The translations under genes and the position numbers were made by a program. From Undibacterium sp. KW1 (GTDB lineage Bacteria; Pseudomonadota; Gammaproteobacteria; Burkholderiales; Burkholderiaceae_D), in the NCBI RefSeq assembly GCF_009937955.1, contig NZ_AP018439.1:5766001-5830000 (forward strand): DNA of 64,000 nt, read 5' to 3'. The notes under the pieces are model-generated. The model saw only the letters and a list, made by a program, of their open reading frames with translations. It made no database searches and was not told where the DNA came from. Positions within the stretch are counted from its first letter, which is position 1, and every line of letters starts with the position of its first letter. Positions 1 through 64,000 of this stretch are shown piece by piece.

Positions 1-837
1 TTTGAAAATGTGAAGCGCACGCCGGAAGCCAGCACTGGCCTGAAGGCGCGTGAATTCAATTTATTCTCGGCTTCTGTCGGTGGCTTGTGGCAATTCGACA
101 AATCTTATGGCGCAGGCCTGAGCCTGTCATGGGCGCAACGTGCCCCGGCGACAGAAGAATTGTATTCCGCCGGGCCACATGAATCGACTGCCACTTTTGA
201 TATCGGCAATACCGACATGAAAAAAGAAGCCTCGCGCAATCTGGAATTCAGCATACAAAAAACCCATGGTCTGCTGCGCTGGAAGATCAATGCCTTCCTG
301 AACAAGGTCAATAATTACATCTACGGCCATACCAATGGCATCAAGGTAGATGAAGCAGGTATCCCTGATGCTGATGCAGAATTTACGCTGCGCAACTGGT
401 CGCAGGCATCTGCCACCATACGTGGCGGTGAAGCCGAGATCAGTTACAACCTGCTGGGCGAAGGCTGGTCGGGCCGCGCTTTTGCCGATTACTCTCGTGG
501 CAGTCTTGATAATATGGGCAACCTGCCATTACAACCAGCCACACGTGCCGGTTTTGACATTGGCTACCGCACTGGTGCATGGCGTGCTGGCGTGGATGTC
601 TTGCATGCTTTGCGTCAGGACAGGCTGGCCAGTTTTGAAGGTTTTGTTACACCGGCGTATACCAAGGTCGATGCCAGTCTGACTTATACCCATCCTTACC
701 AGAATATGCAGCTGACCTGGTTCCTGATGGCAAAGAATTTGCTGAACCAGGATATCCGTCTTTCTACTTCAGTTTTGAAAGAAACCCTGCCTCAGCCCGG
801 CAGAAATGTGCTGGCGGGACTGCGTGTCAGCTTTTAA
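1..837 (+). CDS. TonB-dependent outer-membrane receptor, ZnuD-like, 3' part
   Basis: The reading frame is open from base 1, so this is only the C-terminal ~279 residues of a 22-strand beta-barrel receptor. The amphipathic alternation, the RAPATEELY and AGPHESTATF segments and the terminal phenylalanine (GLRVSF) are typical of TonB receptors. These segments resemble the zinc/metal receptor ZnuD group more than siderophore receptors. It would import a metal or metal complex across the outer membrane using TonB-ExbBD energy. The plug domain, TonB box and signal peptide lie outside the window, so substrate assignment is only a resemblance. A terminator-like palindrome follows at about 949-971. 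Confidence 0.85.
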   Translation, partial: FENVKRTPEASTGLKAREFNLFSASVGGLWQFDKSYGAGLSLSWAQRAPATEELYSAGPHESTATFDIGNTDMKKEASRNLEFSIQKTHGLLRWKINAFLNKVNNYIYGHTNGIKVDEAGIPDADAEFTLRNWSQASATIRGGEAEISYNLLGEGWSGRAFADYSRGSLDNMGNLPLQPATRAGFDIGYRTGAWRAGVDVLHALRQDRLASFEGFVTPAYTKVDASLTYTHPYQNMQLTWFLMAKNLLNQDIRLSTSVLKETLPQPGRNVLAGLRVSF

Positions 838-1133
838 TGTTAAAAAATCAGCTAAGAATTGCAAGAAAAATGTAAGCAGATGTAATTGACGTTTAGGTTA
901 TTAATTCATAAGCTGTAGGTATGGGAGGCGGCATCCGCCCCCATTTCCTGCAAAAAAGCAGCTTTTTTGCAAGGTTTTCACCGATCTTGCGTAGCAATTA
1001 AAAGAACATTTGAAGAAAAACTGTCTGGAGTAGTTGAGCCCAGTCAACCATTGGAACGGAAATCAGAATATACTAAGCACTCGTCAAATTCGCTACCGGG
1101 TGGTCAGCGCTTCTATTCTTATTTGGGAACAAA
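838..1133. other. Intergenic region between TonB receptor and STAS gene
   Basis: No gene is supported in these ~300 bases. The region holds a short GC hairpin (GGCGG/CCGCC around 927-939), then the A/T-flanked palindrome at 949-971. It is followed by AT-richer sequence that presumably contains the promoter of the STAS gene. The short frame running from 967 is a shadow with no recognisable protein character. Confidence 0.5.
949..971 (+). terminator. Terminator-like palindrome after TonB receptor
   Basis: An 11-bp arm TGCAAAAAAGC, a single central base and the arm GCTTTTTTGCA form a perfect palindrome with a T-tract in the second arm. A GC hairpin sits just upstream at 927-939. The stem is A/T-rich, so terminator function is plausible but not strong. 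Confidence 0.4.
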
Positions 1134-1436
1134 GTGGGGATTTTTTCTCTTTTCGGTAAAAAAGGTGTCAAGCAAGAAGATCGCTCCACCGAGAAATCTT
1201 CTTCGAGAAAGACGCGCTCCAAGAATGGTAATACCGTCATTGGCGGTTTCCAGGACAGTGAGGTTTTTAGCAATTCGATTATTGCTCAGCGCCATATCGC
1301 CCGTGCTACCGAGAGAAAAATTGACGCCATAGAATTTGAAATGTCGCGTGACATCGTCAAGACCCGTCCGCCGACCATCACCAAAACCGATTTGGGTGCC
1401 CCACCCAGCCGCTGGAAAGAAAAGCGCCGCCGGTAG
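1134..1436 (+). CDS. STAS-domain protein, N-terminal fragment (frameshifted)
   Basis: This 100-residue frame starts at a GTG (M-G-I-F-S-L-F-G-K-K) preceded by a weak GGGA. It carries a basic, Lys/Ser/Arg-rich head followed by a segment (QDSEVFSNSIIAQRHIARATERKIDAIE) that reads like the conserved N-terminus of Burkholderiales STAS proteins encoded beside hslVU. It runs into a TAG at 1434 only because the frame changes in the GAAAAGCG tract around 1419-1426. The continuation is the frame containing the next entry. One missing A, or a -1 slip at A_AAG (1421-1424), would join them into one protein of about 463 residues. Whether this is a real mutation, recoding or a sequencing error cannot be told here. 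Confidence 0.6.
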   Translation: MGIFSLFGKKGVKQEDRSTEKSSSRKTRSKNGNTVIGGFQDSEVFSNSIIAQRHIARATERKIDAIEFEMSRDIVKTRPPTITKTDLGAPPSRWKEKRRR

Positions 1437-1450
1437 AATTCCAGACCACG

Positions 1451-2524
1451 TTGCCGATGATGATGCCTACAGATTATCTGTTAGGGCAGAACTCGGAAAT
1501 GTCGGCCTCTGCCCTCGCCTACAGCGAAACCGTCCCTGTACTTGAAGAAGCAGCCATACTGTTTGCCAGTGGCCAGAATGAAGTTGCTGAACAGATGCTG
1601 GCGTCTGCCGTGCATAACCATGAACTCGGTGGTGCCACCGAAATCGGCTGGCAAATGCTGTTTGATCTGTACCGCATCACGAACGACCAGCACAAGTTTG
1701 AAAGCCTGTCGCTCGATTACGCCAACAAGTTTGAGACCTCGCCCCCCTTGTGGCCCGAAAACCAGGCTGGCAATGACAATGATGCCGAGTCGCAGGGCGA
1801 TACCACGGTCGCAAATGTCAGCTTCCCGGCCAAGCTCGATAGCAGCACCATCAAATCACTGGAAAAACTGCAGGTAGCGGCAGGCAAGAGCAAAAGCCTG
1901 CGCCTGGACTTTTCCCGCGTCAAGGAAGTCGATCCCATAGGTTGCGGCCTGTTATTGCGCGCACTCAAGGGTTTGAAAAAATCCGGCCATGATTTGTTGC
2001 TGGTGGGTGCCAAAGACCTGGCAGATAAAATCCGCAGCATCTTGCTGGTAGGCCGCCGCGACGAGACCGAAGCGCCATGGCTGTTATTGCTGGAAATTTT
2101 GCAATTGCTGCATTTCGAGCAAGCCTTCGAAGAAGTCAGTATGGATTACTGTATTACTTTCGAAGTGTCGCCGCCATCGTTTGAAGCGCCAAAGAATAAT
2201 ATCACCAGCGCCCTGCCTGAAGCCCCGGCACAGGAAGAAGCATCCGACCGCTACATGATGCCAAAAGTGGTTGAAGGCAAAACAGAATTCCTGATATCCA
2301 ATATTGCCATGCAGGCAGAACAGCACAACCCGCTGATCCTTGATTGCACCCGTCTGGAACGTGTGGAATTTGGTGCCTCTGCGCAATTATTGAATGGCCT
2401 GGCACCTATCGCCAGCAAAGCCGGCATGAATATACGCTTTGAAGGCGTCAATTACCTGGTCATGATGTTGTTCAATGCCATGGGCCTGAAAAACATCGCC
2501 AGCATTATCCCACGCAAGCACTAA
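1451..2524 (+). CDS. STAS-domain protein, main body
   Basis: This 357-residue frame carries two STAS-like segments, about residues 120-200 (S-x-L-R-L-D-F-S-R-V-K-x-V-D pattern) and 265-350 (LILDCTRLERVEFGA). Both resemble the MlaB/SpoIIAA fold. No ATPase or kinase domain is present. The first ATG at 1451 has no good ribosome binding site, and in-frame coding sense extends upstream to about 1421 (residues A-P-P-V-E-F-Q). That supports this being the second part of the gene starting at 1134. Function is unknown. STAS domains usually mediate protein-protein regulation, or lipid trafficking when in MlaB. It precedes hslVU, which has its own promoter. Confidence 0.75.
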   Translation: MPMMMPTDYLLGQNSEMSASALAYSETVPVLEEAAILFASGQNEVAEQMLASAVHNHELGGATEIGWQMLFDLYRITNDQHKFESLSLDYANKFETSPPLWPENQAGNDNDAESQGDTTVANVSFPAKLDSSTIKSLEKLQVAAGKSKSLRLDFSRVKEVDPIGCGLLLRALKGLKKSGHDLLLVGAKDLADKIRSILLVGRRDETEAPWLLLLEILQLLHFEQAFEEVSMDYCITFEVSPPSFEAPKNNITSALPEAPAQEEASDRYMMPKVVEGKTEFLISNIAMQAEQHNPLILDCTRLERVEFGASAQLLNGLAPIASKAGMNIRFEGVNYLVMMLFNAMGLKNIASIIPRKH

Positions 2525-2585
2525 ACTATAGCAAGGTGGTCTTTTGTCATCACTCTGATGGTGATATGTACCCGCTTTGTTCACG

Positions 2586-2613
2586 CTTGCAATTCAGAAA
2601 AAACACCCCATTT
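2586..2613 (+). promoter_or_regulatory. Predicted sigma-32 (heat-shock) promoter of hslVU
   Basis: CTTGCAA (2586-2592) and CCCCATTT (2606-2613) are separated by 13 bp. They match the RpoH consensus (CTTGAAA and CCCCATNT) at all but one informative position. The promoter lies about 90 bp upstream of the hslV start. HslVU is a classic RpoH regulon member, so position and sequence agree. Confidence 0.75.
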
Positions 2614-2701
2614 TCTACGAATCAGGCAATCTGGCCTGCTTATACTGCCCGTTCATGACCCATGTTCGCGTGCAGGAATGGCACTATTTTTTGAGGTTCA
2701 T

Positions 2702-3238
2702 ATGGAACAATTTCACGGCACCACGATTTTGACGGTGCGACGCGGCAATCTGGTTGCCCTGGGCGGCGACGGTCAGGTAACGCTGGGCAATATCGTCATG
2801 AAGGGCACCGCCCGCAAGGTGCGCAAGCTGTATCACAACAAGGTGTTGGCTGGTTTTGCTGGCGGCACGGCAGACGCGTTCACCCTGATAGAACGTTTTG
2901 AATCCAAGCTGGAAAAACACCAGGGCCACCTGATGCGCGCTTCGGTAGAACTGGCAAAGGACTGGCGTACTGACCGCATGCTGCGCCGCCTGGAAGCCAT
3001 GTTGCTGGTAGCTGACAAGGATACGACACTGGTGATTACCGGTAATGGTGATGTGCTGGAACCCAATCAGGGTATAGGTGCGATAGGCTCTGGCGGTACC
3101 TTCGCCCAGTCCGCTGCGATTGCCCTGTTTGAAAATACTGACTTGTCGCCTGTTGATATCGTCAAAAAATCCCTGACTATTGCTGGTGAGTTGTGCATTT
3201 ATACCAACTTGTCGCACACCATAGAAACACTGGAATGA
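2702..3238 (+). CDS. hslV: ATP-dependent protease peptidase subunit HslV (ClpQ)
   Basis: This is the threonine peptidase of the HslVU (ClpQY) cytosolic protease. It forms a double hexamer that degrades unfolded and regulatory proteins fed by HslU. The ATG at 2702 follows GAGG at good spacing and yields 178 residues. The longer frame from 2558 adds unrelated sequence. MEQFHG is the short propeptide, exposing Thr7 (TTILTVRR) as the N-terminal nucleophile. GDGQVTLGN, the [10 protein letters not shown] loop and the ITGNGDV and IGSGG motifs are all present. It is followed 13 bases later by hslU and preceded by a predicted heat-shock promoter. Confidence 0.97.
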
Positions 3239-3251
3239 ATTGGAATATGCA

Positions 3252-4589
3252 ATGAACATGACACCGCAAGAGATCGTCTCTGAACTTGACAAGCATGTGG
3301 TTGGCCAGTCCAAGGCCAAGCGCGCCGTTGCGATTGCCCTGCGTAACCGCTGGCGCCGTCAGCAGGTGCAAGAGCCACTGCGCCATGAAATCACACCTAA
3401 GAATATCCTGATGATAGGCCCGACAGGCGTAGGTAAAACCGAGATCGCCCGTCGCCTGGCCAAACTGGCAGATGCACCCTTTATCAAAATCGAAGCGACC
3501 AAATTCACTGAAGTTGGTTATGTAGGCCGCGATGTCGATACCATCATCCGTGACCTCGTCGATATCGGCATCAAGCAAACCCGCGAAACCGCCACCCGCA
3601 AGGTACGTGCCCGTGCGGAGGATGCGGCTGAAGACCGCGTACTCGACATCCTTTTGCCACCAGCGCGCGACTTTGGTTTCCATTCTAGTGAAACCGAGGC
3701 TGCACCGGCTGACAATACAACGCGCCAGACGTTCCGCAAGCGCCTGCGTGAAGGTGCACTCGATGACAAGGAAATTGAAATCGAAGTGGCCGAAGGCGTC
3801 ACCCACATGGAAATCATGGCTCCGCCGGGCATGGAAGAAATGACCGAGCAGATCAAGACCATGTTCTCCGGCATGGGTAATGGCCGCAAGAAGTCACGCA
3901 AACTCAAAATCAAGGAAGCGATGAAGCTGCTGATAGAAGAAGAAGCAGGCAAACTCGTCAATGAAGAAGAACTGAAGCAGGATGCGATACGCAATGTAGA
4001 GCAAAACGGCATCGTCTTCCTCGATGAAATTGACAAGATCGCTTCACGCTCAGAAACTGGCGGCGCCGAAGTCTCGCGCGCTGGCGTGCAGCGCGACTTG
4101 CTGCCACTGGTAGAAGGTACGACCGTCAATACCAAGTATGGCATGGTCAAGACTGACCATATCCTGTTCATTGCGTCTGGTGCCTTCCATCTGGCCAAGC
4201 CGTCTGATCTGATACCTGAGTTGCAGGGCCGTTTCCCTATCCGCGTGGAACTGGAATCTTTGTCCATCGCTGATTTTGAACGTATTTTGACAGGTACCGA
4301 TGCCTGCCTGACACGTCAATACCAGGCCTTGCTGGCAACCGAAGATGTGCAGATAGACTTCACGCCTGAAGGCGTGGAAAGACTGGCTGGCATCGCTTAT
4401 TCAGTCAATGAAACGACAGAAAATATCGGTGCCCGCCGCCTGTATACCGTCATGGAAAAGCTGCTGGAAGAAATTTCTTTCGATGCTCAACAGAACAGTG
4501 GCAAGACGGTCACCATCGATGCTGCCTACGTCAATGAACGTCTGGAGGCCTTGTCGGTGAATGAAGATCTGTCACGCTACGTGCTGTAA
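3252..4589 (+). CDS. hslU: ATP-dependent protease ATPase subunit HslU (ClpY)
   Basis: This is the AAA+ unfoldase hexamer that recognises, unfolds and translocates substrates into HslV. The 445 residues match the family length. Walker A is GPTGVGKTE (about residues 56-64) and Walker B is VFLDEIDK (about 256-263). The I-domain insert lies between them, and the C-terminal EDLSRYVL tail docks into HslV. The ATG at 3252 gives M-N-M-T-P-Q-E; a TTG at 3240 or an ATG at 3258 are alternatives. It is co-transcribed with hslV. The following intergenic region shows no strong terminator. Confidence 0.97.
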
Positions 4590-4621
4590 TTTGAATTTAA
4601 ATTTGCAATCCGGGATTCAAG

Positions 4622-4813
4622 ATGGCTAACAAAGCGCTGGCGACAAGACAACGCATGCAGTTTCGTGTTGAGCCATCACAAACACCGGCCAAAGGCAGGG
4701 CTAATCAGGCAAGGAAAGTCTTGCCTGATTACCTGATTGCGAAAAGAAAATCCCAGCCCCTATCCTCACCTGCTACTGCCGCCAAAAAAACGGACAGTCA
4801 GGAAGAAAATTAA
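4622..4813 (+). CDS. Small basic hypothetical protein
   Basis: This 63-residue frame starts at an ATG shortly after hslU and ends just before the GAF gene, in the same orientation as both. It is rich in Lys, Arg, Ala, Ser and Thr with no membrane segment or motif, and looks intrinsically disordered. The ribosome binding site is weak (GGGATTCAAG). I do not recognise a family. It may be genuine because it fills the gap between two co-directional genes, but chance is possible. Confidence 0.35.
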   Translation: MANKALATRQRMQFRVEPSQTPAKGRANQARKVLPDYLIAKRKSQPLSSPATAAKKTDSQEEN

Positions 4814-4832
4814 ACACTCTTCAGGAACGCCC

Positions 4833-5342
4833 ATGTTTGATACCCCTGCTGCCAGCGATAAACCCGATTACCTCATGCTGGCGCGCCAGTTGGCCAGCGT
4901 ACTCGAAGGTGAACGCAATCTGATCACCAATGCAGCCCAGTTTTCTGCCTTCATTTACAGCAGCATCACAGATTTGAACTGGGCTGGATTTTACCTGTGC
5001 GCACCGGCCAGCAAGCCAGATGCAGAATTCCCGAATGACCTGCTATTGGGCCCATTCCAGGGTAAGGTCGCCTGCACCCGCATTCCATTCAAACGCGGGG
5101 TATGCGGTACGGCCGCAGCAGAACGACGTACCGTGCTGGTAGAAGACGTACATGCATTCCCGGGACACATCGCCTGTGATTCAGCATCCAACTCTGAAAT
5201 AGTCATCCCTTTGATCAAGGACGGCGAGATTTATGGTGTGTTTGATATCGACAGCCCGCGCCTGAAACGCTTCGATGCAGAAGACCAGTTGGGTCTTGAG
5301 AACTTGCTCGCCATCTTTACGGCAGCGACAGATTTTAAATAA
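4833..5342 (+). CDS. msrC: GAF-domain free methionine-(R)-sulfoxide reductase
   Basis: This is a single-GAF-domain enzyme of the fRMsr (MsrC/YebR) type, which reduces free L-methionine-(R)-sulfoxide in the cytosol. The start at 4833 follows AGGA, giving 169 residues, close to the family length. The three family cysteines are visible in order (VAC, GVCG, HIAC), as are the WAGFY and VFDIDSP segments of the GAF fold. Reducing power would come from thioredoxin. The gene ends at a clear intrinsic terminator (5394-5421). Confidence 0.88.
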   Translation: MFDTPAASDKPDYLMLARQLASVLEGERNLITNAAQFSAFIYSSITDLNWAGFYLCAPASKPDAEFPNDLLLGPFQGKVACTRIPFKRGVCGTAAAERRTVLVEDVHAFPGHIACDSASNSEIVIPLIKDGEIYGVFDIDSPRLKRFDAEDQLGLENLLAIFTAATDFK

Positions 5343-5393
5343 TAGCAATACCAGTGCCCTGTGAAATCAGCCAGAATGTGGCGAGGGGCAGAC

Positions 5394-5421
5394 AAAGACC
5401 ATGGCTACCATGGTCTTTTTT
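5394..5421 (+). terminator. Intrinsic terminator after msrC
   Basis: AAAGACCATGG and CCATGGTCTTT form an 11-bp perfect stem with a 3-base loop, followed by a T-tract. It lies about 50 bp after the GAF gene stop. Confidence 0.8.
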
Positions 5422-5530
5422 GTTAAGCTATGTCAAAACTGCCTAATTTCTGTCTTTGCCCGGTCTTTGTCGCTCTACACTGAGTTTATTGAAACTGAGC
5501 AAAACTCAGAAGACCCAGGGAGATGGCATC

Positions 5531-5743
5531 ATGGCAGGATGCAGACGCCGGAAAATGCTACACATGCACAAGCAGCCTTTGCGCAGGCGTGATGTGATGA
5601 CGCGCTTCATGGTCGATCTCGGCATCCACTATCTTGAAGTACTGGGGCAGACCAAGGCCATGCACTTCTTGCGCAGACACCATGTGCCTGAAACTGTCAT
5701 CACCCGCGTCCTGCATTCGCCCGCGTACCGGCGGCGCTATTGA
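5531..5743 (+). CDS. Small conserved-looking hypothetical protein
   Basis: This 70-residue frame starts at an ATG with a good Shine-Dalgarno (GGGAGA, 5518-5523). It begins with a basic head, followed by a helical body (MTRFMVDLGIHYLEVLG, then AMHFLRRH) and an Arg-rich end. It appears similar to short unassigned proteins I associate with other Oxalobacteraceae, but I cannot name a domain. It sits alone between the msrC terminator and the convergent gpsA gene. Confidence 0.5.
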   Translation: MAGCRRRKMLHMHKQPLRRRDVMTRFMVDLGIHYLEVLGQTKAMHFLRRHHVPETVITRVLHSPAYRRRY

Positions 5744-5773
5744 ACCCTTTTTATGGTGTTTGCCTGGAGTGTC

Positions 5774-6772
5774 TTAATGAGTTTCCTGCTTGGCATCCCT
5801 GGCAAGCAAACGACCTATCATCTCTTGCAATGAAATCCCGTCAAACAGTACGCCAGCTACGGCATCGGTAATTGGCATCTGTATGCCCAGACCTTGTGCC
5901 AGCGAACGTACTGCCTGTGCACAACGCACGCCTTCAGCGACATGACCCAGTTCCTGTACGATGATATCCAGGGATTTACCCTGTGCCAGCGCCAGACCTA
6001 CCTTGCGGTTACGGGATAAATCACCGGTACAGGTCAAGATCAGATCACCTACGCCAGTCAGACCCATCAGGGTTTCTGAACGGCCACCAAGGGCAACACC
6101 AAGGCGGCTGATTTCTGCCAGGCCACGGGTTATCAGGGCGGCCCGCGCATTCAGGCCCAGGCCCAGGCCATCGGCCACACCAGTCGCAATCGCCAGGATG
6201 TTTTTGACTGCACCACCGACTTCAACACCTACCACGTCGTCACTGGAATACACCCGCATGGCATTCACATGCAGGGCCTGTACCACCAGGCTGCTGAGTT
6301 CATTGGACTTTGAGGCAATCGTCAATGCACAAGGCAAGCCTTTGGCTACTTCCTGTGCAAACGAGGGGCCAGACAAGGCACCGAAGGTAGTGTCCTGTCC
6401 AAGCACCTGCTCTGCCACCTGGTGTGGCAAAAGCTGCGTGGATTCTTCAAAGCCCTTGCATAGCCAGATGATGTTCCTGGGTTGGTAAGCCCGGCAAGCT
6501 TCCAGCGTAGGACGCAAGCCTGAGACTGAGGTGGCAATCACCAGCAAGCCATCAGCGCCAGCGGCATGTGCCATGGCAGCGGCAAAATCTGCGGTCACCT
6601 GCAAGCTATCAGGAAAAGGGAAACCACTTAAATAATCACTATTTTGCCTGTCTGCCTGCATGGCAGACATCGCAGCCTGATTACGCCCCCACAGCAAAAC
6701 ATTGTTTTTTGCAGCAAAGGCAATTGCCATGGCAGTGCCCCAGGCACCTGCGCCCAATACGCTGATATTCAT
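5774..6772 (-). CDS. gpsA: Glycerol-3-phosphate dehydrogenase [NAD(P)+]
   Basis: This cytosolic enzyme reduces dihydroxyacetone phosphate to sn-glycerol-3-phosphate, the backbone precursor of phospholipids. The 332 residues match the family length. GAGAWGTA (residues 7-14) is the Rossmann dinucleotide loop, LSGPSFAQEVA is characteristic, and the catalytic-lysine segment GGAVKNILAIA and LTCTGDLSRNRK are intact. It lies downstream of, and co-directional with, an SH3 gene and secB. A terminator separates it from the SH3 gene, so it probably has its own promoter. Confidence 0.96.
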   Translation of the reverse strand: MNISVLGAGAWGTAMAIAFAAKNNVLLWGRNQAAMSAMQADRQNSDYLSGFPFPDSLQVTADFAAAMAHAAGADGLLVIATSVSGLRPTLEACRAYQPRNIIWLCKGFEESTQLLPHQVAEQVLGQDTTFGALSGPSFAQEVAKGLPCALTIASKSNELSSLVVQALHVNAMRVYSSDDVVGVEVGGAVKNILAIATGVADGLGLGLNARAALITRGLAEISRLGVALGGRSETLMGLTGVGDLILTCTGDLSRNRKVGLALAQGKSLDIIVQELGHVAEGVRCAQAVRSLAQGLGIQMPITDAVAGVLFDGISLQEMIGRLLARDAKQETH

Positions 6773-6816
6773 GCTTGTCCCTGACTCCTGCTTATTTTAA
6801 TAACCGGGGCAGATGT

Positions 6817-6845
6817 AAAAAAAGGACAGCAGGCTGTCCTTTTTT
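6817..6845 (-). terminator. Bidirectional intrinsic terminator between SH3 gene and gpsA
   Basis: GGACAGC (6824-6830), a two-base AG loop and GCTGTCC (6833-6839) form a perfect stem. It is flanked by seven A on one side and six T on the other. It would end leftward transcripts of the SH3/secB side before gpsA. Confidence 0.85.
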
Positions 6846-6889
6846 GCAAACTGTCATCTGCCTATATATTCAGCCCGGGCACTATAGCA

Positions 6890-7339
6890 CTATAGGCCCC
6901 AGACTTCATTGATTTTGACAAAGCCTAACTGGCCGTCACGGTGTTTCACCTTGACCCAGCCACCAGCAGCAGGCTCGGCCATTTCCAGCAAGACATGCTT
7001 GTCGGCACTAAAGACCAGCGGGGCAGATTCGTCTGCCGCTGCCCTGATCTTGGCATTTGCGGCCCGCACTACCAGGCTGCGGCGGGTGATCAAATCCTTG
7101 GATTCAACCCAGCTCATTTCACCGCTGACATCTCTTACCTTGCTCCATGCGCCAGAAGTAAATACCACTTCCAGCGGCATGCCACGCGGGGCCACTGCCA
7201 GTTTCGCACCTTTGGCAGATGGGGCATCGTACAGGATGACTGGCGAAGCGCCGACGGAACGGAATTCCAAAGCCTGCGCCGCACTACTCGCAAGCAGTGT
7301 CAATAACAGCAAAGGCAAAGGCGTCAGCAGGCGTCGCAT
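6890..7339 (-). CDS. Secreted SH3-domain protein
   Basis: This 149-residue protein has an N-terminal signal peptide (basic RR, a leucine-rich core and a cut after AQA near residue 23). Two bacterial SH3-like segments follow, about residues 30-90 and 92-148 (VRAANAKIRAAAD...[14 protein letters not shown]). Such domains bind peptidoglycan or metals in the periplasm. No catalytic domain is present. It is downstream of secB, after a gap of ~60 bases, and ends at an intrinsic terminator. Confidence 0.8.
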   Translation of the reverse strand: MRRLLTPLPLLLLTLLASSAAQALEFRSVGASPVILYDAPSAKGAKLAVAPRGMPLEVVFTSGAWSKVRDVSGEMSWVESKDLITRRSLVVRAANAKIRAAADESAPLVFSADKHVLLEMAEPAAGGWVKVKHRDGQLGFVKINEVWGL

Positions 7340-7400
7340 GGATATCTTTCATCAGGCCGACCTGGCTATAACCAGATCAGGCCCGTAATAATGAAGCAAA

Positions 7401-7877
7401 TTACTGAATAGTCGTAGGCGCTTCAGTATTGGCATTTGCCTGTTCAGCTGCCAGAGTCAGACGTTGCGCGTAGAACGCTTCGAAATTGATTTCTGACAGA
7501 TGGATAGGAGGGAAGCCAGCACGTGTGATCGCATCTGCTACGTTGGAACGCAGGTATGGATAAACGATATTAGGGCAGCCAATACCCAGCAGAGGATCGA
7601 GTTGATCTTCAGGGATATTGCGTGCTTCGAAAATACCAGCTTGCTTGCCTTCAACCAGGAAAGCGACTTTTTCGCCGACTTTTGCAGTAACAGTCACTGT
7701 GACTGTGGCTTCATAGATGCCATCAGCCAGTTTTTCAGAGCCTACGTCGACAGAAACTTCGATGCCTGGGGCTTCTTGTTCCAGGAAAATAGCTGGGGAA
7801 TTTGGCTGTTCAAGCGACAAATCTTTCAGATAAACGCGTTGAATTTGGAATACGGGCTGCAGATTTTCGTCAGACAT
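7401..7877 (-). CDS. secB: Protein-export chaperone SecB
   Basis: This homotetrameric cytosolic chaperone keeps presecretory proteins unfolded and delivers them to SecA. The 158-residue length and the [25 protein letters not shown] and [14 protein letters not shown] signatures are diagnostic. The neighbours grxC and a rhodanese gene are the usual order in Burkholderiales. Only a weak ribosome binding site is visible. A small hairpin lies upstream and may separate it from grxC. Confidence 0.97.
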
Positions 7878-7987
7878 GTGAAACTTTCTAAAATTCTAAA
7901 AGATTAATAATGAACAGCGAGTCTGGCAGATAGGGCCGTTTCCAGCCATTTCAAGATCGCAGCGCTCTATTGTAGCAAGTAGTCTGC

Positions 7988-8007
7988 AAAAACAGCAATT
8001 TTGCTGT
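7988..8007 (-). terminator. Weak intrinsic terminator between grxC and secB
   Basis: On the minus strand ACAGCAA and TTGCTGT pair across two bases and are followed by five T. It sits about 35 bp after the grxC stop. The stem is only 7 bp, so some read-through to secB is likely. Confidence 0.5.
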
Positions 8008-8040
8008 AAAACCCGTAGAAAATCCGGCAAAAACCTGCTT

Positions 8041-8307
8041 TTAATCAACCGGATTCAGCAAAGGATCAAGTTTACCCGCCCTGTCGAGGGCAGACAGGTC
8101 ATCAAAACCGCCTACGTGAGTGTCATCTACATAGATTTGTGGCACGGTGCGGCGACCGGTCTTTTTCATCATCGCTTCGCGCACACCGGGCTCAAGATCG
8201 ACACGGATTTTTTCTATCTCTTCGACACCCTTGGATTTCAACAGGCGTTCTGCCATCGTGCAATAGGGGCACACGGCGGTGGTATACATGACTACATGGG
8301 CTTTCAT
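8041..8307 (-). CDS. grxC: Glutaredoxin 3
   Basis: This small cytosolic glutathione-dependent disulfide reductase has 88 residues. The active-site motif CPYC is at residues 13-16, with the TVP cis-proline and the GGFDDL glutathione-binding segment following. The start at 8307 is preceded by GGAGAGC. It is 14 bases downstream of the rhodanese gene, so the two are very probably co-transcribed. Confidence 0.95.
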   Translation of the reverse strand: MKAHVVMYTTAVCPYCTMAERLLKSKGVEEIEKIRVDLEPGVREAMMKKTGRRTVPQIYVDDTHVGGFDDLSALDRAGKLDPLLNPVD

Positions 8308-8321
8308 GATGCTCTCCTGCT

Positions 8322-8729
8322 TTACTTTACTGTTGGCAAGCCTTGCGACTTCCAGGAATCTATACCACCGTCAAGGCTGAACACCTGGGTAAAACCGGCT
8401 TTGCTGAGCAAACCGGCGGCGCTGGAAGAACGAACACCGGAAGCACACACAGTAATAACCACATTGCTTTTTGATTTTTCTATCTCTTTCAGACGGTCAT
8501 TCAGCTCTGGCAGCGGGATATGTTTGGCATTTGGCAAATGTCCGGCGGCAAATTCCTCGGCGCTGCGCACATCCAGCACCAGGGTCTTGCCCTGATTCAT
8601 GTATTGTGTGGCTTGAAAATGCGATACCTTGGCACCACGTCTTTGTAAGGCAGGTATTAACAATGCGCCGCCGCTGATCAGGGCAAGGGCTAACCACACA
8701 TAATTGTAGTTGGTAAGAATGAAATTCAC
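8322..8729 (-). CDS. Membrane-anchored rhodanese-like protein
   Basis: The 135 residues comprise one N-terminal membrane segment (about residues 10-27) and a single rhodanese domain. Its active-site loop CASGVRS carries the sulfur-accepting cysteine. Rhodaneses transfer sulfane sulfur; the physiological acceptor here is unknown. Its fixed place upstream of grxC and secB is typical of Burkholderiales and suggests a role in thiol homeostasis. It diverges from gpmA, with about 97 bp between them for both promoters. Confidence 0.88.
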   Translation of the reverse strand: MNFILTNYNYVWLALALISGGALLIPALQRRGAKVSHFQATQYMNQGKTLVLDVRSAEEFAAGHLPNAKHIPLPELNDRLKEIEKSKSNVVITVCASGVRSSSAAGLLSKAGFTQVFSLDGGIDSWKSQGLPTVK

Positions 8730-8826
8730 AGGATTCCAGTAGTAAAAATGGTTATCAGAAGCGCGTCATTATAAAATAGATGCCGCAATCGCATACTAAA
8801 TCACTCATCCCTACTTCTCGCACACT

Positions 8827-9573
8827 ATGTACAAAATCGTTTTAATGCGCCACGGCGAATCTACCTGGAATCTGGACAACCGTTTTACGGGCTGGACTGA
8901 TGTCGATCTGACAGCAAAAGGCGTGGCAGAAGCCACCCAGGCTGGCAAGTTATTGAAAGAAGCCGGTTTTACTTTTGACCTGGCCTATACCTCGGTACTC
9001 AAGCGCGCAGTTCGTACACTGTGGGGCACACTCGATGAAATGGACTTGATGTGGTTGCCAGTGATCCATGACTGGCGTCTGAATGAACGTCATTACGGCG
9101 CGCTGCAAGGCTTGAACAAGGCAGAAACCGCAGCCAAATATGGCGACGAGCAAGTGCTGGTATGGCGCCGCAGCTACGACACGCCACCTATGCCGCTGGC
9201 AGAAGATGATGACCGCACTTCCTTCAACGACCCGCGCTATGCAGGTCTGGACCGCAGCCAGATACCGCTGACAGAATGCCTGAAAGACACGGTTGCCCGC
9301 GTCATGCCAGCCTGGGACGACAGCATTGCACCAGCCATACGCGCCGGCAAACGCATCCTGATCTCTGCCCATGGCAACAGCCTGCGCGCCCTGATCAAGA
9401 TGCTAGACGGTATCAGCGATGACGACATCGTCAACCTGAATATCCCGAATGGCCAGCCACTGGTGTATGAGCTTGATGCCGACCTGAAACCAATTAAACA
9501 TTATTATCTGGGTGACCAGGAAGCCATCGCCGCAGCCTTGCAAGCTGTGGCCAGCCAGGGCAAGTCCAAATAA
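8827..9573 (+). CDS. gpmA: 2,3-bisphosphoglycerate-dependent phosphoglycerate mutase
   Basis: This enzyme interconverts 3- and 2-phosphoglycerate in glycolysis. The 248 residues match the dPGM family. [10 protein letters not shown] contains the phospho-accepting histidine, [13 protein letters not shown] and YDTPPMP bind substrate, and [10 protein letters not shown] holds the second catalytic histidine. It diverges from the rhodanese gene and is followed 10 bases later by the EnvC-like gene, so they likely form an operon. Confidence 0.97.
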
Positions 9574-9583
9574 TAAGTATTGA

Positions 9584-10927
9584 ATGCCATTTAACAACAA
9601 GTCTTCACCGTTTTTAATTGCAAGTTTGCTGTGCCTGACTCTGGCAGGCACAGTAACGTCTGCCATGGCCGCCAGCAATGCGCGCGCCCAGCAAAAAAAC
9701 AAGGCAGAAGCAGACCGGGCTGAGTTGCAAAACCGCCTGAAGTCCTTGAAAAACGATATAAATAAAACTGAAACTGCCAAGGACAATGCCAGCGATGCCC
9801 TGGCTGAATCAGAAAAATCCATTTCTGAAGCCAACCGTTCGCTGCGCGACTTGCAGGCAGAACAAGCCCAGACTGAGGCCAAAGTCAAACAACTGACAGA
9901 GCAGCAGCAAGCCCTGGCTGATAAAGTTGAAAAACAAAAAACACAACTCTCGAATTTTTTACGCCGCCAGTACATGCGCGGCGACAGTGACCGCATCAAA
10001 TTGCTGCTGTCGGGCGACAACCCCAACCGTATCAACCGCGAACTGCAGTACATGAGTTATGTCTCGCAAACACAGGCCAAACTGATAGATGGTTTGCGCA
10101 TCAGCCTGCTGGCTGTGGAAAAAAATGCCGAAGAAGCGAAAGAAGCCAAGGCAGAACTTGATGAAATAGCAGACGAAGAAAAAAGTCACAAGCTGGCGCT
10201 GGAAAAAGAGAAAAAACGACATGCCACATTGGTAAGTCAGTTGGCAGAAAAATTATATGTACAAAAAAAACAGGCTGATAGTCTCGAAAAAGATGAACAA
10301 AGGCTCTCCAATCTGGTCTCACAATTGAATAAACTGATTGAAGAGCAAGCCAAGGCAGATGCAGCCCGGGCAGCATTAGAAGAAAAACAACGGCAGGAAA
10401 GAATTGCAGCAGCACAGAAAGAAAGAGCAAGACAGGCGGCACAGGGCAAGAAACCAGCAAAAATCACCAATCCTAACGCGATTGATGATGACGAACCGTC
10501 CAAGCAGGCCAAGGTGGCGACCCCATCTGCAGGTGAATTTGACAAGCTGAAAGGGCAATTACGCTTGCCGGTGAAAGGTGAAATTCTTGCCCGGTTTGGT
10601 AGCAAACGTGCTGATGGTCCCAGCTGGAAAGGCATGTTCATCAAGGCGAATGAAGGTGCAGAAATCAAGACCATCGCCCCCGGCAAAGTGATTTTTGCTG
10701 ACTGGTGGAAGGGCTATGGAAATATGGTGATTGTTGATCATGGCGGCAGTTACTGGAGCCTGTATGGCAATAATCAGGCAGTATTGAAGCATGTCGGCGA
10801 TGTGGTAAAAACAGGGGATGTCATTGCCAGTGCCGGAAACAGCGGCGGTAATGAAGAATCAGGTTTATACTTTGAAGTACGTCATCAAGGACGTGTATTT
10901 GATCCTCTCAACTGGATCTCTAAATAG
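9584..10927 (+). CDS. EnvC-like murein hydrolase activator (degenerate LytM/M23)
   Basis: This 447-residue protein has a signal peptide ending near the MAA at residue ~27. A long Lys/Glu/Gln-rich coiled coil follows (about 30-300), then a C-terminal M23/LytM domain (about 325-445). The zinc ligands of active M23 enzymes are missing: the first motif reads SWKGMFIKA without His/Asp, and the HxH position reads YFEVR. This matches EnvC, which activates amidases instead of cutting peptidoglycan itself. It would act in the periplasm during cell separation. It lies between gpmA and a C-terminal processing protease gene. Confidence 0.88.
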   Translation: MPFNNKSSPFLIASLLCLTLAGTVTSAMAASNARAQQKNKAEADRAELQNRLKSLKNDINKTETAKDNASDALAESEKSISEANRSLRDLQAEQAQTEAKVKQLTEQQQALADKVEKQKTQLSNFLRRQYMRGDSDRIKLLLSGDNPNRINRELQYMSYVSQTQAKLIDGLRISLLAVEKNAEEAKEAKAELDEIADEEKSHKLALEKEKKRHATLVSQLAEKLYVQKKQADSLEKDEQRLSNLVSQLNKLIEEQAKADAARAALEEKQRQERIAAAQKERARQAAQGKKPAKITNPNAIDDDEPSKQAKVATPSAGEFDKLKGQLRLPVKGEILARFGSKRADGPSWKGMFIKANEGAEIKTIAPGKVIFADWWKGYGNMVIVDHGGSYWSLYGNNQAVLKHVGDVVKTGDVIASAGNSGGNEESGLYFEVRHQGRVFDPLNWISK

Positions 10928-10941
10928 GCATTAGGTGAATC

Positions 10942-12462
10942 ATGGGCAGCAAATTCAAGAATTTCGGTTTAATTGGACTCGGCATGATTGCGGGCGTGGC
11001 AGTTTCCATGCAGTTTTCTGCGGTGGCACAAAAAGGCACTGCGGAGACACTCCCTTTCGACGAGCTAAAAGACCTGACTAACGTATTCGGATTGATCAAA
11101 TCTGCCTATGTCGAGCCAGTCGAAGACAAAAAACTGATCAAGGATGCCATCTCCGGCATGGTCGGTTCCCTTGACCCGCATTCAGTCTATCTGGACAAGA
11201 AAGCCTACAAGGAACTGAATGAAAGCACACAGGGCAAATTTGTCGGCCTGGGCATAGAAGTCGGCATGGAAGACGGCTATGTGAAAATCATTTCTCCTAT
11301 TGAAGATTCCCCTGCCTACCGCGCGAATCTGAAATCCGGCGACTTGATTACCAAGCTTGATTCCGAGCCGGTCAAAGGCCTGACACTGGATGAAGCCGTC
11401 AAGAAAATGCGCGGCGAACCGCATACCAAGATTACGCTGACGATTTACCGCAAGAGCGAAGAAAAACCCATCGTCGTCACGATTACCCGTGAACTGATCA
11501 AACAGCAAAGCGTCAAGGCAAAAATTGTAGAGCCTGGCTATGCATGGATCAGGGTTTCCCAGTTCCAGGTACCCACCACCGATGACATGTCCAAGAAAAT
11601 CCAGGGCCTGTATGCACAAGACCCGAATTTGAAGGGACTGGTACTGGATTTGCGTAATGACCCGGGTGGTGTGCTTGATAGCGCCATAGGCGTGTCAGCC
11701 GCCTTCCTGCCCAAGGAAGTACCGGTGGTCTCCACCAATGGTCAGATGGCAGATCAAAAAGTGACTTATTTTGCCCGCCGTCAGGACTACGACAGGGCGA
11801 CGCTGAGCGACCCTCTGAGCAAATTGCCGGAAGCCGTCAAAAAAGTGCCTATGGTCGTGCTGATCAACACCGGCTCTGCATCTGCCTCAGAAATCGTGGC
11901 GGGTGCCTTGCAAGACTATAAACGTGCAACCATCCTGGGCACGCAAAGTTTTGGCAAGGGATCGGTACAGTCCATCATCCGCTTCCCGTTCAATAGCAGC
12001 AATCCAGACTTTGCCGTCAAATTGACCACGGCGCGTTACTACACACCGAATGGCCGCTCTATCCAGGCCAAAGGCATAGTCCCTGACCTGAACGTCGAAG
12101 AAACTGCAGATGGCGATGGTTTCAATGGCTTGCGTGCGCGTGAAGCTGACTTGCAAAAACATCTGACGAATGACAAGGAAAAAGAAGTCGCCCGTCCTAA
12201 AGTCGATGAGGCCGAAGAAGAGCAACGCCTGATCGCGCTGGCGAAAAAGAGCAAGCCTCTGGAATACGGTGGTGCCGAAGACTTCCAGCTGGCCCAGGCC
12301 CTGAATCACCTCAAAGGTTTGCCAGTCAAGGTCACTGAAGCCAAGGTCATCGATAAAGAAGGCAAGGAAGGCAAAGACAGCAGCAAGGAAGCTGACAAGC
12401 CAGCCAAAACTGACAAAGCCGACCACAAGACCGAGCACAAAACAGATAGCAAGAAAAAATAA
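10942..12462 (+). CDS. S41 family C-terminal processing peptidase (CtpA-like)
   Basis: The 506 residues include an N-terminal signal or anchor (about 8-30) and a PDZ domain (about 95-170, with GLGIEVG). The S41 serine protease core follows, with a serine in GSASASE and a lysine in FGKGSVQ forming the Ser-Lys dyad. A Lys/Asp/Glu-rich disordered tail fills the last ~50 residues. Such periplasmic proteases trim the C-termini of envelope proteins and can control murein hydrolases. Its position right after the EnvC-like gene fits this. It ends at a strong terminator. Confidence 0.93.
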   Translation: MGSKFKNFGLIGLGMIAGVAVSMQFSAVAQKGTAETLPFDELKDLTNVFGLIKSAYVEPVEDKKLIKDAISGMVGSLDPHSVYLDKKAYKELNESTQGKFVGLGIEVGMEDGYVKIISPIEDSPAYRANLKSGDLITKLDSEPVKGLTLDEAVKKMRGEPHTKITLTIYRKSEEKPIVVTITRELIKQQSVKAKIVEPGYAWIRVSQFQVPTTDDMSKKIQGLYAQDPNLKGLVLDLRNDPGGVLDSAIGVSAAFLPKEVPVVSTNGQMADQKVTYFARRQDYDRATLSDPLSKLPEAVKKVPMVVLINTGSASASEIVAGALQDYKRATILGTQSFGKGSVQSIIRFPFNSSNPDFAVKLTTARYYTPNGRSIQAKGIVPDLNVEETADGDGFNGLRAREADLQKHLTNDKEKEVARPKVDEAEEEQRLIALAKKSKPLEYGGAEDFQLAQALNHLKGLPVKVTEAKVIDKEGKEGKDSSKEADKPAKTDKADHKTEHKTDSKKK

Positions 12463-12482
12463 ACCCTAAAATTAACCTTCAT

Positions 12483-12516
12483 AAAAAGGCCGCTTACTCC
12501 AACAGCGGCCTTTTTT
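12483..12516 (+). terminator. Intrinsic terminator after S41 peptidase gene
   Basis: AGGCCGCT pairs with AGCGGCC around a ~9-base loop, with A-tract and T6 flanks. It lies 21 bp after the peptidase stop and 7 bp before the next start. Confidence 0.85.
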
Positions 12517-12522
12517 ACGACG

Positions 12523-13281
12523 ATGAACGATCAGCAACTCTTACGCTATTCCCGTCACATCTTGCTGGACCAGATAGGTATAGAGGGTCAGCAAAAAATC
12601 ACGGAAGCACATGCACTCATCATCGGTGCTGGTGGTCTGGGTTCACCTGCGGCCATGTACCTGGCCAGCGCCGGTGTGGGTACGATCACCCTGGTCGATA
12701 ATGACAGCGTCGATCTGACCAATCTGCAAAGACAGATCATGCACACCACGGCAGCCGTGGGCATGGCCAAGGTCAGTTCAGGCAAGCACACGCTGGAAGC
12801 GATCAACCCCGAAATACGCATCATTGCCTTGCAGGAGCGGGCTGCCGATGCGCGACTGGAAGAACTGGTCAGCCAGGCCAGCATCGTGCTCGACTGTTGC
12901 GACAATTTCGCTACCCGCCATGCCGTGAATGCCGCCTGTGTCAAATTTGGAGTACCGCTGGTATCTGGTGCAGCGATCAGTTTTGATGGCCAGATCAGCG
13001 TGTTTGACAGCCGCGATGAAGAATCTCCTTGCTATGCCTGCCTGTTCCCACCCGACCAGCCTTTTGAAGAAGTGCTGTGTTCCAGTATGGGCGTGTTTTC
13101 ACCGCTGGTGGGCATCATAGGCAGCATGCAGGCTGCCGAAGCCCTGAAAGTCATCATGGGCATAGGCCGGGCACTGTCAGGCCGCCTGCTGTTGCTGGAT
13201 GCCCTGCGCATGGAATGGAATAGCATAGGCATCAGCAAAAATATGCAATGCTCAGTTTGCGGGCAAGCTCATCCGGATTAA
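12523..13281 (+). CDS. ThiF/MoeB/HesA family adenylyltransferase
   Basis: This 252-residue E1-like enzyme would adenylate the C-terminus of a sulfur-carrier protein (MoaD or ThiS). GAGGLGSPA (about 36-44) is the ATP-binding loop, LVDNDSVDLTNLQRQ carries the conserved Asp and Arg residues, and CYAC plus CSVCG are the paired zinc cysteines. No rhodanese domain is attached. The family cannot be split further between MoeB and ThiF by eye. The ATG follows a terminator directly, so its promoter probably overlaps the S41 gene end. Confidence 0.9.
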   Translation: MNDQQLLRYSRHILLDQIGIEGQQKITEAHALIIGAGGLGSPAAMYLASAGVGTITLVDNDSVDLTNLQRQIMHTTAAVGMAKVSSGKHTLEAINPEIRIIALQERAADARLEELVSQASIVLDCCDNFATRHAVNAACVKFGVPLVSGAAISFDGQISVFDSRDEESPCYACLFPPDQPFEEVLCSSMGVFSPLVGIIGSMQAAEALKVIMGIGRALSGRLLLLDALRMEWNSIGISKNMQCSVCGQAHPD

Positions 13282-13350
13282 ACCTGTGCTTTACAACTGC
13301 AGCTTAAAACTACACCTCATAACTACACTTCAAAATTCATCAAGGACTGT

Positions 13351-13995
13351 ATGTATTCTCTTTACTATTGCCCTGGTACCGCCAGCATGGTCGTTCATCT
13401 GGCACTATTGGAAATTGGCGCTGCCCATGAATTGAAACTCGTCGATGTAGAAAAAAACCAGCAAAAAGATCCCGATTATCTGCGCCTGAATCCAAATGGT
13501 GTCGTGCCTACCCTGGTCATCGATAACCGCCCGTATCTGGAATCCGCCGCCTTGCTGATGTTGCTGGCAGAACGCCACCCGCAAGCTGGCCTCGCACCTG
13601 CCGCTGGCACCGTTGAACGCGATCTGTGGCGGCAATGGATCATCTTCATCAGTGGCAGCCTGCAATCGGCCTTCCGTGCCTGGTTTTATCCCGCCGAACT
13701 GGGTATTGCAGAACATAGTGAAGCCAGCAAAGCGGCCTTGCAAAAACGTATCGCTGCCATCTGGGATCAGCTTGACCTGCACCTGAGCAAGAATGGCCCC
13801 TATCTGCTCGGCGAGACTTTTTCCGGCGCAGATTTGCAATTGACCATGCTGATGCGCTGGTCACGCAATATGCCACGTCCGGCAACGCAATGGCCAGCCT
13901 TGAACAAACTCGCGCAACTGATTATCGCCCGCCCGAGCTGGCAAAAGATGGTAGAAATCGAAGGCCTGGAAACCTGGCCTAAAACCAGTACATAA
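13351..13995 (+). CDS. Glutathione S-transferase
   Basis: This is a 214-residue cytosolic GST. The N-terminal thioredoxin-like domain has YYCPGTASM at the active-site helix, NPNGVVPTL with the cis-proline and the LESAALLMLLAE motif. The C-terminal helical domain has GETFSGADLQLTMLM. The substrate is unknown. The start is preceded by AAGGA. The next gene begins 9 bases later, so the two may be co-transcribed. Confidence 0.9.
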   Translation: MYSLYYCPGTASMVVHLALLEIGAAHELKLVDVEKNQQKDPDYLRLNPNGVVPTLVIDNRPYLESAALLMLLAERHPQAGLAPAAGTVERDLWRQWIIFISGSLQSAFRAWFYPAELGIAEHSEASKAALQKRIAAIWDQLDLHLSKNGPYLLGETFSGADLQLTMLMRWSRNMPRPATQWPALNKLAQLIIARPSWQKMVEIEGLETWPKTST

Positions 13996-14004
13996 TTCGC
14001 CAGC

Positions 14005-14799
14005 ATGCAAAAGACTGCTCTTAATCTGTACAAGGCGACTCAGGCAGCGACCATGGACTTGCCCGAGGTCACCATCGCCGAGCACCTTGGTGTACGCACC
14101 CTGCATCTGTCTTCTGATGCGATACAGGGTGCCATGCGCATGGCCATGCCTGACCAGATAGAACTGGAATATGTGCAGCAAATGATGATGTGGATGCTGT
14201 TCAAATATAAACCGCAACACGTTGTACAACTGGGCCTGGGTGCAGCCGCGCTGACCAAGTTTTGCTACCGCAATTTCCCACAGGCCAGAGTCACTGCGAT
14301 AGAACTGAACCCCAAGGTCATCGCCACCTGCCACCAGCATTTCAAACTACCGGTCAACGATGAACGCCTGCAAGTGCTGTGCATGAATGCGCTGGACTAT
14401 GTCAACGACAGCGCCAACCATGGTCAGGCAGATGTCTTGCAAATTGATTTGTATGACGCCGCCGCCGAAGCCCCGGCACTCGGCAGCGCCGCGTTCTACC
14501 AGGCCTGTGCCAATTGTCTCAGCGAAGATGGCATGCTGACCGTGAACCTGTTTGGCAATCCACAAAATTACCACGCCAATTGCAATGCCAATATCGCTGC
14601 CTTGCAAGAGGCTTTTGATGCCGTCGTCTGGCTACCATTGGTACACGATGCCAACACCGTTGCCATCGCCTTCAAACAAGCACCCTCAGTTGATTTTGAA
14701 GACTTGTATGAACGCGCAACGGCAATACGCCTGGCCTGTAAATTACCGGCGGCAAAATGGGTGAATGGTCTGAAGTCCTGGATGGCGGAACACACCTAA
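14005..14799 (+). CDS. Spermidine synthase-like methyltransferase-fold protein
   Basis: The 264 residues show a Rossmann SAM/dcSAM-binding core: VVQLGLGAAALTKF (motif I), VTAIELNPKVI (acidic loop) and VLQIDLYDA (motif with the catalytic-type Asp). It resembles the short spermidine-synthase-like proteins of betaproteobacteria, but true polyamine synthase activity is not established. Its last 4 bases overlap the convergent VWA gene. Confidence 0.78.
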   Translation: MQKTALNLYKATQAATMDLPEVTIAEHLGVRTLHLSSDAIQGAMRMAMPDQIELEYVQQMMMWMLFKYKPQHVVQLGLGAAALTKFCYRNFPQARVTAIELNPKVIATCHQHFKLPVNDERLQVLCMNALDYVNDSANHGQADVLQIDLYDAAAEAPALGSAAFYQACANCLSEDGMLTVNLFGNPQNYHANCNANIAALQEAFDAVVWLPLVHDANTVAIAFKQAPSVDFEDLYERATAIRLACKLPAAKWVNGLKSWMAEHT

Positions 14800-15989
14800 G
14801 CCGCTCGTGTAGTCACTATACCCGCCTCTGCCGCCCATTGCTCCAGGTTCTGGCGTTTGATGGCAGCAGCCATCAGGTCAGGGAATAAATCCGGCGTGCA
14901 TGCAAAGCAATGCGCTCCCATGGCCGTCAGTGTGGCGGCGTTGTGGTGGTCATAGGATGGTGCGCCATTATCATCCAGCGCCAGCAGACAAATCACGCTG
15001 ACGCCATTGCGTATCATGCTGGCTGCTCTTTGCAGCATTTCCTTGTTATTACCACCTTCATACAAATCACTGATGAGAACGAAGATGGTTTCCCTCGGTC
15101 TTTGCACCAGCCCCTGGCAATAAGCCAGTGCCCGGTTGATATCCGTACCGCCACCGAGTTGCGTGCCAAATAAAACCTCTACCGGGTCACTCAGCAAATG
15201 GCTTAAATCCATGACCACGGTATCGAATACCACCACAGAGGTGCTGACTGATTTGATACTGGCCAGCACCGCACCAAATACACTGGCATATACCACCGAG
15301 GGTGCCATGGAGCCACTCTGGTCTATGCACAGGACGATATCGCGCAAGGACTGGCCCTTGCGGCCAAAACCTATGCGCGTCTCAGGGATGATGGTTTGGT
15401 AGTCATGCTGGTAATGCCTGAGATTGGCCTTGATGGTACGCATCCAGTCTATCTCGTTATGACGTGGCCTCAAATTACGTACCGCACGCTGCAAGCTGCC
15501 AGCCACGGCCTGGCGCAATGGCGTGCCCAGTTTTTTCTCCAGTTCCTGCACCACCTTGGCAACCACCTGGCGAGCAGTAGCCTTGGTCTTGTTGGGCATG
15601 ACACGGTTCAGGCTCAGCAGGGTGGCGACCAGATGCACGTCAGCTTCTACGGCCTGCAACATTTCCGGTTCCAGCAGCATTTGCTGCAAACCCAGACGAT
15701 CCAATGCATCTCTCTGCATGACTTGCACGACAGAGGAAGGGAAATAATCACGGATATCCCCGAGCCAGCGCGCTACGCTGGGTGCGGATGAACCCAGGCC
15801 AGCACGCTTGCCTGACTGTTGCTCACCCGGCTCGTACAGAGCGCTTAAAGCACGGTCTATGGCCAGGTCTTGCTGCGACAGGGTTGAGCCTGCTTGCTCA
15901 GCCTCGCTGCCCAGTACCAGGCGCCAGCGACGCAGGTTTTCTGCTGAATTTCCTGCTGAATTTTCTGTTAACTTCGGCTCATTACTCAT
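14796..15989 (-). CDS. VWA (von Willebrand A) domain protein of the MoxR/SWIM cluster
   Basis: The 397 residues have a helical N-terminal region and a C-terminal VWA domain with an intact metal-ion-dependent adhesion site. That site comprises Asp223-x-Ser225-x-Ser227, Thr282 in GGGTD and Asp308 in LISDLYEGG. The type is CoxE-like: cytosolic, with no signal or membrane segment. VWA proteins paired with MoxR ATPases usually act as metal-dependent adaptors that present a client to the ATPase. It is the last gene of the five-gene operon, and its ATG overlaps the stop of the DUF5682 gene by 4 bases. Confidence 0.88.
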   Translation of the reverse strand: MSNEPKLTENSAGNSAENLRRWRLVLGSEAEQAGSTLSQQDLAIDRALSALYEPGEQQSGKRAGLGSSAPSVARWLGDIRDYFPSSVVQVMQRDALDRLGLQQMLLEPEMLQAVEADVHLVATLLSLNRVMPNKTKATARQVVAKVVQELEKKLGTPLRQAVAGSLQRAVRNLRPRHNEIDWMRTIKANLRHYQHDYQTIIPETRIGFGRKGQSLRDIVLCIDQSGSMAPSVVYASVFGAVLASIKSVSTSVVVFDTVVMDLSHLLSDPVEVLFGTQLGGGTDINRALAYCQGLVQRPRETIFVLISDLYEGGNNKEMLQRAASMIRNGVSVICLLALDDNGAPSYDHHNAATLTAMGAHCFACTPDLFPDLMAAAIKRQNLEQWAAEAGIVTTRAA

Positions 15990-18265
15990 GCATTTGCTCC
16001 CGGCTGACCATCATGCAAAGTCTTGCCTAACATAGCCTGTAATACCGGTATCACCAGTCTTGCCCTGCTCTCGTCAAGCGCAGTATCGGTATGTAGCGTC
16101 ACTGCTGCACCCTTGCTGGCGACAGCGCGCTCACCCAGTTGATAGCGCTCGGGCCCAGCAAAACTGGAGAAGGTACGACGCAGCAGGGGCAAGAGTTCAA
16201 TAAACGTCTCCGCATTCAAACCGGACATCCAGGAATTGATCAACTGCCATAGCATGTCATTGTGTATCAGCAAGGCACCGCTGCCTTGCAAGAAGCCTTC
16301 TATCCAGTGCGCAGTCAGCAGAGGCGTCTGCGCATGGGAACAATGTACCGCCAGTTGCTGGCCAGCCTGCTCTTCGCTCCACTGCCCCTGCTCGGTTAGT
16401 ATGCGGGCACAGCGTCCGGCGATCAGGCCATGTGAACTCTCTTGCTTTGCAGTCTGTACCAGCGAGGCAAACCAGTTATTCAGATAATCCTCATTCTGCA
16501 ACATGCGCACAGCCTGGTCGGCGGCGATGAGGTCCTTGACCATTTGTGCCGCAGGTTCGTCAGCCAGGCCTCTGGCACCAACTGGCAGGGCAATACAGAT
16601 GCGGCTCAGCAGCTTGCTGACCACCAGTTCCATTGCTGCTGTGTCGGTATTACGTACATTGCCATAGCGCATGGCATTCGCCAGTGCTGGCAATGCTGCC
16701 AGCATGTAGCCAAGGTCAGGCGTGAGGGCACTGACCTCCTCTACCCTGCGCATGACTTCATGCAGAGCCGTACCAAGATTAGCCAGCAATACCCGTTCTA
16801 CCAGTTTGGTCAGTTCCGGCAAGGTCTGTGCCCGTCTTGCCATGTCGATGACATAGGAACTGGCTGCAGTTTCCAGCGTGCTGCCCCAGATATTCGCTTC
16901 TATAAGCTTGATCGCAAAATCAGGCTGCCACTCCAGCCGCCATGCTTCATGAAAGGTACCGGTCTTGCCACGCACATGCTGGCGCTTGCCCCAGTCTATG
17001 CCCAACAGGGACAAACGGTAGAGCAGGCTGCTTTTTTCCAGATGCGCCGCTTCGCGCAAATCCAGTTCAAGATCAGTGCTGTCTGCACGCACTGCCATGC
17101 GGAATTTTTTTTGCAGCAAAGCGACGTTTTGCGGCAAGGGCAAGTTCGGTGCATCTGCAGGCACGGCACCGAGCCTGTCATTGAGCAGCAATTCCCTGCG
17201 TATCAGGCGCAACGGGGCATCACTGTCATAACAAAACACGGCACGCGTGGCTTCCATGATTTCATCGAGGCCAGGATGATGACGGTCACGCAGTGCTGCA
17301 AGCGTATCTGCCAGGCGTGTGGCCTCAATAATATGGGCCGATGAGGCATCAAGATCATGCTTGCGCAGCAAATTCGCCACGTCACTCAACCAGTACAAAA
17401 CTGCCTGCTCTGGCTGATGCCATAAATGATGATACCAGCCAGGTGCCTCGACACCTGCACCATAGCCACTGGCAAATGCCAGCCTGCCATAGCTCCAAGG
17501 TGTCCAGGTGGCTGCAACTTTTACCTTGTCCAGCCCCTTGAGGATGTCAGCATCGTGTTTCGCGGTCGGCATCCTGGCCAGTGCAGGCACATGATACGCG
17601 CCACAAACAACGGCAATTTTTTGATAACCAGCTTTTTCCGCCTGACGCAGCATTTGCCGCATATAGGCTTCACGACGCACTTCAAGTTGATCCTGAAGTT
17701 GATCAGATGCCTGCGTGATTTCTGTACGCACGACTGTCATCATCTCAGCAATTGCGGCAAACAAATCCAGGCTGTCTTTGCGCTGCTCTACCAGATGATC
17801 CCACCAGGTTTCTGTATCGGCAAAGCCAGCAGCCTGTGCCAGCGCCAATAAAGGATCGGCCCGCATCAGACGTGTCTGCAAATCCACAGGCTTTACGTCT
17901 TCGTCTTCTTCATTCTCATCTTCCGTCGAGTCTTCGTTTTTTTCTGCAGATAGCAGACGGAATGCCTGCGGCAAGTCACAGAACTGCACAGGGATATTCC
18001 CGGCCACGGCAAATTGCAATGCCTGCCATTCCGGTGAAAATGCGGCAAAAGGGTAATACACGGCATTTTGCGGTGCATCCGGCACATACAGTAAGAGCGC
18101 AACTGGCGGCTGCATTTCTGCACTGGAAACAAAGGGAATCAGATCATTCGCCTCCGGCGGGCCTTCTATCAGGATGCAATCCGGCTGCAGGGCGTGCAAA
18201 GCCTCTTTCAGGCTGCGTGCGCAACCCGGGCCATGATGGCGGATACCAAACAGGTGTGTGCTCAT
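15986..18265 (-). CDS. DUF5682 family protein (ChaN/TIKI/EreA-like fold suspected)
   Basis: This large cytosolic protein has 759 residues and no signal peptide. The N-terminal ~230 residues show GIRHHGPG (Arg9, His10, His11), ILIEGPPE (Glu34), an RREAYMR helix (~197-203) and VVCGAYHVPAL (His225). This His/Glu/Arg/His pattern is like TraB/TIKI and erythromycin-esterase-type hydrolases. An acidic stretch at 108-123 interrupts the domain. The remaining ~500 residues are helical and unrecognised. It lies between the MoxR ATPase and the VWA gene and overlaps the latter by 4 bases. A hydrolase role is my inference from the motif pattern. Confidence 0.85.
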   Translation of the reverse strand: MSTHLFGIRHHGPGCARSLKEALHALQPDCILIEGPPEANDLIPFVSSAEMQPPVALLLYVPDAPQNAVYYPFAAFSPEWQALQFAVAGNIPVQFCDLPQAFRLLSAEKNEDSTEDENEEDEDVKPVDLQTRLMRADPLLALAQAAGFADTETWWDHLVEQRKDSLDLFAAIAEMMTVVRTEITQASDQLQDQLEVRREAYMRQMLRQAEKAGYQKIAVVCGAYHVPALARMPTAKHDADILKGLDKVKVAATWTPWSYGRLAFASGYGAGVEAPGWYHHLWHQPEQAVLYWLSDVANLLRKHDLDASSAHIIEATRLADTLAALRDRHHPGLDEIMEATRAVFCYDSDAPLRLIRRELLLNDRLGAVPADAPNLPLPQNVALLQKKFRMAVRADSTDLELDLREAAHLEKSSLLYRLSLLGIDWGKRQHVRGKTGTFHEAWRLEWQPDFAIKLIEANIWGSTLETAASSYVIDMARRAQTLPELTKLVERVLLANLGTALHEVMRRVEEVSALTPDLGYMLAALPALANAMRYGNVRNTDTAAMELVVSKLLSRICIALPVGARGLADEPAAQMVKDLIAADQAVRMLQNEDYLNNWFASLVQTAKQESSHGLIAGRCARILTEQGQWSEEQAGQQLAVHCSHAQTPLLTAHWIEGFLQGSGALLIHNDMLWQLINSWMSGLNAETFIELLPLLRRTFSSFAGPERYQLGERAVASKGAAVTLHTDTALDESRARLVIPVLQAMLGKTLHDGQPGANA

Positions 18266-18319
18266 CGTTAAGCACTACCCATGCTGATATTGCTATACGT
18301 ATTCTTGATACTCATTTTC

Positions 18320-19411
18320 TTAATGCATGACATCGCGGCAGGCACGATACAGGTCTTTCCAGCCTTCGCGCTCTTTGACCACGGTTTCCAGATATTCCAG
18401 CATGACGATCTTGTCCTGCACCGGGTCTTTGACTATCGCGCCTACCATACTGGCCGCGATATCTGCGCCGCGCAAAGTGCCGTCACCAAAATGTGCTGCC
18501 AGTGACATGCCATTGGCGATTACGGATATTGCCTCTGCGGCACTCAAGCTGCCGCTGGAATTTTTGAGCTTGGTCTTGCCATCTGCAGTGACGCCATCAC
18601 GCAGTTCACGGAAGATGGTAACTACCCGGCGTATCTCTTCCAGCGCAGGAATTTCGCCTGGCAATTCCAGTGCACGGCCAAGGCTGGCAACACGGGTGGC
18701 AACGATATTGACTTCTTCATCTGCCGTGCGTGGCAAGGGCAAGACCACGGTATTGAAGCGGCGCTTGAGCGCGCTCGACAATTCATTGACGCCACGATCC
18801 CTGTCATTGGCGGTGGCAATAATATTGAAACCTTTTTGCGCCTGCACTTCTTCATTCAATTCAGAAATCGGCAAGGATTTTTCTGAGAGTATGGTGATCA
18901 GGCTATCCTGTACTTCAGTCGGGATACGCGTTAATTCTTCTACCCTGCCTATCTTGCCATCACGCATGGCACGCATGATGGGGCTAGGCACCACAGCGTC
19001 CAGCGATGGCCCTTTCGATAGCAGGTGGGCGTAATTCCAGCCATAGCGGACAGTCTCTTCACTGGTACCTGCCGTACCCTGCACGATCAGGGTAGAGTCA
19101 CCGCTGATCGCAGCGGACAAATGCTCTGCCACCCAGGATTTTGCCGTACCGGGTACACCCAGCAATAGCAGCGCTCTGTCGGTTGCGAGTGTGGCTACCG
19201 CAATTTCTATGACCCTGGCATTACCTATGTACTTGGGAGAAATGACGACACCATTATCCAGCGTGCCGCCAAGCAGATAAGTGGCAACAGCCCATGGTGA
19301 CAGTTTCCAGCGTGGCGGCCTCTGGCGCGTATCGACGGCGGCCAGGGCTTCCAGTTCATTCGCGTATTGTTCTTCAGCGTGTTGACGAAGTATGCTGTCA
19401 TGAGTACTCAT
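18320..19411 (-). CDS. MoxR-family AAA+ ATPase of the SWIM/DUF5691 cluster
   Basis: The 363-residue AAA+ protein has Walker A GVPGTAKS (85-92) and the sensor-1 region IIATANDRDRG with Asn202. The segment RVEELTRIPTEVQDSL occupies the Walker B position, with Glu158-Glu159 in place of the usual Asp-Glu. MoxR ATPases act as chaperones that remodel or activate partners, typically with a VWA protein, which is encoded two genes downstream. It overlaps the DUF5691 stop by 4 bases. A 54-base gap, the only one in the operon, separates it from DUF5682. Confidence 0.92.
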   Translation of the reverse strand: MSTHDSILRQHAEEQYANELEALAAVDTRQRPPRWKLSPWAVATYLLGGTLDNGVVISPKYIGNARVIEIAVATLATDRALLLLGVPGTAKSWVAEHLSAAISGDSTLIVQGTAGTSEETVRYGWNYAHLLSKGPSLDAVVPSPIMRAMRDGKIGRVEELTRIPTEVQDSLITILSEKSLPISELNEEVQAQKGFNIIATANDRDRGVNELSSALKRRFNTVVLPLPRTADEEVNIVATRVASLGRALELPGEIPALEEIRRVVTIFRELRDGVTADGKTKLKNSSGSLSAAEAISVIANGMSLAAHFGDGTLRGADIAASMVGAIVKDPVQDKIVMLEYLETVVKEREGWKDLYRACRDVMH

Positions 19412-21015
19412 TGCTGCTCCAGAAAAGTGTGCATCATTTCGCTACGGAAGCGAAGCAATGCGAGAAAATCGTCTATTGTGGTTTGCCATTTATCCCAGTG
19501 GAGATCTGCCCTTGGCCAGTCACGTTCATATTCAAGCAATTGCGCTGGATCGATGACCAGAGCCAGAGTATTCAGCACTTGTTTCAGCGACCAGAATTCT
19601 GCTGTCAACTCATTCAGCTTATTGCGTACATGCGCCACAATCGCAATCGACAGGGCAGCAGGCAATCGCCTCTTTTGTGCTGCCACCTGCTGGAATAATT
19701 CCAGTACGGTCCACACAGAAAAATTCGATGAGGCCTGAACTGGTGCCAGCAATTCCATGAAGAAGTCATACACAAAGCCGGATTGCACATTAGCCAGTAT
19801 CTTATGGACAAAGGGCGACAGATTCGCTTTGTGCTTGCTGTCAGTGTGCATGCTCAGGCGGCTTAGTTCCAGACACCAGCCTTCAAACTGCGCTGAGGTA
19901 TTATCCTGCATGCCTGATCTGGCAGACAGGGTTTGCAGTGCTGTCGCCCAGCCAGTCAACAAGACTTGCTGGTAATCTGTCTTTGCTGCCAATGCGAATA
20001 ATTGTACCGGGCTGAGCTGCCATTTTTCTGACCAGTACAAGGGCGAGACTGCTGCGAGCATGTCCAGCAACCAGCCAGCTTTTTCACCTGTGCCGTGATA
20101 AGTGGCGCTGCCCACACCATCACGCTGCATGGCTTTATCGCGTTCCAGTGGCAGGCTGACTACCAGTTCAGTATCACCGATGATGTCCGGTCTGATGCTC
20201 AGCAAAGTATCCAGTCTGGCGCGCATGCGCAGTTCAAGCAAAGAATCTGGCAGGCTCAATAACAAAGTTTGCGCGGTTGTGCGCACTTCCTTGCGTTTAT
20301 CGTCGAGTGCGCGCTCCAGGAATTCCTGATCGGCTGCGCTCAGATTTTCTTTCAAACACTGTATCAGGCGTATGCGATGCTCAGGTGGCTCGGTACTCCA
20401 GACTTCCTGCAGCATGGTGAGGCCCAGCTCAGGGTCTTTGCTGCGGCTGAGTCGCAACACTTCCAGCCTTTGCTCCAGCGTGCCGGTTTCCCATAGCCCA
20501 TCCTCAACCAGCTCTGTCTCTGCTTGCCAGCTCCAGGATGGGTTCTGCCTTGCCAGCCATTTGCCACGCTCGCCCATGACTGCGGCGACATAGGGCCGCA
20601 AGACAGGCTGGGTGCGCCCCAGTTCCAGCATGGCAGGTAAAAATTTGTACGGTAAATGACAGCCATGCTGCTTTGCCAGGCTCAGCCATTCAAAGCGCAA
20701 TTCAGGATATGTGCCCTGCAATAATAAAGATAATTTTGTTTCCGCCCGTTGCGTACAAGGCTGGAGTTTTTCATCTGCGGCTATTTTAGTGGCGCGGCTG
20801 GTGATTGCCAAAGCCTGTGCCCCGGCACGCGTCCATAAGTCCAGTGCCGAGATGCGTTCCCAGAGATCCGATTCGGGCATATCAGTGTGCTTTGTTGCAT
20901 CAGCAAAAACGCTATCCTGCAAGGCGGCAGGCAAGTCATTCTGCGCTTGCGCTCCGGCGCGTGAAGTGCCCAGCAATAGAGATTTTTTTATGCTGGCGGT
21001 AAGCATCGACGTCAT
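19408..21015 (-). CDS. DUF5691 family protein
   Basis: This is a 535-residue, leucine-rich, largely helical protein with repeated short helical pairs, such as DDKRKEVRTTAQTLLLSLPDS, that suggest a HEAT-like scaffold. There is no signal peptide, membrane segment or catalytic motif. I know the family only as a regular partner of SWIM, MoxR and VWA genes. The ATG at 21015 overlaps the SWIM gene stop in an ATGA arrangement and is preferred over the TTG at 21024. Both ends overlap neighbouring genes by 4 bases, so translation is probably coupled. Confidence 0.8.
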   Translation of the reverse strand: MTSMLTASIKKSLLLGTSRAGAQAQNDLPAALQDSVFADATKHTDMPESDLWERISALDLWTRAGAQALAITSRATKIAADEKLQPCTQRAETKLSLLLQGTYPELRFEWLSLAKQHGCHLPYKFLPAMLELGRTQPVLRPYVAAVMGERGKWLARQNPSWSWQAETELVEDGLWETGTLEQRLEVLRLSRSKDPELGLTMLQEVWSTEPPEHRIRLIQCLKENLSAADQEFLERALDDKRKEVRTTAQTLLLSLPDSLLELRMRARLDTLLSIRPDIIGDTELVVSLPLERDKAMQRDGVGSATYHGTGEKAGWLLDMLAAVSPLYWSEKWQLSPVQLFALAAKTDYQQVLLTGWATALQTLSARSGMQDNTSAQFEGWCLELSRLSMHTDSKHKANLSPFVHKILANVQSGFVYDFFMELLAPVQASSNFSVWTVLELFQQVAAQKRRLPAALSIAIVAHVRNKLNELTAEFWSLKQVLNTLALVIDPAQLLEYERDWPRADLHWDKWQTTIDDFLALLRFRSEMMHTFLEQQ

Positions 21016-22370
21016 AGGAGACAATCACTTTCAAGACTCAAGAATTGCCGGTCTGTCTGTACCGAGAGTGGGGTAAAACAATAGCCATCCCATTCACCTA
21101 CCAATGTCATGGGCTGACCACCACTGACGGCCAGCAATTGCCATCCATAGGCAAAGTTTTCTGGCAAGTGCAGGGCTTGCTGGTCAGGCAAAATGGCAAG
21201 CCAGCGTTCACCATCCAGTTGCAGGCGTAGCCCGGACAAACTCAGTGGCAGGCGTTCGATAAAGGGATTGGCGGCAATTGCCCTGGCATAGCTTTGCATA
21301 CCTGCGTCAAATTGCGTGGCCGGGAATTGATATTCTTTAATGACGCTGACATTGCGCTGATCCTTGATCAAGGCACGCAGAGGAGCTGCCCCCGGATAGA
21401 ACACCAGTTCTCCTTCAAATTCACTACCGACGGCGATAGGCCGGTCAAAGCCCTGGGTACCAACGGCATATTGCAAAAACATTGCCCACAGCCCGCTGCT
21501 CTTACCGCATAAATAGGTGATGCGTGTACGCACACGCTCGTCATCACGGGTTTTCTGCGCCACTACCTGCCAGCAATCGACTTGCCCGGCTTGCGCCAGC
21601 AAACTATCCTGACTCTGGTTCCAGCCCAGCATGCTGCGCACATCTTCCTGCAAATCGGGTGTCAGGCTATCTATCTTTTGATAAGCCCTGATCAGCAGAT
21701 AAATGGCGGCTATTTCGCGTGCCAGTTGCTCTTCCCAATCGCTGATACTGGTTTGAAAAGCCAGCCTGCCTGCGCGTGACAGACGCCCGGCCAGCGGTGC
21801 CATCTGCGCATCAACCATGCGGGCGGCGATGGCATCCCACTGGGCAGTACCGGCATTGCGCAAGCTGGAAAAACCTTCCCTGGCGAGATCTTCCAGCCAG
21901 GTCTGCAATTCCTGCAAGCCACGGGCGACTTTGGCCTCGCGTTTTTCTTCACGCTTTTGCGCCTGCTCTGCCTGTTGCGCGATTTTTTCCGGCGTCAGGT
22001 TTTGCAGTTTCTCTTCTGCTGTTTCCTGCTTTTTCGTGGCGCGGGCTTCGCGGCTTTGCAACCAGTCCAGATTCCATTGCGGTGCCGGTGTCGCAGCAAA
22101 TAATTCTGTTTTTCCTGAGTAAAGCAAGAACAGGCCCAGCCCATGCTTGCAAGGGAATTTACGGCTGGGGCAACTACATTTGAAAGCAGGCTCACGCAAA
22201 TCTATCTGGGCGCGATAAGGGGTGGAGCCGCTACCCTGGCATTCGCCCCAGACAGCAATGTCGGAATTGCCGAGATTACTCCATTTGGAGGCTGTTGCCA
22301 GTGCACTGCCAGCTTTTGCTGAACTGGCATCAGGCGCGAGTGCAAGAATTTGATCGGTACTTAAAGTCAC
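21012..22370 (-). CDS. SWIM zinc-finger protein, first gene of the cluster
   Basis: The 452 residues carry a SWIM zinc finger with ligands Cys65, Cys67, Cys74 and His76 (KCSCPSRKFPCKHGLG). An Ala/Glu/Lys-rich coiled segment follows (~105-160), then a long unassigned C-terminal region. SWIM fingers bind DNA or proteins. It is cytosolic and heads the operon. The upstream 209 bases (22371-22579) would hold the promoter, but I see no clear boxes. Confidence 0.88.
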   Translation of the reverse strand: MTLSTDQILALAPDASSAKAGSALATASKWSNLGNSDIAVWGECQGSGSTPYRAQIDLREPAFKCSCPSRKFPCKHGLGLFLLYSGKTELFAATPAPQWNLDWLQSREARATKKQETAEEKLQNLTPEKIAQQAEQAQKREEKREAKVARGLQELQTWLEDLAREGFSSLRNAGTAQWDAIAARMVDAQMAPLAGRLSRAGRLAFQTSISDWEEQLAREIAAIYLLIRAYQKIDSLTPDLQEDVRSMLGWNQSQDSLLAQAGQVDCWQVVAQKTRDDERVRTRITYLCGKSSGLWAMFLQYAVGTQGFDRPIAVGSEFEGELVFYPGAAPLRALIKDQRNVSVIKEYQFPATQFDAGMQSYARAIAANPFIERLPLSLSGLRLQLDGERWLAILPDQQALHLPENFAYGWQLLAVSGGQPMTLVGEWDGYCFTPLSVQTDRQFLSLESDCLL

Positions 22371-22579
22371 TTGTTTGAGCGTAACGTTTTACTGTGTAGA
22401 TTGCTGTCTTAGTTTCTGACATTCATGATCAAGTCTAAGTGCTTGCAAGGCCCTGACAGGTTCCCGCATCAACAGCACTTTTCTTGGCTCAGCATTTAAT
22501 CATACTTTTATGACAAGCGGAAAATTTCAGCTTCTTCTTGCCACTTTTTCTTCACAGTAGAACCGCAATGCACGGAAAC

Positions 22580-22984
22580 TTACCCGGCTTCTGCTTCTTC
22601 ATGATGACAGCAAACACAAAGCTTGTTGCCATCTGGATCGCGGAAATAAGCGCCGTAGTAATTAGGATGATAATGCGGACGCAAACCTGGCGCTCCCTCA
22701 CAAGTGCCACCATGCGCCAGTGCCGCTGCATGGGCACGCTGCACCGCTGCACGTGATGAAGCCAGCAATGCCACCATCTGGCCATTGCCATGCTGTGCGG
22801 CTTCGCCGTTAAAAGGTTTGCCGATGACAAACAAAGGACGTGGCTGGTCTGCTGACATCCAGCCTGCCCAAGGCTTGCCTGCATCCTTGAATTTCAAGAC
22901 CAGGCCCAACTCAGTCATGAGGGCAGAGTAAAACGAAAAAGATTTATCAAAATCCTGTATGCCTGTGAATACATGGGAAATCAT
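22580..22984 (-). CDS. VOC family (glyoxalase/bleomycin-resistance fold) protein
   Basis: This 134-residue single-chain VOC protein opens with MISHVFTGIQDFDKSFSFY and closes with YYGAYFRDPDGNKLCVCCH. Both half-modules of the fold, including His4 and the terminal acidic region, are visible. Such dimers hold a metal and act as dioxygenases, lyases or binding proteins. The substrate is not predictable. It sits alone, upstream of the SWIM operon. Confidence 0.85.
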   Translation of the reverse strand: MISHVFTGIQDFDKSFSFYSALMTELGLVLKFKDAGKPWAGWMSADQPRPLFVIGKPFNGEAAQHGNGQMVALLASSRAAVQRAHAAALAHGGTCEGAPGLRPHYHPNYYGAYFRDPDGNKLCVCCHHEEAEAG

Positions 22985-23047
22985 GCTTTTCCTTCGCGCT
23001 GATTGTAGTATTTATTTGGTCGTGACGTTTATTTGGGTGTGGGATTT

Positions 23048-23413
23048 TTACTGCGTGAAAATCCTGACCGGTATCTGTGCCTGCTCAGAAAGTGTCACGG
23101 CATGTAGTGTACAGCGAGCGCAACCAGGTTTGCCATAGTCGGCATGAAAAGCCAGCACCAGGTCTATGCCTGTCGCCAGCATTCTGACATTCAGGCCCTT
23201 CCATCCTTCACCAGGAAATGCGCGGTAGTCAGCATTGGTTTTTTTCATCGCTTCGACTACAAAACCAAATTCCAGTGCAACTGCTTTGGCGTGCGCATCT
23301 ATGCCAGGCGTATCACCTGTGACGATGATGGTCGCTGGCGGCAACTGAGCCAGTTCGCGGCGAATAGCTGCCTGGCTTTCCCACTGGGTGGCACCTGTAA
23401 TCAATACTCTCAT
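23048..23413 (-). CDS. SLOG-family (YspA/DUF2493-like) nucleotide-binding protein
   Basis: This 121-residue Rossmann-like protein begins with MRVLITGATQW and contains IIVTGDTPGIDAHAKAVA, the G-D-x-x-G-x-D pattern typical of SLOG/DUF2493 proteins. Such proteins bind nucleotide-derived ligands. A C-x2-C (GCARC) lies near the end. The biological role is unknown. It is co-directional with, and 24 bases upstream in coordinates of, the livF end, and may have its own transcript. Confidence 0.78.
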   Translation of the reverse strand: MRVLITGATQWESQAAIRRELAQLPPATIIVTGDTPGIDAHAKAVALEFGFVVEAMKKTNADYRAFPGEGWKGLNVRMLATGIDLVLAFHADYGKPGCARCTLHAVTLSEQAQIPVRIFTQ

Positions 23414-23437
23414 ACCGCAAAGTCTAGCACGGCTAGC

Positions 23438-24244
23438 TCAATGATTCTTTTTGGCCAGACCCAGGTAGGTATCGATCACGCGCTGGTCATTGGCCAGTTC
23501 TGCGGCATCACCTTCAAGTGCGATCTGCCCGGTTTCCAGTACATAGGCATAGTCGGCCACTTGCAAGGCGGCGCGGGCATTTTGCTCTACCAGTAGAATC
23601 GCGACGCCGGTTTGCTTGAGACGCTGGATGATATGGAAAATCTCCTTGACGATCAGCGGTGCCAGGCCGAGGCTGGGTTCATCGAGCATCAGCAATTGCG
23701 GCTTGGCCATGAGGGCACGGCCTACTGCCAGCATCTGGCGTTCACCGCCTGACAAGGTCCCTGCTTCCTGGGTGCGTCTTTCTTTGAGTCGTGGGAACAG
23801 ATCGAAGACGACATCGAGCTGGTCAGCATAATTTTTTTCACCGGCCTGGTAGCGGCGATAACTGCCCAGCAAAAGATTGTCTTCGACCTTCATGCTGGCG
23901 AACAGCTCGCGTTTTTCTGGCACCAGTGACATGCCCTGGGCAACACGGTTTTCTATACTGACGCTGGCGAGGTTTTTATCCGACAAAAGTATCTGGCCGC
24001 GCATGCTGCCACTGGCAGGCAGGGCACCGGCGATGGCATTAAGCATCGTCGATTTTCCCGCACCATTCGGGCCGATGACGGTAACGATTTGCCCGACACC
24101 GACACGTATATTGGCAGGCTGTAAAGCCTCGACCTTGCCATAGAATACTTGCAGGTCCTTGGTTTGCAATAAGGCCGGTTCAGACAAGGATGCCGTCGCC
24201 AGAATGACTGGCGTGGTGTCTGCAGAATTTGTAGTCGTCATCAA
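23438..24244 (-). CDS. livF: Branched-chain amino-acid ABC transporter ATP-binding protein LivF
   Basis: This is a 268-residue ABC ATPase. Walker A is GPNGAGKS, the signature is LSGGERQ and Walker B is [13 protein letters not shown]. The [10 protein letters not shown] segment and overall length are typical of LivF. It energises uptake of branched-chain amino acids or related compounds with LivH, LivM and LivG. Its ATG overlaps the LivMG stop by 4 bases. It has a ~25-residue N-terminal extension before the usual start of the fold. Confidence 0.92.
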
Positions 24245-26070
24245 TCTATCCCACCCAGATAAGCTTCCAGCACAGCCGGATGTTGTTGTACGTCTTGCGG
24301 CAAGCCTTCGGCAATCTTGGTGCCGAATTCCATGACCACCAGTTGATCCGTCAAATTCATGACGAAATCCATGTCATGTTCAACCAGCAGGATACTCATG
24401 CCTTCTGCCCGCAGTTTGCGCAAGAGCTCGGCCAGCTCCTGTTTTTCCTTATAACGCAAACCGGCGGCGGGTTCATCCAGCAACAGTAAACTAGGATCAC
24501 AACACAAGGCTCTGGCGATTTCCAGTATGCGTTGCTGGCCCAGTGCCAGGCTGCCTGCTTCTTCATTGATCAGATGTGCCAAGCCTACCCGCTCAAGCTG
24601 ATTTTTTGCCTCGGCCAACAGGGAATTTTCTACCTTGCTGTCACGGCGCAAGATGCTGGCGATGACTTCCATGACGTCACCACCCTTGGCGCGCAGATGC
24701 GCACCTATCGCGACGTTTTCGAGTACCGTCATGCTGGCCAGCAGGCGTACATGCTGGAAGCTGCGGCCTATGCCCAGCTTGACGATTTCACGCGAAGGCA
24801 GGTTGGCGATATCCTGCAATTTGCCATCACGGTAAAAACGCACGGCACCACTGGTCAAAGGCAAGACACCGGTGACCAGGTTGAACATCGTCGATTTGCC
24901 CGCACCATTCGGGCCTATCAGGCCGACGATCTGGCCTGCGCTGACAGTAAACTGCATGTCATTGACAGCAACCAGACCACCAAATTGCTTGCGCGCCTTG
25001 TCGATTTCCAGGATGACGGTATCGACTGGCGGTTTGGCACGTACTGGCAATACCGCTGCATCTGCTGCGACCTGTATGCCCTTATCTTCTGGCAACCATT
25101 TGGCAAACAGGCGCTTGCTCCAGCTGGCCAAATATGGCCAGACACCATCACGTGCGCGTTGCAGCAACAAGACCAGCAAGACACCGAACACGATGACTTC
25201 AAAATTACCATTCGCGCCCAGCAATGCAGGCAAGATGCTTTGCAGTTTGTCTTTCAGCAGCGTCAGCAGGGCTGAGCCCAACAAGGCACCCCAGACATGA
25301 CCAGCACCGCCAACCACGGCCATGAACAGGTATTCAATACCGGCATTCAAGCCAAATGGTGTGGGATTAACGGCGCGTTGCAAATGCGCATACAGCCAGC
25401 CGGAAACGCTCGCCAGCATGGCAGCGATGACGAAGATGATGACCTTCATGCGTGCAGTATTGACACCCATGGCTTCTGCCATGACGCCACCACCTTTGAG
25501 TGCGCGTATGGCACGGCCAGGACGTGATTGCAGCAGATTTTGTACCGCAACTATCGCCAGCAACAATATCACCCAGATCAGGCCAAACATGCTGCGGCCT
25601 GTATCGAGTTTAAGTCCCACGATTTGTATCGGAGGTATGCCATTCAGGCCATCATATTTGCCGAGGAATTCCAGGTTACCAAACAGGAAAAACAGCGACA
25701 GACCCCAGGCAATAGTCCCCAGTGGCAGATAGTGGCCGGACAGGCGCATGGTAATCAGGCCTATCGCCAGTGCTGCCACCATGGTCAGCACCAGGCCTGC
25801 CAGCAAACCCAGCCACGGTGAATAACCGAGGGCCGTACTCAGATAAGCTGTCGAGTAAGCGCCGAGGCCAACAAAAGCTGCCTGGCCAAAAGAGGTCATG
25901 CCGCCTACCCCGGTCAGCAAGACCAGGCCCAGCGCGACGATCGCATACAGGCCTATATAGTTGGCAAGAGTGATCCAGAATTCAGGTACCGGCACCAGGG
26001 GGAACAGCAAGACCAGCGCAAGCAATATCCATTTACCGTGTCTGATGCCGTTGGTGAGGAGTGCTTTCAT
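24241..26070 (-). CDS. Fused LivM permease-LivG ATPase of a branched-chain amino-acid ABC importer
   Basis: A single 609-residue chain joins a LivM-type permease to a LivG-type ATPase. The permease spans about residues 1-320, with ~8-9 membrane segments and the [17 protein letters not shown] start. The ATPase spans about residues 350-609, with Walker [10 protein letters not shown], signature-like LALGQQR, Walker [12 protein letters not shown] and the [10 protein letters not shown] switch. The ABC signature is ALGQQ, common in LivG. It sits in the inner membrane. It overlaps livF by 4 bases and the livH stop by one base. Confidence 0.93.
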
Positions 26071-27119
26071 TATTCTTCATCCTCATCAGTATGTTTGCTG
26101 GAGAGTGAACGCCATAGCAAGACCGGGATAATCAGGGTAAATACGATAACCTCCTTATAGGCACTGGCCCAGAAAGATGAATACGATTCCAGCAAGCCCA
26201 CCAGCAAGGCACCTGCTGCTGCCACCGGATAAGACACCAGACCACCGACGATGGCGCCAACGAAACCTTTGAGGCCGATCAAAAAGCCGCCGTCGTAATA
26301 CACCGTGGTCATCGGGGCGATCAAGACACCGCACAATGCACCCATGGCCGCGGCAAGAGTAAATGCCAAGCGACCCGCCTGCGTGGTACCTATACCAACC
26401 AGTTGCGCACCGAGGCGATTGACAGCAGTAGCCCGCAAGGCCTTGCCGGACAGGCTGCGTTCAAAATAGAAATACAACGCAGCGATCAACAGAGCAGAAA
26501 CAGCAATCACCACCAGACTCTGGCCAGATATCTGCATGGCACCAAGTTCAAAGCGGGCGTCACTGAAAGCGGTGGTGCGTGAACCCTCGGCACCGAACAT
26601 GACCAGGCCCATGCCAGTCAACGCAAAGTGCACACCAACAGAAACGATGAGCAAGACCAGAGTACTGGCTTCTGCCAGAGGTTGGTAAGCCAGCCGGTAA
26701 ATCATGGGCCCCATCGGCACGACTATCGTCAGTGCCAATAGGACCTGGGCGAACAAGGGCCATTCCTGCGCGTTGACATTGCGTGCCAGCAGCCAGACAG
26801 CCAGTGGAAACAGCAACAGCTTGCCAGCCGATAAAGCCAGGGCCTTGGCATTCACAGCTTGCTTGCTGCGCAGTTGCGCATAAATTTCCTTGCCCAGGCA
26901 TAGCAAGCCAAAAGCGAGTAACAGGCTGGCAGAATGCGGGAACTTGCCAGACTGTATGGCAGCCAGACTGAGCGCACCAAAGGCGACAAATTCACCTTGC
27001 GGTATGAAGATAATCCGCGTGACGGAAAACACCAGCACCAGCGCCAATGCCAGCAAGGCATAGATGGCGCCACTGGTAATACCATCCTGAGCGAGGATGG
27101 CGGCAATTGAAAAATCCAT
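26070..27119 (-). CDS. livH: Branched-chain amino-acid ABC transporter permease LivH
   Basis: This 349-residue inner-membrane permease begins with [26 protein letters not shown] and later has [20 protein letters not shown] and [12 protein letters not shown], all LivH hallmarks. About 50 additional residues after the third membrane segment (around 75-125) make it longer than the E. coli protein, as in other Burkholderiales. Its stop shares one base with the LivMG start. A MITE-like repeat lies between it and livK. Confidence 0.93.
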
Positions 27120-27141
27120 GTAAACCTGACTTTCTTGCTTA

Positions 27142-27303
27142 GAACCTGTTTACGATCTGTAGCGAGCGGGCGTCAGCGAGGTCAGGGTAACAAAAGTGCA
27201 GCGCAAAAAGCGGAATGTACTTAAGTACATGAGCATTTTGAGCAACACATGATCCTCGCATAAACTCCTCTTGCGCACGCGCTAAAGATCGCAAACAGGT
27301 ACT
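27142..27303. repeat. MITE-like imperfect palindromic element
   Basis: A 162-base near-symmetric inverted repeat has outer arms ACCTGTTTACGATCT on the left and AGATCGCAAACAGGT on the right. It is centred on the perfect 16-bp palindrome ATGTACTTAAGTACAT (27215-27230). Both arms continue to match in patches towards the centre, so the strand could fold into a long cruciform or hairpin. It contains no gene. It lies between livH and livK and could affect their relative expression. I recall similar sequences in other Oxalobacteraceae, but cannot search here. Confidence 0.7.
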
Positions 27304-27342
27304 TACTAGTTCAAGCATGGCCCTCAGTACTTTGGGCCGAAC

Positions 27343-27365
27343 AAAAAGGGAGCCGTAGCTCCCTT
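27343..27365 (-). terminator. Intrinsic terminator after livK
   Basis: AAGGGAGC, a CGTA loop and GCTCCCTT form a perfect 8-bp stem. On the minus strand it ends in a T-tract and lies 19 bp past the livK stop. It should limit read-through from livK into livH-MG-F, giving higher binding-protein expression. Confidence 0.8.
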
Positions 27366-27383
27366 GATTACTTCATCAATACA

Positions 27384-28547
27384 TCAGTTAGCCTGACCGA
27401 TCAATTTCCATTTGCCATTGACGATTTGCACCATGACGCGGGAACGCTGGTCAAAACCAAGATGGTCAGTATCAGTCATATTGACGATGCCATGCGAGAC
27501 TGGCAAGTTGACAGTATTTTCCAGAGCAGTACGCAAGGCAGCGCGGAATTCCTTGCTACCTGGCTGGGCTTTTTTCAAAGCGACCGTCGCGGCAGATTCC
27601 AGCAACAGACTAGCATCCCAGGCATGGCCACCAAAGGTGGAGACAGAACCTGCGCCATATTCTTTTTCATACGCTTTGACATAGCGCATGGCAGATTTTT
27701 TGACTGGATTATCATTGGACAATTGTTCAGCCACCAGCAGTGGGCCTGCTGGCAACCAGGTGCCTTCGCAATCCTTGCCGCAGACGCGCAGGAAGTCGTT
27801 ATTGGCAACACCGTGGGTCTGGTAAATCTTGCCCTTGTAGCCGCGTTCTTTCAAGGTCTTTTGTGGCAGGGCTGCTGGTGTACCGGCACCGGCAATCAAG
27901 ACTGCATCAGGATTGGTCGCCAGGATTTTGAGGATCTGGCCAGTGACTGAAGTATCACTGCGGGCAAAGCGCTCGTTAGCAACCACTTTGAGCTTGCGCA
28001 ATTCAGCAATCTTGGAAAATTCTTTGTACCAGCCTTCGCCATAGGCATCGGCAAAGCCAATAAATGCAACAGTCTTGACGCCGGCATCGTTCATGTGACC
28101 GGTGATCGCCGTGGACATATGTGAATCATTTTGCGGCGTTTTGAATACCCAGTAACGCTTGGAATCAATAGGCGAAATAATCGCCGAAGATGCCGCCATC
28201 GAAATCATTGGCGTTTCATTTTCTGCTACCACATCGACCATGGCCAGGGAGTTAGGCGTGATGGTAGAACCGATGAGGATATCAACCTTGTCTTCGGCTA
28301 TCAGCTTGCGGGCATTCTTGACAGCGGTCGTGGTATCAGAGGCGTCATCCAGTACGATGTATTCCACTTTCTTGCCGGCGATTTCCTTGGGCAGCAGGGC
28401 GAAGGTATTTTTTTCAGGGATGCCCAAAGAAGCTGCGGGGCCGGTGGCCGACACATTGACGCCAACCTTGATCTGCGCATAAGCATTTGTTGCCAGTACC
28501 AGCGATAACATGGCGGGCAAGGCCGCCAGTAAAAACCGTTTCTTCAT
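27384..28547 (-). CDS. Branched-chain amino-acid ABC transporter substrate-binding protein
   Basis: This 387-residue periplasmic binding protein of the leucine-binding type has a signal peptide cut after AYA (residue ~24). It contains the GVNVSATGPAASLG opening, the DD(A)SDTTTAVKNARKLI segment and the VKTVAFIGFADAYGEGW motif. It captures the ligand for the LivH/LivMG/LivF importer encoded downstream. The true ligand (branched-chain amino acid, other amino acid or aromatic acid) cannot be read. A 16-bp palindrome upstream may be its operator. Confidence 0.92.
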   Translation of the reverse strand: MKKRFLLAALPAMLSLVLATNAYAQIKVGVNVSATGPAASLGIPEKNTFALLPKEIAGKKVEYIVLDDASDTTTAVKNARKLIAEDKVDILIGSTITPNSLAMVDVVAENETPMISMAASSAIISPIDSKRYWVFKTPQNDSHMSTAITGHMNDAGVKTVAFIGFADAYGEGWYKEFSKIAELRKLKVVANERFARSDTSVTGQILKILATNPDAVLIAGAGTPAALPQKTLKERGYKGKIYQTHGVANNDFLRVCGKDCEGTWLPAGPLLVAEQLSNDNPVKKSAMRYVKAYEKEYGAGSVSTFGGHAWDASLLLESAATVALKKAQPGSKEFRAALRTALENTVNLPVSHGIVNMTDTDHLGFDQRSRVMVQIVNGKWKLIGQAN

Positions 28548-28619
28548 GGGTAGTCTCCTGTTTTGCGATTATCTGCAATATTAATCATTACCAAACAATA
28601 TGAATAAGAATGCAATTTG

Positions 28620-28635
28620 CCGACCGCTTGGTCGG
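28620..28635. promoter_or_regulatory. Candidate operator upstream of livK
   Basis: CCGACC-GCTT-GGTCGG has perfectly paired 6-bp arms, 73 bp upstream of the livK start. The sequence resembles sites used by TetR-family regulators of acyl-CoA or aromatic catabolism. Which regulator binds it, if any, is not known; no matching regulator gene is adjacent. Confidence 0.45.
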
Positions 28636-28794
28636 TTAATTTTTTTCCAGTGTAACCTTTCCTTCGTGCAGGCACAATATTTAAGCTGGATCAATTTTCC
28701 AGACCAAATTTGTGAGCGGAATTTATCTTTATACTTCAGATAGGCAAGTCATGTCAGCTTTCTTGCCAGCAAAACAAGTCTTGCATGCACTTAG

Positions 28795-30675
28795 TTAATC
28801 CATTTTAATCAAATCAACAACAAAAGCACCACGCAGGGAATTGCACAACATGATTTGCTCTGCGGCCTGCAGGTCTGGCAGCGTCAGGACTTGCTCAGTC
28901 AGTTGATAACGCCTGTCTTCCAGCAATATCGCCCGCATGATGCCGGGCAAGACACCATCTTCGAGTGGCGGTGTCAGCCATTTGCCATTGAGTTTCAGCA
29001 AGACTGTACTGCGCCCGCCTTCGGTCAAATGCCCTTTTTCGTTAAAAAACAACATATCAAATGCGCCCTGTTGCTCTGCTGCCTGCCAGGCCTGGTCATA
29101 TTGCTGGCGCAAACTGCTCTTATGGCGCAGGAACAGATTGCGGCTATCACTGGCAGTTGTCGCCAGCATGACCTTGGGCTGTTCTGGCATGCTGGTCAGT
29201 AGCGCTGTTCGCACCTCAAGTTTGCCATCCGGCTTCAGTGCCAGGCGCAACCTGTGTGGCAGGCTGGCAGGCAGGGCATCGCATGTTTGCTGCAATGCCA
29301 GTCTGATCTGCTGCTGGTCCCAGACAAAGCCAAAATACTGTGCCGATGCCTGCAGGCGCTGCAGATGCCGTGATTGATGGCGACAACCTTCTTCCTGTGT
29401 TGCGTACATGGTTTCAAACAGTTCAAACTGAGGTGGCAGTCCGGTCAGGAAACGTGCCTTTAAATGGCATTCTGCATATTCGTCCTGAGCCACACTGTCA
29501 TATACGATGCCAGCGCCTACTCCCAGTACACCACGGCGCAAGACTGGCTCGGCATTATTAACAGGGGCTTGCAGTTGCAGAGTGCGTATAGGTACAGACA
29601 GGCAAAAATCGCCCATTTCGCCTGGCTGTGCCGGTGGATCGAACCAGCCTATGGCACCGGTATACAAGCCACGCGGCTCTGTCTCCAGTTCACGGATGAT
29701 CTGCATGGTGCGGTGCTTGGGTGCGCCGGTAATCGAGCCACAGGGAAACAAGGCCGTCAGTATCTGTTCCAGATTCAGGTCTTGCTGCAAATCGGCTTCA
29801 ACAGTAGAAGTCATTTGCAGCACGCTGGAAAAGCGCTTGACCTCAAATAATTTGGGTACCCTGACCGTGCCGGTTTTGGCGATGCGCCCGAGGTCGTTAC
29901 GCAGCAAATCAACGATCATGAGATTTTCTGCGCGGTTCTTGCTGTCGGCAGCAAGTTCTGCCGCCAGACGCTGGTCTTGCTCTGCATCGCCAGTTGCCGC
30001 TGCCGTGCCCTTCATGGGGCGGGCAAGCAATTTACCCTGTTGCTGGCGCACGAATAATTCTGGTGACAACGAAACGACTGCCTCGCCATCAGGCAAGCAG
30101 ATCAGCGCACCGTAAGGCACGGGCTGGCGCTGGCGCAAGCGGCTGTAGAGTGCGGCGGGTGGGCCGTAGCTGTCAAAATGCAGACGGTATGTGTAGTTGA
30201 CCTGGTAAGTATCACCCGCAGCGATATATTCCCTGACCCTGGCTATGCCACCTTCAAACTGACTGGCATCGACACTGGGCTGTATACCTGCGATTCCGGC
30301 AATGGTGTTCGGTGCTTCTTGTGCCTGTAAAAAACCAGTGACTTGCTGGCTATCCAGAATATGGCATTGCCGGAACAGGAGTATGCGTGACACAGCCGCT
30401 GTAGGGTGTTCAACATGTTCACTAATGCCTTGCAATTGCGCGCCGCTTTCATACGACAGCAATGCCAGCGCAAAACTGCCCTGTTGCAAAGCCTGCTCTG
30501 CATCACGCCATAAGGCTGGCCACTGTTGCGCCGTGTTGCATGTCAATACGGCCTGCAGGTCATGGTAGTAGCGCGATTGTGCCTGCTCTGCGTGAGCATC
30601 ATCAAGCAGGGCAAAGCATTCCCAGGCCCGGGGCAGAGGAAATGGCAGGACAGGATTGTTGGAAAAATCTGACAC
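28795..30675 (-). CDS. pabB: Fused aminodeoxychorismate synthase component I / aminodeoxychorismate lyase (PabB-PabC)
   Basis: This 626-residue folate enzyme makes p-aminobenzoate from chorismate. Residues ~110-400 are the chorismate-binding PabB domain (GDTYQVNYT, RPMKGTAAATGD, KNRAENLMIVDLLRNDLGR, PCGSITGAPK). Residues ~420-626 are a class IV PLP aminotransferase/lyase domain (FLRHKSSLR with the likely PLP lysine, then GGRSTVLLK). Both activities in one chain would let a glutaminase PabA and this protein suffice. It is transcribed away from the diguanylate cyclase gene and has no close operon partner. Confidence 0.93.
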   Translation of the reverse strand: MSDFSNNPVLPFPLPRAWECFALLDDAHAEQAQSRYYHDLQAVLTCNTAQQWPALWRDAEQALQQGSFALALLSYESGAQLQGISEHVEHPTAAVSRILLFRQCHILDSQQVTGFLQAQEAPNTIAGIAGIQPSVDASQFEGGIARVREYIAAGDTYQVNYTYRLHFDSYGPPAALYSRLRQRQPVPYGALICLPDGEAVVSLSPELFVRQQQGKLLARPMKGTAAATGDAEQDQRLAAELAADSKNRAENLMIVDLLRNDLGRIAKTGTVRVPKLFEVKRFSSVLQMTSTVEADLQQDLNLEQILTALFPCGSITGAPKHRTMQIIRELETEPRGLYTGAIGWFDPPAQPGEMGDFCLSVPIRTLQLQAPVNNAEPVLRRGVLGVGAGIVYDSVAQDEYAECHLKARFLTGLPPQFELFETMYATQEEGCRHQSRHLQRLQASAQYFGFVWDQQQIRLALQQTCDALPASLPHRLRLALKPDGKLEVRTALLTSMPEQPKVMLATTASDSRNLFLRHKSSLRQQYDQAWQAAEQQGAFDMLFFNEKGHLTEGGRSTVLLKLNGKWLTPPLEDGVLPGIMRAILLEDRRYQLTEQVLTLPDLQAAEQIMLCNSLRGAFVVDLIKMD

Positions 30676-30773
30676 GCGGATTCAAGCTAACATAAAGATG
30701 TGCCGCAGTTTACCCGCAGATGCCTGCTTCTGCATAAAGCGATGCAAAAAGACGCCAATCAATAGAGAAGTAT

Positions 30774-30994
30774 AGAACTCATTTCATCAATAAGGATGAG
30801 ATGCGTTTGCCTTATAACGCAGTCCAGCGCGCGTTATGAGGCCAACCCTCCGGAAACTGACGATTTGGGCGCATTGCAGCGTTGCGCCCTTTGCTAAGGC
30901 AGGAGCCTTAGCTGCACAGGGTACACACCTTACGCCTTGCACTGCATCCCAAATCGTCTTGTTCGCACTCCCCCTTATTGATGAAATGAGTTCT
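30774..30994. repeat. Structured MITE-like element with 22-bp perfect terminal inverted repeats
   Basis: AGAACTCATTTCATCAATAAGG (30774-30795) and its exact reverse complement (30973-30994) bound a 221-base segment. Inside are a 16-bp near-perfect hairpin (30805-30820 with 30831-30846), a GACGATTTGGG/CCCAAATCGTC stem (30859-30869 with 30948-30958) and two nested hairpins (GGGCGCA/TGCGCCC and GCTAAGGC/GCCTTAGC). No gene is present; the open frame through it is an extension of the downstream gene. No obvious target-site duplication flanks it. It sits in the promoter region between pabB and the GGDEF gene. Confidence 0.75.
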
Positions 30995-31123
30995 GGTGCC
31001 ATGGCACTTTTTTATGACATGATTCTGGCACATAGGTATAGTCGCTGGTATTCACTACAGCCAGTATTTTCCACGGGGCAATTCGCAATTTTTCTCATGC
31101 ATAACACTTATTTCAGGTTACCA

Positions 31124-32407
31124 ATGGCAAAACGCATCTTTCGCAAGAATTTGCAGGCAATCGCGCTGGCGATGCTGGCTGCCTTGATCCTGGGATTGAT
31201 ACTGTCTGCTTATCTGTTGCAAAGAAACTTGCGTGCAGAAGCCCTGTATAAATCTGACACTCTTGCCAGCAATATGGCAGACGCGATGATCGCCAATGAT
31301 ATGCGGCAATTGCAAAGCCTGTTGCTGAATGCCACCAATACGCCAGACATGCAGACTGCGAATGTCTATGACAGCCATGGCCAGCCCATACTGGCCTGGA
31401 ACCCGCAGGGCCAGTTGATCAAGACCAGTGGCGTAGAAGCCACAACCTTGCTGCGGCGGCATGTGGTGGAATATCACCCGGGCAATTTCAGTGCCATTAG
31501 CCCGGTGCTGAGTGGCACCACGGTGATAGGTCAGGTGCAGTTGCAAATCAGTACCTGGCCGCTGTACCAGCACATCCTGTTGTTCTTGCTGATCGCCAGT
31601 TTCCTGTTTGTGTTTACCACTGCACTTGCAGCTTACTGGCTAACGAATAAGCAATTGCGCTCCGTGCAACCCATCATGGAATTAAGCGTGATAGCTGAAA
31701 AAGTGGCAACGCTGGGTGATTACAGCCTGCGCGCACCACAAGACCCTGAGCATGAACTGGGCAGCCTGAACATGCATTTCAATCTCATGCTGGCAAGGAT
31801 GGAAGCCTGGGAAAACGATATGCAAAGCGAGGCCAAGGAAAGGCGCGAAGCAGACAGCCGCCTGGCCATTTTGAACAACCATGACAGCCTGACCAAGCTG
31901 CCGAACCGCCACTATTTCCACCGGCTGCTCAGCAACTGCCTCGAAGATGCAGTTGCCAATGAAGAAATGGCAGCCCTGATGTTTATCGACCTCGACCACT
32001 TCAAGGGTCTCAGCGAAAGTTTTGGCTATGATGCCGGTGACCTGATTCTGGCGACCATGGCCAACCGCCTGTGTGGTGTCTTGCGCAGTACCGATACGCT
32101 ATGCCGTGTCGATGGCGATGAATTTGCCGCCATCATGCCCAATGTGGGCAGTCTGGAAGTGGTAGAACAACTGGCAGACCGGCTGGTCAAGGCCATCAAC
32201 CAGCCCATGACCTTGCGCGGCCAGCAAATATTGCTGAGCGCCAGTGTGGGCGTAGCCTGCTGTCCCCTGCATGCCAAAGAGCAGCGGCTATTTTTGCATC
32301 ATGCTGATATTGCACTGAAAGCCGCCAAGGCCGCTGGCCGCAATACCTGGCGTCTGTATAGCAAAGACTTGCCCAAGACTTCTCAGGCAGTGCAACTCAG
32401 CATCTGA
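31124..32407 (+). CDS. Membrane diguanylate cyclase-like protein (HAMP-GGDEF) with altered signature
   Basis: The ATG at 31124 follows a CAGG and gives 427 residues. Upstream in-frame codons lie in AT-rich or repeat sequence. Membrane segments (~13-32 and ~148-171) bracket a periplasmic sensor domain, followed by a HAMP domain (~172-226) and a GGDEF domain (~248-420). The catalytic loop reads Asp330-Gly-Asp-Glu-Phe, so the first glycine is replaced. The inhibitory-site RxxD (Arg321, Asp324) sits at the right distance. No EAL domain is attached. It may make cyclic-di-GMP weakly or act as a sensor of it. Confidence 0.9.
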   Translation: MAKRIFRKNLQAIALAMLAALILGLILSAYLLQRNLRAEALYKSDTLASNMADAMIANDMRQLQSLLLNATNTPDMQTANVYDSHGQPILAWNPQGQLIKTSGVEATTLLRRHVVEYHPGNFSAISPVLSGTTVIGQVQLQISTWPLYQHILLFLLIASFLFVFTTALAAYWLTNKQLRSVQPIMELSVIAEKVATLGDYSLRAPQDPEHELGSLNMHFNLMLARMEAWENDMQSEAKERREADSRLAILNNHDSLTKLPNRHYFHRLLSNCLEDAVANEEMAALMFIDLDHFKGLSESFGYDAGDLILATMANRLCGVLRSTDTLCRVDGDEFAAIMPNVGSLEVVEQLADRLVKAINQPMTLRGQQILLSASVGVACCPLHAKEQRLFLHHADIALKAAKAAGRNTWRLYSKDLPKTSQAVQLSI

Positions 32408-32443
32408 TGCTCATCCGATGCTGCATTGATGCTGATCGGATGC

Positions 32444-32887
32444 TCAATACGCGATATGCAGGCGACGGTATAAAAAACTGAGTACAAACAAGGGGCCTAT
32501 CAGCAAATAGCGCAGGTCATCAAAGAAAGATGGTTTCTTGCCCTCTATCTTGTGGCCGATGAACTGGCCTATCCAGGCGACAACAAAAATACCGAGTGAA
32601 ATTTGCCACATCAGGTGTTGTGGCAATTGCGAGAGTATCCACAGCATAGTGCCCGACATTCCCAGCATGCCCACAGCAAACGGCACCGAGAGTGTGGTGT
32701 AATAAATCAGCGAGATGACAGTAACAGCAAGTGCTGCCATAGGATGCACAGCCCAGATCAGGCCAAGGAAGGACAACACGATCACGGGTACACAGACAAA
32801 GTGGATCAGTTCATTGGTCGGGTGCAGATGGCTTTCACTGTATTTCGCCAGCAGTTGCTCTATCTGTCTTTGGTTTGTTTGTTGCAT
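32444..32887 (-). CDS. Mpo1-like (DUF962) membrane protein
   Basis: This 147-residue protein has four or so hydrophobic segments and the family pattern H-P-T-N near the N-terminus and FIGHKIEGKKPSFFDDL near the C-terminus. Yeast Mpo1 is an iron-dependent dioxygenase of 2-hydroxy fatty acids. The conserved histidines support the same family, but substrate use in bacteria is uncertain. It is convergent with the GGDEF gene and sits downstream of the AraC gene. Confidence 0.85.
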   Translation of the reverse strand: MQQTNQRQIEQLLAKYSESHLHPTNELIHFVCVPVIVLSFLGLIWAVHPMAALAVTVISLIYYTTLSVPFAVGMLGMSGTMLWILSQLPQHLMWQISLGIFVVAWIGQFIGHKIEGKKPSFFDDLRYLLIGPLFVLSFLYRRLHIAY

Positions 32888-32926
32888 GAGGGTCTCCCGG
32901 ATATTGTTATACCCCAGAGTAATCCA

Positions 32927-33700
32927 TCAAATGACATCCTGCTTGAACGCAATCGCCATCCTGTGCAATTCTGAAGGTGCCACCCCCATCATGCTGCGAA
33001 AGGTACGACTCATGTGTGCCAGGTCGGCAAAGCCGGACGCATGGGCAGCCGCTGTCATGTTATTGCCCTGCGCAACTGCCGCTACCGCATCCACCATGCG
33101 CGACCATAGCAGATAGCGTGACAAGGACATGCCGGTTTGCTGGCGGAACAGATGGGTAAAGCGGCTTTCTGAGAGATGCACGAGTCTGGCCAGGCTCTCA
33201 CCACTACAATCTGCGCCGTGGCTGGCGGCTATTGCATCCAGCGCAGCCAGGATGCGGCTATCGAGCGAGGTACTAACCTGGCTTTGCGGCAAGGCACAGG
33301 CTTGCCAGACTTGGCGTATCTGCAGGGCTGCTGCGATGTCCAGTGATTGATGACGGTTGTCGGCCAGACTGGCGGCCAGTGCCTTAAATTCCGGTGCAGA
33401 CCCGAATCCCGCCTGCAAATCCGTCCCACCCCACTTCACGGCCTCCGGCATTTCCAGGAACAGATGCGCCAGCACGCCGCCGTCACTATCTATCTGATGG
33501 GCATCATGCGGCGCAAAACTGGCGCTGCGGGTTTCTGTCCAGTCATGCTCTGCCTGCAGGCGGGCACGGAATGGCCGCTCCAGACCATAAGTCAGTTGCA
33601 GTGCAAAATGAGTATGCAGGGACGAGTCTATGCCGGGTGACACCACCAGGGCGGCGCCACGCCATAAAAATAAACGTCCGGGTTGCTGGGGCAGCTTCAT
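32927..33700 (-). CDS. AraC-family transcriptional regulator
   Basis: The 257 residues have an N-terminal cupin-like ligand-binding half and a C-terminal pair of helix-turn-helix motifs. These are SLARLVHLSESRFTHLFRQQTGMSLSRYLLWSRM and then AAAHASGFADLAHMSRTFRSMMGVAPSEL, the latter carrying the usual AraC signature. The effector and targets are unknown. The adjacent DUF962 gene in the same orientation could be co-transcribed. Confidence 0.92.
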   Translation of the reverse strand: MKLPQQPGRLFLWRGAALVVSPGIDSSLHTHFALQLTYGLERPFRARLQAEHDWTETRSASFAPHDAHQIDSDGGVLAHLFLEMPEAVKWGGTDLQAGFGSAPEFKALAASLADNRHQSLDIAAALQIRQVWQACALPQSQVSTSLDSRILAALDAIAASHGADCSGESLARLVHLSESRFTHLFRQQTGMSLSRYLLWSRMVDAVAAVAQGNNMTAAAHASGFADLAHMSRTFRSMMGVAPSELHRMAIAFKQDVI

Positions 33701-33781
33701 CAGTGGCTGTCAAAATCCTGTGTGAACAAAACTCGGACTATGATGCGTCAGCTAGCGATGAAGTGCAATCGGGTCTGAAGA

Positions 33782-34357
33782 TTAGCGCAACAGCAAGGCT
33801 ACATGCATGGCAGCCTGCTCGGTTGGCAGCAATTTGAAACCGGTCTTGGCAAAACGCAGCCAGCGGCCCATGACAAAGCTGCACAAGAGGCTGGCACGTG
33901 CCTGCGCCTCTTCTTCGGCAAAATGACCCTGGCTGGCTGCCAGGCGCAAAGACTGGCGGAAAGCCATTTCCAGTCTTTCTGCCAGTTGGTTCATGCGCAA
34001 TTGCAGGCGTTCATCTTCATTCACCAGGGCGTCACCAATCAGCACGCGGGTCATGCCAGGATTGCGCTCGGCAAAATTGAGCAGCATCATGATGATGGAC
34101 TGGGCTTGGACCATGCCATCTTCCTGGCTTTCATTGATCTGGTTGATGAGGCCAAAGATGGAAGACTCGATGAATTCAATCAGACCCTCAAACATCTGCG
34201 CCTTGCTGGCGAAATGACGGTACAGCGCGGCCTCAGACACGGCTACTTTGGCAGCCAAGGCAGCGGTCGTGACCTTTTCACCTTTGGGATGCTCAAGCAT
34301 CGCCGCCAGCGTCTGGAGTATCTGTAATTTACGTTCGCCGGGTTTGGTGCTGGCCAT
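33782..34357 (-). CDS. slmA: Nucleoid occlusion factor SlmA (TetR family)
   Basis: This 191-residue TetR-fold protein has GEKVTTAALAAKVAVSEAALYRHFASKAQMFEGLIEFIE, which is the SlmA helix-turn-helix and linker. SlmA binds specific chromosomal sites and blocks FtsZ ring assembly over the nucleoid. Location downstream of argB and a HAD phosphatase gene is the standard betaproteobacterial arrangement and supports SlmA over a generic TetR. The ATG at 34357 is preferred to a TTG at 34366. Confidence 0.9.
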   Translation of the reverse strand: MASTKPGERKLQILQTLAAMLEHPKGEKVTTAALAAKVAVSEAALYRHFASKAQMFEGLIEFIESSIFGLINQINESQEDGMVQAQSIIMMLLNFAERNPGMTRVLIGDALVNEDERLQLRMNQLAERLEMAFRQSLRLAASQGHFAEEEAQARASLLCSFVMGRWLRFAKTGFKLLPTEQAAMHVALLLR

Positions 34358-34478
34358 AGGTGTCAAATAAGTGAATTCAAAAAAGGAGAGCAGACAATTC
34401 AGCCGCGCCGGGGCGAGATTCTAAAGACCAGCCGCCCAGTACGCAATCCCCCTTCACATTTTGCTACACTGCCTGAGC

Positions 34479-35177
34479 TCAGGCGCGCAGACGATGGATG
34501 TGGCGGGCGAGTTGTATGACGGATTTTACTTTGACGTCGGCACAGGCAGCAGCTCTTTTACGGTGATGGACAGGAGTATAGCCTGTGACCCAGGCGGTGC
34601 GCAGACCTTCTTGCTTTGCAGCAAGCAAATTCTCTACACTATCTTCCACCAGGATACAGTCTCTTGCCTGTTTGCCATAAGTCGCCAGTAACTTGCGCAA
34701 ATAGGAACGCGAAGGCTTGGGTTGCAATTGCCCATGCACGCGCATGGCCTCAACCGGGATATGCGCATCAAAATGCTTGTGCAAACCCATGTGCCTGAGT
34801 ACTCGCCCCGAGTACACGCGCGGCGCATTGGTCAGCAAAATCTTTTTACCCGGCAAGCGGCGCAGCAGCTTCTTCAAACCACGCTCGTACCTGATCATGC
34901 TAATGAGGTCATCGAAATGATGCACCTCGTGCAAAAATTCATCTGCCCTGACGCCGTGGTGCCTGACCATGCCGAGCATGGTGACGCCATAGCGCGCATA
35001 GTATTGCTGACGGATGGCATTCACCCGCTCGGCATCTGCCGGCTTGCCATCTTCCCCCAGCACCCGCGCCAGGAAGGCATTCATGTTCTGGCTGATGACA
35101 GGGAAAATCGCATGTGAAGCATTGTGCAGCGTATTGTCCAGGTCAAACAGCCACAAGGGCTCGGGGCGCCTACGCAT
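34479..35177 (-). CDS. Pyrimidine 5'-nucleotidase (HAD superfamily)
   Basis: The 232 residues show the HAD nucleophile motif FDLDNTLHNA (Asp12, Asp14), then LLTNAPRVY (motif II), a lysine in QPKPSRSYL and DCILVEDSVENL (motif IV). The type is the pyrimidine 5'-nucleotidase/YjjG-SDT1 group, which dephosphorylates nucleoside monophosphates. It lies 33 bases after argB and is probably in the same transcript. Confidence 0.88.
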   Translation of the reverse strand: MRRRPEPLWLFDLDNTLHNASHAIFPVISQNMNAFLARVLGEDGKPADAERVNAIRQQYYARYGVTMLGMVRHHGVRADEFLHEVHHFDDLISMIRYERGLKKLLRRLPGKKILLTNAPRVYSGRVLRHMGLHKHFDAHIPVEAMRVHGQLQPKPSRSYLRKLLATYGKQARDCILVEDSVENLLAAKQEGLRTAWVTGYTPVHHRKRAAACADVKVKSVIQLARHIHRLRA

Positions 35178-35210
35178 GAGGCAGGCGCTCCACCAGCTGA
35201 TATTGATTCA

Positions 35211-36143
35211 TCAATGGCTGCGTATCATGGTACCGAAGGCTTGTTCGGTCAACACTTCCAGCAACAAGGAATGTTCGATACGGCCATCAATGATATGTAC
35301 GGTATTCACACCGGACTTGGCAGCATCGAGTGCGGATGAAATTTTTGGCAACATGCCGCCAGAGATGGTGCCGTCAGCGAACATTTCATCAATCTCGCGT
35401 GCCGACAAATCAGTCACCAGATTGCCCTGTTTGTCGAGCACACCCGGGATATTCGTCATCATGATGAGCTTTTCAGCCTTCAGAATTTCAGCAATCTTGC
35501 CTGCCACCAGATCGGCATTGATGTTGTAAGCCTGACCATCTTCACCAAAGCCTATAGGGGAAATGATAGGGATGAAGGCATCATCCTGCAGGGCTTTAAC
35601 AACCGCAGGGTTGATGGCATCAATTTCACCCACATAACCGATGTCGAGCATGGCACCCGGATTTTCACGGTCAGGCATCATCATCTTGCGGGCGCGGATC
35701 AGGCCGCCGTCTTTACCGGTCAGACCTACCGCCTGACCACCGTAGTGGTTGATCAGCATGACGATATCCTGCTGGACTTCACCACCGAGTACCCATTCAA
35801 CGACTTCCATGGTTTCTTCGTCGGTGATGCGCATGCCCTGGATGAAAGTACCCTGCTTGCCCATTTTCTTGAGCGCATTATCAATTTGCGGGCCGCCGCC
35901 ATGCACCACGACCGGGTTCATGCCTACCAGTTTGAGCAAAATGACATCACGGGCAAAACCGTGCTTCAGGCGTTCTTCTGTCATGGCATTGCCGCCGTAT
36001 TTGACGACGATGGTTTTGCCATGGAACTTACGGATATAAGGCAGGGCCTCCGCGAGAATTTCCGCCTTGATGGCTGGTTCCACGCCTGCCAACCGGTCTT
36101 CCGGTGCAAGTTCTTCTGTCGTGTTTGCGTTCAAATCGCTCAT
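35211..36143 (-). CDS. argB: Acetylglutamate kinase
   Basis: This enzyme phosphorylates N-acetylglutamate in the second step of arginine synthesis. The 310 residues contain VVKYGGNAM (ATP lysine), VHGGGPQI (glycine-rich substrate loop) and the [15 protein letters not shown] and ISGGMLPK motifs. It is the first gene of the argB-HAD-slmA set, reading away from a divergent sigma-factor gene with about 100 bp between. Confidence 0.96.
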
Positions 36144-36243
36144 AATGACGGTATATCCTGAAGGTATGATAGTGGGTTATTTCATCAAGCCTGAATTTTA
36201 CAGGATTTGAGCCCAAAGCTTTTCCAATTCAGTCAGCAGATTT

Positions 36244-36828
36244 ATGACATCGATTACAGATTTACATCAACAACTGGAAAACCTGCGCCCTGGCCTGTAT
36301 CGCTTTGCACAATTGCAACTGCGCAATGAGTGTGCGGCGGAAGATGCCGTGCAGGAAACCTTACTGGCGGTACTGGAAAAACCGGACAGTTTTGCCGGTA
36401 ATTCTTCGCTGCGCACCTATGTGACAGGCATTTTGAAATTCAAGATCATCGACCACCTGCGCGCCCTGAAAAAAGAAAAGCCGCTGGAAATCAAGGATGA
36501 TGAATCAGAAGACGATTTGATAGACAGTTTATTTAATGCCAACGGCCACGTGATAGGTATGCCTACTGCCTGGGGTGCGCCTGAAGCAACATTGCAACAA
36601 AAAGATTTTTTTCGCGTGCTCGAAGTCTGCCTGGAAAACCTGCCTGCCAAAACTGCCCGAGTATTCATGATGCGTGAGTGGCTGGAACTGGAAACCGAAG
36701 AAATTTGTAAGGAATTGGAGTTGAGTACGTCTAATCTATGGGTGGTGCTCTATCGTGCGAGATTACGCCTGCGTGAATGCCTGGACCTGAACTGGTTTGG
36801 CAGGGTGTCATCAGGAGAAAAAATATGA
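36244..36828 (+). CDS. ECF-type sigma-70 family RNA polymerase sigma factor
   Basis: The 194-residue sigma factor has region 2 (about 10-75: AAEDAVQETLLAVLEK and the LRTYVTGILKFKIIDHLR segment) and region 4 (about 125-185: LENLPAKTARVFMMREWLELETEEICKELELSTSNLWVVLYRARLRL). A short acidic linker joins them. It is followed, with a 4-base ATGA overlap, by a small zinc-finger anti-sigma gene that probably holds it inactive at the membrane or in the cytosol. Confidence 0.92.
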   Translation: MTSITDLHQQLENLRPGLYRFAQLQLRNECAAEDAVQETLLAVLEKPDSFAGNSSLRTYVTGILKFKIIDHLRALKKEKPLEIKDDESEDDLIDSLFNANGHVIGMPTAWGAPEATLQQKDFFRVLEVCLENLPAKTARVFMMREWLELETEEICKELELSTSNLWVVLYRARLRLRECLDLNWFGRVSSGEKI

Positions 36829-37055
36829 GTGTCTTTATTGTTTGCAAACAAGCACATCAGCTTATTTCTGAGGGTTTGGACCGCCCGCTCAGCCTGTCTG
36901 AGCGCAGCCAGTTAAAAATGCACCTGGCAATTTGCCGCGCCTGTACCGGCTTTAATGGGCAAATGTCATTCTTGCGCAAGGCCATGAAAAAGACTGCCAG
37001 TGAAGGCTTGCCAGCAGAAACCGATAATGCGGATGGCAAAGGTAGCACGACATGA
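36825..37055 (+). CDS. Small zf-HC2 anti-sigma factor-like protein
   Basis: This 76-residue protein has the anti-sigma zinc motif H-x3-C-x2-C (MHLAICRACTG) but no transmembrane segment, so it would be soluble. The ATG at 36825 follows AGGAGA and overlaps the sigma stop by 4 bases. Likely it binds and inhibits the upstream sigma factor in response to redox or envelope signals. That is inference from its position and motif. Confidence 0.85.
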   Translation: MSVFIVCKQAHQLISEGLDRPLSLSERSQLKMHLAICRACTGFNGQMSFLRKAMKKTASEGLPAETDNADGKGSTT

Positions 37056-37273
37056 GTGTGTGTCCTCAATGTCAGGCTGTGTTTACATGCGCAATGGCAG
37101 ATAATACTGGCCAGGCCTGCTGGTGCACTGCCCTGCCACCGATTGCCTTTAAAAAACTGCCAGATGGTGTATTGAAGATGGATGCGAGTTGCTTTTGCCC
37201 GCATTGCCTGCCGCATTGGAAGGCAGAACGCGAAGCCGAATACCAGCGTGACAATGTACAGCCTGAGGCTTAG
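37052..37273 (+). CDS. Cysteine-rich CWC family protein
   Basis: This 73-residue protein is rich in cysteine (CPQC, FTC, ACWC, CFCPHC), matching the CWC family of putative zinc-binding small proteins. The ATG overlaps the anti-sigma stop by 4 bases, so the three genes form a coupled cassette. The function is unknown; it may extend the redox/zinc sensing of the sigma pair. Confidence 0.85.
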   Translation: MSVCPQCQAVFTCAMADNTGQACWCTALPPIAFKKLPDGVLKMDASCFCPHCLPHWKAEREAEYQRDNVQPEA

Positions 37274-37354
37274 GCAACAATGCATGGACAAGCCACCCGC
37301 AACACCAATTTGACAATTCAGTTACCATAGACTTTTTACATCCCGGTTTTCAGC

Positions 37355-38062
37355 ATGTCTAACGATACGCCCTTAGCTTATAAAGCTGTCAATATCCCTG
37401 TCTCGCAGCGCATACGTGAACGCATCACGGCCAGCAAGACGCGTTTTCACGCGAATGACAACATCGCCCGTTTCATCGAAGCTGGCGAGTTGGATGAACT
37501 GCAGGCAGAAGTCGAGGAAAAACTGCGTGCCGTGCTGGAAAGCCTGGTCATCGATACCGAGAGTGACCATAACACCCAGGATACAGGCCGCCGCGTCGCC
37601 AAGATGTTCATACAGGAAGTCTTCAAGGGCCGTTATGTCCCTATGCCTGCGGTCACCGAATTCCCGAATGCCTCGCACCTGAACGAGTTGATGATCATAG
37701 GCCCTATCACGGTACGTAGCGCCTGCTCACATCATCTGTGCCCGATTATTGGCAAGGTCTGGATAGGTGTCATGCCGAATGAACATTCGAACCTGATCGG
37801 CCTGTCGAAATATGCGCGCATTGCTGAATGGGTCATGAGCCGTCCGCAGATACAGGAAGAAGCGGTCGTACAACTGGCCGATACCCTGCAAGAAAAAATG
37901 CAACCAGATGGCCTGGCAGTCGTCATGGAAGCCGACCACTTTTGCATGCATTGGCGTGGCGTGAAAGACATGGATACTGCCATGATTAATAGTGTGATGC
38001 ACGGCTCCTTTTTGAAGGATGCAAACCTGCGCCGTGAATTCTTATCCCTGATCAAACGCTAA
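37355..38062 (+). CDS. folE: GTP cyclohydrolase I
   Basis: This enzyme converts GTP to dihydroneopterin triphosphate, the first step of folate (and pterin) synthesis. It forms a cytosolic decamer. The 235 residues include zinc ligands in SACSHHLCPIIG and HFCMHWRG, the GRYVPMP loop and IGLSKYARIAEWVMSRPQIQE. The start at 37355 gives the usual N-terminal extension of betaproteobacterial FolE. It is followed 12 bases later by a BLUF gene. Confidence 0.96.
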   Translation: MSNDTPLAYKAVNIPVSQRIRERITASKTRFHANDNIARFIEAGELDELQAEVEEKLRAVLESLVIDTESDHNTQDTGRRVAKMFIQEVFKGRYVPMPAVTEFPNASHLNELMIIGPITVRSACSHHLCPIIGKVWIGVMPNEHSNLIGLSKYARIAEWVMSRPQIQEEAVVQLADTLQEKMQPDGLAVVMEADHFCMHWRGVKDMDTAMINSVMHGSFLKDANLRREFLSLIKR

Positions 38063-38074
38063 CCAGGACTTGCC

Positions 38075-38500
38075 ATGCTAGTACGCTTACTTTACGCCAG
38101 CCGCGTCGTCGATGAAAAAATGTGCGACATCGTGCAATCCATCGTCAGCCAGTCCCGTCAGCATAATCCGCAGCACGGTATCACCGGTGTGCTCTGCCAC
38201 AGCGACCAGGTCTTCATGCAGGTGCTGGAAGGTGGCCGCGAAGCTGTCAATACCCTGTACAGCCACATTTTGCGTGACGAGCGTCATACTGACGTGATTC
38301 TGCTCGATTATGAAGAAATACTGGAACGCCGCTATGCAGGCTGGACCATGGGTCAGGCGAACATGGGCAAGATCAATCCTTCAATTTTGCTGAAATATTC
38401 ACCCTTGCCGGTACTGGATCCTCACCGCATGTCAGGCAAGATATTGCTGGCCCTGATCGATGAACTAATGGCGACTGCGTCTATCGTTGGACGCACCTGA
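38075..38500 (+). CDS. BLUF blue-light photoreceptor protein
   Basis: This 141-residue single-domain BLUF protein contains every residue needed for flavin photochemistry: Tyr7, Asn31, Gln49, Trp90 and Met92, in standard numbering. RLLYAS, GITGVL and FMQVLEG are canonical. It binds FAD and undergoes a red-shift on blue-light excitation, signalling through protein-protein contacts. No output domain is fused. It follows folE closely and shares its direction, so they may be co-transcribed. The partner is unknown. Confidence 0.93.
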   Translation: MLVRLLYASRVVDEKMCDIVQSIVSQSRQHNPQHGITGVLCHSDQVFMQVLEGGREAVNTLYSHILRDERHTDVILLDYEEILERRYAGWTMGQANMGKINPSILLKYSPLPVLDPHRMSGKILLALIDELMATASIVGRT

Positions 38501-38523
38501 TCCAGATGTGCCCCAGCCCCGGT

Positions 38524-39040
38524 TTATAAATGATGAAGGCGCCGCTCAGGTTCATGCCTGTGCAAGAACTTTGTGAGGGAATCGGGCGGAGAACTGATGC
38601 CCATATCTTCCAGAATCTGCCCCACGCAACCACGGTGATAACCACCGTGGGTAATCACATGCAGCAACATCTCTTCGCATGACATGGTGCCCTTGTCGCC
38701 GTCAGTAAAGCTAAATTGCAGGCGCTGTTTCAGACGCTCGGTGCTGAGCCCGGATACAAAATCGAGGTACCAGTTATCGGTCGCACTGACGATCTCGCGC
38801 AATGCAGATAAGTCCGGTATTGTTTCGGAATTAGTCGCTGTAAAACCAGCAGCCCCCCGTTCCGCTCAGATGCCCCTTGAATATCCTGTCCACGACGTTG
38901 ACATGATCCAGCGTGTGCAACATGGCCTGGAATTGATCAGGGTGTCGCTGGACATCAAATCTGGCAAGGGCGGCGTGCATTTCCACATTGGCATTGGCCC
39001 AGGCCTTGTAACTGAAGAGTGAAACAAGAATACTATCCAC
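38524..39040 (-). pseudogene. DinB-family protein, frameshifted
   Basis: The N-terminal part (38831-39040, MDSILVSLFSYKAWAN...) and the C-terminal part (38524-38802, with HVITHGGYHRGCVGQIL) are in different frames of one DinB-like four-helix-bundle gene. They join if the C6 tract at 38853-38858 loses one base, restoring residues A-A-G-F-T-A-T-N-S-E. The GTG start at 39040 has a strong GGAG. The histidines of DinB-type metal sites (HTLDH, H-V-I-T-H, H-R-G) are all present. It may be a real pseudogene, phase-variable or a homopolymer sequencing error. Confidence 0.8.
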
Positions 39041-39068
39041 AGTCGCGGATCTCCTTTGTTACTGGTCA

Positions 39069-39665
39069 CTACACAGATGCAACAGCAAGCTGCGCTACCA
39101 GCCCGCCATCGGATTCTGTCACCTGCATTAATTCTGCCGCATGAAAACCGAAGATATTGGCAATGGCAGGGCCGGGGAAATGCTCCATGCTCTGGTTATA
39201 TTGCACCACGCAATCGTTGTAGGCCTGACGGGCGAAGATGAGCTTGTTTTCAGCATCATTCAATGCCGTGCTCAGTCTCTGCATGTTTTCATTGGCTTGT
39301 AAATCGGGGCAGGTTTCGGCAATCGCGAACATCCTGCCTAATGTCACGGTCAGTCTATCTTCCGTCGCGGCCAAATGCAGTATCGCAATGCCAACCAGGG
39401 GATGAATACAAGCCATGGCATTGGCCGATACAGCCTCATTGAGCGCGGTGATGATGGCCTCTAGCGCTTCGCGCTCATGCTTCATATAGCCTTTGGCAAT
39501 CTCCACCAGGTTGGGTATCAGTTCATAGCGGCGCTTGAACTGTATATCCATTTGTGAAAATGCATATTTAATGCGCCTGCGTGAATTCAGCAGGCGTTTT
39601 TGTATGCCCAGCACCCAGAATGCCAGTATTGCGAAGATGACCGCCAACACGATCATTGCAATCAT
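39069..39665 (-). CDS. lemA: LemA family protein
   Basis: The 198 residues have an N-terminal membrane anchor (about 1-20) followed by the LemA helical bundle (FKRRYELIPNLVEIAKGYMKHEREALE and LQANENMQRLSTALNDAENKLIFARQAYND). LemA proteins are inner-membrane proteins with a large periplasmic or cytosolic helical domain and no enzymatic motif. It lies between the DinB gene and the BON lipoprotein gene, in the same direction as both. Confidence 0.92.
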   Translation of the reverse strand: MIAMIVLAVIFAILAFWVLGIQKRLLNSRRRIKYAFSQMDIQFKRRYELIPNLVEIAKGYMKHEREALEAIITALNEAVSANAMACIHPLVGIAILHLAATEDRLTVTLGRMFAIAETCPDLQANENMQRLSTALNDAENKLIFARQAYNDCVVQYNQSMEHFPGPAIANIFGFHAAELMQVTESDGGLVAQLAVASV

Positions 39666-39717
39666 GATGTCTCCAGAAAAAACAAGACCGGCAAAATATC
39701 AAGCCGGTCATGCTGGT

Positions 39718-40969
<1,252 letters not shown>

Positions 40970-41099
40970 TTAGTATGATTGCGTCAGATTATACGGCAGG
41001 CAAGGCATTAGTGGACTGTAACAGTGGAAGCAGAGTGCCTGTCACGTGCGCGTCCACACTTCAACTTTCACTATTCCAGTCTCGTATCCTGTCATATTC

Positions 41100-41498
41100 T
41101 CAAGCGACGATAATATTCTTTAGCCAGTTGATCTGCTCACCATCTATGGCCACCAGATCAAAACGACAAGCGGGTTGAGTCTTTTTTGCTAACAAATAGA
41201 CCTGCGCAGCATGCACCATGCGCCTTTGTTTGGCTGGTGTGACGCTAGCAATGGCACCGCCAAATTGCATGGAATTGCGTTTCCTGACTTCCACAAAGAC
41301 GAGCACAGCACCATCCTGCATGATGAGGTCTATTTCGCCACCTTTGCATAAAAAGTTCTGTTGTATCAGTTTCAAGCCAGCTTTTTGCAAATACAGCAGT
41401 GCCAGGCTTTCTGCCTCGTCACCGGTACGGCGGCGGCTGGTACGCTGGTCAGCTCCCGATTTGCTATCTGGCGTTTCTACAGTCTTTGCGAGTCTCAT
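41100..41498 (-). CDS. yraN: YraN/UPF0102 family nuclease-like protein
   Basis: This 132-residue restriction-endonuclease-fold protein has G-D-E-A...G, CKGGEIDLIMQD and VFVEVRKR, the PD-(D/E)xK-like active-site pattern. The first 25 residues are an extra polar head. It lies immediately divergent from rsmI, 59 bp apart, and is the first gene of the leftward yraN-diaA-BON group. Confidence 0.9.
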   Translation of the reverse strand: MRLAKTVETPDSKSGADQRTSRRRTGDEAESLALLYLQKAGLKLIQQNFLCKGGEIDLIMQDGAVLVFVEVRKRNSMQFGGAIASVTPAKQRRMVHAAQVYLLAKKTQPACRFDLVAIDGEQINWLKNIIVA

Positions 41499-41557
41499 TG
41501 GCGTACAATCTCGGCTAATTCATTTGCTTAATTTGCATACTACATAAAGGAACAGGC

Positions 41558-42472
41558 ATGAGCACCACCGACAAGGCACTGTTCACGAGTGCGACTGTGA
41601 TCGAGGCAGTCACCCGGCAAAATTATCCGGCAGCGACCTTATATGTAGTCGCCACCCCCATAGGAAATGTCGCTGATATCTCCCTGCGCGCCTTGCACCT
41701 GCTGTCGCTGGCAGATGCGATTGCCTGCGAAGATACCCGCAATACTGCCCAATTACTATCGCGCTATGGTATCAGCAAACCCCTGATCGCAGCTCACCAG
41801 CATAATGAGCGCGAAGTGGCAGAGAAAATACTGGCACGCCTGCAGGCAGGCGAGCGTATTGCGCTGGTGTCTGACGCTGGTACACCTGGTGTATCCGACC
41901 CCGGTGCCAAGATCGTTGATGCCGTCAAACTGGCAGGTTTGCCAGTTACACCTTTGCCGGGTGCCTCGGCGGCCATTAGCGCCCTGTCAGCCAGCGGCCT
42001 TATCCATGACCGTTTTTATTTTGTCGGCTTCTTACCAGCCAAGGCCGGGCAACGCGACAGTATCTTGCGAGAAGTACAAGCCATACCAGCCAGTTTGATT
42101 TTTTATGAGGCACCACACCGTATCATCGAAGCGGTCGCCGCCATGCGGACAGTATTTGGTGACGCTCGCCGCATCGTGCTGGCGCGTGAAGTCAGCAAAC
42201 TGTTTGAAGAAATCCACCGTTGCAGCCTGGCAGAAGCAGAAAGCTGGCTGGCGGCGGACAGCCACAGGGAAAAAGGCGAATACGTGATACTCATCGAAGC
42301 CGCACCTGCCGCCGCCGATGATCAGGAACTGGAAGCACGTCGGGTCTTGCAAATCTTGCTGGAAGAATGCTCAGTCAAGCAGGCTGCCGGTCTGGCAGCG
42401 CAACTGACAGGGCAAAAGAAAAATGCCCTCTACCAAATGGCGCTGGAAATGAAACAGGCAGAAGCAGAATAA
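41558..42472 (+). CDS. rsmI: 16S rRNA (cytidine(1402)-2'-O)-methyltransferase RsmI
   Basis: This 304-residue tetrapyrrole-methylase-fold enzyme methylates the ribose of C1402 in the 30S P site. LYVVATPIGNVADISLRAL, CEDTRNTAQLL, LVSDAGTPGVSDPG and FYEAPHRI are the diagnostic motifs. The ATG follows AAAGGA. Divergent from yraN, as in many proteobacteria, although here the lpoA gene that lies between them in E. coli is absent. Confidence 0.96.
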   Translation: MSTTDKALFTSATVIEAVTRQNYPAATLYVVATPIGNVADISLRALHLLSLADAIACEDTRNTAQLLSRYGISKPLIAAHQHNEREVAEKILARLQAGERIALVSDAGTPGVSDPGAKIVDAVKLAGLPVTPLPGASAAISALSASGLIHDRFYFVGFLPAKAGQRDSILREVQAIPASLIFYEAPHRIIEAVAAMRTVFGDARRIVLAREVSKLFEEIHRCSLAEAESWLAADSHREKGEYVILIEAAPAAADDQELEARRVLQILLEECSVKQAAGLAAQLTGQKKNALYQMALEMKQAEAE

Positions 42473-42495
42473 ACCTTGGTGATTGCAACAATTCA

Positions 42496-43668
42496 CTAGC
42501 GTTGCACGACCAGGGGTTTGCCTACACCAAGATCACCAGCCTGGGCGATTGCTGCGGCAGCCTCTGTACGATTGGCAAAGGGGCCACTGACCAGGCGGTA
42601 CAGGCTGCCTTGCTGGACAATATCAAAACCTGGCAACTGACTGGTCGCCCTGCCTTTGAGATGGTTCATGATGGCTTCTGCATTCGCGCGTATCGCATAA
42701 GCGCCAAATTGTATGTAGTAGCCAGGAGTTGCCGACGCTGTGGTATTGCCTGCTGAATTAGCTGATGCATTAGCTGATGTACTGACCGTGCCGGTAGCAG
42801 CCACAGTCGGGGTAAATTTTTCTACTGGCTTGCTGTCCTGGGATGCCAGCAATTCTTCCATACTCATGGTCGCAGCAGGATTGGTCCGGACGACGGGCAA
42901 ATCCCTGGCCGGCACGGGTGTGGTAACCGCGACTGCTGCGTCCTGCCTCGCGACTTGCACAGGCTGGGCAGCTGGAGGAGCTTGATTTTTGCGGTTCTCG
43001 GCCATTCTCTCTATGTCAGCAGGTAGCAGGCGCTCAACTTCGATCTGGCTGCTGCCCTTGCCTAAGACATCAAGCTTCAGTGCTGCGGTGTAAGACAGGT
43101 CAATAATACGGCTGGCATGGAAGGGCCCGCGGTCATTGATGCGGACGATGATTTGCTTGCCGTTGCTGATATTCGTGACCCGCGCATAAGAAGGTATAGG
43201 CAGGATGGGGTGGGCAGCAGTGATCTTGTACATGTCATACAGTTCACCGGATGAAGTCTTTTGCCCGTGGAATTTTTTGCCATACCAGCTGCCAACACCA
43301 CGCTGCACAAATGGTGTGGTGCTGTCTGCTATCGGGGTATAGGTTTTGCCAAATACTACATAGGGCTTGTTACCTGAGCGCGAATAATTCTCCAGTGTAG
43401 GGATGGGATCCACTGTATTTTCCAGGCCCTCGGGTATGTTGTCACCGGGGCCGTCATCCTTGTAATAAGCACCCTTGCCAGAATTTGCCTTGGGCAAGGC
43501 CGCTGTCTGGGACGGGCTGGTTTTTGTACCACCTGCAGGACGCGGGTTATCAGCAGTAACAACGTTACTCTTCGGTGCACTGCCGCATGCCACCAGTAAT
43601 ACTGCGCTGGCTGCCAGTAGAGGCAGGCGACAGTCGCGGAGAGGCATGGCAGACATGCGCAATGTCAT
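42496..43668 (-). CDS. rlpA: Septal ring lytic transglycosylase RlpA
   Basis: This 390-residue lipoprotein has the lipobox LVAC (Cys28), a double-psi beta-barrel RlpA domain (about 120-215: GVGSWYGKKFHG, RVTNISNGKQIIVRINDRGPF) and a C-terminal SPOR domain (about 315-388, PGYYIQFGAYAIRANAE). It cleaves denuded glycan strands at the septum. A Pro/Ala/Thr-rich linker separates the domains. Its ATG overlaps the rodA stop by 4 bases. Confidence 0.95.
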   Translation of the reverse strand: MTLRMSAMPLRDCRLPLLAASAVLLVACGSAPKSNVVTADNPRPAGGTKTSPSQTAALPKANSGKGAYYKDDGPGDNIPEGLENTVDPIPTLENYSRSGNKPYVVFGKTYTPIADSTTPFVQRGVGSWYGKKFHGQKTSSGELYDMYKITAAHPILPIPSYARVTNISNGKQIIVRINDRGPFHASRIIDLSYTAALKLDVLGKGSSQIEVERLLPADIERMAENRKNQAPPAAQPVQVARQDAAVAVTTPVPARDLPVVRTNPAATMSMEELLASQDSKPVEKFTPTVAATGTVSTSANASANSAGNTTASATPGYYIQFGAYAIRANAEAIMNHLKGRATSQLPGFDIVQQGSLYRLVSGPFANRTEAAAAIAQAGDLGVGKPLVVQR

Positions 43669-44783
43669 GTCTGCACCAGTTTTCGGTTACGCTGCACGCT
43701 CATCATTATCCCTAATCCCATCCCCAGCGTCACCAGTGCGGTGCCGCCATAACTCATGAAAGGCAAAGGTACCCCGACGACGGGGACTATGCCTATGACC
43801 ATGCCCATGTTCACAAAGGCATAGGTAAAGAATATCATAGTCACGGCACCGGCCATCAAACGTGAGAATAGCGTGGGCGCATTGGCAGCAATCACCAGAC
43901 AGCGCAGTATCAATAAAAAGTACAGGGTAACCAGGATCACATTGCCGACAAAACCAAATTCTTCAGAGAACACGGCAAAGATAAAATCCGTCGTATGTTC
44001 GGGGATGAATTCCAGATGTGCCTGCGTCCCTTTCATATAACCCTTGCCATGCAAGCCACCGGAGCCAACCGCGATAGTCGATTGTATGATGTGGAAGCCC
44101 TTGCCCAGAGGGTCGCGGTTAGGGTCCAGCATGGTCAGTACCCTGTCACGCTGGTAGTCATGCAACATGTATGGCCAGACTACAGTAGGGATAATAATCG
44201 CCGCCGCTGTGATCAATGAAATCAGAAACTTCCAGGACAAGCCAGCCAGGAAAACCACGGTAAAACCTGCCGCAGTAACCAGCATGGCCGTACCCAGATC
44301 AGGCTGCTTGGCGATCAGTGCTGCGGGTATGCCAAGAATCACGGCACCAATCACAAAATCACGCCAGCGCAAGGCACCTTCGCGCTTCTGGAAATACCAG
44401 GCCAGCATGAGCGGCGTGGCAATTTTCATCATCTCTGAAGGCTGCATGTCGATACCCACATGCAGCCAGCGGCGTGAACCTTTTTTTACCAGGCCAAACA
44501 GGGCAACGGCAATCAGCAAAGCAACACCAAAGGTGTAAATCGGTATGGCAAAGCGCATCAGGGTCTGCGGCGGGATATTCGCCATGACCCACATGATGAA
44601 GAAAGACACCATGATATTCCTGATCTGGCCTTCAACCCGACCAGGAAAGTCCATGCCCGCAGAATACAGGGTCATGATACCTATCGACATGATCAGGAAT
44701 ACCAGTATTGCCAGGGTCGCATCAAAGACAAAGATGTGCGAGCGGATAAAATGCCAGTTAATACTATTCTTTTGCATTTTCAA
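43665..44783 (-). CDS. rodA: Rod-shape-determining peptidoglycan polymerase RodA
   Basis: This 372-residue SEDS-family glycosyltransferase has ten membrane segments. QPSEMMKIATPLMLAWYF, AKQPDLGTAMLV (with the essential Asp), IAVGSGGLHGKG and GIVPVVGVPLPFMSYGG are all conserved. It polymerises lipid II for lateral wall growth together with PBP2. It overlaps the mrdA stop by 4 bases at its start and the rlpA start by 4 at its end. Confidence 0.97.
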   Translation of the reverse strand: MKMQKNSINWHFIRSHIFVFDATLAILVFLIMSIGIMTLYSAGMDFPGRVEGQIRNIMVSFFIMWVMANIPPQTLMRFAIPIYTFGVALLIAVALFGLVKKGSRRWLHVGIDMQPSEMMKIATPLMLAWYFQKREGALRWRDFVIGAVILGIPAALIAKQPDLGTAMLVTAAGFTVVFLAGLSWKFLISLITAAAIIIPTVVWPYMLHDYQRDRVLTMLDPNRDPLGKGFHIIQSTIAVGSGGLHGKGYMKGTQAHLEFIPEHTTDFIFAVFSEEFGFVGNVILVTLYFLLILRCLVIAANAPTLFSRLMAGAVTMIFFTYAFVNMGMVIGIVPVVGVPLPFMSYGGTALVTLGMGLGIMMSVQRNRKLVQT

Positions 44784-46783
44784 TCCTTATTGCCTGTAGT
44801 TTCGCCACCAGGCTTGGGACCTGGATCAGGCTCAGCCGGTGCCTTGACTTCAGCATCAGAGCGGTACAGGGTCATGTCGCTTTGCGGCTTGGGTTGTGGT
44901 GGTACCTGATCCTTGCTGCCCTTGTCTTGCGGACGCTTACCCAGCAAGTAATAGTCAAGTGCCTTGCGCACGATGGGCGCAGCCGCCTCGGCACCAAAGC
45001 CGCCGTTCTCTACAATAATGGCGATCGCTATTTTGGGATGGTCAGCCGGGGCGAAGGCAGTATACAGGGAGTGATCAAGATGGCGCGCAGCCATGTTCTT
45101 GGCATTATATTTTTCGCCTTTTTTAATACCCACCACCTGCGCTGTACCTGTCTTGCCACCAGAAACATATTCAGTTCCCTGGAACACCCTGGCAGAAGTA
45201 CCCTCTTTGGTGACGCCGACCATGGCATTTTTGATGAAATCTATATTTTCCTGTTTAAGGGGAATGCGGGCCGTCTCTTTGGGAACAGTCAACACCCTTT
45301 GCCTGGTTTGTGGGTCTTCTGTCATCTTGACCAGATGCGGTTTCATGATGATGCCGTTATTTGCCAGTGTCGCCATGGCATGCGCCATTTGCAAAGGAGT
45401 GAAAGTATTTTGTCCCTGACCAATCCCCAGAGAAATGGTGTCACCCAGTACCCAGCGCTGTTGTGCCGGTTTTTTCTTGAAGGCTTCGCGCTTCCAGGCA
45501 GTCGAGGGTAACAAGCCGGATCGTTCATGCTCCAGGTCGATACCGGTGATTTGGCCAAAGCCGAAAGGTTTCATGAAATCATGCATGACATCTACTGTCA
45601 GGTCATTGGCCAGCATGTAGTAATAGGTATCGCAGGACTGCACGATGGAACGGTACATATCGACCATGCCATGACCGCCCGCTTTATCGTCCTTGAAGGT
45701 ATGGTTACCAAAAGTAAAATAACCAGGATCAGCAATTGCCTGCGAGGTGGTGCGCTTGCCCAGCTCCAGTGCGGCCAGTGCCATGAATGGTTTGTAGGTA
45801 GAGCCTGGCGGATAGGCTCCTGTCAATGGCCGGTTCAACAAGGGTTTGTCTTCGGACGTATTGAGTTCATTCCAGCTTTGCTGGTCTATGCCCTCGACAA
45901 ACAGGTTGGGATCATAGGTAGGTTTGGATACAAAGGCCAGCACGTCACCCGTCTCAGGTTCGATGGCGACCAGCGCACCGCGCCTGTCGCCAAAGGCTTC
46001 TTCTATGACTTTTTGCAGTTCTATATCGACCGACAGGATCAGGTTCTTGCCTGAAGTTGGTGGCGTACGGGACAGCACACGCACAGCCCTGCCACCTGCG
46101 GCGACTTCCACCTCTTCAAAGCCTGTGCTGCCGTGCAAGATTTTTTCGTAGCTTTTTTCCAGGCCTTCCTTGCCTATGTAGTCGGTGCCATTGTAGTTGG
46201 CGGCATCATCCATTTCATCAATGATCTCGGCATCCTTGGGGCTGATACGACCTATGTAGCCAATCACATGAGAAGCTGAATCGCCCTGCGGATACTGACG
46301 GAACAAGCGGGCCTGGATATCGACACCAGGAAAACGGAAACGCTGGGCTGTGAATCTGGCGACCTCATCGTCCGTAAGCCGGGTACGGATAGGCAGACTT
46401 TCAAAACTTTTGGAGTCTTCCAGCAACTTGCGAAAACGCTTGCGGTGCTTGGGCTGTATATCCACCAGCACCGCCAGCTCATCAATCAGAACATCCATGT
46501 CCTTGCTGATTTTTGAGGGCGTGATTTCCAGCGTATAGGCAGAATAATTACGTGCCAGGACGACGCCATTCCGGTCCGTGATCAGCCCACGATTGGGAAC
46601 AACCGGGACGATGTCTATGCGGTTTTCATCTGCCAGCAAAGCATAATCATTATGCTTGATGATTTGCAGCCAGACAAAGCGCGTAATCAGTGCAGCAAAA
46701 CACAGAAATACGAATACGCCGATGAAAATCAGGCGCATGCGGAAATAATGCAGTTCGCGTTCCGTATTTTTAAGTTCTGTCAT
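44780..46783 (-). CDS. mrdA: Penicillin-binding protein 2 (transpeptidase)
   Basis: This 667-residue class B PBP has one membrane anchor (about 17-40) and an N-terminal dimerisation domain. In the transpeptidase domain, Ser328-x-x-Lys331 lies in PGSTYKP, then SCD, and KTG in GGKTGTAQV. It cross-links peptidoglycan for elongation with RodA. The C-terminal ~50 residues are polar and Pro/Gly/Asp-rich. It is 91 bp from the mreD stop, the one larger gap in the rod cluster. Confidence 0.97.
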   Translation of the reverse strand: MTELKNTERELHYFRMRLIFIGVFVFLCFAALITRFVWLQIIKHNDYALLADENRIDIVPVVPNRGLITDRNGVVLARNYSAYTLEITPSKISKDMDVLIDELAVLVDIQPKHRKRFRKLLEDSKSFESLPIRTRLTDDEVARFTAQRFRFPGVDIQARLFRQYPQGDSASHVIGYIGRISPKDAEIIDEMDDAANYNGTDYIGKEGLEKSYEKILHGSTGFEEVEVAAGGRAVRVLSRTPPTSGKNLILSVDIELQKVIEEAFGDRRGALVAIEPETGDVLAFVSKPTYDPNLFVEGIDQQSWNELNTSEDKPLLNRPLTGAYPPGSTYKPFMALAALELGKRTTSQAIADPGYFTFGNHTFKDDKAGGHGMVDMYRSIVQSCDTYYYMLANDLTVDVMHDFMKPFGFGQITGIDLEHERSGLLPSTAWKREAFKKKPAQQRWVLGDTISLGIGQGQNTFTPLQMAHAMATLANNGIIMKPHLVKMTEDPQTRQRVLTVPKETARIPLKQENIDFIKNAMVGVTKEGTSARVFQGTEYVSGGKTGTAQVVGIKKGEKYNAKNMAARHLDHSLYTAFAPADHPKIAIAIIVENGGFGAEAAAPIVRKALDYYLLGKRPQDKGSKDQVPPQPKPQSDMTLYRSDAEVKAPAEPDPGPKPGGETTGNKD

Positions 46784-46874
46784 AGTGAAAAAAGTGAAGC
46801 AGGTGGCGCAGATGAAGCAGATGAAACAGACTAATCAGGTCAAACAACCGACAGCAATCAGAAATACAGCGGAC

Positions 46875-47393
46875 TCAGATAGGACGGGTGTGGTCTTTAT
46901 CTTTGGCGCGTCTTTGTGGCGCCAGCAAGAGCAAAGTTGCAAACGGCCACAACACAGTCGTCACCAGGCTGACGGTAAAATAAGCCCAACCCGGAAAATG
47001 CGCATCTGGTGCCACCAGCATGCGTACGGCAAGCTGCACCAGCTGTGCAAACAAAAACAAGGGGAACACATGCAGGGTTTGTGTCAGTGGATGGAACCAC
47101 AGCACGCGCCTGTGTATCATGATGGCAAAATACGATAACAGGGTATAAGCCAGCGCGTTTTCACCCATGTAGATGGAATCATGCACATCCATCAGCAGCC
47201 CCATGGCAAACGCCACACCTATACCGACCTTGCGCGGCTGATGTATGGTCCAGAATACCAAGACCAGGGCAACAAAATCAGGTACACCTATCCAGCCACC
47301 CCATGGCAAGAAATTGAGGAAGAAAGCGACGGCGAAACTGATGGCGATAAATAGCGGATTGACCGGCAATAAGATGTAGTGCGGGCTATTCAT
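46875..47393 (-). CDS. mreD: Rod shape-determining protein MreD
   Basis: This is a 172-residue inner-membrane protein with five to six hydrophobic segments, the family topology. It includes WGGWIGVPDFVALVLVFW and VGIGVAFAMGLLMDVHDSIYMGENALAYTL, the latter very characteristic. It links MreC to RodA/PBP2. The start overlaps the mreC stop by 4 bases. The C-terminal residues are Lys/Arg-rich. Confidence 0.94.
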   Translation of the reverse strand: MNSPHYILLPVNPLFIAISFAVAFFLNFLPWGGWIGVPDFVALVLVFWTIHQPRKVGIGVAFAMGLLMDVHDSIYMGENALAYTLLSYFAIMIHRRVLWFHPLTQTLHVFPLFLFAQLVQLAVRMLVAPDAHFPGWAYFTVSLVTTVLWPFATLLLLAPQRRAKDKDHTRPI

Positions 47394-48436
47394 GTATTGG
47401 GCTCCCTTGCAGTTGCAGGTGCATCCTTGGCTGGCGCATCTTTGAGCGGAGTTTCTTTCACAGCACCGTCTTTGACCGGCAAATCTTTCATGGGCTGATC
47501 GACAGGTTTGGTATCAGATGTAGGTGCTGCCGCATCACGGGTCACCTTGCGATTGATTTTTTCTTTCTTGGCACGCACATCTTCGGTATCCGGGCGCGAC
47601 AAATTATCTGCAGATACCAGCAAGACCAGTAACTGCTTGTTGCGGTCTATGCCCGCAGTCGGCACGCACAAAATGCTTTCAAAGGTGGTATTGGCCTTAT
47701 TTTCTACCTGTACTACCTTGGCAACTGCCAGACCTGGCGGATAGATACCATCGATACCTGAAGTCACCAGTTGGTCGCCATTCTGTATATCGGCATTGGT
47801 GGTCAGGCGCATGTCCAGATAGCTGGACTGGCCGCGGCCATAAGCTACGCTGCGCAAGCCATTCCGCAGGATTTGCACGGGGATGGCCTGGTTTTTATCG
47901 GTCAGCAAGGTCACTTCTGCCGTCAGCGGGAATACCCGGGTCACCTGGCCGACCACACCCTTGTCATCAATCACTGGCTGGGACAAGGTCAGGCCATGCT
48001 TGATACCACGGTCTATGATGACCTTGCGGCTGGCAGGGTCACGGGCATCGTAGATGATCTCTGCCATGACAGACTTGACTTGCAGACGCTCACGCGCGTC
48101 CAGCAATTTGCGCAGATGGGTGTTTTCTGCCATCAAGTGCCCGGTTTGCTGCAGGGTATCGGCATTCTGGGTTTGCTGGCGCTTGAGTTGCGTATTTTCT
48201 TTTTCCAGCGTCGTGACTGACACAAAATAATCAGAAACACGCTTGACAGTATCACGCGGCATGACGGCGACCATCTGTACCGGATACAGCACACTGCCGA
48301 GGATTTGCCTGACCAGGGTCAGGGACTTCAGACGGGAATCAACAACTAACAGAAAGATCGCCAGTACGGCAAAGAAAACCACTCTGACGCGCGCAGAGGC
48401 GCCTTGCTTGAAGAGTGGTGGCGGGCTGTAATCCAT
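47390..48436 (-). CDS. mreC: Rod shape-determining protein MreC
   Basis: The 348 residues comprise an N-terminal membrane anchor (~17-38), a coiled coil (~70-110) and the periplasmic beta domains (VVGQVTRVFPLTAEVTLLTD, GDQLVTSGIDGIYPPGL). A Lys/Asp/Pro/Ala-rich tail of ~60 residues with repeated K-D-x-P units ends it, longer than in E. coli. It scaffolds the elongasome by binding PBP2. The mreB gene lies 166 bp upstream. Confidence 0.95.
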   Translation of the reverse strand: MDYSPPPLFKQGASARVRVVFFAVLAIFLLVVDSRLKSLTLVRQILGSVLYPVQMVAVMPRDTVKRVSDYFVSVTTLEKENTQLKRQQTQNADTLQQTGHLMAENTHLRKLLDARERLQVKSVMAEIIYDARDPASRKVIIDRGIKHGLTLSQPVIDDKGVVGQVTRVFPLTAEVTLLTDKNQAIPVQILRNGLRSVAYGRGQSSYLDMRLTTNADIQNGDQLVTSGIDGIYPPGLAVAKVVQVENKANTTFESILCVPTAGIDRNKQLLVLLVSADNLSRPDTEDVRAKKEKINRKVTRDAAAPTSDTKPVDQPMKDLPVKDGAVKETPLKDAPAKDAPATAREPNT

Positions 48437-48602
48437 ACTTTACCGGTGTTTCTCAATGAACAGCGCAACAAGCATTTTAATGTGCAATCAAATCAGCTGT
48501 GCTTCCTGTGCATCAGTAGCCAGGAAGATGCAGCTTCATCAAATACGGGAGGTACAGCCAACATCGGCGCTGACTGTTATCCCACGATGGTACCCGGTCT
48601 TA

Positions 48603-49926
<1,324 letters not shown>

Positions 49927-50229
49927 ATGTCGCTGACACTTGAAGATGTGAAAAGAATTGCCAATTTGGCAAAATTAGAAACCTCTGCCGAGGAGGAAGT
50001 CTCTACCCTGGAGAAGCTGAACGGTATTTTCTCTCTGGTAGAGCAGTTGAAAGCCGTCGATACCACGGGTGTGGCGCCTCTGAGTCACCCTATCGCCGCC
50101 CTATTGCCAGAAATGGCTTTGCGCCTGCGCGAAGACGTTGTTACTGAAAGCAATCATCGCGAAGATTATCAAAAGCCAGCGCCAGCGACACAAGATGGCC
50201 TTTACCTCGTACCTCAGGTTATTGATTAA
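49927..50229 (+). CDS. gatC: Asp-tRNA(Asn)/Glu-tRNA(Gln) amidotransferase subunit GatC
   Basis: This 100-residue clamp subunit holds GatA and GatB together. [18 protein letters not shown] and the C-terminal LREDVVTE and DGLYLVPQV segments are standard. It starts at 49927 without a strong Shine-Dalgarno. First gene of gatCAB, 14 bases ahead of gatA. Confidence 0.95.
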
Positions 50230-50243
50230 GCAATAGAGTCCTC

Positions 50244-51698
50244 ATGCATACCAAGACAATTTCTCAATTATCCGCCCTGCTGCAAAGCAAGCAGGTTTCC
50301 GCCACCGAACTTGCCCAGCATTATCTGAACCGGATTGCTGCCAGTGACCTGAATGCCTTCCTGCATGTGAATCCTGAATGGACTTTGCAACAGGCTGCCG
50401 CAGCCGATGCACGTCTGGCCACTGGTGATGCCAGTGTATTGACGGGCGTACCTATCGCCCATAAAGATATTTTCGTGACACGCGACTGGCGCTCTACAGC
50501 AGGCTCACGCATGCTGGAAAATTATGTCAGCCCTTTCGACGCCACCGTGGTTGAGCTATTCAACAAGGCTGGTACCGTCACCCTGGGCAAATTGAATTGC
50601 GATGAATTCGCCATGGGTTCATCGAATGAAAATTCTTATTTTGGCGCAGTGAAAAACCCCTGGGACAAGACTGCCGTACCAGGTGGTTCTTCTGGTGGTT
50701 CGGCAGCGGCGATTGCAGCGCGACTGGCACCGGCAGTGACTGCTACTGACACTGGTGGCTCTATTCGCCAACCGGCATCATTTTGCGGCGTTACCGGTAT
50801 CAAGCCAACTTATGGCAGTGTATCGCGCTACGGCATGATCGCATTTGCCTCTTCACTGGACCAGGGCGGCCCTATCGCCCAGACAGCAGAAGACTGCGGC
50901 ATTTTGCTGAATGCGATGACAGGTTTTGATGAGAAAGATTCGACTTCTCTCGAACGCAAAAAAGAAGATTTCAACAGTGACCTGAACAAATCTTTGCAAG
51001 GTCTGCGCATAGGCGTACCGAAAGAATTTTTCTCTGATGGCTTGGCCGCAGATGTGGAACAAGCCGTCCGTGCTGCGCTGGCTGAATATGAAAAGCTGGG
51101 TGCAACACTGGTAGAAATTTCTTTGCCAAAAACCGAGTTGTCCATCCCTGTGTATTATGTGATTGCGCCAGCAGAAGCGTCTTCGAATCTGAGCCGTTTT
51201 GACGGCGTACGTTATGGCCATCGCGCAGCAGACTATACTGACCTTGAAGACATGTACAAGAAGTCGCGCGCTGAAGGTTTTGGTGCAGAAGTCAAACGCC
51301 GCATCCTGGTTGGTGCCTATGTACTGTCACACGGTTACTACGATGCCTATTATTTGCAGGCACAAAGAATCCGCCGTCTGATCGCCCAGGACTTTGCAGC
51401 AGCTTTCGAGAAATGCGATGTCATCATGGGGCCGGTGGCACCAACCGTGGCATGGGACCTGGGCTCGAAAGCGGATGATCCTGTAGCCAACTATCTGGCG
51501 GATATTTTCACACTCTCGACCAGCCTGGCAGGCTTGCCTGGCATGTCCATCCCTTGTGGTTTTGGCCAGGGTGAAAAGAATGCGAAGCGCCCGGTAGGTT
51601 TGCAAATCATCGGCAATTATTATGATGAAGCGAAATTGCTGAATGTGGCCCACCAGTTCCAGCAAGCGACAGACTGGCATACACGCGCACCGGCATGA
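50244..51698 (+). CDS. gatA: Asp-tRNA(Asn)/Glu-tRNA(Gln) amidotransferase subunit GatA
   Basis: This 484-residue amidase subunit releases ammonia from glutamine to amidate misacylated tRNAs. The Ser-cisSer-Lys triad is visible: lysine in PIAHKDIF, cis-serine in [12 protein letters not shown] and the nucleophile in [14 protein letters not shown]. Length and the [21 protein letters not shown] motif fit exactly. Confidence 0.97.
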
Positions 51699-51802
51699 GT
51701 CTCTTCCCTCTGGCAGGGAATGAAAGATCATGAACATGGAATTGATGTACTGCTTTCGATAAAAAAGCAGAGGCAATAAACAAAGATATAACGAGGAATA
51801 TT

Positions 51803-53263
51803 ATGCAATGGGAAGTCGTTATCGGTTTTGAGACGCATGCGCAACTCAAGACCAACTCAAAAATTTTCAGCGGCTCTTCAATACAATTTGGTGCTGAACC
51901 CAATACTCAGGCCAGCCCGGTAGATCTGGCCCTGCCTGGCGTGTTGCCGGTCATGAATAAGGGTGCAGTAGAAAAAGCCATACAATTTGGCCTGGCCGTC
52001 GGCGCCGTGGTTGCGCCTGAATCCATCTTCGCCCGTAAGAATTATTTCTACCCTGACCTGCCCAAAGGCTATCAGATCAGCCAGTTTGAGATCCCGGTAG
52101 TACAGGGCGGTTTCGTGCCTTGCGTGTTTGAAAAAGATGGCAAGACCGAATTCAGGAATATACAACTGACACGCGCCCATCTGGAAGAAGATGCTGGCAA
52201 ATCCACCCATGGTGCGGCTGACCGTATGACAGGTATAGACCTGAACCGCGCTGGCACGCCCTTGCTCGAGATCGTGACGGAACCTGTCATGCGCAGCGCA
52301 GCCGAGGCAGTTGGTTATGCAAAAGCCCTGCACTCGCTGGTAACCTGGCTAGACATCTGTGATGGCAATATGCAGGAAGGCTCTTTCCGTTGCGACGCCA
52401 ACGTTTCTGTGCGTCCGGTAGGCCAAAAAGAATTTGGCACGCGGTGCGAAATCAAGAACCTGAACTCTTTCCGTTTTTTGGAAGAAGCCATCAATGTCGA
52501 AGTGATTCGTCAGATCAATGAAATCGAAGAAGGTCGCCCTATCATCCAGGAAACACGCCTGTATGATCCGGACAAAAAAGAGACTCGCTCCATGCGCAGC
52601 AAGGAAGATTCGATGGATTATCGTTACTTCCCCGACCCTGACCTGCCGCCGTTGAAAATCAGCCGTGAATGGGTAGAGCAAGTTCGCGCCACCATGCCTG
52701 AGCTGCCATCCGCCATGCGCCAGCGTTTCATCGAGCAACTGGGCTTGCCTGAATATGATGCGACCATCCTGACGCAGTCCAAAGGCATGGCCACTTATTT
52801 TGAAGCCGTGGTGACTGCTGCTGGTGCCGCACAAGCCAAACCCGCTGCAAACTGGATGATGGGTGATGTGTCAGCGACACTGAACCGTGAAGGCCTGGAT
52901 ATCAGCGCTATTCCGGTCACCGCTGCTCAGCTCGCCGTATTGTTACAGCGCATTGCTGATGGCACGATTTCCAACAAGATTGCCAAGGAAGTGTTTGCAG
53001 CGATGTGGCAGGCACCATCTGCAGATGTAAATCTGGCAGATCAGGTGATTGACGCCAAAGGTCTGAAGCAAATTTCTGACGTTGGCGCGCTGGAAAAAAT
53101 CATCGACGAAGTCATGGCCGCGAACCAACAGTCTGTTGATGAATACCGCGCTGGTAAAGAGAAGGCATTCAACTCTCTTGTTGGCCAGGCGATGAAGGCA
53201 ACCAAGGGCAAGGGTAACCCGGCTCAGGTCAATGAATTGCTGAAGAAAAAACTGGCTGGTTAA
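51803..53263 (+). CDS. gatB: Asp-tRNA(Asn)/Glu-tRNA(Gln) amidotransferase subunit GatB
   Basis: This 486-residue kinase-like subunit activates the misacylated t[50 protein letters not shown] and [10 protein letters not shown] are the family signatures. A C-terminal YqeY-like tail ends in [14 protein letters not shown]. It follows gatA after 104 bases with an AGGA at proper spacing, and ends at a strong terminator. Confidence 0.97.
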
Positions 53264-53281
53264 TTTCCCGTCTGAAAATAG

Positions 53282-53316
53282 AAAACGGCACATCTGTAAA
53301 GATGTGCCGTTTTTTT
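53282..53316. terminator. Bidirectional intrinsic terminator between gatB and tolC-like gene
   Basis: AAAACGGCACATC pairs with GATGTGCCGTTTT around a 6-base loop, with an A-tract before and a T-tract after. It serves gatB rightward and probably the convergent outer-membrane protein gene leftward. Confidence 0.88.
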
Positions 53317-53395
53317 ATACCTGCTGATTTAATGTCTGGCTTTTAATGCCTTGCTTGGTGTCCGGCTCAATTCATGACAACAGTCACCATCAATA

Positions 53396-54766
53396 TCAGT
53401 TCGGCGCAAAGTAAGCGGCTACTGTCTGTACATCATCCACACTGATATTACCTGCAGTGACGCGCAGCTTGAGGTAGCTGATCAGATAATTGTACTTGGC
53501 TTGCGCCAGGTCGCGCTTGGCAGCAACCAGTTGCTGTTCTGCGCCGAGCACATCGAGATTGATGCGCACACCACCTTTGACACTTTGCTTGGTTGCTTCA
53601 ACCAGCAAAGTCGCGGAGTTGACTGACTTTTGCAAAGCACTGATTTTCGTCAAGCTGGTTTGTATCGCATTAAATTGCTTGCGCAATTCTATCGAAATTC
53701 TGTTCTTGGTTGCGTCCAGATCAGCCTTGGCTTTGTCGCGGTTGGCGATTGCCTGATTACTGATTGCGGTGACATAACCACCAGAATAAATCGGTATCAC
53801 CAATTGTACGCCTATGCTCTTGATCGTCTGATCTTGTGTACGTGTCGTGATACTGTCAGACAAACCACGGTTGTAACCAACGTTCAGATCCAGCCTTGGT
53901 GTATGGCCTGCTTTACTCTTGCTGATTTCCAGCTCCGCAGCTTCGACAGAATATTTGGCGGCGGCAATTTCAGGATTGCTTTCTGTTGCGATCGTCATCC
54001 ATTCTTCAAAACTGGAGAGAGCAACAGGCATCACGGTAAACTCTGGGCGCAAGCCATCAAGCTGATTTACTTCACTGCCAATGATGGCAGAAAGAGCATT
54101 CTTTGAATTCAGCAAATTATCTTGCGCTTCTATCACCTGAGCCTCGGCAACATCAAGCTTTGCCTGGGTTTCCAGCATGTCGGTCTTGGTGCCTTCACCT
54201 TTTTCAAACATACGCTCATTGATGCGTTTCTGTTCGGCATAAGCATCTCTTTGGGCACGGAACAAATCTACCTGATCTTCAGAGAATTTGACATCTGCAT
54301 AAGCAGTTGTCAGGCGGATAATCAAGTCTTTGCTACGTGCAGAAAAGATAGCATCGCTATAGTTGGTCTGCGCTATGCCTTGCTTGTAACGCGCTGCCGT
54401 ATCCAGACTGAACAGTACCTGACGCAAGGAAACAGAATTCGTGATACTGGTGTAATCGTAATTACTGACCGCTACACCGCCAGTTGGCTGACCCAAAAAG
54501 TTGGTCGCCGGCGAGGTGATTTCTGCGCGGTTTTTACCGGTTCCATAAGCATACTGTATGGTAGGCAATAAACCGGCACGACCGATATTACGGTATTCCT
54601 TACCCGCGACATTTTCTGAAACAGCAGCACGGTAAGTCGGATCATTGATCAATGCAGCTTCATAGGCCTGCAACAGGCCAATTGCCTGAGCCTGGCCTGC
54701 CGACATCACCAGGATGCCGCAGGCAGCTGCGATCAGATTAAGGCGCTTCCATGATTTTTTCATCAT
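53396..54766 (-). CDS. TolC-family outer-membrane protein of a type I secretion system
   Basis: The 456 residues have a signal peptide cut after AQA (residue ~28). Two homologous TolC repeats follow with the typical long helices, SLRQVLFSLDTAARYKQG and KNRISIELRKQFNAIQTSLTKI. It forms the trimeric outer-membrane channel. Its start shares one base with the adaptor gene stop, so the ABC-adaptor-channel genes form one operon. Confidence 0.93.
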   Translation of the reverse strand: MMKKSWKRLNLIAAACGILVMSAGQAQAIGLLQAYEAALINDPTYRAAVSENVAGKEYRNIGRAGLLPTIQYAYGTGKNRAEITSPATNFLGQPTGGVAVSNYDYTSITNSVSLRQVLFSLDTAARYKQGIAQTNYSDAIFSARSKDLIIRLTTAYADVKFSEDQVDLFRAQRDAYAEQKRINERMFEKGEGTKTDMLETQAKLDVAEAQVIEAQDNLLNSKNALSAIIGSEVNQLDGLRPEFTVMPVALSSFEEWMTIATESNPEIAAAKYSVEAAELEISKSKAGHTPRLDLNVGYNRGLSDSITTRTQDQTIKSIGVQLVIPIYSGGYVTAISNQAIANRDKAKADLDATKNRISIELRKQFNAIQTSLTKISALQKSVNSATLLVEATKQSVKGGVRINLDVLGAEQQLVAAKRDLAQAKYNYLISYLKLRVTAGNISVDDVQTVAAYFAPN

Positions 54767-56121
54767 TAATCCTCAGTCATTGCAGAATGGGCACGGTCGA
54801 TCACTGGTTTCAACAGGTAGTTCATCATGGTGCGGCCACCGGTGCTGACAAACATTTCAACAGGCATACCAGGACGGATGTTCAGGTTGGCAATCATTTT
54901 CTTGCCTTCAGGTGCTACTTCTGCACGGACTTTATAAAAGGCCTGGCCGGTTCTTTCATCGACAGTACGGTCAGCGGATACCTGGGTGATGATGCCCGGG
55001 ATATGCGGTGTCGTATTGGTATTGAAGGCAGAGAAAATCAATTCTGTTTTCAAACCGGCATGCACTTTATCTACCAGGTTGACTGGCAAACTGGCTTCCA
55101 CGATCAGCGCATCATCCTGCGGAACCAGTTCCATCAATTTGAAACCGCTAGGCACAACCGCACCTTTGGTGAATACATTCAGGCCTACCACGGTGCCTGA
55201 CACAGGTGCTTTCACTGCGACATTGTTCAGATCAAAATCCAGTGCAGTCAGGCGGTTTTGCAAGGCTTCTGCTTCTTTCTGGACATCGGACAATTGTGTG
55301 CGGATTTCTTTTTGATAGTCTTGCTGACGCTGTGATTTACGCAAGCCCATTTCCATGATCTGGCGTGAGACACGGCCCATATTACCCAGATCTTCAGAGA
55401 TACTGCCATTTACCTGTGCATAAGTGCGTTCCAGGTCCAGCAGACGATTGCGGGCGATATAGCCTTCCTTGGCCAGGTCACGCATGCCGTCGAGCTGCTC
55501 CTTAAGGAATTGCTGTTGTTGCTTTTTGCTGACCATGGATTCTTCCAGGCCTTTGTGTTGCGATTTCAAACCGGCGATGTTTTCATCCACCGCACCCAGC
55601 TCACTTTGTATGGAAATCTGACGTGTAGTGAACAGTTGCTGTTGCAGCGAAATGACGTTAGCAACGCGAGGATCGCTTTTTGCCTCGTCCAGTTCCTTGG
55701 GAAAACTGATGGACTTTGCACCTACGCGTTCAGCCAGCAATCTTGCTTCTACCGCCTGGGCTGTAAACAATTGTACCCTGGTGATTTCTGCATTTGACTT
55801 GGCACTGACAGAATTCATCTTCAACAAGGTTTGGCCTGCTGAGACGACATCGCCATCCTTGACCAGTATCTCATCAACCGTACCACCAGTCTGATGCTGT
55901 ATGACTTTACGGCTGGAGGCCACGGCCACGTTACCGCTCATGGGTACGCCCTTATCGAGCTTTGCCGTGAATGCCCACAGCAAGAAGCCGACCACGCCGA
56001 TCAGAATGATGATCCAGCCCAGACGGGAGTAGCCGCGTGCATCTGTATTGACTTCGAGTATTTCTACGTTGTGAGTTGCCACATCCGTGACATCACCTTT
56101 TTTGACCAATGCATTTTTCAT
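54766..56121 (-). CDS. HlyD-family type I secretion periplasmic adaptor
   Basis: The 451-residue membrane-fusion protein has one membrane segment (about 34-52, LGWIIILIGVVGFLLWAF). The biotinyl-lipoyl halves are split by a long coiled coil (about 110-290), with VIQHQTGGTVDEILVKDGDVV and VKAPVSGTVVGLNVFTKGAVV. A beta-barrel domain ends with NIRPGMPVEMFV, typical of PrtE/HlyD adaptors. It links the ABC exporter to TolC. Confidence 0.94.
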   Translation of the reverse strand: MKNALVKKGDVTDVATHNVEILEVNTDARGYSRLGWIIILIGVVGFLLWAFTAKLDKGVPMSGNVAVASSRKVIQHQTGGTVDEILVKDGDVVSAGQTLLKMNSVSAKSNAEITRVQLFTAQAVEARLLAERVGAKSISFPKELDEAKSDPRVANVISLQQQLFTTRQISIQSELGAVDENIAGLKSQHKGLEESMVSKKQQQQFLKEQLDGMRDLAKEGYIARNRLLDLERTYAQVNGSISEDLGNMGRVSRQIMEMGLRKSQRQQDYQKEIRTQLSDVQKEAEALQNRLTALDFDLNNVAVKAPVSGTVVGLNVFTKGAVVPSGFKLMELVPQDDALIVEASLPVNLVDKVHAGLKTELIFSAFNTNTTPHIPGIITQVSADRTVDERTGQAFYKVRAEVAPEGKKMIANLNIRPGMPVEMFVSTGGRTMMNYLLKPVIDRAHSAMTED

Positions 56122-56123
56122 GA

Positions 56124-57962
56124 TTATTCCTCTTGTGCAGCTGTTGCATTAATTCTTTGCTGCGTATCTGCTGGTGGCTCTGCAGCTGCTGATTGCAGAC
56201 CGCCCTGAGCCTGCTGTGCAGCCTGTTGTGCTGCTGCAGCTTGCTGAGCTTGTTGCATCTGCTGTGCCTGTTGTTGATTTGCCTGATTCAGCGCGGCCAA
56301 TACCTGATCACGCGGACCAAAGGCCTGGGCTACACCATCGCGTAACAACAAGAGCTTGGTGGTGGCGCCCAGAATCGTCGTACGGTGAGTGATCAGTACA
56401 ATTGTTTTACCACGTTGGCGCAAATCATTGACTGCCATTACCAGAGCTTGTTCACCGACATCATCCAGATTGGAATTTGGTTCATCAAGCACCAGCATGG
56501 ATGGATCGTCATACATGGCACGTGCCAGACCGATACGCTGTTTCTGGCCACCAGAGAGGCCAGCGCCACCGTCACCCAGACGTGTGTCATAGCCTTGCGG
56601 GAAATGCAGGATCATGTCATGGACACCGGCGCGCTTGGCAGCCAGGATAACTTTTTCAGAATCCACTTCACCAAAACGGGCGATGTTTTCAGCCACAGTG
56701 CCGCCAAACAATTCTATGTCTTGTGGCAGGTAACCAATATTTGGTCCGAGCTGGTCTTTGTTCCATTGGTAGATATCAGCACCATCGAGACGCACTTTAC
56801 CAACTGCAGCAGGCCAGACGCCGACCAGTAAGCGTGCCAGCGTGGATTTACCCGAACCTGAAGGGCCGATCACACCAAGTACGTCACCTGGCTGCAAGGC
56901 CATGGTCAGACCTTTGATCACGACAACGGTAGAACCCGGTGCAGCGGCGGTAACGCCTTCTACAGACAGGGCGCCCAGTGGCTTAGGCAAGTCCATGCCA
57001 GCCTGACGTGGTGGATTGGATGCCAGCAATTCATTCAAACGACCATAGGCACCCTTAACTGTGCTCCATTGTTTCCACACACCGATCAGTTGATCGATAG
57101 GACCAGTTGCCTTACCCAAGAGGATGGAGCCGGCAATCATCATACCTGGGGACATCTTGCCTTCAATCACCAGCAAGGCACCAAAACCCAGCACCAGCGA
57201 CTGCACGGAAACACGCACAAATTTACTCAAAGCGGTGATAATGCCTGACTTCTCGCTCGCTTCTGCCTGCAATTGCAGGAAACGGCCATGCAGTTTGAAC
57301 CAGCGCGACATCAGGTTAGGCAGCATGCCCATGGCTTCAATGACTTCTGCATTGCGCAGATTATTCGTCGCCAGATTGCTGGAGACGATGGCCATGGTAT
57401 TGGCTTCAGTCAAAGGTTTTTTGGAAACCACTTCATTGGCGTACGCCAGGATCACCATGACGATCACTGCAGCCAGCGCAAACAAGCCGAGATAAGTGTC
57501 AAACATGAAGATCACGGCCAAATAGAATGGGAACCATGGTGCATCGAAGAAAGCAAACAAGCCTGCACCTGTGAGGAACTGACGGATTTGTGTCAGATCC
57601 TGCAAAGCCTGGCCGGCATTACCGCCACCACGCTTCAGGTTTTGTTCAAACGCAGCAGTATAAATGCGCTTGTTCATTTGCATGTCAAGCTTGGCACCCA
57701 GACGTATCAATACAAAACTACGGATATATTCAAGCGCACTCATCAAGGCGTAAGCACCCAACATCAACAATGTCAACATCAACAATGTGATTTCGTTGCG
57801 GCTTTGCAAAACACGATCGTAAACCTGTAACATATACAGGGAAGGTGCTAACATCAACAAGTTGATGATGGCACTGAAGATGCCAACGGTTCTGAAGGCA
57901 CTTTTAAAGGTCATCAGAACCTGTGCAATTTCAGTTTGTGGAAGTTTTAGTTTCGAGATCAT
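56124..57962 (-). CDS. Type I secretion system permease/ATPase (PrtD-like)
   Basis: The six-span exporter and ATPase are in one chain, about 612 residues from the ATG at 57962; a GTG at 57977 is the alternative. Walker A is GPSGSGKST, the signature is LSGGQKQR and Walker B is [12 protein letters not shown]. There is no N-terminal C39 peptidase, so it exports proteins with uncleaved C-terminal signals such as RTX proteases or S-layer proteins. An unusual Gln/Ala-rich tail of ~60 residues ends the protein. No substrate gene is adjacent. Confidence 0.92.
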
Positions 57963-58097
57963 TTGTATTCTTTGCACACTGAAGTGCTAAAAACATCGCA
58001 ATATAATAGGTGGCCGCTTGATGAGTAATCTCTTTGGAGGAGGAATTCATCGGCATTTTTAGGGCAAGGCGGCATTATCCCTGTTCACAACTCAATT

Positions 58098-58119
58098 AAA
58101 TGTGACGTACATCACATTT
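58098..58119. promoter_or_regulatory. Near-perfect CRP/FNR-superfamily binding site
   Basis: AAATGTGA-N6-TCACATTT has fully symmetric 8-bp arms identical to the E. coli CRP consensus. It lies about 135 bp upstream of the secretion ABC gene start and could activate that leftward operon through a CRP/Vfr/Clp-like protein. No other gene start is closer. Confidence 0.65.
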
Positions 58120-58555
58120 TTCGAAAGCGTAACACAAGTTTTACGCTTTTAAAACGTGTTTCGTGTATCGAAGCCGATATATTTTGCATACCCCCCTCCT
58201 GTATATCAAAAATCTCCATATACTCTCTGCAGCGCTATTGATATTCCCGGGATACTCCCCATATATCGGTATCGCAAAAATTTTTGCCAATTGCTTCACA
58301 TGCTCAATTGACATGCTTTTTAAGCATAAAATGCTGTTGATTTACAATCAGATATGCACATCCGGCACTTCGTTGAATGAATATCTCGCACTTGAAATTC
58401 TGCAATTTGCTGTGACTTAGCCAGGAATCACACCTGATGATGCCTAACTGACATTGAAGCTTGTCCAAGAGATATTGTTTTGGTGTCCAGCAGGGGGCGC
58501 ACTGCACTGCAGAAGTTTAGGAATGCTTAAAGTCGCGAACGCGAAGTGGTATGGG

Positions 58556-58589
58556 AAAAAAAACGCCCCGCAATATCCGTTGCGGGGCG
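58556..58589 (-). terminator. Strong intrinsic terminator after glycosyltransferase gene
   Basis: CGCCCCGCAA and TTGCGGGGCG form a perfect 10-bp stem with a 6-base loop. Read leftward it ends in eight T. It lies ~33 bp after the glycosyltransferase stop. Confidence 0.9.
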
Positions 58590-58621
58590 CCGAGTTCTTA
58601 ATGGTCTTGCTGGCTACAGTT

Positions 58622-59929
58622 TTATTTTAACTCAATTACCACCGTGTTTACCAGCGGCTGTGCAGATATATCATTTTGAATGTTAACTTTTGTGTCTTCT
58701 GCCATGCCGTATACCCATTCAATTTGTGCTGGCAGACACACTTTTTGCAGGTCATAAAATTCACAGGCAAAACGACGGGCATTTTCGCCCAGACGCTGCC
58801 TTTCTTCGGGCTGGTCCAGCAAGTCACAGACCTCTTTGCTCAGCGCTGCCACATCAAAGAAATCAACCAGTCTGCCTGTCTCATTGTGACGTATGGCTTC
58901 ACGCAAAGGCTGGGTATTCGACGCGACGATGGCGCATCCTGCACTCATGGCCTCAAGCAGGCTCCATGACAAGACGAAGGGATAAGTCAGATAGACATGG
59001 ACACGCGACAATTGCAGTAAGGGAATAAAATGCTGGTAAGGGATATTTCCCAGGAAATGTATGCGTTCAAGTGCCCCCTCTGGTAATTGAGCACTTACTT
59101 CGCTGAGGAAAATCTCTTTCCATGACCTCCCACTTTCTGACTTGGCACCGTAACTGACATCATCTCCACCCACCATCAGTACGTGAGCATTGGGGCGCTG
59201 TGCCAGTATCTGTGGCAAGGCGCGCATGAAAATATGATAGCCGCGGTAGGGTTCCAGATTACGGTTGACGAAGGTAATGACTTCATCATCACGCGTCAGT
59301 TTCAGCCCTCCGGCCAGGGCCAGAGCCACGCCGGGATTGGGTGCGATCAGATCCGTGTTGATGCCATCGTGAATGACGCTGATGTGTTCACGGAAGGCGC
59401 TGGGGAAAGTGCTTGCTTGCCAGTGTGTAGGAGAAATGGCGGCATCCGCCATTTCTATATGCAAGAGGTTATTGATATTCTTGAGCTGTATCTTGCAGGC
59501 TTGCTCAATCGCGTTAGAAGAGAATTCAGGATCAAACCCGACATCTGCCCCCTGCGCGTGATAAAAGAATTCGGCATAGATGCCAAGCTTGGCTTTGGGC
59601 CATACTTTTTTCAGGAACAGGCTTTCACCCCAGCCTGGATGGGCGATGATCACATCAGGTACAAAACCCTGTTCGCGCAACTGGAGTGCGGCGCGCATGG
59701 CAGCCTCACCACGGATGACCTTGGGTTCGCTATCTGCCAGCCAGGGATGAATTTCTGCACTGGTGCCACGCGCCACCTGGTATGAGAACACCTTGACGCC
59801 ATTCCACAGCGCGGGAGCAGCCTTTTGCATGGTCAGTGCGACAACTTCATTCGCCGGGTCTGCAGCAAGTGCTGGCGCAAGATGGACAAACTGCCCTGGA
59901 AAATTTTGGTGAACGAACAGGATTTTCAT
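58622..59929 (-). CDS. Glycosyltransferase family 4 protein
   Basis: This 435-residue GT-B glycosyltransferase begins with MKILFVHQNFPGQFVHLAPAL. It has ITFVNRNLEPYRGYHIFMRALP (start of the nucleotide-sugar domain) and VYLTYPFVLSWSLLEAMSAGCAIVAS with the conserved E-x7-E-like motif. It is cytosolic. The position between a type I secretion operon and TPR/methyltransferase genes suggests modification of an exported protein or surface glycan. The donor sugar is unknown. Confidence 0.9.
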   Translation of the reverse strand: MKILFVHQNFPGQFVHLAPALAADPANEVVALTMQKAAPALWNGVKVFSYQVARGTSAEIHPWLADSEPKVIRGEAAMRAALQLREQGFVPDVIIAHPGWGESLFLKKVWPKAKLGIYAEFFYHAQGADVGFDPEFSSNAIEQACKIQLKNINNLLHIEMADAAISPTHWQASTFPSAFREHISVIHDGINTDLIAPNPGVALALAGGLKLTRDDEVITFVNRNLEPYRGYHIFMRALPQILAQRPNAHVLMVGGDDVSYGAKSESGRSWKEIFLSEVSAQLPEGALERIHFLGNIPYQHFIPLLQLSRVHVYLTYPFVLSWSLLEAMSAGCAIVASNTQPLREAIRHNETGRLVDFFDVAALSKEVCDLLDQPEERQRLGENARRFACEFYDLQKVCLPAQIEWVYGMAEDTKVNIQNDISAQPLVNTVVIELK

Positions 59930-60030
59930 AGCGCAAATTGAGTAGGAATACGAACTTCGTAAATTGCTACAGTATAAACGCTATTCGGCAGCACAGAGTC
60001 ATGCCGATGCACTCATGCTGCAGGCAAATC

Positions 60031-61677
60031 TCAGGAAGTGAGCAAATGACGGGAGAATGCTTCAATAATGCCATCCGGACGTAAATGATGCTCGTCTATA
60101 TGCCATTGCTGATTCGATTTACCACCACCGCCATCGGTCAGGGTAAACACATCAAGAAAATCCAGACCCCGCTCTGCTACCTGCTGCTTCAGACTGGCAT
60201 TGAACAATGTCAAAAACTGACCAAATTCCTGCAACTGATCTCCCGTATAGCCATTTTCATTGATGAAATAGGCAGGAACACCGCTGATGATGAGCTTTAG
60301 CTGGCACAGCCGCGCATGGGCAACAATAAAATCCAGGAAGGCCACTATGACATCCTGCACCCGCTGCGCCAGGCTGATGTTGGGAGTGTTGTGGGCATCA
60401 GTAGTGCCGGTGTTTGCAGATTTTTTACTGGCTTTCAGGATGCCGCTATCAATGCGGCAATCAATTTCACCTATGGTAATCAATACGCTGGACGCGACAG
60501 GCAGGGCCTGCAGATAATGCCGCATTAGTTGCTGGTAATGATTGGTTTCGACTTTACCGATTTGCCATTGTGTACAGCCTTCTATCCATAGCCCTTTGCA
60601 TTGCAGATGTTGGCCCTGATAAGTGACCGGCAGATTATGGGCCGACAGGATGTGACTCTCACCTATGACATAGAGCGTGCCTTGCGCTTGCGGGTTTTGT
60701 GCCTGCTGCCTGTAAATCTGCCACCATAATTGGATTTTCAACATGAAGGCGCAGTAAATCAAAGAACCCTTGTCTTTAATCAGCGCATTGCCCAGCATGT
60801 CTTTTGCCACATGCAACAAAGCATCTACATTGGCCTGGTTACCAAAGACATAGTGCAGGATCGCCAGCTGTAACGCAGCATTTTGCCTGGGAAAACCGAC
60901 CGTGGTCAGTTCCAGCACTTTGGCATAATGCTGAACCGCCTCATTTAACTGTCCAGTGATTTTATAAGCGTGAGCCAGGCAAGCGTGCAATTCTGGATTG
61001 TCGGGCGCGATGCTTAATCCCTGCTGGTAACTTTGCCTCGCCTCAGGCAGTCTTTCCAGTTTCAGCAGCGCGTTACCACGATTATTCCAGGATTGAAAAT
61101 GACCAGGATGACTACGCAGCACATGTTCATAGTCAGCCAGGGCCTGCGCATACTGGCGCATGTCCATGTAAAGATTGCCACGGTTAAAATGCGCATCAGA
61201 AAAATCTGGCTGTTGGCGCAGCACATGCTCGTAACATGCCATGGCCTCTGCTTCGCGTCCCAAGGCACTTAATGCATTCGCCTTATTGTTGAGAACTTCG
61301 GCAAAATCAGGCATGGCTGATAAGAAGCGGTCATAACTGACAATAGCATCGGCGTGACGCTCAAGGTCCATTAAAACATTGCCGAGCGAAGCATGTATGA
61401 TGGTATTGGCTGGCTTGATGGAAGCCGCCAAGGTCAATAAATCAAGCGCCTCTTGCAGTTGACCCGTACTTCGCCTGATCATGCCAAGGAATTGCAAGGC
61501 TTCAAAATGCCGGGCATCAATGGCTAGTATCTGCTGATAGATGGCAGCAGCATCAGCCAGGTTCCCGGCCTGATGTACCAGCAATGCCTTTTGCAACAAC
61601 TGCGCCGCCTGGCTTGCCCCTGCATGGGAAGCAGGGCTAGCGTTTTTGGCCGCAGCAGGTATTTTCTTCTTATGCAT
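60031..61677 (-). CDS. TPR protein with C-terminal SGNH/GSCFA-like hydrolase domain
   Basis: The 548 residues have a basic N-terminus and about seven to eight TPR repeats (about 35-260), with consensus such as DAHFNRGNLYMDMRQYAQALADYEHVLR. The C-terminal ~210 residues contain GESH (339-342), GEIDCR (403-408) and DEHH (528-531). This is the layout of SGNH esterases, where Ser and the final D-x-x-H act together. Function is not known; it might add or remove acyl groups on a glycan. It lies close to a methyltransferase gene, 16 bases apart. Confidence 0.8.
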   Translation of the reverse strand: MHKKKIPAAAKNASPASHAGASQAAQLLQKALLVHQAGNLADAAAIYQQILAIDARHFEALQFLGMIRRSTGQLQEALDLLTLAASIKPANTIIHASLGNVLMDLERHADAIVSYDRFLSAMPDFAEVLNNKANALSALGREAEAMACYEHVLRQQPDFSDAHFNRGNLYMDMRQYAQALADYEHVLRSHPGHFQSWNNRGNALLKLERLPEARQSYQQGLSIAPDNPELHACLAHAYKITGQLNEAVQHYAKVLELTTVGFPRQNAALQLAILHYVFGNQANVDALLHVAKDMLGNALIKDKGSLIYCAFMLKIQLWWQIYRQQAQNPQAQGTLYVIGESHILSAHNLPVTYQGQHLQCKGLWIEGCTQWQIGKVETNHYQQLMRHYLQALPVASSVLITIGEIDCRIDSGILKASKKSANTGTTDAHNTPNISLAQRVQDVIVAFLDFIVAHARLCQLKLIISGVPAYFINENGYTGDQLQEFGQFLTLFNASLKQQVAERGLDFLDVFTLTDGGGGKSNQQWHIDEHHLRPDGIIEAFSRHLLTS

Positions 61678-61693
61678 ATTCAGCGCTTGAAGT

Positions 61694-62287
61694 TTATTTC
61701 AATTGCGTACGCAACAAATTCTCCATCTCAGGAATAGGCCTGGCACTCTTGCTGCCTACCGCCCACAAATCAAAAGCTGACGGGCGCGATGCCGCTACTA
61801 CAGTCTGAAAGCCTGCACCAGCGAGGGTATTCATCAATACTTTTTGGGTAAAACCACAACGGTGGGCCATAAACAAATTGCCTCTTTCCATGGCCGCGCG
61901 GTGTCCGTACAGAATATCGATAGGTGCAATCGGCCCGGCGGGGGATATGTAGGCAGGTTCGAGTAATTTGTCCTCAGCCACCAGTTTGCAGACCGATACC
62001 ATATCAGGACAAGTCACCACAAAGATGCCGTCATCCTTGAGCACGCGCAAGATTTCCTTGAGCGCAAACGGCACTTCATGCGGATACAGGTGTTCAATAT
62101 TATGGGAGGAATAGACTGCATCGATGGAGCCTGTTTCGACAGCACTCATATCTGTCAGAGTACCTTGTATGTCGGGATTGACCTTGGGATCGATATCAAA
62201 ACGTACTTCCTGCCATTCATCTGACTGAAAGAAAGGTGTAGTACCAGATTTGTTTTGCGGGCCGCAGCCTACGTGTAGTAATTTCAA
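61694..62287 (-). CDS. Class I SAM-dependent methyltransferase
   Basis: This 197-residue small methyltransferase has KLLHVGCGPQNKSG (motif I), VRFDIDPKVNPD (acidic loop), IDAVYSSHNIEHLYPHEVPFALKEILRVLKDDGIFVV (motifs IV-V) and GFTQKVLMNTLAGAGF. The type commonly methylates sugars in glycan loci. It has no N-terminal signal. It is followed by the TPR-SGNH gene and lies downstream of sapC beyond a terminator. Confidence 0.88.
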   Translation of the reverse strand: MKLLHVGCGPQNKSGTTPFFQSDEWQEVRFDIDPKVNPDIQGTLTDMSAVETGSIDAVYSSHNIEHLYPHEVPFALKEILRVLKDDGIFVVTCPDMVSVCKLVAEDKLLEPAYISPAGPIAPIDILYGHRAAMERGNLFMAHRCGFTQKVLMNTLAGAGFQTVVAASRPSAFDLWAVGSKSARPIPEMENLLRTQLK

Positions 62288-62311
62288 AGTATCACCTGTA
62301 GTTTAAACCAA

Positions 62312-62340
62312 AAGAAAATGGGGCATATAGCCCCATTTTC
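62312..62340 (-). terminator. Intrinsic terminator after sapC-like gene
   Basis: GAAAATGGGGC and GCCCCATTTTC form a perfect 11-bp stem with a 5-base loop. Read leftward it ends in TTTTCTTTT. It lies 32 bp past the sapC-like stop and may allow partial read-through. Confidence 0.8.
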
Positions 62341-62371
62341 CATGCACATTCTATATCAAGTCAAATACAGA

Positions 62372-63076
62372 TTACTGAACCTGATTTGGACGTGAAGAAG
62401 CCAGTGCCACTTTAGGCAGGTGACGGAAAGACGCCCAGTGCAATTCCAGCAGGGACATCAAACCACTACGTACCCAACGTGCCAGTGTTGCATCATCAAG
62501 TGCCAGTACTTTTTCACGATCGACAATACGGAAGCCACCGATCAGGTGAACTTCATCGCCTTCACGGAAGTTGAGGTCTTTGGCAACCAATACGCCTGTG
62601 GTTTCCAATTCATTCAGAATGAGGCGGCCTTCACGCAGGTTTTTCTCATAGCTGTTCAGCAGTTCCAATACCTTGCCAAAGCTGGGATTGAATTCAGATT
62701 TTTCTGTAAATACCAGTTCGCCTTCTTTGGTATTGAACTGTGGCGCATCCATATCAGCAGCCAGCACGTAGTCATCAGTGTCACCGATACGACCCAGGAT
62801 GAATGGGTAGCGACGTACATGAACTGGTACATAGGCTTCAGTCCATTGATTTTTTTCATTCAGGAATACGTTGCGTTCTCTCAAACCCAGCACGGCAATC
62901 GGGTTGAGCAAACCGGATTGCGAGAACAAGACTGGATAGAACTGAGCGGCCTCAGGGATTTCTGTCGGTGCCAGTGGGGCAGTGGTCAGGCTACGAGCAA
63001 AAGCAAAGTCAGCAGCTGGTTGAAAGCGCAAAGAGGCATGCAGGTTCTTGTCCAGGGTTTGAGCATTTTGAAACAT
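62372..63076 (-). CDS. SapC family protein
   Basis: This 234-residue cytosolic protein is of the SapC family, first named in the Campylobacter fetus S-layer locus beside the type I exporter genes sapDEF. It shows the family pattern FYPVLFSQSGLLNPIAVLGLRERNVFLNEKNQW, YVPVHVRRYPFILG and NLREGRLILNELE. The biochemical function is unknown. The nearby type I exporter fits a shared surface-protein system. It has its own promoter region with two palindromes and its own terminator. Confidence 0.9.
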   Translation of the reverse strand: MFQNAQTLDKNLHASLRFQPAADFAFARSLTTAPLAPTEIPEAAQFYPVLFSQSGLLNPIAVLGLRERNVFLNEKNQWTEAYVPVHVRRYPFILGRIGDTDDYVLAADMDAPQFNTKEGELVFTEKSEFNPSFGKVLELLNSYEKNLREGRLILNELETTGVLVAKDLNFREGDEVHLIGGFRIVDREKVLALDDATLARWVRSGLMSLLELHWASFRHLPKVALASSRPNQVQ

Positions 63077-63424
63077 AGTAAAACTCCAATAACTAGAAAA
63101 AGCCCATTTCCATTGACGGCATGGGTTAAGCGCCAGGCTTAGATGACATTAAATCGCAAATCAGTATTTATTTTGATCAAAACACGCAAAAAGCGACTAC
63201 TTATATTGAAATGAAGACGTTTTGGTCAAAATCAAGTGCAGTATTGTATCAGCAGCTTAAAGCGATGGCGCTTTTTTCAGCATACAGGCAGTTTCGGGGT
63301 GCTACGTGCTGCAAAATCAAGGCAGACCCTGGGTTGCAGGTGCAACGTTATTCACAAAAACGGTCAATGCCTGATTTTTTCATGCCAGAGCGATAATGGC
63401 ATCATCACAGTCCAGTCGCCAATG
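63077..63424. other. Intergenic region upstream of sapC-like gene
   Basis: The 348 bases are AT-rich with no supported gene. They hold the promoter of sapC and paired palindromes (63171-63182 and 63220-63231). The short open frames are unconvincing. Confidence 0.5.
63171..63231. promoter_or_regulatory. Paired palindromes, candidate regulator sites for sapC
   Basis: TTTTGATCAAAA (63171-63182) and TTTTGGTCAAAA (63220-63231) start 49 bases apart, close to five helical turns, 95-155 bp upstream of the sapC-like start. Two near-identical palindromes at helical phase suggest a pair of binding sites for a dimeric regulator. Confidence 0.45.
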
Positions 63425-64000
63425 CTAGCGCTTACGCCATATCAGCAGATAACCCGGAATGGCCTGCAAATTTTCCATTCTGATGGTCTGTGGCAAACAT
63501 CGCAAAGATGCTAATCCATGTTCAGAGGCCAATTTGTCCAGATAATTGAGTTGATGCGCATAACGGCCACTATTGCGTAGCGTATAGCCGCCTATGCTAC
63601 CGGGAGTGGTAGCAAGACCTGCATCAGCAGCTTCGACAGAAAAGGCAAACACGCCATCGGTGACCAACAAACGGCTGACTTCGGCAATGATGTTATCAAG
63701 CTGCCCCAGATAGACAAAGACATCTGCCGCCGTCACGACTTCATAGCTTGCATTTGCTTCTTGTTGCGTCATGCTCAGCAAATCTGCTTTGATCAACCTG
63801 TGATACAGCTGCCTGGCCTGGGCTTTTGCCAGCATTTTTTCAGACAGATCAACCCCAACGAGACTCACAGCCAGCGGTGCAAGTTCTTTCGCGACCAAAC
63901 CGGTGCCGCAACCCAGATCCAGTATGCGCCATGCCTTCGTGTCAGCCACGCGTAATTGCCTGAGCTCCTGCCCAATAATGACAGGAATCTGGTATTCCAG
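63425..64000 (-). CDS. SAM-dependent methyltransferase, 5' end outside the window
   Basis: The frame is open to base 64000, so the N-terminus is missing. The visible 191 residues contain ILDLGCGTGLVAKELA (motif I), VVGVD-like acidic loop LVGVDLSEKMLAKAQA and VTAADVFVYLGQLDNI (motif IV). It resembles methyltransferase domains fused behind TPR repeats in glycan loci; such a fusion cannot be checked here. A GTG at 63949 is an internal codon, not a convincing start. Confidence 0.85.
   Translation of the reverse strand: MEYQIPVIIGQELRQLRVADTKAWRILDLGCGTGLVAKELAPLAVSLVGVDLSEKMLAKAQARQLYHRLIKADLLSMTQQEANASYEVVTAADVFVYLGQLDNIIAEVSRLLVTDGVFAFSVEAADAGLATTPGSIGGYTLRNSGRYAHQLNYLDKLASEHGLASLRCLPQTIRMENLQAIPGYLLIWRKR

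Follow-up and report, generated by a model that had tools for sequence, protein, structure and literature searches.

The window analysed here, a 64,000-nucleotide stretch of Undibacterium sp. KW1 DNA, carries five open, co-directional reading frames on its minus strand, which encode in order a SWIM zinc-finger protein, a DUF5691 protein, a MoxR ATPase, a DUF5682 protein and a VWA_CoxE protein (Table 1). As the original prediction had it, three of the junctions are ATGA overlaps (21012-21015, 19408-19411 and 15986-15989) and the remaining one, between the MoxR and DUF5682 genes, is a 54-base gap (18266-18319). Pfam agreed with all five of the family names proposed earlier, with E-values of 9.5e-5 for SWIM (22.3 bits against a cut-off of 19.6), 3.2e-109 for DUF5691, 2.9e-38 for AAA_5, 7.9e-261 for DUF5682 and 1e-49 for VWA_CoxE. 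Promoter predictions numbered 3 against 6.6 expected, and terminator predictions 12 against 8.9 expected (sd 3.2), which gave no lead.

Table 1. Genes, motifs and extent of the five-gene cassette (positions in the window).
Feature	Position	Strand	Details
Gene 1, SWIM zinc-finger protein	21012..22370	-	452 aa, GTG start
SWIM finger ligands CxC...CxH, residues 65-76	22143..22178	-	conserved motif
Gene 2, DUF5691	19408..21015	-	535 aa, overlaps gene 1 by ATGA
Gene 3, MoxR AAA+ ATPase, YehL type	18320..19411	-	363 aa, overlaps gene 2 by ATGA
MoxR Walker A, residues 85-92, GVPGTAKS	19136..19159	-	conserved motif
Gene 4, DUF5682	15986..18265	-	759 aa
TIKI/TraB/ChaN/EreA-like domain, DUF5682 residues 1-240	17546..18265	-	G7xxH10, E34, R198, G222xxH225
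Gene 5, VWA_CoxE protein, YehP type	14796..15989	-	397 aa, overlaps gene 4 by ATGA
VWA MIDAS DxSxS, residues 223-227	15309..15323	-	conserved; T282 and D308 complete the MIDAS
Cassette extent	14801..22593	.	blastn against same-genus G458 (L152): absent as a block, 26 bp instead

The five genes behave as one unit, as had been proposed, and occur together more often than by chance. The complete five-family set was present at 71 of the 94 loci examined, most of which had been kept for their similarity to the window DUF5682, and in all 71 complete loci the genes lie in the canonical order on one strand. When co-occurrence was followed for DUF5691 and DUF5682, DUF5691 scored above cut-off in 6 of 299 genomes, and those are the very six whose DUF5682 is of the window type, so that the earlier claim of co-occurrence was not refuted. 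The architecture of the cassette is well supported.

MoxR AAA+ proteins are recognized by Walker A and Walker B motifs, a sensor 1 residue and an arginine finger, all of which were found in the window protein. Among MoxR ORFs picked by length (83 of 88), residues G85, P87, G88, T89, K91, N202, R217 and R218 are kept in every sequence, and all 83 have EE in place of DE in Walker B. Judged by these intact motifs the protein is a predicted ATPase; its nearest bacterial solved relative is NorQ. The MIDAS of the VWA protein is likewise complete: D223, S225, S227 and D308 are present in 75/75 ORFs picked by length from a total of 87, and T282 in 73 of the 75. Solved relatives of the VWA protein, sought by sequence, were absent at E<=0.01.

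The view that these are families of no known function stands in part: no function is assigned to the operon in the literature searched, but its core is made of homologues of E. coli yehL-yehM-yehP(-yehQ), a link that the original prediction had missed. The window MoxR is 41% identical to YehL over 362 columns (E=1e-78), the window DUF5682 is 30% identical to YehM over 522 columns, and the window VWA protein is 34% identical to YehP over 357 columns. YehL is a named MoxR subfamily in the introduction of PMC3893208, and on the identity to YehL and the common gene core we assign the MoxR-DUF5682-VWA core to the YehL type, a core that is already known. The order of these three genes is common to both operons and each has a SWIM gene, which comes last in E. 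coli (yehQ) whereas it comes first in the window. YehQ and the window SWIM protein could not be aligned by BLASTP, and their profile comparison was weak (P=0.0003 over 158 columns, probability 39%). The E. coli locus further differs in having yehI, a DUF4132 gene, upstream as well as the WGR gene yehF, and none of the scanned yeh proteins matched DUF5691. DUF5691 (type A) and DUF4132 (type B) both flank the core; when the two were compared by hhalign, 123 repeat-like columns aligned at P=0.0025, which is too weak to argue for kinship because helical repeats are being compared.

Proteins of the TIKI/TraB/ChaN/EreA superfamily share a pair of GxxH motifs plus a conserved Glu. We found the same arrangement, together with an Arg, in the N-terminal domain of DUF5682, where all four elements fall in register with the TraB alignment. 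H10, E34, G222 and H225 are invariant in 56 sequences, and 90% or more have Gly7, with Pro in its place in several type B members. The domain showed modest structural similarity to ChaN and BcR135, with which it has a parallel beta-sheet core in common. Unlike the known superfamily members, DUF5682 is fused to a mostly helical C-terminal part of ~500 residues, is linked to a MoxR-VWA motor and gives weak sequence scores; the hits of the TraB profile search were for the most part helical proteins, designed chains among them, and solved relatives sought by sequence included none that was convincing (best E 0.94). Two positions ahead of the first His, DUF5682 has Ile8, where the 20 aligned TraB proteins have Thr or Ser. 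Compared with the 2His/2Glu catalytic set of RRSP (PMC6254334), DUF5682 has two His and one Glu, the first Glu being missing, and since the set is incomplete we place it in the wider superfamily rather than in the RRSP/Ere branch. Residues 1-240 thus look like a TIKI/TraB/ChaN/EreA-superfamily domain, an assignment that is new here and that agrees with the earlier suggestion of DUF5682 as a possible hydrolase.

Of 70 SWIM homologues longer than 400 aa, 69 have CxCx(2-12)CxH, and the finger ligands are invariant across a 26-row alignment. SWIM and DUF5691 form a single fused protein in some Planctomycetota and Actinomycetota, which indicates that they are one functional part. A structure model of one such fusion, L041, a relative of the window proteins and not one of them, predicts a HEAT-like alpha-solenoid for the DUF5691 part, in keeping with the helical scaffold first proposed, and a finger, a helical part and a beta-rich part (residues 263-446 of the fusion) for the SWIM part. 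Foldseek of this model returned several matches, all weak, to HIN, SSB, RPA and EF-P proteins, which have OB folds; none of these proteins fell under E=0.08, and none was among 50 VIA rows, which barely cover the beta-rich part. The Foldseek matches, which come without residue ranges, give only a hint that the modelled beta-rich part may be an OB fold. By sequence, no convincing solved relative was found for SWIM (best E 0.66) or for DUF5691 (best E 0.036, an artificial protein).

The core of the operon recurs across many bacterial phyla, and the cassette is missing at this site in the four same-genus genomes compared; L153, L154 and L155 gave no match to the operon. Two other same-genus genomes carry divergent copies elsewhere, one of which groups with Planctomycetota/Chloroflexota. 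Presence above cut-off was 12/145 in the family and, with both types counted, 8/43 in the genus. The five genes seem to move together between distant bacteria as a mobile cassette. In a DUF5682 tree from which E. coli was left out, a single branch separated five type B proteins, from other genomes, from 84 of type A; type B is present in 5301 of 5426 E. coli genomes. A search of IMG/VR contigs for virus-borne copies gave 84 pattern matches and 0 relatives. A match was seen in a single 14 kb record titled 'Bacteriophage sp.'.

Ten gene clusters recur in the flanks, each in 4 to 14 loci. The largest consists of ABC-transporter ATPases, one of antisense ORFs that lack a Pfam match, and another, also lacking one, occurs at five loci on the same strand, mostly downstream of VWA; representatives of the other seven belong to general families: histidine kinase, dehydrogenase, pirin, AraC, sulfatase-modifying factor-like, MFS and aminotransferase. 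None of these clusters was accepted as a conserved sixth gene.

Our leading, still tentative, reading is that a NorQ/NorD-like MoxR-VWA motor switches on the DUF5682 hydrolase of a YehL-type mobile cassette, with SWIM-DUF5691 sensing the trigger. MoxR would form an ATP-driven ring, into which the VWA protein would plug as an adaptor that grips the client through its MIDAS metal, by analogy with NorD for NorQ. The built-in client would be DUF5682, with its putative TIKI/TraB/EreA-type hydrolase core and long helical-repeat C-terminal part, and its remodelling by the motor would either activate the hydrolase or insert its metal. Recognition would fall to a single arm made of SWIM and DUF5691, in which a zinc finger, a helical part, a beta-rich part and a HEAT-like solenoid combine, and this arm would signal to the motor the time or the place for action. 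The computations establish the unit, its gene order, the fusion, the intact motifs, the motif register with its modest fold match, and the presence or absence of the whole block; that DUF5682 is active, that it is the client of MoxR-VWA and that SWIM-DUF5691 detects the trigger are inferred, as is the reaction.

The motor itself resembles NorQ/NorD, CbbQ/CbbO and RavA/ViaA, each of which pairs an AAA+ MoxR protein with a MIDAS-bearing VWA protein. In contrast to these, the window cassette adds three conserved partners, one with a hydrolase-like domain, and no known client enzyme was seen near it. The vWA-MoxR ternary conflict systems described in PMC7159879 likewise add a fixed component to a MoxR-vWA pair and are patchily distributed. 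A conflict role, anti-phage or anti-plasmid, is possible, if rather unlikely: SWIM-DUF5691 would sense a stalled complex or nucleic acid entering the cell, the motor would transmit the signal, and DUF5682 would cleave an essential host or phage molecule. Besides the role proposed for those systems (PMC7159879), the patchy presence, the clean presence or absence of the block and the same-genus copy that groups with other phyla are consistent with this, as are a sub-threshold match of the window MoxR to bpMoxR of one such system (24.4 bits, cut-off 27) and the RES-domain gene near the same-genus copy L164. However, the third components listed in that source (VMAP, iSTAND, FtsH and beta-propeller) are absent from the Pfam matches of the five proteins, where remote versions are possible; its main text gave no hit for SWIM, DUF5682, YehL, Tiki, TraB or WGR; and 0/5 proteins match PADLOC models (2023 library). 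Ten Pfam-checked window neighbours, among them an amino-acid ABC transporter, glyoxalase-like, methyltransferase-like and ThiF genes, form no obvious defence island, and the IMG/VR contigs held no relative. The prevalence of type B in E. coli, unlike that of a fast-turnover defence gene, speaks against a purely defensive role of this branch.

We consider it unlikely that the MoxR-VWA pair serves an outside client, such as a metalloenzyme or respiratory complex, with DUF5682, DUF5691 and SWIM as adaptors and the TIKI-like domain as a non-enzymatic binding scaffold. Known pairs do mature outside clients, NorQD maturing cNOR (PMC9976466) and RavA-ViaA acting on Nuo (PMC3893208); the missing first Glu would fit a scaffold, and MoxR and DUF5682 are the only enzyme-like genes in the cassette. 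Yet the would-be catalytic residues rank with the best-conserved positions of DUF5682 across both types, and no fixed client gene was seen in the flanks, although a client could be encoded elsewhere. A damage response, in which SWIM (WGR/DUF4132 in type B) binds damaged DNA or RNA and the motor clears bound protein, is the most improbable: E. coli type B adjoins DUF4132 with a WGR gene nearby, the fusion model has its weak HIN, SSB, RPA and EF-P matches, and DUF4132 and WGR-domain genes, which need not adjoin a MoxR-DUF5682 locus, rise on DdrO depletion in Deinococcus, but the same genes are not up in irradiated irrE-deleted cells (both PMC8533742), none of the OB proteins is under E=0.08 or among the VIA rows, the stretch from the SWIM gene to the cassette end has no LexA-type box with <=1 mismatch, and the window holds about as many such matches as chance predicts (28, against 24.6 expected).

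Beyond the preferred reading of a motor-controlled hydrolase, the cassette might exemplify an as yet unnamed class of ATP-licensed hydrolases, each a mobile MoxR-VWA motor and TIKI hydrolase with a nucleic-acid-sensing SWIM/HEAT arm, serving as immune or quality-control effectors in many phyla with yehLMPQ as chromosomal cousin; we regard this wider picture as doubtful. The core occurs in most E. coli genomes and in many phyla, yet its function is unassigned in the literature searched. The hydrolase-type fold proposed for DUF5682, with its candidate catalytic residues, and the SWIM-DUF5691 pairing make specific tests possible in E. coli K-12. If the proposed mechanism is true, MoxR-VWA machines would extend from maturation chaperones to regulators of hydrolases.

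Inspection of the open reading frames placed the five genes on the minus strand at the positions of the original prediction, joined, as it had described, by three ATGA overlaps and one 54-base gap, and all five family names were borne out by Pfam. NCBIfam held no above-cut-off model for any of the five cassette proteins, and a PADLOC search with them gave no match.

Genes of the minus-strand cassette, in reading order
Gene	Order	Start	Strand	Length
SWIM	first	GTG, 22370	-	452 aa
DUF5691	second		-	535 aa
MoxR	third		-	363 aa
DUF5682	fourth		-	759 aa
VWA_CoxE	fifth		-	397 aa

The survey of gene neighborhoods pooled 94 loci. Besides the window and E. coli K-12, it drew on 12 stretches from 11 genomes and on 80 loci found by a genome scan; the latter were the best 80 of at least 582 confirmed loci, chosen by similarity to the window DUF5682, and the pool thus favors the window's type. 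The full set of five families was present in 71 of the 94 (four SWIM-DUF5691 fusions, one without the finger, are counted among them), and all 71 complete loci showed the canonical order on one strand. Among these best 80 of at least 582 scan loci, 65 were complete, in two more the contig ends within the SWIM gene, and the remaining 13 lacked some parts, which contig ends explain in some cases. In nine of these 13 (L034, L039, L045, L061, L076, L078, L094, L102 and L107) a partner was missing despite flanking DNA on at least one expected side. Complete loci span Pseudomonadota, Cyanobacteriota, Chloroflexota, Planctomycetota, Bacteroidota, Actinomycetota, Verrucomicrobiota, Acidobacteriota and Deinococcota, among others.

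DUF5691 and DUF5682 also co-occur, as the proposal of a single multi-protein device had assumed. Across 299 genomes of the phylum, DUF5682 was found in 12 and DUF5691 exceeded the cut-off in six, exactly those with this gene order; two sub-threshold DUF5691 matches lay in genomes without DUF5682. Between-locus divergence was correlated for the five proteins (rank correlation 0.40 to 0.80; for the weakest pair, 0 of 999 permutations were as high), a pattern also expected from shared host ancestry. We conclude from conserved order, co-occurrence, fusion and correlated divergence that the five genes are one system.

The fusions join the first two genes. A single SWIM-DUF5691 protein is encoded in L041, L054 and L104, and the fused ORF of L093 lacks the finger. 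When the L041 fusion was used as query, 115 of the 120 relatives listed (324 in all) measured 898-1071 aa, although the length window of this search drops most unfused proteins, so that it does not give the frequency of fusions. Judged by length, SWIM-DUF5691 fusions are evidently many. The finger cysteines and histidine were invariant in 71/71 rows of an alignment of 68 of the 120 listed relatives and three locus fusions. In the predicted structure of the L041 fusion (pLDDT 91, pTM 0.83), the finger is accompanied by long helices, residues 263-446 form a beta-rich part, and a solenoid has matches among HEAT and armadillo proteins. Because Foldseek returned weak matches to HIN, SSB, RPA and EF-P proteins, the model hints that the beta part may be OB-like and nucleic-acid-binding. 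PDB 9rwz_M and 9rwz_N, from a ZSWIM8-CUL3 complex, ranked near the top of the weak structural matches to the fusion model.

Walker A, sensor 1 and arginine finger residues of MoxR were conserved in 83/83 homologues, all of which carry EE, not DE, at Walker B (residues 158-159; window:18320-19411), and the VWA MIDAS residues were conserved in 73-75 of 75 homologues. The closest bacterial solved relative of the window MoxR is NorQ; midasin outscores it across a shorter stretch. For NorQ/NorD, PMC9976466 proposes that the VWA domain plugs the ring, that the client binds at the VWA MIDAS and that the client is remodelled for metal insertion. If this scheme is carried over, we infer that DUF5682 would be the client of the MoxR-VWA motor. 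Structurally, the N-terminal domain of DUF5682 was matched best by a Tetrahymena complex IV subunit (PDB 8b6h_DQ, 8bqs_DQ, 7w5z_E).

Several loci hold further genes. In five, a gene without Pfam match recurs on the same strand, in most of them downstream of VWA (L086:12330-13409; mates in L057, L067 and L079), and is possibly a sixth partner in some lineages. Two genes of 901 and 784 aa separate MoxR from DUF5682 in Variovorax sp. OK212 (L079:4857-9944), the first matching HSP90-type ATPase domains. In L164, from the same genus, the cassette stands between a RES-domain gene with a small neighbor and an HSP70 gene (L164:5335-6736, 15259-17043).

E. coli K-12 carries a related set, yehI (DUF4132), yehK, yehL (MoxR), yehM (DUF5682), yehP (VWA) and yehQ (SWIM), with the WGR gene yehF farther upstream. 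YehL is 41% identical to the window MoxR, YehP 34% to VWA, and YehM 30% to the first two thirds of DUF5682. We refer to the window's genes as type A and to those of E. coli (DUF4132, MoxR, DUF5682, VWA, YehQ-like) as type B. In the set from 11 genomes, type B was complete in L021, L022, L023, L025 and L027, cut by a contig end in L024, and had two DUF4132 genes in L026. Seven Bacteroidota type A loci (L058, L063, L064, L069, L083, L090 and L097) also carry DUF4132, directly after VWA in six and before it in one, which links the two types. Of 5426 E. coli genomes, 5301 contain a match to the yehL-Q stretch, and in 5162 the match covers 80% of it or more. YehL has already been named as a MoxR subfamily (PMC3893208). 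In the literature searched, mostly outside subscription journals, we found no mention of DUF5682 or DUF5691, and the matches listed for yeh gene names were two genome papers and texts in which these words mean something else. Two genomes of the same family, G407 and G434 (L136, L137, L148-L151), each hold three DUF5682 genes, by score one type A-like and two type B-like.

Among same-genus relatives the cassette appears or disappears as a block, by gain or loss. In G458 its flanks are contiguous, window positions 14800 and 22594 mapping 26 bp apart, and G444, G452 and G445 likewise lack it at this site, while G467 shares the window's locus (95.6% over 19 kb). Of 43 genomes of the genus, eight have DUF5682; the score is that of full-length type A in four and of type B in three, and the eighth has a fragment. 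Complete cassettes in G443 and G463 lie in surroundings different from the window's, their DUF5682 being 42% and 54% identical to the window copy. A DUF5682 tree was built from 89 of 96 proteins by a quick method, and its type B branches are long. In it the G443 copy (L163) clustered with sequences from Planctomycetota, Chloroflexota and Thermomicrobiota, with support of 100 for the seven rows and 87 for its union with Planctomycetaceae. Duganella and Massilia glaciei accompanied the G463 copy, and Massilia frigida and others the window copy; by the tool's own caution, scattered taxon labels are no proof of transfer. Given these divergent same-genus copies elsewhere and their tree placement, we read the pattern as repeated horizontal gain, the window locus itself being a gain or a loss. 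Pfam identified no integrase or transposase among the five genes, and GC was 0.541 in the cassette versus 0.517 in the window. MT835988.1, a 14 kb entry that bears the label Bacteriophage sp. but may be bacterial DNA, encodes a DUF5682 relative (27% identity).

The window cassette is a member of a known, uncharacterised MoxR-VWA group and in that sense ordinary. New here are the predicted assignment of DUF5682 to a superfamily (TIKI/TraB/ChaN/EreA), the split into types A and B, the recognition of SWIM-DUF5691 as a unit, and the evidence that the cassette is gained or lost as a block.
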